A DNA stretch of 46,732 nucleotides from Porticoccaceae bacterium (GTDB lineage: Bacteria > Pseudomonadota > Gammaproteobacteria > Pseudomonadales > Porticoccaceae). The notes under the pieces were generated by a model. That model worked only from the letters and a program-made list of their open reading frames with translations, made no database searches and was not told where the DNA came from. The number at the start of each line of letters is the position of its first letter. Within the stretch, counting starts at the first letter, position 1. Where the stretch lies: contig JANQKW010000189.1 in the NCBI GenBank assembly GCA_028280905.1, positions 1 through 46,732 on the forward strand. Direction: 5' to 3'. The position numbers and the translations under genes are program-made. Positions 1 to 46,732 of this stretch are shown one piece after another.

Positions 1-71
1 ATGCCTGGGGTAATGATGTGGGCGACATGGTTCAGCCGCTTGACGTGCTCAAGTATAAACAAGGCCAATAG
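1..71 (+). CDS. coxB: Cytochrome c oxidase subunit II, C-terminal end (partial)
   Basis: This is the last 22 codons of a gene entering from the left edge, read in the frame that starts at base 3 and ending at TAG 69-71. The tail reads AWGNDVGDMVQPLDVLKYK and then a few polar residues. It resembles the end of the cytochrome c domain that follows the CuA domain in many gammaproteobacterial subunit II proteins. It lies 14 bp before coxA, where subunit II is expected. The identification rests on context plus the short tail, since the CuA site is outside the window. Confidence 0.75.
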   Translation, partial: AWGNDVGDMVQPLDVLKYKQGQ

Positions 72-85
72 GGAGAAGTTAAGTT

Positions 86-1639
86 ATGGCACATGGTCCC
101 GCGAAAGGTATTGGCCGCTGGCTCTTTACCACTAATCACAAAGACATTGGCACACTCTACCTGTGGTTCAGTTTCGCCATGTTTCTGTTGGGTGGCTTTT
201 TTGCAATGGTAATCCGCGCCGAGCTGTTTGAGCCCGGCATGCAAATTGTCAACCCCGAATTTTTCAACCAGATGACCACAATGCACGGGCTGGTGATGGT
301 GTTTGGCGCCATTATGCCGGCGTTTGTCGGCCTGGCGAACTGGATGATCCCGATGATGATCGGCGCGCCCGATATGGCGCTGCCCAGAATGAACAACCTA
401 AGTTTCTGGATCCTCCCGTTTGCCTTTGCGATACTTGCGGCAACACTGTTTATGGAAGGCGGGGCGCCCAACTTCGGTTGGACATTCTACGCGCCTCTGT
501 CGACCACCTATGCGCCTGATACGGTGAACTACTTTATTTTTGGCGTCCACATCATGGGGATCTCCTCCATTATGGGCTCCATCAATATTATTGCCACGGT
601 GCTGAATATGCGGGCGCCCGGCATGACCTTTATGAAAATGCCGCTGTTTGTCTGGACCTGGTTGATTACCGCGTTCCTGCTTATTGCCGTTATGCCGGTG
701 TTGGCCGGCGCCGTGACCATGATGTTGATGGACATCAACTTCGGCACCAGCTTCTTCAACGCCGCCGGCGGGGGTGACCCGGTGTTGTTCCAGCATATAT
801 TCTGGTTCTTCGGGCACCCGGAGGTATACATCATTATTCTGCCGGCGTTTGGCGTAATCTCTCAGATTATTCCCACGTTCAGCCGCAAACCCCTGTTTGG
901 CTACAGCTCAATGGTGTACGCCACCTCGTCTATCGCCTTCCTGTCATTTATTGTGTGGGCGCACCATATGTTCACGGTCGGCATGCCGATTGGCGGCCAA
1001 TTGTACTTTATGTACGCCACCATGCTGATTGCGGTGCCAACCGCGGCCAAGGTGTTCAACTGGATTTCCACCATGTTTCGGGGTTCCATCACCTACGAGA
1101 CGCCCATGCTGTTTTCCATAGCCTTTGTCATTTTGTTCACCATCGGTGGCTTTACCGGATTGATGCTGTCAATCGCGCCGTCCGACGTTCAATACCACGA
1201 CAGTTACTTCGTTGTGGCCCACTTCCACTATGTGATGGTGGCGGGCGCGGTGTTCTCCGGCACCGCGGCGGTCTACTACTGGCTGCCTAAGTGGTGCGGC
1301 AAAATGTATGACGAAACCATGGGTAAGGTGCATTTTTGGGTATCGTTCATCGGCTTCAACATCACCTTTTTCCCGCAGCACTTTTTAGGCTTGGCGGGCA
1401 TGCCGCGCCGCTACGCGGACTATGCCCTGCAGTTTTCCGACTGGAATATGATCTCCAGTGTTGGCGCGTTTATCTATGGCGCATCGCAGTTGTTGTTCCT
1501 GTTCAATGTCATCAGGACAATAAAGGCCGGCAAGCCGGTGGACGACCCCAAAGTCTGGGAGGGCGCGGAAGGGTTAGAGTGGGAGGTGCCCACACCCGCT
1601 CCCTACCATACCTTTTCAACGCCACCTGACGTGAAGTGA
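86..1639 (+). CDS. coxA: Cytochrome c oxidase subunit I (aa3 type)
   Basis: This is the catalytic subunit of the aa3-type heme-copper oxidase, which reduces oxygen to water in the inner membrane and pumps protons. The 517 residues are the usual length and form about twelve membrane segments. Key residues are visible: the low-spin heme ligand H67 (TTMHGL), the GHPEVY motif with CuB ligand H244 and its cross-link partner Y248, the other CuB ligands H293 and H294 (WAHHMF), and the heme a3 and heme a ligands H379 and H381 (VAHFHYVM). An AGGGAG ribosome site lies upstream of the ATG. It is followed closely by ctaG and coxC, so this is a complete oxidase operon with its assembly factors. Confidence 0.98.
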   Translation: MAHGPAKGIGRWLFTTNHKDIGTLYLWFSFAMFLLGGFFAMVIRAELFEPGMQIVNPEFFNQMTTMHGLVMVFGAIMPAFVGLANWMIPMMIGAPDMALPRMNNLSFWILPFAFAILAATLFMEGGAPNFGWTFYAPLSTTYAPDTVNYFIFGVHIMGISSIMGSINIIATVLNMRAPGMTFMKMPLFVWTWLITAFLLIAVMPVLAGAVTMMLMDINFGTSFFNAAGGGDPVLFQHIFWFFGHPEVYIIILPAFGVISQIIPTFSRKPLFGYSSMVYATSSIAFLSFIVWAHHMFTVGMPIGGQLYFMYATMLIAVPTAAKVFNWISTMFRGSITYETPMLFSIAFVILFTIGGFTGLMLSIAPSDVQYHDSYFVVAHFHYVMVAGAVFSGTAAVYYWLPKWCGKMYDETMGKVHFWVSFIGFNITFFPQHFLGLAGMPRRYADYALQFSDWNMISSVGAFIYGASQLLFLFNVIRTIKAGKPVDDPKVWEGAEGLEWEVPTPAPYHTFSTPPDVK

Positions 1640-1649
1640 CCTCGTTACC

Positions 1650-2201
1650 ATGCCGACCAACCCGACAAAATCGCTCGTGGTGAAGCTCCTCACAGGAGCG
1701 GTCGGCATGTTTTTGTTCGCTGTTTTTGTGCTGCCTCCGTTGTACGATGTTTTCTGTGAAGTCACGGGGCTGGGCGGCAAAACTGGTGGACCTTACGTGG
1801 CGGAACAAGCGGGCGTCGATGAGACGCGAAAAGTAAGGGTGCAGTTTTTGGTGACCAATAATGCTGAAATGCCGTGGGCATTTGCGCCGACCATTCACCA
1901 AGTGGAAGTTCATCCGGGGCAGCCGACCGAGATCAGGTATTATGCGAAGAATGCTACCGACCGGGATATGGTGGCCCAGGCCATTCCCAGTGTTTCGCCA
2001 CTCAATGCAGCCGAATACTTTCACAAGACCGAGTGTTTCTGTTTTAACCAGCAGCCGCTTAAAGCGGGTGCGGAAGCCGAGTTGCCGCTGGTCTTCATCG
2101 TAGATAGGGATTTGCCTGGTGCAGTGAACACCATAACCTTATCCTACACGTTATTCGATATTACCGAGCGTGCGGAGGATTCGCTGGCGGTACTGGACTA
2201 A
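1650..2201 (+). CDS. ctaG: Cytochrome c oxidase assembly protein CtaG/Cox11
   Basis: This is the copper chaperone that builds the CuB centre of subunit I. The 183 residues match the family length. There is a short cytoplasmic N-terminus, one membrane anchor (about residues 14-34) and a periplasmic immunoglobulin-like domain. The family's copper-binding CFCF motif is at residues 129-132 (TECFCFNQQ). The gene starts 10 bp after the coxA stop and precedes coxC, the standard gammaproteobacterial order, so it is surely co-transcribed with the oxidase. Confidence 0.96.
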   Translation: MPTNPTKSLVVKLLTGAVGMFLFAVFVLPPLYDVFCEVTGLGGKTGGPYVAEQAGVDETRKVRVQFLVTNNAEMPWAFAPTIHQVEVHPGQPTEIRYYAKNATDRDMVAQAIPSVSPLNAAEYFHKTECFCFNQQPLKAGAEAELPLVFIVDRDLPGAVNTITLSYTLFDITERAEDSLAVLD

Positions 2202-2259
2202 ATAGTGTTGAATTAAAGCAAGGTCAGCCGACAAAAGTCTGACAACTGGAGAAATAAAA

Positions 2260-3150
2260 ATGGCTACTGAAGGCAATTACTACGTCCCGGAACAGAGCAA
2301 GTTACCCCTTTTTGCCGCGACGGGCATGGGGCTTGCCGCGCTGGGTGCAGGGCAGTGGGTGCAGGGTCAGAGCCCAATGGTATTTGTGGCCGGCGCGCTG
2401 GTGTTGGCGTTCACCCTCTATACCTGGTTCGGACTGGTTATCAAGGAAAACCGCGCGGGCTTGGCCAGCGATCAGTTAAAGCGCTCCTATGTGTGGGGTA
2501 TGACCTGGTTTATTTTTTCCGAGGTGATGTTTTTTGCGGCGTTTTTCGGCGCGCTTTTCTACGTGCGGGTTTTGGTGCTGCCGTGGCTTGCCGGCGAATC
2601 GCCCAATGAAATGACCAACCAGTTGTTGTGGCAGGGATTTGAGACGAATTGGCCATTGTTCAACACACCGGATATGGCCATTAACGGCGATGCGGCTCAG
2701 TTCAAGGGACCCGATGACATCATCGATCCCTGGCATCTGCCGTTGATCAATACCATTATCCTGCTGGCGTCCAGCGTTACCGTGCACTTTGCCCACACCG
2801 CCATCAAGAATGAAAATCGCCAGAAGTTTACGACATGGTTGGGCATCACCGTGGCATTGGGCGTGATCTTTCTGTTCTTCCAGGCCGAGGAATATATCGA
2901 GGCCTATCAGGAGCTGGGTTTAACCCTGGAGTCCGGCATTTTTGGAACCACTTTTTTTATGCTGACCGGCTTCCACGGCGCCCATGTGTTTATGGGTACT
3001 TTTATGCTGGCGGTCCAGCTGGTGCGGGGCTTTAAAGGGCATTTTTCCGCAGACGACCAGTTCGGCTTCGAAGCGGCATCCTGGTACTGGCACTTTGTCG
3101 ATGTGGTCTGGGTGGGCCTGTTTATTTTTGTTTACGTACTAGGCTCCTGA
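2260..3150 (+). CDS. coxC: Cytochrome c oxidase subunit III
   Basis: This is the third core subunit of the aa3 oxidase, a seven-helix membrane protein that stabilises subunit I and the proton pathway. At 296 residues it has the usual length for proteobacteria. The sequence shows the typical late motifs, a GFHGAHV segment and a C-terminal helix with WYWHFVDVVW. The start ATG follows a GGAG ribosome site (ctGGAGaaataaaATG). It closes the coxB-coxA-ctaG-coxC operon, and a strong hairpin with a T run lies directly downstream. Confidence 0.97.
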   Translation: MATEGNYYVPEQSKLPLFAATGMGLAALGAGQWVQGQSPMVFVAGALVLAFTLYTWFGLVIKENRAGLASDQLKRSYVWGMTWFIFSEVMFFAAFFGALFYVRVLVLPWLAGESPNEMTNQLLWQGFETNWPLFNTPDMAINGDAAQFKGPDDIIDPWHLPLINTIILLASSVTVHFAHTAIKNENRQKFTTWLGITVALGVIFLFFQAEEYIEAYQELGLTLESGIFGTTFFMLTGFHGAHVFMGTFMLAVQLVRGFKGHFSADDQFGFEAASWYWHFVDVVWVGLFIFVYVLGS

Positions 3151-3168
3151 CGGGTTTTGATGTGAAAG

Positions 3169-3195
3169 CGGCCGGGTTTGCGCCCGGCCGTTTTT
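3169..3195 (+). terminator. Intrinsic terminator after coxC
   Basis: An 8-bp perfect GC stem (CGGCCGGG / CCCGGCCG, loop of six) is followed by five T residues. It lies 19 bp after the coxC stop and before the 3' end of the convergent DUF2909 gene, so it should end the coxBA-ctaG-coxC transcript. Confidence 0.85.
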
Positions 3196-3215
3196 GTCTC
3201 GGCGGCAATTTTCGC

Positions 3216-3479
3216 CTATTTTTCCGGCGTCACAGGCGCTACTCGTTCAGGGTGCAGCGTTCTGTCCCAGGGGGCTGTACTGCGCAGCTTGCCGGAAACG
3301 TAACCATAGGCAATAGTCCCCACCAGCAGTGTTGCAAGCGCAATTCGGATGCCCAGCGCATAGAGCGTCCTTTTGCGGTTGTCGCCAATGTCTTTCATCA
3401 AAAAGTATAAGCCGCTGGACAGGCTTAGCAGTACAGCGATAAACAGTATGACAATAATTGCCTTTAGCAGCATTTCCAT
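3216..3479 (-). CDS. DUF2909 twin-transmembrane protein
   Basis: This is a small membrane protein of the DUF2909 family, commonly found inside cox/cta clusters on the opposite strand between coxC and SURF1, as here. It has two hydrophobic helices separated by a short polar loop (FLMKDIGDNRKR) and a polar tail. The open frame extends up to 3506 (96 residues), but I prefer the start at 3479 (MEMLLKAI, 87 residues) because known members begin just before the first helix. Its function is unknown. The location suggests a role in oxidase biogenesis, which is inference. The start choice is uncertain, with no good ribosome site at either codon. Confidence 0.85.
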   Translation of the reverse strand: MEMLLKAIIVILFIAVLLSLSSGLYFLMKDIGDNRKRTLYALGIRIALATLLVGTIAYGYVSGKLRSTAPWDRTLHPERVAPVTPEK

Positions 3480-3514
3480 ACCCGCCGTGTTATTGAGAGA
3501 GGCCATTTAACCAC

Positions 3515-4258
3515 ATGCGGCGCTTCAAATGGCACTGGAATGTCAAAGTCTTGCTTTTTACCGCGGCATTTCTTCCACTACTGGTGGGTTTGGGGTTTTG
3601 GCAACTGGAGCGTGCCGAGGAGAAGCAGCAAATTCTTGACCTTCACCAGCAAAGAAGGTCGGCTTCTCCGATACCCGTTTCTCAGATCACTGAGACCGAC
3701 CGGCAATACTTAAGGGTAGAGGTAGAAGGTAACAGGGTTAGCGGCGCGCCAACACTTTTACTTGATAACCGGGTAAAGCGAGGCCGGCCGGGTTACGAAG
3801 TGTTAAACATTGTGCGAACCGCAAGCGGAGAAATGCTGTTGGTAAACCGGGGTTGGCTGGAAGGTTACCCGGACAGACGCAGGCTGCCGGAAGTGCCGGC
3901 GTTGGCGCCCGGTGTAAGGCTAACCGGCCACCTGTACCGCTCGCCGGGCGAGCAATTGATGTTGGGCGAGGATGATTGGGAGGCCAGCGGCGTGTTGGAA
4001 GTGATACAAAATGCGGCGCCGGAGAAGATCGCGGAGCGATTGAATCTCCAGCTGTATGACTATAGCCTGCGCCTCGATGCCGATTCCAACGGCGCACTGG
4101 ATGCGGAGTGGATAATGGTTAACGTACAGCCGGAAAAGCATATCGGTTACGCTGTGCAATGGTTCACCATGGCGGCGGTATTGCTGATAATGGCGGTATA
4201 CACCAATTCCAACCTGGGAAAACTATGGAAAAAGCCCGGCGAGCAAGGAGTCGATTGA
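3515..4258 (+). CDS. SURF1 family cytochrome oxidase assembly protein
   Basis: SURF1 proteins help deliver heme a to subunit I. The 247 residues show the family plan: an N-terminal membrane helix (about 12-28) with the LGFWQLERAEEKQ signature just after it, a central periplasmic domain with VNRGWL, and a C-terminal helix preceded by HIGYAVQWFTMA. It is followed without a gap by the next gene. Together with the downstream genes for heme A and heme O synthesis it forms the assembly half of the locus. Confidence 0.95.
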   Translation: MRRFKWHWNVKVLLFTAAFLPLLVGLGFWQLERAEEKQQILDLHQQRRSASPIPVSQITETDRQYLRVEVEGNRVSGAPTLLLDNRVKRGRPGYEVLNIVRTASGEMLLVNRGWLEGYPDRRRLPEVPALAPGVRLTGHLYRSPGEQLMLGEDDWEASGVLEVIQNAAPEKIAERLNLQLYDYSLRLDADSNGALDAEWIMVNVQPEKHIGYAVQWFTMAAVLLIMAVYTNSNLGKLWKKPGEQGVD

Positions 4259-4261
4259 TTG

Positions 4262-4876
4262 ATGAAAGTGCAAAACAAAGGCATTGAGTTACAGTTGCTG
4301 ATAATGATTGGCATGGTTATCGGTGTTATGGTGGCCGGCTACTTTGTGATGCCGAACAACGAGCAAGAGCGGCAGGCGCTGTTAAGCCGATTGGGCACCA
4401 CTAACCACGGCGATCTAATTAGCCCGTTGCTACCCTTGAGGCAGCTCACGCTGCGGGACGGACGCGGAGAATCCTGGCGGCACGCCCAACAGAAAGTAAA
4501 GTGGCGCATGCTGATTCCGGGCGATGCCGCGTGCCTGGATGCTTGCCGGGAAATGATCCACACCACCAGGCAGGTGCATCTGCGGTTGGGCAGGGATGCG
4601 CAGCGGTTTGAACGAATTTATATTGCCACCGAGGGTCGGTTGTCGGAAGAATTCAGTGATCACTTGAAGGAGCACCCCTATCTCAAAGTGCTGTATACCT
4701 CGGCGGGCGACTGGCGTGCATGGCTGAGCCGCTCGACCATTGATAACACGGAACGCGGCATTGCCCTGCTGGTGGATCAGAGCGGCAATGCGATGATGCA
4801 CTACGCTGCCGACAGTGACGGCGGCGGTATGTTGGAAGACCTCAACCACCTGTTAAAATACTCGTCCGGCAAATGA
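4262..4876 (+). CDS. SCO-like membrane protein with CxxxC motif, oxidase-associated
   Basis: This is a conserved but poorly characterised protein found between SURF1 and heme A synthase in Pseudomonas-type clusters. About 204 residues: one N-terminal membrane helix (roughly 12-30), then a periplasmic domain with the CxxxC motif CLDAC near residue 92. The spacing of the two cysteines is that of SCO copper chaperones, and the layout suggests a thioredoxin-like fold. That is an inference from motif and length. The ATG at 4262 follows AAGGAG. A TTG three bases upstream directly abuts the SURF1 stop and could also be used. The likely role is oxidase or copper-centre assembly. Confidence 0.75.
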   Translation: MKVQNKGIELQLLIMIGMVIGVMVAGYFVMPNNEQERQALLSRLGTTNHGDLISPLLPLRQLTLRDGRGESWRHAQQKVKWRMLIPGDAACLDACREMIHTTRQVHLRLGRDAQRFERIYIATEGRLSEEFSDHLKEHPYLKVLYTSAGDWRAWLSRSTIDNTERGIALLVDQSGNAMMHYAADSDGGGMLEDLNHLLKYSSGK

Positions 4877-4891
4877 GAGCTGCTCTTGATC

Positions 4892-5941
4892 ATGCCTCTG
4901 TTTAACGAACACAAGCGACGTAAACAAGGATTCAGCCTGGCATTGGCGGCGACCTGCCTGGCGCTGGTAGTTGTGGTGCTAGGTGCATTCACCCGGCTGG
5001 TGGACGCGGGTCTGGGCTGTCCTGACTGGCCCGGTTGTTACGGGCAGCTGCTGTGGCCCAACGACGCCGAAGAAATTGCCCGGGCGGACGCATTGTTTCC
5101 CGAGGCGCCAGTAGAAACCGATAAGACCTGGCCGGAAATGGTGCATCGCTATTTCGCCGGCGGTCTGGCGCTGGTCATTGCCGGGTTGGCGTGGATCGGT
5201 TGGAAGAACGTTGAGCGGCCGGGTCATCCTTTCCGCCTGCCGATACTGCTGCTATTTTTGGTTATCTGGCAAGCGATGTTCGGTATGTGGACGGTAACCT
5301 TAAAGCTCTGGCCGCAAATAGTGACTTTGCATTTGTTGGGTGGCATGTCTATCTTTTCCCTGTTGTGGGTGTTGACTTTACGGCTTGATAACCGCTGCTG
5401 GAGATTGAAGGAGTCGGTTTGGCAGCGTCTGCAGGGCTTCAAGCACTGGGTAATTGTCGGTATTGTCGTGGTTGCCACGCAAATAGTGCTGGGCGGTTGG
5501 CTCAGTTCTAACTATGCAGCGTTCGCCTGCTACGATTTCCCCACCTGCCACAATAGCTGGTGGCCGGACAATATGGATTTCAAGGCAGGGTTCAACCTGT
5601 TCCAAACCATTGGCCCTAACTACCTGGGCGGTTTGTTGGAGAGCGACGCCAGGACGGCGATTCACGTGGCACATCGCGTTGGCGCCCTGGCCACGACGAT
5701 TTATCTGGTGGTGCTGGCGGCCTGCTTGATGAATCTGGCGGATGCTCGGCTAAAGCGAATGGCGGGCATCCTGTTGTTGGCGCTGGCTGTACAGATTACC
5801 CTGGGAATTAGTAATATCCTGTTTATGGTTCCCTTGAGTGTTGCGGTGTTGCATAACGCGGGAGGTGCGTTGTTGCTGGCGGTATTGGTAACGCTGGCCA
5901 CCCGCATCTGGATGTCTTATTCCGAGGTGACAGTAGAATGA
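4892..5941 (+). CDS. ctaA: Heme A synthase (COX15/CtaA)
   Basis: It oxidises the C8 methyl group of heme O to give heme A for the aa3 oxidase. The protein has eight predicted membrane helices and about 349 residues, normal for the proteobacterial type. Two CxxxxxC-type pairs are visible, CPDWPGC after the first helix and CYDFPTC in the second half. The conserved histidines lie in helices ([29 protein letters not shown]). The open frame also allows a TTG start at 4886, but ATG 4892 gives the usual N-terminus. Its stop overlaps the start of the heme O synthase gene. Confidence 0.95.
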
Positions 5942-6828
5942 CTGTGGAGTTAAAAGCCAGCAAGGCCAGTTGGCGTGATTACCTGGAGTTAACCAAGCCC
6001 AATGTCGTGGCGCTAATGATACTGACTTCCGTAATCGGCATGCTGCTGTCTGTCCCGGGTGCCGTGCCGTTGGATGTGCTGCTGCTTGGCAATTTGGGAA
6101 TCGCGCTCTGCGCCGGCTCGGCGGCAACTGTCAACCACCTGGTGGATCGACGTATCGATCTGCTCATGGCGCGCACCCATAACAGGCCAGTCGCAAAAGG
6201 GCGTGTCGAGCCTTTACAGGCGATGGTTTTCGCTACCCTGGTGGGTACCGCCGGGATGGCGGTTTTGCTTGTCTATATCAACGCCTTGACCGCCTGGCTT
6301 ACGCTGGCTTCGCTGCTGGGCTATGCGGTGGTCTACACGCTGTTTTTAAAACGCGCTACGCCTCAGAATATCGTGATTGGCGGGCTTGCCGGCGCGGCGC
6401 CTCCGCTGCTCGGTTGGACCGCGGTAACCGGCGAGATTCACGGGCATGCACTGCTGCTGGTATTAATTATTTTTGCCTGGACACCGCCCCATTTTTGGGC
6501 CTTGGCGGTGCATCGCCGGGACGAATACGCCAAGGCGGGCGTGCCGATGCTGCCGGTAACTCACGGCATCAGGTACACGCGACTGCATATTCTGCTCTAT
6601 ACGGTTATTTTGTTAATCGTCAGTGTACTGCCTTTCGTAACCCGCATGAGCGGCTGGCTCTATCTATTGGGCGCTGTGGCGCTCGGCTTGGGATTTCTCT
6701 ACTGGGCGGTTGTGCTGTGGCGCGGCAAGTCGAAAAGCGCCGGAATGGACACCTTTAAGTATTCCATTATCTACCTGATGGCATTGTTTATGGTAATGCT
6801 GTTGGACCATTATTTGATTGTTTCATGA
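5938..6828 (+). CDS. cyoE: Protoheme IX farnesyltransferase (heme O synthase)
   Basis: It transfers a farnesyl group from farnesyl diphosphate to heme B to make heme O, the substrate of the preceding enzyme. The 296 residues belong to the UbiA superfamily of polytopic prenyltransferases. The first aspartate-rich motif is N66-x3-D70-x3-D74 followed by THNRPVAKG, and the second region includes the [14 protein letters not shown] stretch. The ATG overlaps the ctaA stop (ATGA), so the two are translationally coupled. Also called ctaB when linked to aa3 oxidase genes. Confidence 0.97.
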
Positions 6829-6845
6829 CGAGGTTGGGATAAAGC

Positions 6846-7511
6846 ATGCCGGAGCTTCAAGGGATGTCTGCCAAACTGGGCGTGCGGTTGACGGTCGTCG
6901 CTGTTTTGATTGCTGTCACCGTTATCTTAAGTGGGTTTGTTTACAAAATGACCCAACCCAGGGTGCTCAACCAATACGAACTGCGCGATAACGGCGCTTA
7001 TTTACTGGGAACGCCGCGTCGCTTCAGCGATTTCGAGCTTGTTGATCACCACGGAAACAGGGTGACGAAGGAGGCGTTTCAAGACAAGTGGACGTTGATA
7101 TTCTTTGGTTTTACCCACTGTCCCGATATCTGTCCCACAACCATGGCGACCGCTTCGAAGATGTATCGCGCATTACAGCCGGAAGAACAACAGGATTTGC
7201 AGATAGTTTTGTTAAGCGTGGATCCGGAACGGGATACCCCGGAAAAACTGGCGACCTATGTGCCTTACTTTCATGAGGACTTTACCGGCATAACCGGCAA
7301 CCCCTTTGTGATTCTAAAACTGGCAACCGAGTTGAATATCGCCTACGTCAAGGTGCCCTTGGAAGACGGTAGCTATACTGTCGACCACAGCGGCAACTTG
7401 GTTATTATCAATCCCCGAGGAGACTACCACGGGTTTTTCAGGCAGCCGGTCGAGTACGGCAATATGCAGGTTGCCTGGCGATCCATCAGGCAGATGTTTG
7501 AGGATTCCTAG
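6846..7511 (+). CDS. SCO1/SenC family copper chaperone
   Basis: This membrane-anchored thioredoxin-fold protein delivers copper to the CuA site of oxidase subunit II. The 221 residues have one N-terminal helix (about 15-33). The copper ligands are C92 and C96 in HCPDICP and H181 in TVDHSGN, all present. It is the last gene of the oxidase assembly set, 17 bp after cyoE, and is followed by a hairpin with a T run. Confidence 0.95.
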   Translation: MPELQGMSAKLGVRLTVVAVLIAVTVILSGFVYKMTQPRVLNQYELRDNGAYLLGTPRRFSDFELVDHHGNRVTKEAFQDKWTLIFFGFTHCPDICPTTMATASKMYRALQPEEQQDLQIVLLSVDPERDTPEKLATYVPYFHEDFTGITGNPFVILKLATELNIAYVKVPLEDGSYTVDHSGNLVIINPRGDYHGFFRQPVEYGNMQVAWRSIRQMFEDS

Positions 7512-7539
7512 TTAGTCTCCATCCGGAAACAGTTGCCCG

Positions 7540-7565
7540 GCAGGCTTCAAGCCTGCTGCGTTTTT
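7540..7565 (+). terminator. Probable terminator after the SCO gene
   Basis: GCAGGCT and AGCCTGC pair around a three-base loop, followed by TGCG and five T residues. It lies 28 bp after the SCO stop and overlaps the last codon of the convergent znuB gene. The gap before the T run makes it a moderate call. Confidence 0.55.
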
Positions 7566-8332
7566 ACCAGCGACAGCAGAAACAGTCCGGCGGCTGCGAT
7601 GACGACCGATGGCCCGACGGGCGTATCCCACTGCCAGGCGATCCACAATCCTGCGCACAGCGATAAAACCGCCGTCAAACTGGCCGCTATCGCCATCTGC
7701 TCCGGTGTGCTCGACAGACGCCTTGCCGTGGCGGCCGGAATAACCATCAGTGCGGTAATCAGCAATACGCCGACCACCTTGATGGCAATGGCAATTACCA
7801 GCGCGAGCGCCAGCATAAGCAACGCCCGTATGCCGGCGACGGGAATGCCCTCGGCTTGCGCCAGATCCTCATGGACGGTTATCGCGAGCAACCTGTTCCA
7901 GAACACCGACAGCAGCGTTGCGACAATCAGGGAGGTTACCCAAATAGTAAGTACTTCCTTACTTGTCACGGCTAGCAGGTTGCCAAATAGTAATCCTTCG
8001 AGGTTGATCCGGGCGCCGGGTATAATGCTGATGGCGATCATGCCTGTCGCCAATGTGCTGTGGGCCAGGATGCCGAGCAGCGTGTCGGTTGCCAATAACC
8101 GCTGCTGCTGCAGCGCGACCAATAGCATGGCCAGCGCCAGTGAAACGGCAAATACGGCGACTCCCGGCGTGACGGATAACCATAGGGCCAGGGCGATTCC
8201 CAGCAGTGAAGCGTGCGCCAGCGTGTCACCGAAATAGGCCATTCGGCGCCATACCACAAACGAACCCAACGGCCCGGCCACCAGGGCTACGCCTACTCCG
8301 GCCAGCAGCGCGCTGATAACAAAATCAGGCAT
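7547..8332 (-). CDS. znuB: Zinc ABC transporter permease ZnuB
   Basis: This is the inner-membrane permease of the ZnuABC high-affinity zinc importer, ABC-3 family, with about eight hydrophobic helices. The frame is open to 8374, but I place the start at ATG 8332 (MPDFVISALLAG). This gives 261 residues, the same length as the E. coli protein, and a short overlap with the znuC stop. Order on the minus strand is zur-znuC-znuB with overlaps, so the three form one operon divergent from znuA. Confidence 0.95.
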   Translation of the reverse strand: MPDFVISALLAGVGVALVAGPLGSFVVWRRMAYFGDTLAHASLLGIALALWLSVTPGVAVFAVSLALAMLLVALQQQRLLATDTLLGILAHSTLATGMIAISIIPGARINLEGLLFGNLLAVTSKEVLTIWVTSLIVATLLSVFWNRLLAITVHEDLAQAEGIPVAGIRALLMLALALVIAIAIKVVGVLLITALMVIPAATARRLSSTPEQMAIAASLTAVLSLCAGLWIAWQWDTPVGPSVVIAAAGLFLLSLVKTQQA

Positions 8333-9092
8333 GGTCGCCCTGCCCCCTGCCAGGCGCTTCAACGACTTCGTCATCGAGCCCGTGACTGTGGTCGTGTTGA
8401 TGGCTGTATAACGCCGTGCGGACGCCGAACAATGCCGTGTATTCAGAGCTGGCGGAAACTGACGCCGGCGAACCCTGACAACATATATGATGGTTCAGGC
8501 AGATGACTTCATCGGTTGCCGCCATCACCAGATGTAAATCGTGGGATACCATAAGCACGCCGCAGCCAAGTGAATCACGGAGTTGTCCGATAAGCCTGTA
8601 GAGGGATTCCTGGCCGGCGATATCGACGCCCTGCACGGGTTCGTCGAGAACCAGTAAATTGGGTTGGCGAAGCAGTGCCCTCGCCAACAGCATTCGCTGG
8701 GTTTCGCCGCCGGAGAGCTTTTGCACGGGCCGCTTTCGCAAATGGAGTATGTCAACCTGCTCAAGCGCATCGAGGCAAAGCGCTCGCCTGGGCTCCGCAA
8801 GCTGCAGGAACCGCAGTACGGTCAGTGGCAGCGTATCGTCTATGGACAGCCTCTGGGGCATGTAGCCGATGCGCAGCCCCGGGGCTTTGATCACCGCGCC
8901 GCTGTCGGGCTGCGACAAGCCGATAAGACAGCGCACCAGGGTGGTTTTGCCTGCGCCATTGGGGCCAATCAATGTGAGGATCTGCCCTTTGTTAATGGAA
9001 AAACTGACCTTGTCTAACAGCGTTCTTTTGGCAATGCGCTTTGAAATGCCGTCAATCTTAACCAATGGTTGGGCGGTTTCAACTGCCGGCAT
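8325..9092 (-). CDS. znuC: Zinc ABC transporter ATP-binding protein ZnuC
   Basis: This ATPase drives zinc import through ZnuB. In 255 residues it shows Walker A GPNGAGKT (43-50), the ABC signature LSGGE (126-130), Walker B ending in D150-E151 (LLVLDEP) and the switch histidine in MVSHDLH. The C-terminal tail carries several histidines (HQHDHSHG), which could bind zinc. The gene overlaps zur upstream by 14 bp and znuB downstream by 8 bp. Confidence 0.96.
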   Translation of the reverse strand: MPAVETAQPLVKIDGISKRIAKRTLLDKVSFSINKGQILTLIGPNGAGKTTLVRCLIGLSQPDSGAVIKAPGLRIGYMPQRLSIDDTLPLTVLRFLQLAEPRRALCLDALEQVDILHLRKRPVQKLSGGETQRMLLARALLRQPNLLVLDEPVQGVDIAGQESLYRLIGQLRDSLGCGVLMVSHDLHLVMAATDEVICLNHHICCQGSPASVSASSEYTALFGVRTALYSHQHDHSHGLDDEVVEAPGRGQGDHA

Positions 9093-9579
9093 TGGTTGAC
9101 TCCAGGCAAGCGGGACAAAGCCCGATTATTTCCAGCGATTGAGATTCGATCTGAAAACCGGTTTTTAGCGTGGTTCGGGAAATGGCATCGTTTACTGAGG
9201 GCGCGCTGCATTCCGCCGCCGTACCGCACACTTTGCAGATCAGGAACATATCACTGTGGCTGCTACCCGGAAAAGGACAGCCGATATAGGCATTGAGCGA
9301 GGCTATTCGATGAATAAGGTGCATTTCCAGCAGGAAGTCGATTGCCCGGTAGACGGTTGGCGCCAGCACGCGTTTGCCCAGCACGGCTGGGAGTTGGTCG
9401 ACAATGGTGTAGGCGCCGAGTGGTTTGTGGCTCTGCCAAATCAGGGATAGCACCGCCTCCCTGATGGGGGTGAGCCGGGTATTGCTGGCGGCGCAAAGTG
9501 ACTTGCCGTGTTTAATCGCGGCGCTTATGCATCGCTGATGGTCGTGTTTATAATGGGCGGCCTTTGAGTTGCTTAGCAC
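9079..9579 (-). CDS. zur: Fur-family zinc uptake regulator Zur
   Basis: This is a zinc-responsive repressor of the znu genes. The 166 residues have the Fur layout: an N-terminal winged helix ending in TVYRAIDFLLEM, then a dimerisation domain with the structural zinc site C115-x2-C118 (LICKVC) and C155-x2-C158 (LCPAC), and a metal-binding HSD segment at about 108-110. Its linkage to znuC-znuB and divergence from znuA identify it as Zur rather than Fur. A Zur-like box lies 95 bp upstream at the znuA start. Confidence 0.94.
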   Translation of the reverse strand: MLSNSKAAHYKHDHQRCISAAIKHGKSLCAASNTRLTPIREAVLSLIWQSHKPLGAYTIVDQLPAVLGKRVLAPTVYRAIDFLLEMHLIHRIASLNAYIGCPFPGSSHSDMFLICKVCGTAAECSAPSVNDAISRTTLKTGFQIESQSLEIIGLCPACLESTNAGS

Positions 9580-9671
9580 GGCTTATACCGTCGGAATAAC
9601 GATATACTGTACTATTCATGGAAAAATTATCATTGTCAATTGTAGACGTGAGACGTTTGGTTTTCGGCGAT

Positions 9672-10559
9672 ATGTTATATTGTAACGCACTAAATAAATG
9701 CTTATGGCTGATATTGTTTGGCGTAGCGGCGCTCGGCTCGCAACCCCTGGCTTCGGAACCTGGGTTGTCACCGCAAGCCAAACCCCTGGTAGTGACCTCA
9801 ATCAAGCCGCTTACTCTGATTGCCAATGAAATTGCCGGTGATTTGATTGAGATTCGGCAGTTACTTCCCGATGGTGAAATTCCGCACCACTTTGCCATCC
9901 GACTGTCCCAGCACCGCTTGATAACCAACGCAGATTTGCTGCTCTGGGTCGGCGAGGGTATGGAGGCGCCTCTGGCGGCGACGATTGAACGCGCCAGAAA
10001 CAGCGATACCATAACGGCATCCGGTTTGGCGGGAATTAGTACGCCAGCTATGTCCATAGCGGATCAGCACATTTGGCTGAATCCGGAAAACGGGTTGGTT
10101 ATCGCACGCGCACTGGTGACTGCGCTGGGAGAAAAATACCCGGTATACGCAAATCGCCTGACCGGGAACCTGGCAATTTTTGCAGAGCGCGTGCAAGACC
10201 TCGAAACCGAACTGGACACACTGTTCGCTCAATCGACTATCAACTGCATTGCGGAACACGACGCCTACCGGCATTTCGCTGCTAATTTCCCATCGCTGAG
10301 AATTCTGGGGTCACTTTACGACCAATCCGGCATTCTCGTCGGTCCGCGAGAATTGGCTCGCGTATACGGGCACAAGCAGGTAGATTGCCTGGTATCGGAA
10401 ACGCCGCGCCCTTCAGCACAGGTTATAAATCTGGCGAGCAAGCTGGGCGTAAATGTGGTGACCGTTGATCCGTTGGGTGCGAGCGGCGAGTCAAGGGTAT
10501 ACACGGACTTGATTCGGGAGGTCGCGGCGGGTTTTTCCGCTTGCAACAGCAGTGAGTGA
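9672..10559 (+). CDS. znuA: Zinc ABC transporter substrate-binding protein ZnuA
   Basis: This is the periplasmic zinc-binding component of ZnuABC. The frame is open from ATG 9618, but ATG 9672 gives a clean signal peptide (hydrophobic core CLWLILFGVAALG, likely cut near PLAS/EP) and a 295-residue protein. Neither start has a recognisable ribosome site. Metal ligands are recognisable: a histidine in EIPHHF, one in DQHIWLNP, one in EHDAYRHF, and the aspartate in TVDPLG. The histidine-rich flexible loop that many ZnuA proteins carry before DPHxWL is absent. Confidence 0.92.
   Translation: MLYCNALNKCLWLILFGVAALGSQPLASEPGLSPQAKPLVVTSIKPLTLIANEIAGDLIEIRQLLPDGEIPHHFAIRLSQHRLITNADLLLWVGEGMEAPLAATIERARNSDTITASGLAGISTPAMSIADQHIWLNPENGLVIARALVTALGEKYPVYANRLTGNLAIFAERVQDLETELDTLFAQSTINCIAEHDAYRHFAANFPSLRILGSLYDQSGILVGPRELARVYGHKQVDCLVSETPRPSAQVINLASKLGVNVVTVDPLGASGESRVYTDLIREVAAGFSACNSSE
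9674..9686. promoter_or_regulatory. Zur box at the znuA start
   Basis: GTTATATTGTAAC is a near-perfect dyad and agrees with the core of the known gammaproteobacterial Zur operator (GTTATAATATAAC) at 11 of 13 bases. It sits inside the divergent zur-znuA region and overlaps the second codon of znuA if translation starts at 9672. Repression of znuA by zinc-loaded Zur is the natural reading. Confidence 0.75.
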
Positions 10560-10609
10560 TATGATGGCCCTTGTATATCTTTCCGTTCACCAGGGAGCCA
10601 ATCGCTGAT

Positions 10610-13321
10610 ATGACAGAAACTCCTCCACTGGTGCTGGTCGACGGTTCATCCTACCTCTACCGCGCCTTTCACGCGTTGCCGCAACTCACCAATTCCAAAG
10701 GCCAACCCACCGGCGCCGTAAAGGGCGTTATCTCCATGTTGCGACGCCTGGAGAAGGACTTTCCCGATAGTCAAATGGCGATAGTGTTCGATGCAAAGGG
10801 CAAGACCTTCCGGGATGAGCTGTACGCCGAGTATAAGGCTAACCGGCCGCCGATGCCGGATGAATTGAGGCAGCAAATTCAACCTATTCACGACATAGTG
10901 ATGGCGATGGGTTGGCCGATGCTGGTGGAGGAGGGTGTCGAGGCGGATGATGTGATAGGCACGCTGGCATGCCAGGCTGCCGACCGAGGCATGGGGGTGG
11001 TAATTTCCACTGGCGACAAAGATATGGCGCAGTTGGTAAACAAGCAGATCACTATAGTTAACACCATGAATGACACGCGCTGGTCACATCAGGGGGTGGT
11101 CGACAAATTCGGTGTGCCCCCCGAGCGCATTATCGATTACCTGGCGTTACTGGGAGACAAGTCCGACAATATTCCCGGTGTTCCGGGGGTAGGGGAGAAA
11201 ACTGCCGTTGCACTGCTTCAAGCTATGGGCAGCCTGGAGCAGATTTACGCAGACCCGGAAAAAGTCGCTGAGCTGCCCGTGCGCGGCGCTAAAAAGTTAT
11301 CGGAAAAGCTGTTGGAGTACCGCGATCAGGCCTTCCTGTCGCAGTTGTTGGCCACTATCAAATGCGACCTGGCTTTGTCGGAAACCGCGGATACGTTGGC
11401 CAAAGCGGCGCCTGACAACGAGCGCCTGTTGGCCCTGTTTCGGGAACTGGAGTTCAAGGCATGGCTGGAAGAATTACTTGATGAGCAAGACACGGAAACC
11501 GCCGAGCGTGCCGGAAAGGACTACCAGACTATCCTGGACGAAGCGCAGCTTGACGCCTGGCTGGAAGAGATTATGGCGGCCGAGGTGGTTGCTTTTGATA
11601 CCGAAACCACCAGCCTGGATTATATGCAGGCGGAGCTGGTGGGTATCTCCGTGGCTGTCTCGCCCGATAGAGCCGCCTATATTCCGGTGGCTCACGATTA
11701 TCTGGGCGCCCCCCAGCAGTTGACCAGGGAAATGGTTTTGCGGAAGTTCAAGCCTTTCCTGGAGGATCCCAAGCGAACTAAGGTCGGCCAAAATCTGAAA
11801 TATGATATGAGCGTGCTGGCGCGTTGCGGCGTCGCCATGCGCGGTGTGGCGTTTGACACCATGCTGGAATCCTACGTGCTGGATGCTACCGGATCGCGAC
11901 ACGATATGGACACCCTGGCGTTGAAATACTTGGGGGAAAAAACAATCCACTTTGAGGATATCGCGGGGAAAGGGTCTGGACAGCTGACGTTTAATCAAAT
12001 TGAGTTAGAAAAGGCTTCTCCCTATGCGGCGGAAGATGCTGACATCACCCTCAGGCTGCATCGGACGCTGTGGCCAAAACTTGCAGCGGAAACATCGTTA
12101 AAAGGGGTTTTTGAAACCATAGAGATGCCGTTGGTGCCCGTGTTGTCGAAAATCGAGCGCAGCGGTGCACTGGTGGATGCGCAGCGGCTCAACGAGCAGA
12201 GCCATCGGCTGGGGTTGCGTATCGTTGAATTGGAAAGCCAGGCCCACGAACTGGCCGGGGGGCCGTTTAATCTGTCTTCCCCCAAACAACTGGGCGAGGT
12301 GCTGTTCGAGAAGCTCAAGCTGCCGATAATAAAAAAAACCGCCAAGGGTGCGCCCTCCACACGAGAAGAAGTGCTCCAGGAGCTGGCGCTGGATTACCCG
12401 TTGCCGAAACTCCTGTTGGAGCACCGCAGTTTGTCAAAATTGAAATCTACCTACACGGACAAGCTGCCTGCGATGGTGAACCCTGTTACCGGGCGAATCC
12501 ACACCTCGTACCACCAGGCGGTGGCTGCAACCGGGCGGTTGTCGTCGACGGACCCGAATTTGCAGAATATTCCGGTGAGGACTGAAGAGGGGCGCAGGAT
12601 CAGGCAGGCGTTTGTGGCGGCCGACGGCTGCAAGCTGGTTGCCGCGGACTATTCGCAGATAGAACTGCGGATTATGGCGCACTTGTCTGGCGACGGTGGG
12701 CTGTTAGATGCCTTTTCCAGGGGATTGGATGTTCACCGTGCTACGGCAGCGGAAGTTTTCGGCGTGGCGTTGGAAGCGGTTAGCAGCGAGCAGCGCCGCA
12801 ATGCCAAGGCGATCAACTTCGGGCTGATCTATGGTATGTCCGCGTTTGGGCTGGCCAGGCAGCTGAATATAGGCCGCCAGCAGGCACAGGCTTACATCGA
12901 TTTGTATTTTGACCGCTATCCGGGTGTACACAGGTATATGGAGAAGATTCGCAAGACCGCGGCGGACAGGGGGTATGTAGAAACGCTTTACGGCCGGCGG
13001 CTGTACCTGCCGGATATCAATGCCGGCAACGCGATGCGCCGGCAAGCCGCCGAGCGCACGGCAATCAACGCGCCCATGCAGGGCACGGCGGCCGATATTA
13101 TCAAGCGGGCGATGGTGGCGGTGGATAACTGGTTGGAGGCGGATGAATTGGATGCGAGGATTATTATGCAGGTCCACGATGAGTTGGTGCTCGAAGTTCC
13201 GCAACAGGAACTGGATGCGGTGCTGGATCGCCTGCCCCAGTTGATGTCCCAGGCCGCGACGCTGGATATACCGCTAATTGTGGATACTGGGGTCGGGGAT
13301 AACTGGGATGAGGCGCATTGA
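10610..13321 (+). CDS. polA: DNA polymerase I
   Basis: This enzyme acts in Okazaki-fragment processing and repair. From ATG 10610 it has 903 residues in three domains: 5'-3' exonuclease (about 1-300, start [12 protein letters not shown]), 3'-5' proofreading domain with the intact DTETTSL motif (D330, E332), and family A polymerase with motif A DYSQIELR (D680), the O-helix [14 protein letters not shown] (about 729-742) and motif C VHDELV (H856). The open frame starts earlier, at TTG 10571, but ATG 10610 gives the family N-terminus and has CAGGGAG upstream. Proofreading residues are present, unlike in some bacterial homologues. Confidence 0.97.
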
Positions 13322-13343
13322 TTCAGTAGCAGGTGCCTCCACT

Positions 13344-13468
13344 GTTGGTTTGGTGCCAGCATCCCGCGGTTATCTAGGAATGACTTTTGAGACTCGCTGT
13401 GAATACGTCCGTGTAAGCTCCGCGTCGACATCCCTGTCGACGAGGGTCTCAAAAGTCATTCCTAGATA
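13344..13468 (+). repeat. Nested palindromic repeat, copy A
   Basis: Outer arms of 23 bp are perfect (13371-13393 with 13446-13468). They enclose a 52-base core that contains a second perfect 8-bp hairpin, CGTCGACA / TGTCGACG (13423-13442), with loop TCCC. The 27 bp to the left (from 13344) also match copy B. Copy B lies head-to-head on the opposite strand 41 bp away. Together they fill half of the polA-engB gap. No coding content is visible. Confidence 0.85.
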
Positions 13469-13509
13469 CCCGCTCAGGGCGTCACAAGTAGCACCGCTGT
13501 AAGCGGGCG

Positions 13510-13632
13510 TCTGGGGACAGTGTTTGAGACCCTCACCGGCAGGGAAGCCGGTGCGGAGCGCCCAGGGATGGGTTCACAGCGAGTCTCAAACACTGTCCCC
13601 AGATGGCCGCGGGCATGTGGCACCAACCCAAC
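13510..13632 (-). repeat. Nested palindromic repeat, copy B (inverted)
   Basis: Outer arms of 21 bp are perfect (13510-13530 with 13583-13603), and an inner 7-bp hairpin CACCGGC / GCCGGTG lies at 13534-13553. Read on the minus strand, its 52-base core has the same length as that of copy A and is identical at 39 of 52 positions. The flank out to 13632 is also homologous. Stem differences from copy A are all compensated. The 41 bp between the copies is bounded by CCCGCT and AGCGGG, so the pair as a whole is also palindromic. Confidence 0.85.
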
Positions 13633-13753
13633 ACGAGAATCGTCCAGATCTGGTCGTGAATTCAATCGGCGGGTTAACGTCAAATCTTTTCACGAAATTC
13701 GCCATAAGGTCGACTCAATACGTTTTACTACCGCAAGGAAGCGTAAAAAAGTT

Positions 13754-13780
13754 GAACTTTTTCGGGACGTTGTTATCAAA
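13754..13780 (+). promoter_or_regulatory. AlgU/sigma-E-type promoter
   Basis: GAACTT (13754-13759) and TCAAA (13776-13780) are separated by 16 bases. This matches the extracytoplasmic-stress sigma factor consensus (GAACTT, 16-17 bases, TCxxA). It stands directly in front of the candidate small RNA. Confidence 0.65.
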
Positions 13781-13785
13781 GATAC

Positions 13786-13889
13786 CGCAAGCACTCGTTG
13801 CTGCTTTCTCCCCCAATATTTAGTGCAAAGCTTGATTTCCCAAGCAACAGCAAAGCAAGCCCTGGCCGATCTTGGTCAGGGTTTTTTTT
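13786..13889 (+). ncRNA. Candidate ErsA/Spot 42-like small RNA
   Basis: A transcript starting about six bases after the sigma-E-type -10 element and ending at the T run would be about 104 nt. It has a 5' stem GCACT / AGTGC (13791-13795, 13822-13826) that exposes a CU-rich loop with TTTCTCCCCC, an A-rich middle, and an intrinsic terminator. The polA-engB gap is where E. coli carries Spot 42 and Pseudomonas carries the AlgU-dependent RNA ErsA, and the promoter here is of the AlgU class. I infer an ErsA-type regulator of outer-membrane or envelope mRNAs. Homology at sequence level was not tested. Confidence 0.65.
13860..13889 (+). terminator. Intrinsic terminator of the small RNA
   Basis: An 8-bp stem, CCCTGGCC with GGTCAGGG (one G-T pair), has a six-base loop and is followed by eight T residues. 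The last T residues form part of the stop codon of the convergent engB gene. Confidence 0.85.
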
Positions 13890-14511
13890 ATCCATCGGTC
13901 GGCAAGTCGGCGTACCAGTCGTTAAGCAGCGCCGTTAACTCCTCAAGCCCAGATTGCTTAAGCGCTGAGAATAGCTGCACCGAGACCTCGTGCCTGAGGC
14001 CTTCCCGTTGCAGCTGCTCAACTACCTTGAGCAGCACGGCCTTGGCCGGCCCATATTTTAGTTTGTCAGCCTTGGTGAGCAATATATGCACCGGCAGCAG
14101 GGATTCAGCCGCCCAGCGGATCATCTGTCGGTCATAGTCCTGCAACGGGTGGCGGATATCCATCAACAACACCAGTCCCTTGAGCGATTTGCGGCGCTGC
14201 AGGTACTCCGCCAGGTTGTGGTCCCAGGTTTGCTTCATTGCCCTGGGCACTTTGGCAAAGCCATATCCCGGTAGGTCCACCAGTCGCTTGTTGTCTCCGA
14301 GGGAGAAGAAGTTAATCAACTGGGTTCTGCCGGGGGTTTTACTGGTGCGCGCCAACTTGCCGTTTTGAGCCAACGTGTTGATGGCGCTGGATTTTCCGGC
14401 GTTTGAGCGACCCGCAAAAGCCACCTCTATGCCTTCATCCGCCGGGCATTGGCGGAGGCTTGGCGCGCTCTTTTCAAAACGGGCGCGGTTAAATGCAATT
14501 GACTCGGTCAT
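13888..14511 (-). CDS. engB: Ribosome biogenesis GTP-binding protein EngB (YihA/YsxC)
   Basis: This essential GTPase takes part in assembly of the large ribosomal subunit. The 207 residues show the TRAFAC GTPase motifs: G1 GRSNAGKSS (34-42), the switch threonine in TPGRTQ, G3 DLPGYG (79-84) and G4 TKAD (146-149). It is convergent with polA and the small RNA, and divergent from the cytochrome c4 gene, the same arrangement as in Pseudomonas. Confidence 0.96.
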
Positions 14512-14553
14512 CGCGCGGCAGTTTGGTGGAATAATCGGCGGATGGCAAGACTA

Positions 14554-14582
14554 TTAAGCTAACGGGGCGAATGGTATATAAT
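14554..14582 (+). promoter_or_regulatory. Probable sigma-70 promoter of the cytochrome c4 gene
   Basis: A perfect TATAAT at 14577-14582 is preceded, at 17 bases, by a weak -35 element TTAAGC. It lies 88 bp before the cytochrome c4 start in the divergent engB/c4 gap. Confidence 0.45.
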
Positions 14583-14669
14583 GCCGGCCTTTTGCGGGGA
14601 AAATACGCCATATTGGCTGCTGCCAATACCTTGTAGCAAATTCGATTTGGCCATAAGACGGATAAACAA

Positions 14670-15302
14670 ATGAAAAAAATTGCTTATGTTTTGCTGGGAT
14701 TGAGCGCATGGGTATCCCTGGCGCATGGGGCCGGCGATGCGGCTGCCGGCAAGAACAAAACGGCGATGTGTACCGCTTGCCATGGGACGGATGGCAACAG
14801 CCCTGCGCCGAATTTCCCGAAGTTGGCGGGCCTGGGAGAAAAGTACCTGGCCAAGCAACTTATTGATATCAAAAAGGGCACTCGCAAGATCCTTGAGATG
14901 ACGGGGATGCTGGACGCACTGTCCGACCAGGACCTTGCCGACATAGCCGCCTATTATGCGGCGCAACCGATCCAGTTGTCCGGCGCCAAGGAGGCAAATC
15001 TGGATGTTGGCGAGAGGGTGTACCGCGGCGGCAACATGAAAACGGGTGTTCCCGCTTGCACCGGCTGTCATTCGCCCTCCGGCCTAGGCAATCATCCGGC
15101 CGGATATCCGGCGCTGGGTGGCCAACATGCGCAATATATTGCCAAACAGTTGCGTGCCTTTCGCACCGGCGCCCATGATCCGGACAACCCGTCGGCCAGG
15201 ACCAATGATGGCGATACCCGGGTAATGCGGGGCGTGGCGGCGAATATGAACGATGTCGAGATCGACGCTGTTGCGAACTATATTGCCGGATTACACCAGT
15301 AA
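14670..15302 (+). CDS. Diheme cytochrome c4
   Basis: This periplasmic electron carrier probably feeds electrons from the bc1 complex to terminal oxidases. The 210 residues have a signal peptide (cut near LAHG/AG) and two homologous cytochrome c domains with heme-binding motifs CTACH (C34-H38) and CTGCH (C130-H134). The distal methionines are in ILEMTGML and TRVMRGVA. The length is normal for the family. It is followed by a terminator and then dsbA, as in Pseudomonas. Confidence 0.95.
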   Translation: MKKIAYVLLGLSAWVSLAHGAGDAAAGKNKTAMCTACHGTDGNSPAPNFPKLAGLGEKYLAKQLIDIKKGTRKILEMTGMLDALSDQDLADIAAYYAAQPIQLSGAKEANLDVGERVYRGGNMKTGVPACTGCHSPSGLGNHPAGYPALGGQHAQYIAKQLRAFRTGAHDPDNPSARTNDGDTRVMRGVAANMNDVEIDAVANYIAGLHQ

Positions 15303-15318
15303 CGGGCGTTGACTCAGG

Positions 15319-15347
15319 AAAAGCGGCTTGATGGAGTCGCTTTTTTT
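15319..15347 (+). terminator. Intrinsic terminator after cytochrome c4
   Basis: AAAAGCGGCT pairs with AGTCGCTTTT (one G-T pair) around a six-base loop, ending in a run of seven T residues. It starts 17 bp after the stop codon. Confidence 0.8.
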
Positions 15348-15467
15348 ATGTGCGCTTTTCGGTGGTTTGTGAACTGATATGCGCAATAATAGTCGTTATT
15401 ATCCCGGCCGTGGTTATTGTCGGGAAATACATAGTTGTTAGAACAGGGCTAATCAAGGGAGTATTAC

Positions 15468-16109
15468 ATGCAACGCTTCACTCAAATTGTCTGTTTCGGC
15501 CTGCTGTTACTGCCGATGATGGCTTGTCAGGCCACTGACAATGAGCCTTTTCAGGCGGGTGTTCACTACGAAGTGCTGCCGCAGGCAGTTCCGACCGTGG
15601 ATCCCGGCCGCGTGGAAGTGGCGGAGGTTTTCTGGTACGGCTGCAGCCACTGTTATGATTTCGAGCCGAAAATTGAGGGCTGGCTTGAAAGTCTGCCGGC
15701 GTACGCTGTGTTTACCAGGGTGCCGGCAATTTGGCACAAGGACATGACATTGCATGCTAGGGCTTATTATACGGCCCGGGCAATGGATGTTCTGGATAAG
15801 GTCCACATCAAGATTTTTGAGGCCATGAACCTGAAAAAGCAACGTCTGGCGACGGAAACTGAAATCGCGGAATTATTTGCCGGTGAAGGCGTTGACAAGG
15901 CGTCATTCAGCAAGACGTTCAACTCCTTTGGCGTGAACCAATCTGTCAGGGTTGGGGAGTCTAGGCAGCGCGGCTATCGCACCAAGGGCACCCCGGAACT
16001 GGTCGTCAACGGCAAGTTCCGTATTTCCACAAAGCATGTCGGCAGTCAGGAAAAGATGCTGGAAGTTGCGACATACCTTGTTGAAAAGGAAGGCAAAGGC
16101 TTGCAATAG
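15468..16109 (+). CDS. dsbA: Thiol:disulfide interchange protein DsbA
   Basis: This periplasmic oxidase introduces disulfide bonds into exported proteins and is reoxidised by DsbB. The 213 residues have a signal peptide and a thioredoxin fold with inserted helices. The active site is CSHC (C59-C62) in place of the usual CPHC, and the residue before the cis-proline is threonine (KGTPELVVNG) rather than valine. The signal peptide ends PMMAC, which could act as a weak lipobox, so a lipoprotein form is possible. A good AAGGGAG site precedes the ATG. Gene order supports orthology with Pseudomonas DsbA1. Confidence 0.92.
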   Translation: MQRFTQIVCFGLLLLPMMACQATDNEPFQAGVHYEVLPQAVPTVDPGRVEVAEVFWYGCSHCYDFEPKIEGWLESLPAYAVFTRVPAIWHKDMTLHARAYYTARAMDVLDKVHIKIFEAMNLKKQRLATETEIAELFAGEGVDKASFSKTFNSFGVNQSVRVGESRQRGYRTKGTPELVVNGKFRISTKHVGSQEKMLEVATYLVEKEGKGLQ

Positions 16110-16169
16110 ACCAGCCATTACATCGCCTGGCTCCCCCACAGATAACTTATTGTAATAAAAACAGGCGAA

Positions 16170-16194
16170 CCCCTTTGCTCGTCAGGCAAAGGGG
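16170..16194. terminator. Strong hairpin between dsbA and serC
   Basis: CCCCTTTGC and GCAAAGGGG form a perfect 9-bp stem with a seven-base loop, 61 bp after the dsbA stop. No clear T run follows on either strand, so it may be a weak terminator or a processing barrier. The function is uncertain. Confidence 0.45.
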
Positions 16195-16275
16195 ATTAAA
16201 ATTGCGCCCCTTTTAAACGAACGCGAACCAGTATCGGGTTCCTCAGCTTATCCTAGCGTTTTGGGCGCCACAGAC

Positions 16276-17388
16276 ATGAAACCATCGCAAAAACCCGCTA
16301 ATCCCAATTTTTCTTCAGGCCCGTGCAGCAAGCACGCCGGTTATGAGGTTGCCGCACTGGATGTATCTACATTGGGGAGGTCGCACCGCTCAGCCCTGGG
16401 CAAGGAAGCACTTGGCAAGGTCTGTGCGGACACCGCCGAGCTGCTTGGGTTGCCCGAAGGCTATCGAGTTGGGGTGGTTCCTGCATCTGATACCGGAGCC
16501 GTTGAAATGGCGCTATGGTCCTTGCTGGGTCCGAAGCCGGTTGATGTCTTCGCCTGGGAGTCATTTGGGTTGGGCTGGGTGACCGATGTGGTGAAGCAGC
16601 TAAAGCTGGAGAAGGTTCACACATACACGGCGGATTACGGACAGTTGCCGGACCTGTCGCTGGCCAACCCACAGCACGACCTGGTGTTTACCTGGAACGG
16701 CACCACTTCGGGTGTTCGGGTTCCGGATGGTGACTGGATAGCAGCGGACCGTCAGGGCTTGGCTATCTGCGACGCCACCTCGGCGGTTTTTGCCATGGAG
16801 TTGCCCTGGGAAAAGCTGGACGTGGCGACCTTCAGTTGGCAAAAAGTGTTGGGCGGCGAAGGCGCGCACGGCATGCTGATTCTCAGCCCGCGCGCTGTGG
16901 AACGGCTGGAATCCTATACGCCGCCCTGGCCGTTGCCAAAAATTTTCCGCCTGACCAAAGGGGGCAAGTTAATCGAGGGTGTTTTCCGCGGGGAGACCAT
17001 TAACACGCCTTCGATGCTCTGCGTTGCCGACTATCTGGATGCCCTGCGTTGGATAAAGACCCAGGGTGGGCAAGCGGGTGTTATCGCAAAATCCCGTGAA
17101 AACCTGGCGGTAATAGAGGCATTTGTCGCGGATAACAGCTGGATAAGCTTCTTGGCGCAAAAACCCTCGCAAAGATCAAATACCAGCGTTTGCCTCAGCC
17201 TCGACCTGAGTCCCGAGCAGGTTAAACAAATGGTTAAGCTGCTTGAATCCGAGCATGTTGCCTACGATATAGGGGCCTATCGGGATGCGCCGGCGGGTCT
17301 CAGAATCTGGTGTGGCGCGACGGTGGAGAGGGCCGACCTGGAATTGCTGATGCCTTGGCTGGACTGGGCTCGCCGGCAAGTGTCCTAG
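16276..17388 (+). CDS. serC: Phosphoserine aminotransferase (alternative SerC type)
   Basis: It converts 3-phosphohydroxypyruvate and glutamate to phosphoserine, the second step of serine synthesis. The 370 residues read as the class V aminotransferase subgroup seen in alphaproteobacteria and some archaea, rather than the E. coli SerC subgroup, judging by the N-terminal [12 protein letters not shown] and the TLGRSHRS stretch. The PLP-binding lysine is in [11 protein letters not shown] (K190). ATG 16276 is preferred over TTG 16261. It is followed 49 bp later by serA, so the pair makes phosphoserine together. Confidence 0.92.
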
Positions 17389-17437
17389 GCGAGGGTTAAC
17401 AGGCCCTGTTGAATAACGTTATTTTTCCGGAGTAAAC

Positions 17438-18607
17438 ATGTACAAAATCCGTACCTACAACCAGATCTCCTGCAAGGGGCTTGACCGGTTTCCCCGTGAA
17501 ACCTACGAGCTGGCAAGCGAATTCAATGAGCCCGACGCGATATTGTTGCGCAGTCACAAACTGCACAACGAGTTGCTTCCCGGCAGTGTCACCGCCGTGG
17601 CCAGGGCCGGCGCCGGTGTCAACAACATTCCGGTACCCGAATACACCAGGCGGGGTATCGTGGTTTTCAACACCCCCGGTGCGAATGCCAACGCGGTCAA
17701 AGAGTTGTTGGCGGCGGGATTGCTGATCGGTTCGAGGGACATATTTGGCGGCATGAACTATGTCCAGAGTCTGACCGAGATAACCGACAGCGCGGAATTG
17801 GCGGCGCTGCTGGAAAAGCAAAAAAAACAGTTTGCGGGTTCTGAAATAGCCGGTAAGACGATAGGTATTGTGGGTCTGGGGGCAATCGGTTCGATGGTGG
17901 CCAACATGGCTCTTGAACTGGGTATGCACGTGCTCGGCTACGACCCGGCAATATCGGTTGAGGCCGCCTGGCAATTGTCCAGTCAGGTGGAGAAAATGGA
18001 GAACCTGCAGAGTTTGCTGGCGAGAGCGGATTTCGTGAGCCTGCATGTGCCGGCCATAGAGGCGACCCGGCATATGATCAATACGGAAACTCTGAAGAGT
18101 TTTAAACTGGGCGCCAAGTTACTCAATTTCGCTCGCGAGGAGATTGTCGATACGGAAGCGTTGATTGCCGCGTTGGAAGCTGACATCCTGAGCAGTTATA
18201 TTACCGACTTCCCGACCCCGGAGTTGCTGGGTAGAAAAAATGTCATCCTGATGCCGCATATTGGCGCCAGCACCGGCGAAGCCGAGGAGAACTGCGCAAT
18301 TATGGCTGCTGACCAATTAATGGACTATTTGGAAAACGGCAATATCAAAAACTCGGTTAATTTCCCGCAGATCTCTATGGGACGCAACGGCGGTTACCGC
18401 ATTACTTTTTGCAATGATAATGTGCCGCGTGTGTTGGGAAGCGTTTTGTCGCTGCTGGCGGATCGCAATATCAACGTGATTGATATGGTGAACAAAAGCC
18501 GCGAGGATATTGCCTATAACATCATTGACGTTGAGGAGGAACCCGGTGACGAGTTGATGGAGGCTATCGGGGAGGTGGATGGCGTTGTTGCTGTGAGAAA
18601 GCTTTAG
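17438..18607 (+). CDS. serA: D-3-phosphoglycerate dehydrogenase
   Basis: It oxidises 3-phosphoglycerate to 3-phosphohydroxypyruvate with NAD, the first step of serine synthesis. The 389 residues contain the NAD motif GLGAIG, the catalytic arginine in the NFAREE segment, the histidine in HIGASTGEAEENCA and a C-terminal ACT domain (from about residue 318, ITFCNDNVPRVLG) of the type used for serine feedback. It is shorter than the 410-residue E. coli enzyme and starts directly with YKIRTYNQI. It forms an operon with serC and is convergent with the downstream histidine kinase gene. Confidence 0.94.
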   Translation: MYKIRTYNQISCKGLDRFPRETYELASEFNEPDAILLRSHKLHNELLPGSVTAVARAGAGVNNIPVPEYTRRGIVVFNTPGANANAVKELLAAGLLIGSRDIFGGMNYVQSLTEITDSAELAALLEKQKKQFAGSEIAGKTIGIVGLGAIGSMVANMALELGMHVLGYDPAISVEAAWQLSSQVEKMENLQSLLARADFVSLHVPAIEATRHMINTETLKSFKLGAKLLNFAREEIVDTEALIAALEADILSSYITDFPTPELLGRKNVILMPHIGASTGEAEENCAIMAADQLMDYLENGNIKNSVNFPQISMGRNGGYRITFCNDNVPRVLGSVLSLLADRNINVIDMVNKSREDIAYNIIDVEEEPGDELMEAIGEVDGVVAVRKL

Positions 18608-18644
18608 CGTCGTATTGAACCAGGTGGCCGCGGAATAGATGCGG

Positions 18645-21281
18645 TTAGTTGCTATCACCGAACGCCAACAGTGCGTCCTTCATCCCCGCCACCGCTTTCT
18701 CAATATCATCAGTATTTTCTGACTTGATGGTTTGATGCAGCGTGATTATCCGATCTTCCAAGGAGTCAAAATTGAAAACCCCGGCAATACCAATCATTTG
18801 ATGGGTCTGCTCACGTGCCTCGGTGATATTGCCGGCGTCGAGGGCGGTCCGTGCCTCACCCAACAGACGGGTCAGTTCCTCAATGTAGAGGTTCTCAGGA
18901 ATACTTTCCCTACAGGAAATATTCGTGCTGGGGGTCGACAGTGAGAAACCCACCGCATGCCTGATGCGCTCAAGCAGGTAGCTTTCGTCAAAGGGTTTTA
19001 GCAGTAACTGGCATGTCGGAATATCGTTTAACGCCCGCTCTTCCTGAAGCAGTATGTCGGCCGTCAGTGCGATTATAGGAGTGGCCTGATTGAGGGTGTT
19101 GCCGTTCCGAATTTCCATAATAGTGTCCACGCCGTTTTTCTCCGGCATGTGTACATCTATCAGTAGAATATCGAAGGGTTCCTTCTCGGTGATTTTAATG
19201 GCTTCATTGCCGTTGGTAACAGTTATGAACTGAGCCCCCGCCTTGTCCATGAGGGTTTCCAGCAGCAAACTGGTAAATTGGTTATCTTCGGCGATCAGCA
19301 CGTTCAACCCTTGAAGCGGTTTCCTCTGGGTGCTCTCCGTGGTGGCGGCAGCAGGTTTTTTGGCGTTGGTGATTGCCTTGTTCAGCGACGCAAGGCTGGG
19401 CGGGTTGGGGATGAACACTGCCGGCTGAATTTTCCTGAGCTCCTGTTCGCTGAATAGATTGTGCAAGTTCGTAACCGGCGGCAGCACGATAAAACCACAG
19501 TCTGTCAACTGTCGTGCTCGAATAATTTGCTCGGGAAACTCCTCCCGCTGCTGGCAATCTGAACCCAGGTAAAAAATCACCAGGTCAGCTCCGTCGATAT
19601 TCCCCATATCCGCTTGCAACTCCTCCGTGGTCACTGCATAGCGTGCCAAAGCATGCGACACTGCGGTATAGGCATAGCTGTTGCTGTGGCCCACCAACGC
19701 ATGCAGTTTGTGTGCTGTCCATTGGTGTTCGGACAAGTCTTCCGAAACCGGCAGGGTCACTGAAAATTCCGTCCCGGCTCCCCACACGCTTTTAATGTCT
19801 ATAGCGCCCTCCATCAAGTCCACCAGGTTTTTTACGATAGATAGCCCCAGCCCGGTGCCGCCGTATTGCCGCGAAATGGAAGTGTCGGCTTGCGAGAAGG
19901 CCTGGAAAAGGCTCTCGCGATTTGACTGCTTGATGCCTATGCCGGTGTCGCGGACGACGAGCACTACCGAGAATGGGTTTGTGGGGCTTCTTTGCACAAA
20001 AACGTAGACCCCGCCCTTAGATGTGAACTTAATGGCGTTGGAGAGCAGGTTGTTGACGATTTGCCGGATGCGGTTTTTGTCACCGATTCGGGCAAGATTT
20101 AAGTCGGGGTCAATATCCAGTATCAGTTCGAGGCCTTTTTCCTGGGCAGTTTGCGAGAACAGTGAGACCACTTGCTCGACGCAATCAGCAAGGTCAAATG
20201 GCTTTCTCGCTATCGAAACCGTGTTTGACTGGAGTTTGCTGAAATCGAGAATGTCGTTGATCAGCGTCAGCAATTGCTCCGCCGCCTGGTCGATAACCGT
20301 ACAGTATTGCCTATCGTCCAGGTCGGTAGACGAGGAGTTGAGCAGCCTGGCAAATCCCTGTATCGAGGTGATTGGTGTTCTCAACTCATGGCTCATGCGG
20401 GCTAGAAATTCGCTTTTGGCCTGGTTGGCCATTTCGGACTGTTGCCTCGCCTCCTCTATCTCTTGGTTTTTTTGCTGCAGGTGTTCCAGCGTCTGGTGAA
20501 GTTGCTCGGTGGCCATTTTGACGCGCTGCTCAAGGTTATCGCGGCCCTCGACTATTGTCGCGGTGAGGCGGTTAATGCCGTTGGCAAGAATTGCCAGCTC
20601 ATCATTACTGTCTACCGAAGCAACGGCCTCCAGATTCCCTTCTTCAAGCGTTCTCACCGTTCGGGTTAGCTGCCGAATGGGAGAAGTGATCGTTTGGCTA
20701 ACTAAAAATGTGGCGAAGATTGCGGTGAGAAACCCTATTATTGCAATCGCAATAGCCGACAGATAGATCTCTTGGCGCTCCTGGTTGAAATCCGTGAGGT
20801 CCAGTGTGAAGGTGGCCCAGCCGACCAGCTCTTCTTCAGCGGATTCGCGCTCTTCTTGGTAATCATCAAAGTCGATGCCGGACAATAGTATTGGCGTGCG
20901 ATAATAAAGCTCGCCTTCGATGTAGGGTACATCGGGGCTGATATCGCTGAGGCTGACGGCTGGCAGTTTGAAATGTTGCGAGGCAGTCAACAGGTTCCCC
21001 TGTTTGTCCTGGTAGGCAATAGCTGTGTTTTCTGAGTATCTGAAAAGATCTTCGGCGATGTTGTTTAGTGCTTCCAGATTTCCCGAATACAGCGCAATAT
21101 CGGCAGTGGAGGTAATATAAACCCGGATATTTTCTATACGGATTTTCAACTGTGTTTCCAGATCATTGTGGCGAGCCTGGATAGTGTAGACCGCCATCAA
21201 AACGGTCATTAACAGGATCGGTGCGAGAATCGCCAGCAGCAGACGGCTTTGGATAGACAGGCGGATGGTTGGCAATTTCAT
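18645..21281 (-). CDS. Hybrid sensor histidine kinase with HPt domain (BarA/GacS-like)
   Basis: This 878-residue membrane phosphorelay sensor has two membrane helices (about 12-34 and 173-195) flanking a periplasmic sensor of about 140 residues. These are followed by HAMP (about 196-248), a coiled coil, a dimerisation domain with H298 (MSHELRTP), the ATPase with its N box (NNLLSNAIKF) and DTGIGI and GTGLGLSI motifs, a degenerate receiver-like stretch (about 520-640), a true receiver with D709, and a C-terminal HPt-like domain with H827. The HPt motif THQMIGIAG departs from the usual HxxKG. The start of the protein resembles BarA/GacS. It overlaps the binding-protein gene by 4 bp, so that protein probably feeds ligand information to it. 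No response regulator gene is nearby. Confidence 0.93.
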   Translation of the reverse strand: MKLPTIRLSIQSRLLLAILAPILLMTVLMAVYTIQARHNDLETQLKIRIENIRVYITSTADIALYSGNLEALNNIAEDLFRYSENTAIAYQDKQGNLLTASQHFKLPAVSLSDISPDVPYIEGELYYRTPILLSGIDFDDYQEERESAEEELVGWATFTLDLTDFNQERQEIYLSAIAIAIIGFLTAIFATFLVSQTITSPIRQLTRTVRTLEEGNLEAVASVDSNDELAILANGINRLTATIVEGRDNLEQRVKMATEQLHQTLEHLQQKNQEIEEARQQSEMANQAKSEFLARMSHELRTPITSIQGFARLLNSSSTDLDDRQYCTVIDQAAEQLLTLINDILDFSKLQSNTVSIARKPFDLADCVEQVVSLFSQTAQEKGLELILDIDPDLNLARIGDKNRIRQIVNNLLSNAIKFTSKGGVYVFVQRSPTNPFSVVLVVRDTGIGIKQSNRESLFQAFSQADTSISRQYGGTGLGLSIVKNLVDLMEGAIDIKSVWGAGTEFSVTLPVSEDLSEHQWTAHKLHALVGHSNSYAYTAVSHALARYAVTTEELQADMGNIDGADLVIFYLGSDCQQREEFPEQIIRARQLTDCGFIVLPPVTNLHNLFSEQELRKIQPAVFIPNPPSLASLNKAITNAKKPAAATTESTQRKPLQGLNVLIAEDNQFTSLLLETLMDKAGAQFITVTNGNEAIKITEKEPFDILLIDVHMPEKNGVDTIMEIRNGNTLNQATPIIALTADILLQEERALNDIPTCQLLLKPFDESYLLERIRHAVGFSLSTPSTNISCRESIPENLYIEELTRLLGEARTALDAGNITEAREQTHQMIGIAGVFNFDSLEDRIITLHQTIKSENTDDIEKAVAGMKDALLAFGDSN

Positions 21282-22231
21282 CGTTGACTCTCCGCCTGTT
21301 TAATTCGCCGTTTCAGCGTTTCGGCAGGGGCCAGTTTCAGATACAAAGATCGGCTGACGATGATATTCGTCTTGAGTGTAAAACCGTCCGGGAATTGCGG
21401 CGACCAGATAGATGGATCGTCGTTATACAGCCAATTTGATATCAATTGGCCTGCGTGGTCGCCGACATCCGTTGGTGACGAATAGACTGAGGCGACCGCG
21501 CCTGCCTCCGTGTAGGCCCTGGAAAACCCTATTACCGGTGTTTTGTTCTGGAAACTGAGATTTAGAATCCATTTGGCGACGGCTCGGTTAATGGCGCCTT
21601 CGTCGGGCAGCGGCAAGACCAGGTCGCTTTGCGCTACCAGCGGGCGAAGTACCGCAATCGGATTGTCGCGGCTGGAAATAACGGCGGAATTTACCGTGAG
21701 ACCACGCTGTTCGGCAAGTCGCTGAATCGTGGGCAGACGGTCCTTAGAAACCGGCCCCAGCACTATCCCTAGGGTTTCGGCATTGGGTTTTATTTGCTGC
21801 GCGAGATCGAGGAACCTCGACGGCGGCTGGTCCAGGTAGATAGCGGAAATACGTTGTTTGAGATCGCAGGCGTTGCGAGATTTAATAATATTCTCGAAAG
21901 TGGTCTTGGGAATAAAGATGCTCAAAACCGGTTTGCTGCTACAGGTTTTAAGGGCCTTCTTTGTGGCGCGTGTGCCGATAGCGACGGTCAGGCCGGCGCT
22001 GTTGTTGTGGTTTTGCGGGGCGAAATCGGCAGCGGCGATCAGTCGGTGGGAGACATCAATCTTGTCGTCGATGTTCTCCAGCAGTGCATCGGCGGTCTGC
22101 CGGTAGTAGGGCTGATCGCTGGAGAGTAATATCACAAGCTGCGGTGGCTCCGCATGCGCATTGCATATGCCCCAAAGCCAGGCAAGGAGCAGCAACTGAA
22201 GCGGTTTTAACGTCCGATGTCGTTTTGCCAT
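21278..22231 (-). CDS. Periplasmic ABC-type substrate-binding protein, orphan
   Basis: A secreted binding protein of 317 residues with a signal peptide cut near AHA/EPP. It resembles the ABC substrate-binding family of two-lobed proteins often encoded without their transporter (LVILLSSDQPYYRQ at the start, then a hinge region with LGIVLGPVSKDRLP). No permease or ATPase gene is nearby. Its stop overlaps the kinase start by 4 bp and the TonB receptor gene precedes it, so I infer it presents a ligand to the kinase. The ligand cannot be told from sequence. Confidence 0.85.
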   Translation of the reverse strand: MAKRHRTLKPLQLLLLAWLWGICNAHAEPPQLVILLSSDQPYYRQTADALLENIDDKIDVSHRLIAAADFAPQNHNNSAGLTVAIGTRATKKALKTCSSKPVLSIFIPKTTFENIIKSRNACDLKQRISAIYLDQPPSRFLDLAQQIKPNAETLGIVLGPVSKDRLPTIQRLAEQRGLTVNSAVISSRDNPIAVLRPLVAQSDLVLPLPDEGAINRAVAKWILNLSFQNKTPVIGFSRAYTEAGAVASVYSSPTDVGDHAGQLISNWLYNDDPSIWSPQFPDGFTLKTNIIVSRSLYLKLAPAETLKRRIKQAESQR

Positions 22232-22393
22232 TTATGCTCCCTGGCCGTAATTAGAAGGCTGACAACCGTAGTCTAACCCAAATTCTCCACACGGCGTCTT
22301 ACAATCTAGTTCACCGGCCACCATTGTGCGGGACAATCGCTTGCTAAAAGACTTATGGTTTGTAATCTACCGCTTCGATTTGATCGAGATGGC

Positions 22394-24508
22394 TCAAGGC
22401 AACTCCACGTTGAGATTTAGGAAATACCGAGTATCAAAAACATTGTTGCTATTAAACTCGGGATAGTCATCGCCGATGTTCTGGGCAATCAGTTGTAAAA
22501 CCGCGCTGTTCTGTTTCCCTAATGAAAAGCGATAACTCAGCTGCATATCGACTCGCGTAAAGCCGTCCACCAGGTGACCGTCATCCCATTCCACGTCGCT
22601 CATGTAATATATGTGCGAGCCCAAGGAAAGTCTCTCCACCAGATCGAGGTTTAGGTAAAGAGTGGCAGTGTGTTTTGCTATCGGGTCCAAGGGATCCCTT
22701 CCCTCTCGCGTATCGGGAAAGCGCCCATCGTAGTTCGTATAGGTATAGGCAAACCTGGTTTTCAGCCGGTCCAGTGGTAAGTAATCCAATTGAATTTCAA
22801 CGCCCTCATTGTCCAGGTTAAACTCGTTGTTTCTCAATTTGACGACAGGGTCGAGGCTGGGGTCTGAAATAAGCGAAGACGTAGGGACCCTGTTACCTCG
22901 TATTGCGTCTTGCAGTTCCTCCTTAAAAATTCGAATGTCCAATAACAGGTTTTGTTTGGGCCAGCGGGCTATGTAGCCCAAGTCATAACTTGTCAACTCC
23001 TCTTCTCTCAATTGTGGATCGCTGATACGAATGGCCTCAACGATCAGCGGGCCAACCCGGTCGACTTGAAATTCGTACGCTTCTACCAACGAGGGGGAGC
23101 GCTCGGCTTTGGCCACTGACACGCGAAGGGTTTGATTCGGCTTGATATGAAAATTACCCCCCAGCCGTAAGGATGCAATAGTATCGACTATATTGTTGTT
23201 TTCCAGCATAAATCCGGCGTTAAAAGCCATGCTTGAGAGCGGTCGCCATTCACTGTGGGCAAAAAAGCGTCGACTATTGGTTTTGCGTCTCTCGCTGGTA
23301 CCCAGCAACACATCGCTTTCAATATTCTCGTGTCGAAAGCCCATGCCCCAGGTAACCCTCAACTCATCTGATAGCGCTTTCTGATTTTCAAATTCCAGGT
23401 CATAGCGATTGGAGCGAATGCTTCCAAAGCCAAGTTGCAATGGCTGGTCTTCAACGCCGGAGACGCCAAACACCATCTCCGCAAGTATGGGCAGATCCGA
23501 TGAGGATACCGGGAAACCCAACTCTTCGCTCAGCAGCTCGGAAGCGAGCGGGGCAAAATCATTCTTGCCGTGGTAAAAATTGTGATAGGCGTGCAACTTT
23601 AAACTGTCGCCGGTAGCTATGTCGCGAGACCATTTAACCGAGCTGTAACCGGCGTTGTAATCGGCGGCAATAAACTCGTCGGGGTGGTCGGGGTCGCCCC
23701 AGCCAGTGTTGTGATGACTAAACGCGATAGAGGCGTCCAGTGTATCTCTGAGGCTGGGGGTATAAATTCCCCTCAGGTTTACAACACTCAAATCACGGGA
23801 GTCGTCGAGCGAGCCATTCCGCTCAGGATTCGCCCTTCCAGAGACAGATGGAAAACCGTCATTGTGATTAAAGCTCAAACCTACTCTGTAGTTGAGCGCG
23901 CCCAAACTATTGCTATGTGACACGCTTATCGCCTGGGTGTCCGCCGAACCCGCAGCCAGCTCGATGGTCGTGCCGCTTGTTTGCGCGGGACTCAGCGTAA
24001 TAATGTTAACAGCGCCCAAGAACGCATTGGAGCCATAAGCGGCGGCATTGGAACCGCGGACAATTTCTATGCGTTCGACATCGTGCAGGCTGATGCCCAG
24101 CATGTTCCAGTCAACCGTCGAGAAAATGGGTTCGTAAACAGACCTGCCGTCAACCATAACTTCGAGGTGATTGGGGAACTCGGCACCGATATCGTGGGAC
24201 GAAATGGCCATTCTGTTGCCGCTGACAATATAGCTTTGAAAGCCGGGGACCATTCGAAACAAATCAACCCAGGTTTGGGCGCCGGACTTCTGGATCATTT
24301 CCCGGTCGATAATGGTGATGCTGGACGGAGCATTATTGAGTGGCTGCGCCATTCGTGAAGCGCTGGTCACTATAGGAAGGTCCGAAAGTAAATCCACTTC
24401 TGTGATGACACTATCCGAGGGTTCTGCAATGGTGCTGATTGGAAGCGCGAGCGCTACTAAGGCTAAGACAATGCTTGATTGGATTTGAGGAAGCTGATAA
24501 TTGCTCAT
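22394..24508 (-). CDS. TonB-dependent outer-membrane receptor
   Basis: A 704-residue receptor that takes up a ligand across the outer membrane using TonB energy. It has a signal peptide, then a plug domain (PLNNAPSSITIIDREMI, DGRSVYEP, VERIEIVRG, AAYGSNAFLGAVNIIT) and a beta-barrel. The plug resembles the colicin I/vitamin B12 class rather than sugar-type receptors, but the ligand is unknown. The open frame extends to 24604. ATG 24508 is chosen because it begins the signal peptide and follows an AGGAT site. It is the first gene of a three-gene minus-strand set with the binding protein and hybrid kinase, 162 bp apart from the next gene. Confidence 0.92.
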   Translation of the reverse strand: MSNYQLPQIQSSIVLALVALALPISTIAEPSDSVITEVDLLSDLPIVTSASRMAQPLNNAPSSITIIDREMIQKSGAQTWVDLFRMVPGFQSYIVSGNRMAISSHDIGAEFPNHLEVMVDGRSVYEPIFSTVDWNMLGISLHDVERIEIVRGSNAAAYGSNAFLGAVNIITLSPAQTSGTTIELAAGSADTQAISVSHSNSLGALNYRVGLSFNHNDGFPSVSGRANPERNGSLDDSRDLSVVNLRGIYTPSLRDTLDASIAFSHHNTGWGDPDHPDEFIAADYNAGYSSVKWSRDIATGDSLKLHAYHNFYHGKNDFAPLASELLSEELGFPVSSSDLPILAEMVFGVSGVEDQPLQLGFGSIRSNRYDLEFENQKALSDELRVTWGMGFRHENIESDVLLGTSERRKTNSRRFFAHSEWRPLSSMAFNAGFMLENNNIVDTIASLRLGGNFHIKPNQTLRVSVAKAERSPSLVEAYEFQVDRVGPLIVEAIRISDPQLREEELTSYDLGYIARWPKQNLLLDIRIFKEELQDAIRGNRVPTSSLISDPSLDPVVKLRNNEFNLDNEGVEIQLDYLPLDRLKTRFAYTYTNYDGRFPDTREGRDPLDPIAKHTATLYLNLDLVERLSLGSHIYYMSDVEWDDGHLVDGFTRVDMQLSYRFSLGKQNSAVLQLIAQNIGDDYPEFNSNNVFDTRYFLNLNVELP

Positions 24509-24601
24509 AGTTATTATCCTGTTGTTATTAACCCGGCAAGCCGGCTTGAGCTCAATAAAATCAAGTACTTCCGCGCAAGTGCGCCCGATTTTGTCGAGTG
24601 A

Positions 24602-24632
24602 CAATGAAATAAACGGGAAATTTATTTCATTG
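24602..24632. promoter_or_regulatory. Perfect 12-bp inverted repeat upstream of the TonB receptor
   Basis: CAATGAAATAAA and TTTATTTCATTG are separated by seven bases. The site lies 94 bp upstream of the receptor start and is AT-rich, with no T run following outside the stem, so it looks more like an operator than a terminator. The cognate factor is unknown. Confidence 0.5.
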
Positions 24633-24739
24633 CCAGGTTAATAGTAAGAATAACCGTCCTTAAAGTGTGCCGAAACTGGCAGACGAATTAACGTTTTAAC
24701 GGTTGTCCCGAAACAGCAAGGCTTATTCTAATCCTTGCG

Positions 24740-24761
24740 TGTGCTTATGCCTATAAGCACA
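24740..24761. promoter_or_regulatory. Perfect 9-bp inverted repeat between TonB receptor and pdxH
   Basis: TGTGCTTAT and ATAAGCACA flank the four bases GCCT. It is placed 81 bp upstream of the pdxH start and about 230 bp from the receptor start. The layout is that of a dimeric regulator site. No known consensus is assigned. Confidence 0.45.
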
Positions 24762-24841
24762 GACACCGCTGAATCGCCCGCAAGTGGTTGAGATGTTAAA
24801 ATGTGCCACATTTGATGGCGGATGGTTGGTTTATTTCTCAG

Positions 24842-25480
24842 ATGAAACTTGAAGATCAGCGCCGGGAATATGGCGCGGGACGTCTAACTAGGGATAGCCT
24901 TTCGGCATGCCCCTACGAGCAGTTAGATCGTTGGCTTAAGGATGCGCTGGCCTCAGATGTTCCGGACCCTACGGCCATGTCAATTAGCACAGTAAGCAGT
25001 GATGGCAAGCCCTGGCAACGCATCGTGCTGCTCAAGCAATTTGACGATCGCGGCCTGGTTTTTTACACCAATTTTGGCAGTCGCAAGGCGGCGGAAATTG
25101 CCGGGAATCCCAATGTTTGCCTGCTGTTTCCCTGGACGCTGTTGGACCGCCAGGTGATTATCGGCGGCGTTGCAGAGAAGCTGCCCGCCCGCGAGGCGCT
25201 CAAGTACTTTCTCAGCAGGCCGAGGGAGAGCCAATTGGCGGTATGGGCATCACGCCAAAGCAGTCGATTGGATTCTCGCAGTTTGCTGGAAGCGCAGTAT
25301 GCCAGGATAAAGGAAAAATTCTCCCGTGGCGATGTGCCTTTACCGGATTTTTGGGGCGGATTCAGGGTTGTCGCTTCTGAATTCGAATTTTGGCAGGGTG
25401 GAGAGAAAAGGCTGCACGACCGGTTCCATTACCGGCAAGGCGACAACGGGGACTGGCAGATTCAGCGCCTTGCGCCCTAG
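24842..25480 (+). CDS. pdxH: Pyridoxamine 5'-phosphate oxidase
   Basis: This FMN enzyme oxidises pyridoxine or pyridoxamine 5'-phosphate to pyridoxal 5'-phosphate, the cofactor needed by enzymes such as SerC. From ATG 24842 the protein has 212 residues, beginning MKLEDQRREYGAGRL, the normal family start. The open frame upstream begins at GTG 24803 and is probably not used. FMN contacts are recognisable in RIVLLKQFDDRGLVFYTN and SRKAAEI. The C-terminus ends WQIQRLAP, matching the conserved end of the family. Confidence 0.95.
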   Translation: MKLEDQRREYGAGRLTRDSLSACPYEQLDRWLKDALASDVPDPTAMSISTVSSDGKPWQRIVLLKQFDDRGLVFYTNFGSRKAAEIAGNPNVCLLFPWTLLDRQVIIGGVAEKLPAREALKYFLSRPRESQLAVWASRQSSRLDSRSLLEAQYARIKEKFSRGDVPLPDFWGGFRVVASEFEFWQGGEKRLHDRFHYRQGDNGDWQIQRLAP

Positions 25481-25482
25481 GG

Positions 25483-26742
25483 CTATTTCCTTTTCATTGA
25501 CTGAAAGAACTCCTCGTTGGTCTTGGTATCTTTCAGTTTGTCGATCAAAAACTCGATGGCGTCGATATCCTCCATGCCGTGCAGCAGCTTTCTCAGAATC
25601 CATACTCGCTGCAGCTCGTCTTCCGCCATTAGCAGGTCTTCGCGGCGTGTGCCTGAACGCCGAATATTAATGGCGGGATAAACCCGTTTTTCCGCCACTT
25701 TGCGGTCGAGATGCAACTCCATGTTGCCGGTACCTTTAAACTCTTCGTAAATAACCTCATCCATTTTTGAGCCGGTATCTATCAGCGAGGTGGCTATGAT
25801 TGTCAAGCTGCCGCCCTGCTCGATATTGCGCGCGGCGCCAAAGAACCGCTTCGGGCGTTCCAGCGCGTGAGCGTCCACGCCGCCTGTCAGCACCTTGCCC
25901 GACGAGGGAACCGTGGTGTTATAGGCGCGCGCCAGCCGGGTTATCGAGTCCAGCAGAATGATCACATCCTTCTTGTGTTCCACCAGTCGTTTGGCTTTTT
26001 CAATGACCATCTCGGCCACTTGTACGTGACGGGCGGGCGGTTCGTCAAACGTCGAAGCCACGACTTCGCCGCGAACGGACCTTTGCATCTCCGTAACTTC
26101 TTCAGGACGCTCGTCGATCAACAGCACAATGATGTAGCACTCCGGGTTGTCGCGGATAATGGACTGCGCTATGTGCTGCATCATTATGGTTTTACCGGCC
26201 TTGGGCGGCGCAACGATCAGTCCGCGCTGCCCTTTGCCGATAGGGGCTACCAAATCGATAATGCGGCCGGTGAGGTCTTCGGTAGAGCCATTGCCCGCTT
26301 CCAGTACCAGGCGCTCGTCCGGGAACAGCGGCGTGAGATTCTCAAACAGAATCTTGCTGCGCGCATTCTCGGGTTTGTCGAAGTTGATCTCGTCAACTTT
26401 TAGCAGCGCGAAATACCTCTCCCCATCTTTTGGCGGGCGGATTTTTCCGGCGATGCTATCTCCGGTGCGCAGATTAAAGCGCCGAATCTGGCTGGGCGAT
26501 ACATAGATGTCGTCCGGGCCGGCCAGGTAAGAGCTGTCCGCTGACCTCAGGAACCCGAACCCGTCAGGCAAGATTTCCAGCACGCCGTCGCCATAAATAT
26601 CTTCTCCGCTTTTGGCGTGGCGTTTCAGAATAGAAAAAATAATGTCCTGTTTGCGTGAGCGGGCTAGATTATCCAGGCCCACTTGCTCGGCAATCGTTAA
26701 CAGTTCATCTACAGGTTTGGTTTTGAGGTCGGTAAGGTTCAT
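25483..26742 (-). CDS. rho: Transcription termination factor Rho
   Basis: This hexameric RNA helicase ends transcription. The 419 residues match the E. coli length. The protein has an N-terminal helical domain ([15 protein letters not shown]), a cold-shock-like RNA-binding domain with GFGFLRS and [10 protein letters not shown], Walker A PPKAGKT (179-185), the Q-loop and R-loop region, and the conserved C-terminal TNEEFFQSM. No ribosome site is visible before the ATG. It has its own promoter and a leader of about 140 nt downstream of trxA. Confidence 0.98.
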
Positions 26743-26879
26743 AAAAGAATGTTGATTTAATTGAAAAAATGAAGGCGCGAGCCGTTGAGGAAATCAAGTT
26801 TGGTTGTTTCGGCGCCCGGACAATCAGACTGGGGTCTGCAGGCAGGCCACTATGTCGGAGGACATTAAGTGTTTAAACT

Positions 26880-26919
26880 ATTTTTCGGGCAAGTATAACG
26901 CTTACCCGAAAAATCGCAA
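26880..26919 (-). promoter_or_regulatory. rho promoter overlapping a hairpin
   Basis: On the minus strand TTGCGA (26919-26914) and TATACT (26897-26892) are spaced by 16 bases, a good sigma-70 promoter. The same bases form a 10-bp perfect stem plus three more pairs after one mismatch (26880-26893 with 26901-26914). The hairpin therefore lies over the promoter. It may act on read-through transcripts from trxA. Confidence 0.55.
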
Positions 26920-26965
26920 CAACTTGTTACGCAGAATGGGGCGGTCGGGGCCATTGTGGGGTTGT

Positions 26966-27292
26966 TTATATGGATGTGCTGATGAAATCCGACAGCTGTG
27001 TCTTGGAGAGTGCGCCGACTTTGGTGGCTTCTACCGCGCCGTCTTTGAATACAATTAATGTGGGAATGCCGCGAACATTGAACTTAGCCGGTGTCTCGGG
27101 ATTTTCGTCCACGTCCATTTTGCAGATTTTGACCTTGCCGTCGTATTCGCCGGACAGCTCCTCGAGGATCGGCGCAATCATCTTACAAGGGCCGCACCAG
27201 GGGGCCCAAAAGTCCAGTAATACGGGTGTGCCAGATTTCAGTACTTCTTCGTCAAAGGTCGCATCAGTTACGTGAACGATGTTATCGCTCAT
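26966..27292 (-). CDS. trxA: Thioredoxin 1
   Basis: This cytoplasmic disulfide reductase is the electron donor for ribonucleotide reductase and other enzymes. The 108 residues are the canonical length, with the WCGPC active site (C33, C36) and the cis-proline in RGIPTL. It is upstream of rho on the same strand and divergent from ppx, as in Pseudomonas. Confidence 0.98.
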
Positions 27293-27411
27293 AATATGTC
27301 TCCGGTAAGGCTGTGATTCAAGGTATTCAAGGATAGAATGGCGTAATCATAACATCAGCCCATCGCGGTAAACAAACAACAGGTTAGCAGATTGTCGATG
27401 AGGGGAGACAA

Positions 27412-28911
27412 GTGGGAAATACTGTAGAGCAACATTCGGTTTTAGCCGCTATCGATCTGGGCTCAAACAGTTTTCACATGATTGTGGCGCGGATCGATCA
27501 CGGCGAACTCCGCCCTATCGAGCGATTGGGAGAGAAAGTCCAACTGGCGGCGGGACTGCAAAACGGGCGTCTTGACGAGCAGGCCATCAGCCGCGGACTG
27601 GCGTGTCTTACCCAGTTCAGGCAGGTTTTGGACCGGGTTTCCCCACAAGCTGTGCGTGTGGTGGGAACAAACGCGCTGCGCGCCGCGAAAAACTACAGCG
27701 ATTTTACGCTGCCTGCAAGAGCAATAGTCGGTAGCCCGGTGGAGGTTATCTCCGGTCGAGAGGAGGCGCGTCTGGTATACCTAGGGGTAGCCCATACGCT
27801 GGCCGACGATGAAAAATCCCGACTGGTTGTGGATATCGGTGGTGGCAGTACCGAATTTGTGGTTGGCGAAAGGTTCGAGGCCCGATTATTGGAGAGCCTG
27901 CATATGGGTTGTGTGTCCTACCGGGACCAATTTTTTGTCAATGGCAAACTATCTGCGAAGCGATTCGAGGCCGCCTACCAAGCGGCCTATCTCGAAGTGC
28001 TGAAAATTCGCAAACTGTTTAAAAAGCGGGGCTGGGAAGACGTTGTGGGGTCTTCCGGCACCATGCGCGCCATAGAGCAGGTGCTGGTTAGCCAGGGCTG
28101 GTCTGAGAGCGGCATTTCGCGAAAGGGCCTGGAAAAACTGAAGAAATTGCTAATGAATTACGAACGAGTCGAGGACCTAGCCGCTATCGCGGGGTTAAAG
28201 GAGGCTCGCCAAACGGTTTTTACATCCGGCGTGGCCATCACGCTTGCCATCTTCGACGCGTTAAAACTGGATATCGTGCAGACATCCCCAGGCGCACTGC
28301 GCGAAGGCGTTATCTACGACATGCTGGGCCGTTACTCCCACGAAGATGTGCGCGAGAGAACGGTTTCGGCGATGATGCAGCGCTACCAGGTAGATCAGCA
28401 AAATGCCACAGATGTCGAGAAGATGGCGTTGCAGCTGTTTGATCAGGCCGCAGCAGACTGGGAACTTGGCCGGGAAGATCGGGAGTTGCTGTCTCGGGCG
28501 GCCAGATTGCATGAAATCGGCTTGGCGATCTCCCACAGTCAGTTCCATAAACACGGGCAGTACCTGGTCCAACACGCGGATATGCCGGGTTTTTCACGTT
28601 CCGAGCAAGCCGATCTCGCCCTATTGGTTAGAGCACACCGGCAAAAATTTCCGGGTAGCCTGATGATCGAGATGGATGGCAATCAACGCAATCGCATCGA
28701 GCGCCTTTGCATTTTGTTGAGGCTGGCTAATCTGTTCAAGTACATCTCCGAGGAAGATGGTATACCGGAACTTGGATGCAGTGTCGGCGATGACTTGCTG
28801 CAACTGGATTTTCCCGGAGGTTGGTTGGAAAGACATCCGCTCACTCGCGCGGAACTTGGGGCACAGCAACAATACCTGGAGAAAACCAATTATCGGCTGG
28901 TTTTCAATTGA
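27412..28911 (+). CDS. ppx: Exopolyphosphatase
   Basis: It removes terminal phosphates from polyphosphate and may also hydrolyse pppGpp. The 499 residues have the sugar-kinase/Hsp70-type ATPase fold: phosphate-1 motif AAIDLGSNSFHM, phosphate-2 motif VVDIGGGSTEF and the GSSGTMRAIEQV stretch. A C-terminal HD-like helical domain includes RAARLHEIG. Translation starts at GTG 27412 with AGGGGAG close upstream. A nearby ATG at 27398 is out of frame. It is divergent from trxA. Confidence 0.95.
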   Translation: MGNTVEQHSVLAAIDLGSNSFHMIVARIDHGELRPIERLGEKVQLAAGLQNGRLDEQAISRGLACLTQFRQVLDRVSPQAVRVVGTNALRAAKNYSDFTLPARAIVGSPVEVISGREEARLVYLGVAHTLADDEKSRLVVDIGGGSTEFVVGERFEARLLESLHMGCVSYRDQFFVNGKLSAKRFEAAYQAAYLEVLKIRKLFKKRGWEDVVGSSGTMRAIEQVLVSQGWSESGISRKGLEKLKKLLMNYERVEDLAAIAGLKEARQTVFTSGVAITLAIFDALKLDIVQTSPGALREGVIYDMLGRYSHEDVRERTVSAMMQRYQVDQQNATDVEKMALQLFDQAAADWELGREDRELLSRAARLHEIGLAISHSQFHKHGQYLVQHADMPGFSRSEQADLALLVRAHRQKFPGSLMIEMDGNQRNRIERLCILLRLANLFKYISEEDGIPELGCSVGDDLLQLDFPGGWLERHPLTRAELGAQQQYLEKTNYRLVFN

Positions 28912-28994
28912 GCGCGGAGCGTGAACTTTGATACGCTTATTTTGAACCGATCAGGCAAAAACAACTCTAAACGGCCTGTTGATAGGAGAGCATT

Positions 28995-31151
28995 ATGCGG
29001 TTACGCCCGATTCTGTTGATAATCGTTGTCGCGCTGATTGTTGCGGCCGTCTTTTACGTGGACGTCCAACAATTTCTTCAGGCCGGTGTCTACCTGCAGT
29101 CGCTCTATGCGGAGCAGCCGCTGCTGACAGCCGGCGCTTTTTTCCTGCTCTATACCCTGGCCGCAGCGCTATCAATTCCGGCGGCCTGGGTGCTGACGGT
29201 TATCGCCGGGCTTATCTTCGGCCTGTGGACCGGGGTGTTGCTGGTCTCCTTCGCCAGCACCATTGGCGCGACACTGGCCTTCTTGCTGGCGCGGGTGTTG
29301 CTTCGCGACTGGGTGCAGAGCAAGTTTGCCGGCTACCTGAAGACCATTAATCGCGGGATCGAAAAAGACGGCGGGTTTTATCTTTTTAGCCTGAGGCTGA
29401 TTCCGGTGATCCCATTCGTGGTTATCAACCTGGTGATGGGGTTGACGCCGCTGAAAACCCGGATATTTTACTGGGTCAGCCAACTCGGCATGTTTCCGGC
29501 AACGATCGTCTACGTGAATGTGGGCGCGGAGTTGGGCGCGCTTGAGGAGTTGTCCGTAGAGGGTGTGCTGACACCGGGGCTCATCATATCTTTTATGCTG
29601 CTCGCTGTTTTTCCCTTTATTGCCAGATCGATAGTCGAAGGTGTGCAGCGCCGGCGCGTTTACCGGGATTTTGATAAACCGCGGCAGTTCGACACCAATA
29701 TGGTAGTGATAGGCGCCGGAAGCGCCGGCCTGGTCAGCGCCTACATTGCCGCGGCGACCAAGGCCAGGGTAACGCTGGTAGAGAAACACAAAATGGGCGG
29801 CGATTGCCTGAATACGGGGTGTGTGCCCAGCAAAGCGCTGATCAGGGCGGCAAAAGCCGTCAAAGAAGTTAAACGGGCCGGTGAACTGGGCATAGTGGCC
29901 GCGCAGCCGGCAGTGGATTTTCCCAAGGTGATGGAGCGTGTACAGCGTGTAATCGAGGAAATCGAGCCCCACGATTCCGTCGAGCGGTACACCGAATTAG
30001 GGGTCGACTGCTTGCAAGGTCAGGCGCGAATAGTTTCGCCCTGGCAGGTGGAGGTAGGCGGTGAAGTTATTCGTGCCCGCAGCATTGTCATTGCCTCGGG
30101 CGCCAGCCCCTTTGTCCCGCCTATTCCCGGGATAGAGAATGTCGACTATCTGACATCCGAGAACCTCTGGGAACTGCGCGAATTGCCGACCCGGCTGTTG
30201 ATCATGGGCGCGGGACCGATAGGGTGTGAGCTTGCCCAGTCCTTCCAGCGGCTCGGTTCCCAAGTCACGCTGGTGGATATGATGCCGCGTATTCTGCCCA
30301 GGGAAGATGAGGACGTCTCTGACTTTATCGCCGCGAAATTTGCCGGTGAAGGGATAGACATTCTGGTCAATCATAAATCCGTGGGTTTTGAAACCCGTGA
30401 AGGGGAACAAATAGCCTTGCTGGAAGGCGATGCCGCGAAGCAGGTAGTGTTCGATAAGCTACTGGTGGCGGTTGGGCGCAAAGCCAATGTCGCCGGCTTG
30501 GGCCTGGGAGATGTGGGTGTGGAAATTACCCCTGAGGGCACGGTCGGCGTAGACGAATTTTTGCGCACACGCATCCCCAATATCTATGCCTGCGGCGATG
30601 TCGCCGGCCCCTATCAGTTCACCCATACGGCCTCCCACCAGGCTTGGTACGCGGCCGTAAATGCGCTGTTTGGCGGCTTTAAAAAGTTTAAAGTGGATTA
30701 TTCGGTGATACCTTGGGCGACCTTCACCGATCCGGAAGTCGCCCATGTGGGGCTGAGCGAGGAGGATGCCCGACAAGCGGGTATCGACTACGAAGTGACC
30801 AAATATGGTATTGACGACCTGGATCGCGCTATCGCTGACAATGCCGCGGAAGGTTTTGTCAAGGTGTTGACGCCGCCCGGCAAGGACAAGATTCTGGGCG
30901 CCACTATTGTGGGTTATCACGCCAGCGACCTGCTTACGGAATTTGTCACCGCGATGAAAAACGGTTGGGGGTTGGGTAAAATCCTCGGCACCATTCACTC
31001 ATACCCGACCGTCAGCGAGGCCAACAAATTTGTCGCCGGGGACTGGCGGCGTGCCAACGCGCCGGAAAAGTTGTTGGCGCTGGTAAAAAGCTATCACAAC
31101 TGGCGGCTGGGCAAAGCGGCTGGCAAGCAGGCATCTCTTCCAGTGGAATAA
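28995..31151 (+). CDS. TVP38/DedA-like membrane domain fused to a flavin disulfide reductase
   Basis: A 718-residue fusion. Residues 1 to about 225 form a TVP38/TMEM64 (SNARE-associated) membrane domain with several helices. From about residue 235 a pyridine-nucleotide disulfide oxidoreductase begins: FAD motif GAGSAG (240-245), the redox-active pair C271-x4-C276 in GGDCLNTGCVPSKAL, an NAD(P) motif GAGPIGCE, the second FAD motif YACGDVAG and the dimerisation domain ending near HSYPTVSE. It resembles mercuric reductase and dihydrolipoamide dehydrogenase. The catalytic His-Pro-Thr becomes His-Ser-Tyr-Pro-Thr here. No C-terminal CC pair typical of MerA is seen. It is followed 3 bp later by an ArsM-like gene, suggesting a joint metal or metalloid function. 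Confidence 0.9.
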   Translation: MRLRPILLIIVVALIVAAVFYVDVQQFLQAGVYLQSLYAEQPLLTAGAFFLLYTLAAALSIPAAWVLTVIAGLIFGLWTGVLLVSFASTIGATLAFLLARVLLRDWVQSKFAGYLKTINRGIEKDGGFYLFSLRLIPVIPFVVINLVMGLTPLKTRIFYWVSQLGMFPATIVYVNVGAELGALEELSVEGVLTPGLIISFMLLAVFPFIARSIVEGVQRRRVYRDFDKPRQFDTNMVVIGAGSAGLVSAYIAAATKARVTLVEKHKMGGDCLNTGCVPSKALIRAAKAVKEVKRAGELGIVAAQPAVDFPKVMERVQRVIEEIEPHDSVERYTELGVDCLQGQARIVSPWQVEVGGEVIRARSIVIASGASPFVPPIPGIENVDYLTSENLWELRELPTRLLIMGAGPIGCELAQSFQRLGSQVTLVDMMPRILPREDEDVSDFIAAKFAGEGIDILVNHKSVGFETREGEQIALLEGDAAKQVVFDKLLVAVGRKANVAGLGLGDVGVEITPEGTVGVDEFLRTRIPNIYACGDVAGPYQFTHTASHQAWYAAVNALFGGFKKFKVDYSVIPWATFTDPEVAHVGLSEEDARQAGIDYEVTKYGIDDLDRAIADNAAEGFVKVLTPPGKDKILGATIVGYHASDLLTEFVTAMKNGWGLGKILGTIHSYPTVSEANKFVAGDWRRANAPEKLLALVKSYHNWRLGKAAGKQASLPVE

Positions 31152-31154
31152 CCT

Positions 31155-32249
31155 ATGCGTGAAACAGTACAGAAAAATAGTCAACGACCGGCCGAGCATT
31201 CGGTTACCGAAGCCGTACGGGATTATTACGGAAAGACCTTGCAGGGCTCAGAGGACTTGCAGACCGACGCCTGCTGTACCCTCGACAGCATCCCATCGCA
31301 CATCAAGCCTATTATGGCGAAGATCCATCCCGAGGTTAGCGGCAAATACTACGGCTGTGGCCTGGTGGCGCCCGAGTTGCTCGACGGCTTGCGAGTCCTG
31401 GACCTGGGCAGCGGTTCAGGTCAGGACTGCTTTGTGCTCTCGGCGCTGGTGGGTGAGCGGGGTTCCGTGATCGGTGTGGATATGACGGACGAACAGCTGC
31501 AAGTGGCCAACCGACATATTGAATTCCACAGGGAGCAATTCGGCTATCGTCAGGCCAACGTCAGCTTCCGCAAAGGCTACATAGAAAAGCTGGACGAACT
31601 TGGGCTGCCGGCTCAGAGTATCGACGTTATCGTTTCCAACTGTGTGATCAACCTGTCGCCGGACAAACAGTCGGCTCTCCAGCAGGCCTGGCGTTTGCTG
31701 AAGCCGGGCGGAGAGTTGTACTTTTCGGATGTCTACGCAGACAGGCGCATCCCTGCCGAACTGGCGTCTGATCCGGTACTCTATGGGGAGTGTCTGGCCG
31801 GGGCGCTTTACTGGAACGACTTTATCAATATCGCTAAACAGGCCGGTTTTGCCGACCCGCGATTGGTCACCGACAGGCCGCTGGTCATCGCAAACCCCGG
31901 GGTCAGGGAAAAAGTGGGCCAAATCAGTTTTTACTCGGCTACCTACCGGCTGTTTAAGCTGGAAAGCCTGGAGCCCGCCTGCGAAGACTATGGTCAGGCG
32001 GTCGTTTACCGCGGTTCCATAGCCAATGCCGAAGACGCTTTTACCCTGGATGCCCACCACCGGATTGTCGCCGGAGAAGCCTTCCCGGTTTGCGGCAACA
32101 CCTACCGGATGTTAAAGGAAACCCGCTTTGCGCCCCACTTCGAGTTCAAGGGAGATTTCTCGACCCACCGTGGAATCTTTGAGGGCTGTGGTGTGTCAGC
32201 GCCGTTTGGCGCGAACCGGGGAACTGCAGGAAGTAGCGGCTGTTGCTAG
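31155..32249 (+). CDS. ArsM-like SAM-dependent methyltransferase
   Basis: This resembles arsenite methyltransferases, which methylate trivalent arsenic using S-adenosylmethionine. In 364 residues the SAM motif is VLDLGSGSGQDC (81-92). Three of the cysteines stand at the places expected for arsenic binding: C40/C41 (TDACCTL), C163 (SNCVINLSP) and C213 (YGECLAGALY). The C-terminus ends in a CC pair, as in some ArsM proteins. The gene lies 3 bp behind the flavin reductase fusion, so both are one operon. Substrate identity (arsenic or another metalloid) is an inference, because no arsR, arsB or arsC gene is in view. Confidence 0.85.
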   Translation: MRETVQKNSQRPAEHSVTEAVRDYYGKTLQGSEDLQTDACCTLDSIPSHIKPIMAKIHPEVSGKYYGCGLVAPELLDGLRVLDLGSGSGQDCFVLSALVGERGSVIGVDMTDEQLQVANRHIEFHREQFGYRQANVSFRKGYIEKLDELGLPAQSIDVIVSNCVINLSPDKQSALQQAWRLLKPGGELYFSDVYADRRIPAELASDPVLYGECLAGALYWNDFINIAKQAGFADPRLVTDRPLVIANPGVREKVGQISFYSATYRLFKLESLEPACEDYGQAVVYRGSIANAEDAFTLDAHHRIVAGEAFPVCGNTYRMLKETRFAPHFEFKGDFSTHRGIFEGCGVSAPFGANRGTAGSSGCC

Positions 32250-32262
32250 CCGGGCTCACTGG

Positions 32263-33120
32263 CTATTCAAAAACGATCGTCTTGTTGCCGTGGATTAGCA
32301 CCCGGTCTTCCAGGTGGTAGCGAAGTCCCTTGGCCAACACGGTTTTTTCCACATCTTTGCCCTTGCGAACCAGGTCGGGAATGTCGTCGTGGTGGCTGAT
32401 TCTGACCACATCCTGTTCGATTATCGGGCCGGCGTCCAGATCCTTGGTGACAAAATGGCAGGTGGCGCCAATCAGCTTGACCCCCCTCTCGGCGGCCTGG
32501 TGGTAGGGCTTGGCGCCGGCAAAAGCGGGCAGGAAACTGTGGTGGATATTGAGAATCTTGCCCGCGAACTTCTCGCAGAACGCCGGCGGAAGAATTTGCA
32601 TATAGCGGGCAAGTACAATGATATCCGCGTTGCAATCGTCGATTAGCCGCTCTACCGCGGAAAAGTGCGCGGCCTTGTTGTCCTGGTCAACGGGAAGGTG
32701 ATGGTAGTCGATATTGTGCCATTCCACGTAGCTGAGCAGGTCCCTGTGATTTGAGATGACCATTGGGATGTCGAACGGCATTTCAGCGCTTCGCCAGCGA
32801 TACAACAGGTCCGACAGGCAGTGCGCCTGTTTGCTGGCCATCAATACAACGCGCTTCGCTACTGCGGTATCGGTTACATGCCATTCCATGCTGAACTGCT
32901 CTGCCAACGGTTTAAAGCGTTTTCGCAGTTCATCGGCGCCGTAGCCGAGGGACGCCGCGTTTACCACCTGGCGCATAAAGAACCAGCCGGATTCCGGATC
33001 GCGATAGTGGTTGGCTTCAATGATAAGGCCGCCCTGCTGCGCCAAAAACGTACTGACGGCGGCGACAATTCCGACCCTGTCCGGGCAGGAGATAATCAGG
33101 CGGTAGCTTTGTTCGGACAT
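32263..33120 (-). CDS. purU: Formyltetrahydrofolate deformylase
   Basis: It hydrolyses 10-formyltetrahydrofolate to formate and tetrahydrofolate, balancing one-carbon pools. From ATG 33120 it has 285 residues: an N-terminal ACT domain (about 5-80, YRLIISCPDRVGIVA) and a formyltransferase-like catalytic domain with MVISNHRDL, the histidine in LNIHHSFLPAF and the aspartate in DLDAGPIIEQD. The frame extends to 33144, but the later start fits the family. It is divergent from rpe and convergent with the methyltransferase gene. Confidence 0.95.
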   Translation of the reverse strand: MSEQSYRLIISCPDRVGIVAAVSTFLAQQGGLIIEANHYRDPESGWFFMRQVVNAASLGYGADELRKRFKPLAEQFSMEWHVTDTAVAKRVVLMASKQAHCLSDLLYRWRSAEMPFDIPMVISNHRDLLSYVEWHNIDYHHLPVDQDNKAAHFSAVERLIDDCNADIIVLARYMQILPPAFCEKFAGKILNIHHSFLPAFAGAKPYHQAAERGVKLIGATCHFVTKDLDAGPIIEQDVVRISHHDDIPDLVRKGKDVEKTVLAKGLRYHLEDRVLIHGNKTIVFE

Positions 33121-33225
33121 GGTCAAAAATTCCGGATGGCGCAACCAGTGAATTGTAACTGTTGGCGTTGCAGCATAACAATTAATTCGGCATAGTTAAC
33201 CGCGTACATTTTGTGGAATCCGGCA

Positions 33226-33900
33226 ATGAGTAACTATTTGATCGCGCCTTCAATCCTAGCGGCTGACTTCGCACGGTTGGGCGAGGAAGTGGCGGCAGTG
33301 TTGAGCGCGGGGGCCGACCTAGTGCACTTTGATGTGATGGATAACCACTATGTCCCAAATCTAACGATAGGGCCAATGGTCTGTCGGGCATTGCGTGATT
33401 ACGGCGTCCAAGCGCCGATAGACGTGCATTTGATGGTCGACCCGGTCGATCGTTTGATCGGCGACTTCGCGGACGCCGGCGCCAGTTGGATTACCTTTCA
33501 CCCGGAAGCGTCACGGCATGTGGACCGTTCGCTGCAATTGATTCGGCAGGCAGGCTGCAAAAGTGGCCTGGTTTTGAATCCCGCAACCGGCCTGGAGCAC
33601 ATCAAATACGTGATGGACAAGCTGGATGTGATTTTGTTGATGTCGGTTAACCCGGGTTTTGGCGGCCAATCGTTTATACCTTCGACGCTTGCTAAACTCC
33701 GCGAAGCACGGGCGTTGATCGACCAATCCGGCCTGGATATTCGTCTCGAGGTGGACGGCGGCGTAGGTCCGGATAACATTCGCGAAATCGCCGAGGCGGG
33801 TGCGGACACCTTCGTAGCCGGTTCGGCGATATTCGGCAAGCCGGATTATGCACAGGTCATCGACGAGATGCGCAAACAATTGGCCGGTGCAAGCCGTTAA
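33226..33900 (+). CDS. rpe: Ribulose-phosphate 3-epimerase
   Basis: It interconverts ribulose 5-phosphate and xylulose 5-phosphate in the pentose phosphate pathway. From ATG 33226 it has 224 residues in a TIM barrel. Metal and catalytic residues are in [33 protein letters not shown] and LEVDGGVG. The 15 bp of open frame upstream (TTG 33211) are probably untranslated. In Pseudomonas a phosphoglycolate phosphatase gene often follows rpe before trpE. Here it is missing and the trp leader follows directly. Confidence 0.97.
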
Positions 33901-33984
33901 TATGTTGCCAAGCGATAAAAGACCGCTCAGGCTTTCCTCCCGTCACCCGATAGATTAAAATCCTCCGCCAGCCCGGAGGAGCCC

Positions 33985-34047
33985 GTGATATTCAGGAAAA
34001 CTGACAATAAACCCCGTTGTACACGTTGGTGGCGATGGCGACGCTAG
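33985..34047 (+). CDS. trpL: trp operon leader peptide
   Basis: A 20-codon open frame with an excellent ribosome site (GGAGGAG ending 3 bp before GTG 33985). The peptide ends RCTRWWRWRR, so three of its last six residues are tryptophan, the hallmark of a tryptophan-sensing attenuator peptide. A GC hairpin followed by TTTT lies 13 bp after the stop codon. It precedes trpE as expected. It is too short for standard gene finders and starts with GTG, so it is easily missed. Confidence 0.8.
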   Translation: MIFRKTDNKPRCTRWWRWRR

Positions 34048-34059
34048 TCGATGGTCGTG

Positions 34060-34076
34060 CGCGCTGGGCGCGTTTT
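34060..34076 (+). terminator. trp attenuator terminator (candidate)
   Basis: CGCGC and GCGCG pair around TGG and are followed by TTTTGTTGT. The short but pure-GC stem right after the tryptophan-rich leader peptide fits an attenuator. A weak pairing of CGAC (34039-34042) with GTCG at 34047-34050 or 34054-34057 may serve as an upstream hairpin. A clear antiterminator could not be worked out by eye. Confidence 0.55.
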
Positions 34077-34090
34077 GTTGTCGTTTACTA

Positions 34091-34354
34091 GTGCTCCTTC
34101 AAGGCATTAATTACGGATCCAGCGTTGTTGTGGTGTTTCGCCACAAGGCGCAGCCCGCCTCGAAGGGTTGTTCCCTTTGCCAGGGCTGTAACGCGGTGGC
34201 GGGACACCACAGCAGCGCCCTTCGGGTTGGCGTGTCAGCGCCCATGGACGGCGTTGCGCCTCTTGGCAAGGGAACAACCATTCCCTGCGAGGCGCGCCTT
34301 GCCATGAACGCTGACACACCAACTGGATCCGTAATTAATGCCTTGAAGGAGCAC
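34091..34354. repeat. 264-bp palindromic element in the trpE leader
   Basis: Terminal inverted repeats of 31 bp are perfect (34091-34121 with 34324-34354). Inside, the left part (34125-34184) and right part (34262-34323) are imperfect inverted copies that share AAGGCGC, GCCTCG and TTGTTCCCTT blocks. The middle holds a further copy of the GTGTCAGCG...CATGG module and an inverted GTGGTGT..CGCCAC module. There is no transposase or convincing gene in it and no clear target duplication. It lies between the attenuator and the trpE ribosome site, only 19 bp before the trpE ATG. It looks like a non-autonomous mobile or cruciform-forming repeat. Confidence 0.85.
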
Positions 34355-34373
34355 CAGGAAATCAGGAAATATA

Positions 34374-35855
34374 ATGTCACCGGAACAGTTTGCTGAACTG
34401 TCAGCACAAGGGTTTAACCGCATCCCCGTTACCAGGGAAATCTTCGCCGACCTGGATACACCTCTCTCCTGCTACCTAAAGGTCGCGCGTGGCCCCTATT
34501 CGTATTTGCTCGAATCCGTTCACGGGGGCGAAAAGTGGGGTCGCTATTCGATTATCGGCACACCGAGTAACACTGTTCTGAAGGTGAGCGGCAATCGCGT
34601 GGAGGTGACCGATGGGGGCACCGTAACCGAAACCCAACAGGCGGCGGACCCGCTCGCTTTTGTCGAGGAATTCCAGCGGCGTTACCGGGCGCCCGATTTA
34701 CCCGAGTTGCCGCGATTCAACGGCGGTCTGGTCGGCTATTTTGGCTACGACACTGTTCGCTATGTGGAACAGCGCCTACGGAACACCGCGCCTCCCGATG
34801 AGCTGGGCACGCCGGACATCTTGTTAATGGTGTCCGATGAAGTGGTGGTGTTCGACAATTTGGCGGGCAAGTTGATTCTGGTGGTGCATATCGATCCGCA
34901 TATCAGTGATGCGTTGGCTGTGGCGGAGCGGCGGCTCGATGAACTGGCGGCGATGCTGCGGCAGCCGGTGCCTGAATTGGAACCGCTGGGCGCCCAGGGC
35001 GACTTTATTAGCGAAAAGGCGTTTGTTTCGAGTTTCGGCCAGCCGCAGTTCGAGCAAGCGGTGGAGCGGATCCGCGACTATATTTTGGCTGGAGACGCGA
35101 TGCAGGTGGTGCCCTCCCAGCGCCTGAAGATGGCTTACCACAAGGAGCCGCTCAACCTGTATCGCGCATTGCGCTCGCTGAACCCTTCCCCCTACATGTA
35201 TTTTCTCGATTTGGGGGAATTTCAGATCGTCGGTTCTTCACCGGAGATTTTGGCCAGGCTGGAGCACGGCGAATTGGCCGTCAGGCCAATCGCGGGCACC
35301 CGCAGGCGCGGCCACACCGAGCAGGAAGATGTGGCGTTGGAACAGGAAATGATCGCCGACCCCAAAGAGATAGCCGAGCATCTGATGCTGATCGACCTCG
35401 GGCGCAACGACGTGGGCAGAATCAGCAAAACCGGTAGCGTGGAAGTAACGGAAAAGATGGTGGTGGAGCGCTACTCCCACGTTATGCATATTACCTCCAA
35501 TGTCGTCGGGCAGTTGCGCGAGGGTCTCAGCGCGATCGATGTACTCAGGGCAACCCTTCCCGCCGGCACCTTGAGTGGCGCGCCCAAGATCCGGGCAATG
35601 GAAATCATCGATGAGCTGGAACCCGTCAAGCGAGGTGTCTACGGCGGCGCAGTGGGTTATATCGCCTGGAACGGCAATATGGACACCGCCATCGCCATAA
35701 GAACCGCAGTGATCAAGGATAATACGCTCTATGTGCAGGCGGGCGCCGGCATAGTGGCGGACTCGGTCCCCTCCCTTGAGTGGAAGGAAACCATGAACAA
35801 GGCGCGGGCGATTTTTCACGCAGCTGATATGGTTATGCAGGGAGAAGCGAGATGA
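34374..35855 (+). CDS. trpE: Anthranilate synthase component I
   Basis: It makes anthranilate from chorismate using ammonia from TrpG, the first committed step of tryptophan synthesis. The 493 residues show an N-terminal tryptophan-binding region with the LLES motif ([11 protein letters not shown]) and a chorismate-binding domain with [18 protein letters not shown] and [15 protein letters not shown]. An AGGA site six bases before the ATG is just downstream of the palindromic element. The stop overlaps the trpG start. Feedback and attenuation by tryptophan are expected. Confidence 0.97.
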
Positions 35856-36430
35856 TTTTGATGATTGATAATTACGACTCTTTCACCTACAACGTGGTGC
35901 AGTATCTCAGCGAACTGGATGCCGATGTCAAGGTTGTTCGAAATGACGAAATCACGGTGGATGAAATAGCAGAACTCGCCCCTCAGAAAATCGTGATTTC
36001 ACCCGGCCCCTGCACACCCAATGAGGCGGGTATTTCGGTTGCGGTCATCGAGCGATTCTCCGGGCAGGTGCCGCTGCTCGGCATCTGTTTGGGGCACCAG
36101 AGTATCGGCCAGGCATTCGGCGGCAAGGTGGTCCGCGCGAAACGGGTCATGCATGGTAAGACTTCGCAAATCCACCACACGGGCCAAGGCATTTTTAAAG
36201 GCTTGTCAAACCCGTTTGAAGCAACCCGCTATCACTCGCTGGTGGTGGAGCGGGAAACACTGCCCGATTGCCTGGAAATCACTGCCTGGACGCAGATGAA
36301 TGATGGTGATATTGACGAAATCATGGGGCTTCGGCACCGGGAGACCCAGGTGGAAGGTGTACAATTCCACCCCGAATCTATCTTGACGCAGCACGGGCAT
36401 GACTTACTTGGCAACTTTTTGAAGGTATAG
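35852..36430 (+). CDS. trpG: Anthranilate synthase component II (glutamine amidotransferase)
   Basis: It supplies ammonia from glutamine to TrpE. The 192 residues are a class I amidotransferase with the catalytic triad C79 (LLGICLGHQ), H173 and E175 (QFHPESI) and the oxyanion-hole region [11 protein letters not shown]. The ATG overlaps the trpE stop by 4 bp, and trpD follows after 3 bp. The same protein may serve aminodeoxychorismate synthase, as in other gammaproteobacteria. Confidence 0.97.
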
Positions 36431-36433
36431 TCT

Positions 36434-37462
36434 ATGGATATTAAGGAAGCCTTGGCAATCCTATTGGAAAACCGCGATCTGACCGAGCCCCAGATGCAGG
36501 CGGTGATGATGCAAATAATGAGTGGTAAAGCCACCGATGCGCAAATAGGCGCCTTTCTGGCGGCGTTGCGTATGAAGGGCGAAACGGTTGCTGAAATCAC
36601 CGGAGCCGTTCGGGTCATGCGAGAGCTGGCAACCCCGGTAGCGGTCAAAGGGCGGCATTTGGTTGACATCGTCGGCACCGGCGGAGACGGCGCCGGCACG
36701 TTTAACGTCTCTACAGCCAGTGCTTTTGTGGCGGCAGCCGCCGGCGCTTCGGTGGCCAAACACGGCAACCGCTCGGTGAGCAGCAAAAGCGGCAGCGCGG
36801 ATCTACTGGAGGCGGCCGGGGTAAACCTCAATTTGACGCCTGGCGAAGTGGCCCGCTGCATTGAAGAGGTGGGCGTGGGATTTATGTTTGCAGTCAACCA
36901 TCACAGTGCGATGAAATATGCGATTGGGCCCAGAAAAGAGATGGGCGTGCGTACCATCTTCAATTTGCTGGGCCCGCTGACCAACCCGGCGGGTGTGACG
37001 CGACAGCTGCTAGGTGTGTACAGCCGGCAATGGCTGCGCCCTTTGTGCGAGGTGCTGAAGGCGCTTGGCTCTCAGCATGTTATGGTGGTGCATTCGGAGG
37101 ATGGCCTCGACGAACTCAGCATCGCGGGCCTATCCCATGTTTGTGAATTAAAAGAGGGGGTGATAAGCGAATATAAACTCTCTCCGGAAGACGTTGGTTT
37201 GCAGCGCGGCAACCTGTCAGAACTGCAGGTCAACGACCCGGGGGAAAGTTTGGCAATGGTTAAAAAAGCGCTGTCTAAAGATGGCCGCTGCGCCACGGAT
37301 ATGGTTGCGCTGAATGCCGGGGCTGCAATCTACGTAGCCGGTCTTGCCGGCGACGTGTCTGAAGGTATCGCCATGGCGCAGGATGCGATTGGCTCGGGGC
37401 TGGCCGGTAACAAGCTGGCTGAGTTGGCAACCTTCACTTCATGTCTCGAAAAGCCTGGTTGA
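36434..37462 (+). CDS. trpD: Anthranilate phosphoribosyltransferase
   Basis: It joins anthranilate and PRPP to phosphoribosylanthranilate. The 342 residues contain the PRPP-binding GTGGDGAGTFNVST motif, the KHGNRSVSSKSGSADLLE stretch and the anthranilate-contacting HHSAMKYAIGPRKEMGVRTIFNLLGP region. It sits in the trpEGDC order used by pseudomonads, with trpC 87 bp further on. Confidence 0.97.
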   Translation: MDIKEALAILLENRDLTEPQMQAVMMQIMSGKATDAQIGAFLAALRMKGETVAEITGAVRVMRELATPVAVKGRHLVDIVGTGGDGAGTFNVSTASAFVAAAAGASVAKHGNRSVSSKSGSADLLEAAGVNLNLTPGEVARCIEEVGVGFMFAVNHHSAMKYAIGPRKEMGVRTIFNLLGPLTNPAGVTRQLLGVYSRQWLRPLCEVLKALGSQHVMVVHSEDGLDELSIAGLSHVCELKEGVISEYKLSPEDVGLQRGNLSELQVNDPGESLAMVKKALSKDGRCATDMVALNAGAAIYVAGLAGDVSEGIAMAQDAIGSGLAGNKLAELATFTSCLEKPG

Positions 37463-37549
37463 CGTACGCCGTTTGTTTCTGAATGAACGCGCAATGCGCT
37501 CTCGAGCAATAAAATTTGTTCAACGATTCCTTAAACAGTGATACCTGAA

Positions 37550-38356
37550 ATGAATACGCAACCTCCCTCTTCCAATGTTCTCGACAAAATTCTCCGGCGC
37601 AAGCAGCAGGAGGTGGAGGAAAGGAAGCTGGCAGTCAGTCAGGATAATTTGCTTCGCCTGTGTCGGGACATGCCAGCCGCGAGAGGCTTTAAGTCTGCGC
37701 TCGAGTCGCGGTTTGACAGGGGGCAGGCGGCGGTTATCGCCGAAGTGAAAAAAGCTTCTCCCAGCAAGGGGGTCATTCGCGAGAATTTCGATCCGGTGGC
37801 GATAGCGCGCAGCTACGAGCGCGGTGGCGCAGCCTGCCTGTCGGTGCTGACTGATATCGATTTTTTCCAGGGCTGCGATGAATACCTGACAATGGTTAAG
37901 AACGCGACCAGTTTGCCAATATTGCGCAAAGACTTTGTACTGGACCCCTATCAGGTCTACGAATCACGGGCGTTGGGCGCAGACTGCATTCTGTTAATCG
38001 TCGCTGCATTGAATGAGCAGCAGCTAGGCAGTCTGTTTGATCTCGCTGGCGAACTGGATCTGGATGTGCTGGTGGAAGTGCACAATGAAGAGGAATTAAA
38101 GCGCGCCTTAAAGCTGGATAAGGCACTGTTGGGAATCAACAACCGCAACCTGAGTACCTTCTACACGTCACTGGAAACCACGTTTAGCCTGTTGCCGTTG
38201 ATCCCCGAAGGGCGCCTGGTGGTAACTGAGAGCGGCATACATACGATTGACGATGTTGCCGCCATGCGCGGGCACAATGTCAATGCATTCCTGGTGGGAG
38301 AGGCATTTATGCGGGCCGAAGACCCGGGGCTGAAGTTGCTAGAAATGTTCAATTAG
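37550..38356 (+). CDS. trpC: Indole-3-glycerol phosphate synthase
   Basis: It closes the indole ring in tryptophan synthesis. From ATG 37550 it has 268 residues in a TIM barrel with [14 protein letters not shown], the [11 protein letters not shown] motif, INNRNLSTF and VTESGI. It is a stand-alone TrpC without a TrpF domain, as in Pseudomonas. An in-frame GTG at 37538 gives a four-residue extension. Last gene of the trp cluster here, so trpF, trpB and trpA must be elsewhere. Confidence 0.96.
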
Positions 38357-38384
38357 CGGAGGGACGCGCTGAGTTGACAAGCGA

Positions 38385-39083
38385 CTAGCGCGTTCCAAAT
38401 ACCACCATGGTTTTTCCTTTTACTGAAACCAGCCCCTGTTCCTCCAATGTTTTCAATACGCGGCCGACCATCTCCCGCGAGCAACCGACAATGCGGCCGA
38501 TTTCCTGGCGGGTGATTTTAATCTGCATGCCGTCCGGGTGAGTCATGGCGTCTGGCTGTTTGCACAGGTCCAGAAGTGTTCGGGCGACGCGGCCTGTTAC
38601 ATCCAGAAATGCCAAATCCCCTACCTTGCGTGTCGTGTGGCGCAACCTAGACGCAATTTGCTTGCTGATAGACAACAAGAACTCCGGATTCTCCTTGCTC
38701 AGCTCGTGAAATTTGCCGTAGCTGATTTCACCTACTTCACATTCCGTCTTGGCGCGAATCCAGGCGCTTCTGTCCGGTTGGTCGAATATCCCCATTTCAC
38801 CAAAGAAATCGCCTTCGTTTAAATAGGCGACAATAATCTCGCGGCCATCGTCGTCTTCGATTAAAACGGTCACCGAGCCTTTGACTATGTAGTAGAGCGT
38901 ATCACCCTCATCTCCGGCATAAATAATGGTGCTTTTTGCGGGATACTTGCGGCGGTGACAATGGGATAAAAAGGCCTCAACGTTTGGGATATGAGGTGTA
39001 AGAGGTGCAAGTGCCAAGTCTTCTTCCCCTCCGTCTTTTTCTTTTCGGGGTTTGCGTAAAAATTGATCAAGAGCCAATTCCAT
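38385..39083 (-). CDS. vfr: cAMP receptor protein Vfr/Crp
   Basis: This global regulator binds DNA with cAMP. From ATG 39083, preceded by GGAGAGG, it has 232 residues. A charged N-terminal extension of about 30 residues ([13 protein letters not shown]) is followed by the cyclic nucleotide-binding domain with [23 protein letters not shown], in which the FGE and R-S-A residues that contact cAMP are intact. A helix-turn-helix follows ([29 protein letters not shown]). Its position between trpC and an OsmC gene is the same as Pseudomonas vfr. The open frame extends to 39167. Confidence 0.94.
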
Positions 39084-39207
39084 AAACTGTACCTCTCCGC
39101 CACGCTCAGGGCAAGTGTTATAAGGATAAATTTGTCCATCGGCAGTGTAAGCGTAAAAAAACAGCAATTATGTTAGGCTGTCGGCATTTTTGAGTATTGG
39201 TTGGCAA

Positions 39208-39621
39208 ATGAAGGCGAAAATTACCTGGCAGGGCGCTGCCAAATATCTCGGTGAATCCGGGAGCGGTCATAATGTCCTGATGGATGGCCCACCGGAGCAG
39301 GGTGGCGAAAATCAGGGCCCTAGGCCCATGGAAATGATGTTGCTGGGGCTGGGGGGGTGTTCGTCTTTTGACGTGGTTCACATTCTCAAGAAAAGCCGGC
39401 AGGAAGTGTCCGGTTGTGAGGTAACTTTGGAGGCGGAGCGCGCCGACGAGGTTCCGGCGGTCTTTACCAAAATCCATCTACATTTTGTAGTTTCTGGTAA
39501 CAATCTGAAAGAAAACCTGGTGAAGAACGCGGTTAGGCTTTCCGCTGAGAAATACTGCTCGGCGTCAATAATGCTGGAAAAGGGTGGTGTTGAGATCAGT
39601 CACGACTACGCAATTGTCTGA
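39208..39621 (+). CDS. OsmC family protein
   Basis: OsmC/Ohr proteins reduce hydroperoxides through a pair of cysteines. The 137-residue protein (ATG 39208; the frame opens at TTG 39190) has both conserved cysteines, in GLGGCSSFDV and EKYCSASIML. The subgroup looks like the YhfA type rather than Ohr proper. It is divergent from vfr, as in Pseudomonas. Physiological substrate unknown. Confidence 0.9.
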   Translation: MKAKITWQGAAKYLGESGSGHNVLMDGPPEQGGENQGPRPMEMMLLGLGGCSSFDVVHILKKSRQEVSGCEVTLEAERADEVPAVFTKIHLHFVVSGNNLKENLVKNAVRLSAEKYCSASIMLEKGGVEISHDYAIV

Positions 39622-39656
39622 TTACGGCTGCTTTTGGTTTTGACACGCCCATAAAA

Positions 39657-39686
39657 AAGGCGAGGATACATAAGTATACTCGCCTT
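39657..39686 (-). terminator. Terminator of the 41-residue gene
   Basis: On the minus strand AAGGCGAG and CTCGCCTT pair, with three more pairs after a mismatch, a six-base loop and a run of T residues (plus-strand A53-A58). It lies 18 bp beyond the stop of the small gene. On the plus strand it may also help end the osmC transcript. Confidence 0.75.
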
Positions 39687-39703
39687 CTTACTGCTTATTT
39701 AGA

Positions 39704-39829
39704 TTACTTGTTAGTCGCTTTGTCTGCATCTTTCGTCTCCGAAGATTTTGTCAGGTCATCCCAGGCAATAACGGAGCCGAGCAGGCCAGTTATAACAAGC
39801 ATAACGTATACAACGGCATTAATAACCAT
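39704..39829 (-). CDS. 41-residue single-pass membrane protein
   Basis: A small gene below the usual length limits. It encodes one strongly hydrophobic helix (about residues 2-23, from VINAVVYVML to GSVIAW) and a short charged tail rich in Asp, Lys and Thr. Evidence that it is real: a near-perfect AAGGAGG ribosome site 6 bases before ATG, a promoter (TTGAAC, 17 bases, CATTAT), a terminator just after the stop, and a LysR-like box at the same place as in the neighbouring small-RNA promoter. I do not recognise the family. A role as a small membrane regulator or stress protein is possible but unproven. Confidence 0.75.
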   Translation of the reverse strand: MVINAVVYVMLVITGLLGSVIAWDDLTKSSETKDADKATNK

Positions 39830-39844
39830 AGTTTCCTCCTTTTG

Positions 39845-39861
39845 TGTTACGTCAAGTAACA
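39845..39861. promoter_or_regulatory. Palindrome over the start site of the 41-residue gene
   Basis: TGTTAC and GTAACA flank five bases and cover the predicted transcription start (about 39854) of the small gene. A repressor site here would oppose the upstream LysR-like activator box. Factor unknown. Confidence 0.4.
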
Positions 39862-39889
39862 TAATGTGGGTTGACACCTATGAGTTCAA
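39861..39889 (-). promoter_or_regulatory. Sigma-70 promoter of the 41-residue gene
   Basis: On the minus strand TTGAAC (39889-39884) and CATTAT (39866-39861) are 17 bases apart. The -35 lies inside the 15-base repeat TTCAAATGTATTAAA (plus strand 39885-39899), which is repeated exactly at 40046-40060. Confidence 0.6.
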
Positions 39890-39897
39890 ATGTATTA

Positions 39898-39918
39898 AAG
39901 TTATTTCTACCATAACTT
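39898..39918. promoter_or_regulatory. LysR-type box 1 (upstream of the 41-residue gene)
   Basis: AAGTTAT and ATAACTT form a perfect 7-bp dyad with a seven-base spacer, and the dyad contains the T-N11-A pattern of LysR-type operators. Its centre lies about 19 bases upstream of the -35 element and about 54 bases from the predicted transcription start, the usual activator position. The adjoining 15 bases are identical to those at box 2. Confidence 0.6.
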
Positions 39919-39935
39919 CCAGCTATTTTTCAGCC

Positions 39936-39961
39936 AAAAAAAAGGCAGCCCGTTGGCTGCC
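39936..39961 (-). terminator. Intrinsic terminator of the candidate small RNA
   Basis: GGCAGCC and GGCTGCC form a perfect 7-bp stem with loop AACG (minus strand) followed by eight T residues (plus-strand A36-A43 of the 39900s). No annotated minus-strand gene precedes it, which is what points to a non-coding transcript. Confidence 0.85.
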
Positions 39962-40014
39962 GAATCCTTAAATTAGGGGGGGTAGGTGTGTAAGGATCAC
40001 TAAAAATTGAAACT
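39936..40014 (-). ncRNA. Candidate small RNA with C-rich loop, next to lysR
   Basis: A minus-strand unit with promoter, structure and terminator. After a sigma-70 promoter, the transcript (about 79 nt) has a 7-bp hairpin ATCCTTA / TAAGGAT (plus strand 39964-39970 and 39991-39997) with a 20-base loop reading CACACCTACCCCCCC and then TAATT. A terminator stem GGCAGCC / GGCTGCC follows, ending in eight T residues. The seven-C loop could pair with G-rich ribosome sites, a common design of Hfq-dependent regulators. No open reading frame with a ribosome site is present. It is divergent from lysR. Confidence 0.6.
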
Positions 40015-40020
40015 GTCTGT

Positions 40021-40050
40021 ACTATACTCCCGGTGTATTGCATGCTTCAA
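40021..40050 (-). promoter_or_regulatory. Sigma-70 promoter of the candidate small RNA
   Basis: On the minus strand TTGAAG (40050-40045) and TATAGT (40026-40021) are 18 bases apart. The -10 matches consensus at five of six bases. The -35 is part of the second copy of the 15-base repeat. Confidence 0.6.
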
Positions 40051-40060
40051 ATGTATTAAA

Positions 40061-40077
40061 ATTATGGCAATCATAAT
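40061..40077. promoter_or_regulatory. LysR-type box 2 (between small RNA and lysR)
   Basis: ATTATG and CATAAT form a perfect 6-bp dyad with a five-base spacer. Its distance to the small-RNA -35 element is the same as that of box 1 to its promoter (about 19 bases from centre). It ends 9 bp before the lysR start, so the same bound protein could activate the small RNA and repress its own gene. Confidence 0.6.
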
Positions 40078-40085
40078 CTTGAGGA

Positions 40086-41048
40086 ATGCAATTGGAGGCA
40101 AAACTGCTATCCAGGGCCGACTTGAATCTGTTGGTAGCCCTTCAGGTGTTACTTGAGGAGCGAAATGTTACCCGTGCCGCGGAACGCCTCTTTGTTACGC
40201 AACCCGCAATGAGCAAGACGCTAAACCGCCTGCGGGAATTATTTGATGATCAGTTATTCACCCGCAGCGGGCGGATGCTGATACCGACGCCTAGGGCGGA
40301 AGAGCTCTCCTCCTCGCTGCCGGCTATTCTGGATAACATTCAATCATTGATTGACCAGAATAGATTTGACCCCTACGCCTATGAAGGGAACATAAAGGTT
40401 CTGGTTGCCGAATTTATAGCCCATCGTCTGATACCCAGGTTGAGTCAGGTGCTGGCGAGAGAGAGTCCCAACCTCACGCTGCTGACAACCAGTGAATCGG
40501 AGGACCTGGTAAGGGAATTGAGCGACGGCTCGCTTGATTTTTCCGTCACTGTGGCGAGGCCGGAGTCAAGGGAAATAAAGTCCACTCCGCTGTTCGTGAT
40601 AAGGCCAATGATTTGGATGAGAGCCGACCATCCGCTGGCCCAAAAAGACAAGCTGGATCTGCAGGAACTTCTTGAATACCCGTTTATACAGTATTTTTTA
40701 CTAATAAGCGGCAAGGTTTCGGAAACCGCTGAAACTAGGTTTGACAAGGCAATCGCCAATAAAGGATTGACCCGCAAGCGGTTGCTGATCACCAATCAGT
40801 TTATGACGGCAATGGAAGCCCTTTCCATAACGGACACAGTGATGTTGGCGGCGTTGGATGAGGATTTCAGCAACAAGATGAAGGTTTACAATATTGTGCA
40901 AAAACCCTATCCAGAGGAACTGAAATTCAGTGACAGCCTAGCCGTGGTGCTCAATGAGCATGTCAGAACGTCCCAGTCGCAAATGCACAAGTGGGTGCGA
41001 GGCAAGATTCGAAACATAGTTGCCGAGTTGTCCGCGGCTATGTTTTAA
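40086..41048 (+). CDS. LysR-type transcriptional regulator
   Basis: A 320-residue regulator with an N-terminal winged helix ([40 protein letters not shown], residues about 12-51) and a C-terminal periplasmic-binding-like ligand domain. The helix-turn-helix sequence resembles the NodD/SyrM/LeuO branch. ATG 40086 has GAGG only one base away. A TTG two codons on has better spacing, so the start is uncertain. It is divergent from the candidate small RNA and convergent with coq7, whose stop overlaps its own by 4 bp. I infer it controls the small RNA and the 41-residue protein through the two boxes. The ligand is unknown. Confidence 0.93.
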
Positions 41049-41704
41049 ATCCGATAACTCGATTTTGTCATCACACCCGAGACCACGGTCATCAGCTTTT
41101 TAACGGGCTCGGGAAATGGCAGTCCGCCCGCCTGAAGTGCCGTATGCGAGTGTTTAGCTTCCTCTTCCAGCATCTGCCTGACGATAGCGCGGCTTTTCGA
41201 ATCCTTTGGTGGCAATGACTCCAGATGCGAATCCAGGTGTTTGCATACCTGGTCTTCGGTTGCGGAAACAAACCCCAGGCTCAATCGATCGCTAACCAGC
41301 CCGGCCAGGGCGCCTATGCCAAATGACATGCCGTACCACAGCGGGTTCAACAGGCTGGTCTGGCCGCCAAGCTGCTTGACCCGTTCTTCGCACCAGGCGA
41401 GATGGTCTATCTCTTCGGCCGCCGCCCGCTCCATTTCCCTGCGCACTTCGGGTAGTTTGGCGGTGAGCGCCTGCCCCTGGTAGAGCGCTTGCGCACAAAC
41501 TTCACCCGAGTGATTGACGCGCATCAGACCGGCCGCGTGCTTTTTCTCGGCTTCACTCAATTCGACTTCCCGGCATTCGCTTGCGGGAGTCGGGCGCGCC
41601 GCAGAAGCGCGGCTGGCGGTCACCTTCAGCGCTTGACTCAGTTGGTCAAGCGCCTTGTCCAGAGGTGACAAAGACGTGGTTCGAGGGTTTGGAGCGTCGC
41701 TCAT
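41045..41704 (-). CDS. coq7: Demethoxyubiquinone hydroxylase
   Basis: This di-iron hydroxylase acts late in ubiquinone synthesis. The 219 residues carry the ferritin-like iron motifs: a glutamate in [12 protein letters not shown], ExxH in [12 protein letters not shown] and a further ExxH in [11 protein letters not shown]. It is the Coq7 type rather than UbiF. It lies 30 bp after purD on the same strand, so it may share the purHD transcript. In Pseudomonas it also neighbours the vfr-osmC block. Confidence 0.95.
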
Positions 41705-41734
41705 ATCATCGTCCTGTTAGGGTTACAGTGGACA

Positions 41735-43018
41735 TTATAGCTCACGGGCAATTGCGCGATATCCTATATCGGAGCGGCAGAACACCCGATCCCAGCGGAT
41801 TTTGTCCGCCAGTCGGTAGGCTTCTCGCTGCGCCTCCGCCACCGTGTCGCCCAGCGCGGTGGCGCAGAGTACGCGACCTCCGTTGGTCACGACATGATCG
41901 TCAACAATTTTGGTGCCCGCATGGAAAACCTTGCCAGCCGCACCAACGGTATCATCCAGCCCGCTAATAATGTCGCCTTTGTTATAGTCGCCGGGATAAC
42001 CACCGGCCGCGAGCACCACCCCCAAAGCTACACGCCTGTCCCATGTTACCGACATTTTATCCAGCTGCTGTCCAAGCGCAGCGATGCAAAGCGCGGCCAG
42101 GTCCGATTGCAGGCGTAACATAATGGGCTGTGTTTCAGGGTCGCCAAACCGGCAATTGTATTCGATCACTTTCGGCGTGCCGTCGGGCATAATCATCAGG
42201 CCCGCGTATAGAAAACCTGTGTAGGGGTTACCTTCCTTTGCCATGCCCTCAACGGTTGGGCCGATGACCTCTGACATAATGCGGTCGTGGATTTCCTTGG
42301 TAACCACCGGCGCCGGAGAGTAAGCGCCCATGCCGCCGGTGTTAGGGCCAAGGTCGTTGTCATCTCTCGCCTTGTGATCCTGGGAGGTGGCCATCGGCAG
42401 CACATTCTCGCTGTCTACCATAACGATAAAACTGGCTTCCTCTCCCTGCAGAAACTCCTCTATAACCACGCGATGGCCAGCTTCGCCAAAGGCGTTGCCC
42501 GACAGCATATCGCGCACCGTCTCCTCCGCCTCGTCCTGGGAGGTGGCAACAACCACACCCTTTCCCGCCGCAAGGCCGTCCGCTTTGATTACGATAGGCG
42601 CGCCTTTCTCCCGTATGTACTCCAGGGCGGGTTGCAGTTCAGTAAAATTGCGGTATTCGGCAGTGGGAATACGGTGGCGCGCCAGAAAGTCCTTGGTGAA
42701 CGCCTTGGACCCCTCGAGCTGGGCCGCACTCTTACTGGGTCCAAAGATCGGCAGCTCGCGTGCCTGGAAGTAGTCCACAATGCCCTCTACCAGCGGCGCT
42801 TCGGGTCCGACTATGGTCAGCGCAACGCTGTTCTGCTCCGCAAAATCCGCTAACGCCGCAAAATCCGAAACGCCAATCTCGATATTGGTAAGCCCCGGTT
42901 CCAGCTGTGTGCCGGCGTTGCCGGGTGCGACAAATACATTGCCGACACTATCGGACTGTGCTGCTTTCCAGGCCAGCGCATGTTCGCGACCGCCGGAGCC
43001 GACAATTAGGATATTCAT
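41735..43018 (-). CDS. purD: Phosphoribosylamine-glycine ligase
   Basis: It joins phosphoribosylamine and glycine with ATP, the second step of purine synthesis. The 427 residues form an ATP-grasp enzyme: MNILIVGSGGREHALAWK at the N-terminus, the GPSKSAAQLEGSK stretch, the ADGLAAGKGV nucleotide loop, and NCRFGDPETQ. It follows purH by 17 bp in the minus-strand dusB-fis-purH-purD group. Confidence 0.98.
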   Translation of the reverse strand: MNILIVGSGGREHALAWKAAQSDSVGNVFVAPGNAGTQLEPGLTNIEIGVSDFAALADFAEQNSVALTIVGPEAPLVEGIVDYFQARELPIFGPSKSAAQLEGSKAFTKDFLARHRIPTAEYRNFTELQPALEYIREKGAPIVIKADGLAAGKGVVVATSQDEAEETVRDMLSGNAFGEAGHRVVIEEFLQGEEASFIVMVDSENVLPMATSQDHKARDDNDLGPNTGGMGAYSPAPVVTKEIHDRIMSEVIGPTVEGMAKEGNPYTGFLYAGLMIMPDGTPKVIEYNCRFGDPETQPIMLRLQSDLAALCIAALGQQLDKMSVTWDRRVALGVVLAAGGYPGDYNKGDIISGLDDTVGAAGKVFHAGTKIVDDHVVTNGGRVLCATALGDTVAEAQREAYRLADKIRWDRVFCRSDIGYRAIAREL

Positions 43019-43035
43019 TAAGCGTGTCCCCGATG

Positions 43036-44601
43036 TTAGTGCCTAAAGTGTCGCATGCCGGTAAAAACCATTGCCATGCCATGTTCGTCGGCGGCTGCGA
43101 TGATTTCTTCATCCCGAATTGAGCCGCCCGGTTGGATAACGCAGCTGATACCGACTTGCGCGGCGTTATCTATGCCGTCCCTAAACGGGAAAAATGCGTC
43201 GGACGCCATCACTGAGCCGCTGATTTCCAGACCGGCGTGTTCCGCTTTAATGGCGGCAATCCTCGCCGAGTTGACCCGGCTCATTTGGCCTGCCCCCACA
43301 CCAATGGTCTGCCCATTCTTGCCGTAAACAATGGCGTTGGATTTCACCATCTTGGCCACCTTCCAGGTGAATAGCATATCGGCAATTTCCGCATCCGACG
43401 GAACTCGCTCGGTTACCACCTGCAGGTCTGCGGCCTTCACCATACTTAGGTCTCGATCCTGCACCAGCAGGCCGCCGTTGACCCGTTTATAATCACTGGC
43501 AGTGGTGTTGGCGTCCCAGTTGCCGCACTCCAGCAGGCGTACATTTTTTTTATCGGCTACCGCAGCCTTCGCTTCATCTGAAACCTGTGGTGCGATAATG
43601 ACCTCGACAAACTGTTTTTCGCAGATCTGCTTCGCGGTTGCGCCATCCAGCTCCCGGTTAAAAGCGATGATGCCGCCAAAGGCGGATTCCGGGTCTGTGG
43701 CGAAGGCGCGCTGGTAACACGCCAGCAGAGTGTCCGCGACGGCCACACCGCAGGGATTGGCGTGTTTGACAATCACGCAGGCTGGCTCTTCAAACAGTTT
43801 GATTGTTTCCAGGGCGGCATCCGTGTCGGCAATGTTGTTGTATGAAAGTTCTTTGCCCTGAAGTTGTCTAGCTGTTGCCACGCTGCCGGCAGCGGGGTTT
43901 TTTTCGATATAAAAGGCGCTGTTCTGGTGTGAATTTTCCCCGTAACGCATATCCTGGGATTTGTGGTACTGCAGGTTAACGGTTCGCGGAAAGTTCTCAT
44001 TGCCGCCGGGAACCAGGCGGCCGAAGTAATTGGCGATAGCGCCGTCATAGGCGGCCGTATGCTCATAGGCTTTTATCGCGAGGTCAAACCGTGTCGACTG
44101 CTTCAGCGCCCCGTTATTTTCCGCCAGTTCATCGATGATATTTTGATAATCTGCGGTGTTGACAACAATGGCCACATCATTGTGGTTTTTAGCCGCTGCC
44201 CTGACCATAGTGGGTCCGCCAATATCAATGTTCTCAACGGCGTCCTCCAACGAGCAGTCCGGCTTGGCTACGGTCTGTTCAAAGGGGTAGAGATTGACTA
44301 CTACCATATCAATGGCCTCTATGCCGTGTTCGGACATAACCGCATCGTCAGTTCCGCGGCGCCCTAGTATGCCGCCGTGAACCTTGGGGTGCAGGGTCTT
44401 GACGCGCCCGTCCATCATCTCCGGAAATCCGGTGTAATCTGAAACTTCGATAGGGTTTACGCCGTTGTCCCGCAATAGCCTGAAGGTGCCGCCGGTGGAG
44501 AGAATCTCGATACCGAATTTTTCCAATGACTTGGCGAATTCGACGATGCCGGTCTTATCGGAAACGCTGATAAGGGCGCGTCGGATAGCTTTTTCTGACA
44601 T
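43036..44601 (-). CDS. purH: Bifunctional AICAR formyltransferase/IMP cyclohydrolase
   Basis: It carries out the last two steps of IMP synthesis. The 521 residues have an N-terminal cyclohydrolase domain ([29 protein letters not shown]) and a C-terminal formyltransferase domain ([34 protein letters not shown]). The formyl donor is 10-formyltetrahydrofolate, the same pool that PurU drains. It is 31 bp downstream of fis. Confidence 0.98.
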
Positions 44602-44632
44602 GTGTTTGTACTCGGATTAAAAAGAAGGAGGT

Positions 44633-44932
44633 TTATAAAAGCTGGTGTTGTTTCAGTTTTTTGCGCAGCGTGCCGCGGTTTAGGCCCAGCATCGCCGCGG
44701 CCTTGCTCTGGTTGCTGCCCGTGTAATCCAAAACCGCCTCGAGCAGCGGGCCCTCCACTTGGCTGATGACCAGTTGGTAAAGGTCGGTGGTTGGCTGCCC
44801 GTCCAAATCCCGGAAGTAGTGCCTTAACGCGACCTCAACACTCTCGCGCAGAGAATATTGCGGGCGTTTGGCGTCCGTGTCAGCGTTGTTGCCCGATTCA
44901 GGTTGCAAAGTAAAGGTATCTGCTGCGTTCAT
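44633..44932 (-). CDS. fis: DNA-binding protein Fis
   Basis: This nucleoid protein bends DNA and activates growth-related promoters. The 99 residues match the usual length. The C-terminal helix-turn-helix is typical (SNQSKAAAMLGLNRGTLRKKLKQHQL). The ATG overlaps the dusB stop (ATGA), the classical dusB-fis coupling. Confidence 0.97.
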   Translation of the reverse strand: MNAADTFTLQPESGNNADTDAKRPQYSLRESVEVALRHYFRDLDGQPTTDLYQLVISQVEGPLLEAVLDYTGSNQSKAAAMLGLNRGTLRKKLKQHQLL

Positions 44933-45918
44933 GCCGCTTGTGCCTGTAATAGTTTTACTGACTGCAAAACGTCGCGGAGGCGACTCAGTTGTTGCTCTGC
45001 AGCGTCGATGAGGTTAAGTGATTTTTTTACGGCGTCGTCTACCCCGATACCATCAAGGTACCACCCAATGTGCTTTCTGGCTAGCCGCACCCCCTGAATC
45101 GCGCCATAAAATTTGTGGATGCTCGCCACGTGATCTTCAATGGTGTCGGACTTTTCGTCAATGCCCGGCGGCGCAGTTCGGCGCCCACTTGCCAGCAAGC
45201 TGTTGATCTCTCTGAATATCCAGGGATTTCCCTGGGCGCCCCTGCCAATCATCACCGCGGCTGCCCCTGTGTAATGAAGAACATACCTGGCTTGTTCCGG
45301 TGTAATAATATCGCCGTTTGCGAAAACCGGAATGCTCACGCTGTCGACGATACTGGCGATGGTGTCGTATTCAACGGCGCCTTTAAACCGGCAGGCCCTG
45401 GTGCGCCCATGCACGGCGATGGCGGCAATACCGGCTTGCTCGGCTATCCTGGCAATAGTGACGCCGTTGCGATGCGCCGGATCCCAGCCGGTTCGTATTT
45501 TTAACGTGACGGGAACCTCAACGGCGTGAACAACTTTATTTAAAATCTTCGCTACCAGAAGCTCGTCCCGAAGCAGCGCCGACCCGGCTTCACGGCGACA
45601 AACCTTTTTCGCGGGACAGCCCATATTGATATCAACGACTTGCGCTCCCAGCGCTACGTTTTGTCTGGCGGCCTCGGCCATCATAGTGGGGTCGCTGCCG
45701 GCAATCTGCACCGCCCGGGGTGTCGACGCCTTCGGGTGGCGAAGGCGTTGTTGTGACTTGCGGCTATTCCACAGTCTGGTTTCAGAGGTAACCATTTCGG
45801 AAAAGGTGATGCCCGCGCCATGCCGCAGACATACTTCCCGAAACGGGACATCCGTCACCCCGGCCATAGGGGCGAGCAGGGCGCGGCCATTGATAGTGTG
45901 AGGTCCAATCTGGATCAC
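44929..45918 (-). CDS. dusB: tRNA-dihydrouridine synthase B
   Basis: This FMN enzyme reduces uridine to dihydrouridine in the D loop of tRNAs. The 329 residues have LAPMAGVTDVPFR at the start and the catalytic cysteine in INMGCPAKKV. The HGRTRACRF stretch and ANGDI segment fit the family. After GCPAKKV a cysteine (KKVCRREAG) stands where most DusB proteins have asparagine. The start is GTG 45918. First gene of the dusB-fis-purH-purD cluster and possibly of one transcript. Confidence 0.96.
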   Translation of the reverse strand: MIQIGPHTINGRALLAPMAGVTDVPFREVCLRHGAGITFSEMVTSETRLWNSRKSQQRLRHPKASTPRAVQIAGSDPTMMAEAARQNVALGAQVVDINMGCPAKKVCRREAGSALLRDELLVAKILNKVVHAVEVPVTLKIRTGWDPAHRNGVTIARIAEQAGIAAIAVHGRTRACRFKGAVEYDTIASIVDSVSIPVFANGDIITPEQARYVLHYTGAAAVMIGRGAQGNPWIFREINSLLASGRRTAPPGIDEKSDTIEDHVASIHKFYGAIQGVRLARKHIGWYLDGIGVDDAVKKSLNLIDAAEQQLSRLRDVLQSVKLLQAQAA

Positions 45919-46064
45919 AGCTTCGCAATGCAGGTTAAGAAAAGGGGGGCGCTATGATACCTCTTGTTGATGCGCATAAAAAGTGGCGTTGGCGCTTATG
46001 TGCAAACTAAATCAGTCGGCTGCAATAGCCGCCGAGCTTGACAGGGCTCAGTCGCCCGCGGTGT

Positions 46065-46732
46065 TTAATTGAGCAAAAGTGTATAGCTCTGCGCGTCGTC
46101 ACCCGGGTCCAAGATTTCCAGTTCGATATACACAGGTTGACGCACCGGCATTATAGAGTCGCCGGTCAGCTGGCCTGCCAGGTAATAGCCGGGCGGAAAC
46201 TCCCTTGACGCCACCGGCGCCCCGTTGAGATCTTCGAATATCAATACCAGGTTGGGAAAAGGCTGGTTGAAAGTGGCATTGTTTTGCAGCACCAGGCTTA
46301 TTTTCAATGCGTTAACCATGTTCGGGTGGTTTTGAACCACCAGCTCGCTGGTAGCAATTTGCGTGATATCCCGCATGTCGATTTCGCAGCCACTGACTTG
46401 GCAGAGGCGTTTGACCCACGGCAGATAGTCCGGATTGCGGGCCAATTCGCTGGCGTGGAAATGCAGGTACTGTGCGGCCAGCAACAGGCATGCAAGCAGC
46501 ACTGAAATTAGCCACAGTCGGCTCTGTTTGATGTTCTGCGCGGAAACGGCGGGTGCTTGGGGTTCGCTAAAAAGCGTGGTGGTATCAGGTATCGGCAGCC
46601 GTTCGCCGCTGTCATCGGCAGCGGGTTCGGCTAGACTGTCTTCAGGCTCTTCAGGCTCTTCAGGCTCTTCAGGCTCTTCAGGCTCTTCAGGCTCTTCAGG
46701 CTCTTCAGGCTCTTCAGGCTCTTCAGGCTCTT
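46065..46732 (-). CDS. DUF3426 membrane protein with EEP repeat (5' end outside window)
   Basis: The C-terminal 221 codons of a gene entering from the right edge. Reading in the direction of translation: at least ten EEP tripeptides, an acidic linker, one membrane helix (LWLISVLLACLLLAAQYLHF) and a DUF3426 domain with CQVSGCEID, NLVLIFEDLNG and REFPPGYYL. Family members usually start with a zinc-ribbon (MJ0042 type), which would be outside the window. The gene commonly sits upstream of dusB-fis. Function unknown. The frame is open through the repeat to the window edge, so a shorter GTG start at 46502 is not needed. Confidence 0.88.
   Translation of the reverse strand, partial: EPEEPEEPEEPEEPEEPEEPEEPEEPEEPEDSLAEPAADDSGERLPIPDTTTLFSEPQAPAVSAQNIKQSRLWLISVLLACLLLAAQYLHFHASELARNPDYLPWVKRLCQVSGCEIDMRDITQIATSELVVQNHPNMVNALKISLVLQNNATFNQPFPNLVLIFEDLNGAPVASREFPPGYYLAGQLTGDSIMPVRQPVYIELEILDPGDDAQSYTLLLN
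46641..46732 (-). repeat. Perfect 9-bp tandem repeat coding for Glu-Glu-Pro
   Basis: The unit TTCAGGCTC (minus strand GAGCCTGAA) is repeated ten times without a mismatch plus two bases, up to the edge. The unit is three codons long, so changes in copy number keep the frame and alter only the length of the EEP linker of the DUF3426 protein. Confidence 0.95.

Follow-up and report, generated by a model that had tools for sequence, protein, structure and literature searches.

A paired hairpin repeat with a constant 52-nt core and covarying arms, dispersed in Gammaproteobacteria and matching two candidate RNA families

TwoAYGGAY (RF01731) is a candidate or probable RNA with no known function (Weinberg et al. 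2010, PMC2864571), for which a CsrA-binding role has been proposed from its loops (PMC4333381). Ysr224 (RF02770), annotated as a Yersinia sRNA, is among the most abundant annotated bacterial sRNAs (PMC9029176). A relaxed-threshold Rfam search links the repeat family described here to both, TwoAYGGAY on one strand and Ysr224 on the other. Databases know a few of its copies, only as two unlinked candidate RNAs. In a literature search (with most subscription journals outside its reach) no paper was found that presents this family as dispersed repeated DNA, and a search with the core sequence returned no relevant paper.

The window (the whole stretch of DNA analysed, 46 732 nt from a Porticoccaceae bacterium; GenBank GCA_028280905.1, contig JANQKW010000189.1) carries a paired unit of about 291 bp in the gap between two convergent genes, polA, whose stop lies at 13321, and an engB-like GTPase gene (13888-14511, minus strand). 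The features of the unit are collected in Table 1. A sequence-only reading had placed two inverted copies, A and B, at 13344-13632; they are present there, and this extent falls slightly short of the true unit, which is bounded by the inverted repeat TGTTGGTTTGGTGCCA/TGGCACCAACCCAACA. The copies are convergent 108-nt nested hairpins and, as single-stranded DNA, none of 200 shuffles folded as well. They differ at seven positions in the outer arms and at three in the inner hairpin (hairpin 2), every one compensated as had been noted, and the TCCC loops were confirmed in both. The reported core length of 52 bases also stands, with 38/52 identities at our boundaries in place of the 39 given. A further small hairpin, TACGTCCGTGTA/CCCATCCCTGGG, had been missed; several of the remaining core differences fall inside it and are again compensated. 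The statement that unpaired core parts mutate freely was wrong: the linkers TCGCTGTGAA and GCTC are identical in A and B, and no other part of the family is as well conserved.

Table 1. Parts of the paired unit in the polA-engB gap
Feature	Position	Strand	Evidence
Whole paired unit	13343..13633	.	139-nt arms 71% complementary; similarity of five own-genome equal-spacing units stops near both ends
Left terminal inverted repeat TGTTGGTTTGGTGCCA	13343..13358	+	left edge conserved among own-genome copies
Right terminal inverted repeat TGGCACCAACCCAACA	13618..13633	-	unit self-complementarity and own-genome unit comparison
Hairpin copy A, Y type; arm CTAGGAATGACTTTTGAGAC, inner hairpin GTCGAC	13365..13472	+	covariance model R1, 126 bits; fold z -9.6
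Copy A left outer arm, 21 bp	13373..13393	+	
Copy A right outer arm, 21 bp	13446..13466	+	
Copy A 52-nt three-way-junction core	13394..13445	+	aligns without gaps to 64 other copies
Copy A hairpin 1 TACGTCCGTGTA; loop ANGGA on opposite strand	13404..13415	+	
Copy A hairpin 2 CGTCGACATCCCTGTCGACG	13423..13442	+	
31-bp spacer separating copies A and B; contains tract TCACAAGTAGCACCG common to other pairs	13473..13503	.	
Hairpin copy B, X type; arm CTGGGGACAGTGTTTGAGAC, inner hairpin ACCGGC	13504..13611	-	R1, 128.7 bits; fold z -8.9
Copy B left outer arm, 21 bp	13583..13603	-	
Copy B right outer arm, 21 bp	13510..13530	-	
Copy B 52-nt core	13531..13582	-	gapless alignment of cores

The end of the same gap is occupied by a strong terminator-like hairpin with a T run (CCCTGGCCGATCTTGGTCAGGGTTTTTTTT; 13795-13891, plus strand) that has a sub-threshold match to Spot_42 (E 0.85). 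Spot 42 of E. coli is located in the polA-engB gap, and the region here is possibly a small RNA gene.

The pair belongs to a repeat family and is not a local duplication, the two outcomes that the sequence-only reading had weighed. The motif GAGACTCGCTGTGAA has about 225 matches in the 3.74-Mb draft genome versus 3 for a reversed-pattern control. A covariance model (R1), built from 30 own-genome copies and leaving out copies at contig ends, where many sit, gives 150 matches in the same genome, with more across Gammaproteobacteria. The related genomes that were searched have this core within locus-specific arms, and the exact 30-mer GACACGCCGTGAACCCATCCATGGGGGCTC is present in Stenotrophomonas, Xanthomonas, Lysobacter, Microbulbifer, Marinobacter, Haliea, Shewanella and Halopseudomonas, amongst others. 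Of 249 genomes drawn from the phylum, 18 had matches, all within Gammaproteobacteria. Per-genome copy numbers from these broad searches are lower bounds: one genome (G021) has at least 45 matches, and the distribution is patchy even within a single genus, where G016 has at least 20 matches but G005 none. The consensus core gave no match at E 0.01 to plasmids, phages or E. coli. Many of the own genome's 420 contigs end within copies (e.g. L002 and L019), and in some of the copies at contig ends the arms are mismatched, resembling assembly chimeras.

The constant unit is the 52-nt core, which aligns without gaps over 65 copies and is nearly invariant in length (mostly 52 and 53 nt). It consists, in order, of a 10-nt linker, a 4-bp hairpin, GGCT and a 10-bp hairpin stacked on the outer stem, giving a three-way junction beneath that long stem. 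On the reverse strand, ANGGA is invariant or near-invariant in both loops, which read ATGGAT in most relatives. The outer arms (18-33 bp) differ in sequence between copies whilst retaining their pairing. Among G021 copies with nearly identical cores, the arms 9-12 nt from the core range from chance-level to half alike and are nevertheless 94-100% paired, and S. maltophilia D457 copies show the same divergence with pairing 8-10 nt from the core. In D457, G021 and the own genome alike, arm variability peaks ~8-12 nt from the core, with better conservation to both sides. Some copies (L051 near 1542; L329, L336 and L328, from Stenotrophomonas loci A and B) carry additional hairpin sequence, from tens of nucleotides up to about 100 nt long, within the loop of either hairpin 1 or hairpin 2, and three Stenotrophomonas copies have similar inserts. 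These may be nested mobile hairpins.

The compensation seen in the window keeps the structure in other copies and in other genomes too. Across 774 double-changed cells the covariation score was 0.914, versus at most 0.173 for slid partners; the copies in this alignment were preselected for well-paired arms, and its outer-helix numbers lean towards pairing. Hairpin 2, unused in the preselection, also covaries. The R1 copies found by motif, which like the set chosen by core alone are free of pairing-selection bias at distal arm positions, scored 0.361 against at most 0.101 for slid partners. In the outer helix of the 30 own-genome copies there was no one-sided change, which speaks for upkeep as DNA rather than as RNA.

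Neighbouring copies within 600 bp always lie in the order (+) then (-), in 74/74 cases (34/34 in the own genome and 40/40 in D457). Single copies in D457 show no replichore bias, the record being assumed to start at the origin. Each of the 12 own-genome pairs inspected combines one X-type and one Y-type hairpin, with both overall orientations found; the suggestion of a BIME-like anatomy, inverted pairs of two subtypes, is therefore upheld. Equally spaced own-genome pairs also have a spacer tract and terminal inverted repeats in common, and the pair therefore behaves as a multiplied unit in this genome. The copies are intergenic, and tandem and divergent gene contexts are also occupied.

At five orthologous Stenotrophomonas loci, hairpins at the same position differ between species in arms, cores or both and are still paired; i.e. 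arms and cores are exchanged at fixed sites between sister species. Those orthologous arms that could be aligned yielded 33 compensated and 30 uncompensated differences in 37 comparisons, which have species in common and are not independent. Since the two kinds of change are equally common in close orthologues, correction is not instant. Divergence was 5.0% in the core, 6.5% in the arms and 9.3% in the flanks: the core is held, and the arms evolve no faster than the flanks between close relatives. Wholesale replacement of an arm or core at other loci suggests exchange between copies. Neither genus g11 nor the Stenotrophomonas loci yielded a clean empty site with a target duplication; element-free sister loci in g11 are too diverged for this comparison, and those in Stenotrophomonas look like deletions (e.g. 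G059 locus C and G054 locus E). Mobility is thus argued from copy number, from patchiness and from the structure of the unit. Because arms differ between loci, we also considered whether they are target-derived, through inverted duplication of host DNA on insertion; this was not supported, as the arms are enclosed in a longer conserved element whose outer edges are conserved too, and they keep their place in orthologues.

Taken together, the family is probably a dispersed, non-autonomous, BIME/REPIN-like mobile DNA element whose arms are kept alike by template-switch copying. The element, of ~290 bp, comprises two convergent hairpins, each a conserved 52-nt core within a long palindromic outer stem. 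By analogy with the logic of REPIN/BIME or IS200-like elements, the core could be recognised as a folded single strand by a putative trans-acting enzyme, leading to spread. Pairing would be the sole requirement placed on the outer arms: a polymerase switching template inside an extruded hairpin may copy a mutation of one arm onto the other, and the arms would then drift jointly whilst the core stays fixed. Template switching is established in microbes and can restore stem pairing in one event (PMC8794818). Against this preferred reading stand the absence of a recurrent mobile-element gene family near copies, the failure to obtain a clean empty site and the frequency of uncompensated arm changes in close orthologues; nor does upkeep of the palindrome alone explain the exact conservation of both loops.

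Covariation as extreme as this would normally be taken to indicate a functional RNA. The foremost alternative is a structured RNA, e.g. a CsrA/RsmA-binding sponge or a cis element. ANGGA is the core of the CsrA site, and it is because both loops read ANGGA on the TwoAYGGAY strand that this explanation stays alive. It also draws on the CsrA link proposed for TwoAYGGAY, on the sRNA annotation of Ysr224 and on matches of RF01731 to copies in 7/10 genomes tested, above its 43-bit threshold in 3/10. However, RNA helices normally favour G.T (G.U) pairs. Amongst copies picked by the core alone, arm positions 7-18 hold 968 Watson-Crick, 17 G.T and 131 other cells, so that G.T makes up 17/148 (11%) of non-pairs, not enriched against the 17% expected under equal mismatch types, and G.T is rare in hairpin 2. 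Nor is there any orientation bias relative to genes, single copies included (in tandem contexts, 33 are sense and 34 antisense). Moreover, given the strict (+)(-) pairs, any transcript of a pair contains both strands. The absence of G.T enrichment and of gene-orientation bias points to maintenance of the arms at the DNA level rather than by RNA selection. We therefore consider a structured RNA unlikely, and strong covariation is by itself no proof of one. The sequence-only reading had left the choice between selection for structure and copying that enforces it; the lack of G.T enrichment tips the balance to DNA-level copying.

If the unit were instead MITE-like, a DDE transposase would recognise the terminal inverted repeat TTGGTTTGGTGCCA and the hairpins would be cargo or a stabilising structure. 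Inverted repeats do end the 291-bp unit in own-genome copies, but no target duplication was seen across five aligned units, other genomes have the core in common with merely a short GGTGSC-like edge, and single hairpins spread as well. We regard this as improbable.

Mobilisation by a RAYT (TnpA-REP) tyrosine transposase, as for REP/BIME elements, had been suggested from the sequence, and the BIME-like pairing would suit it. The copy B arm also includes GGGGACAG, which fits GGGGWSAS, a motif in the TIRs of some RAYT-like genes (PMC3733652). In the own genome there is one Y1_Tnp gene (C27; L031, 521-1300), flanked by its own inverted repeats, CCGGGGACAGTTTACTTAATTCG, with which the copy B arm has only GGGGACAG in common. 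Over the own and other genomes, none of 56 Y1_Tnp loci has the element within about 1.5 kb, and the Y1 genes examined in D457 all lie next to different repeats. G021 and G016, rich in element matches, gave no match to Y1_Tnp, and no short palindrome with a GTAG or CGTC foot was seen in the conserved columns. The RAYT explanation is thus largely refuted and we give it very little weight. More generally, no recurrent gene family of mobile-element type, or other recurrent helper gene, was found near copies.

Finally, a stable gene-end structure under selection, acting as a bidirectional terminator or as an mRNA stabiliser and owing its spread to vertical descent and gene conversion alone, would fit the intergenic position, the convergent polA/engB setting and the terminator-like hairpins that Stenotrophomonas pairs often enclose, but is very unlikely given that the element has no T run, occupies tandem and divergent contexts and is patchily distributed across genera.

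A broader proposal, which we make tentatively, is that the family represents a class of mobile DNA common in Gammaproteobacteria, with its identity in the folded 52-nt core, its arms rewritten between copies and a putative enzyme family moving it, the two Rfam families being its two strands. Were this so, two 'RNA' families and the many genome annotations derived from them would be describing the two strands of repeated DNA. The repeat also offers hundreds of natural experiments on palindrome perfection, in which the core is fixed, the arms are free and pairing can be scored directly, and it poses a concrete search, for the enzyme that reads the core.

Compared with the known systems, the element is like TwoAYGGAY in having two small hairpins with ANGGA-type loops atop a long, poorly conserved outer stem. 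All 14 checkable TwoAYGGAY matches lie on element copies, on the opposite strand (6 in D457; 8 in the own genome, G021 and G010). It differs in that TwoAYGGAY is described as a probable RNA and that most element copies are below its threshold: the own genome's best score is 36.3 against the 43-bit cut-off, and the window copies have no match at E 1 or below. One of the four loops in the window is strictly AYGGAY (ACGGAC) and the remainder are AGGGA. The TwoAYGGAY papers found describe neither a high copy number nor convergent pairs nor the rewriting of arms. The consensus core of Ysr224, CGCCGUAAAUACAUCCAUGUAGGCUCG, is the element's plus-strand core (best match E 7e-7), although all element matches score under the 70-bit threshold (best 37.9, a D457 copy; window 24.4) and Ysr224 is treated as an sRNA. 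Its abundance in public annotations may reflect counts of the repeat rather than of an sRNA gene, because a repeat family would explain so high a number. With REP/BIME/REPIN elements the family shares short palindromes, high copy number, intergenic position and inverted pairs of two subtypes, but its stems are much longer, its three-way core is constant while its arms vary, and it has neither a RAYT nor a GTAG foot. As regards MITE features, the ends are inverted repeats and a target-site duplication was not seen. Integron attC sites provide a further resemblance, and only that, in the possible recognition of a folded single strand through conserved unpaired bases; unlike attC, the element has a conserved core and a variable outer stem.
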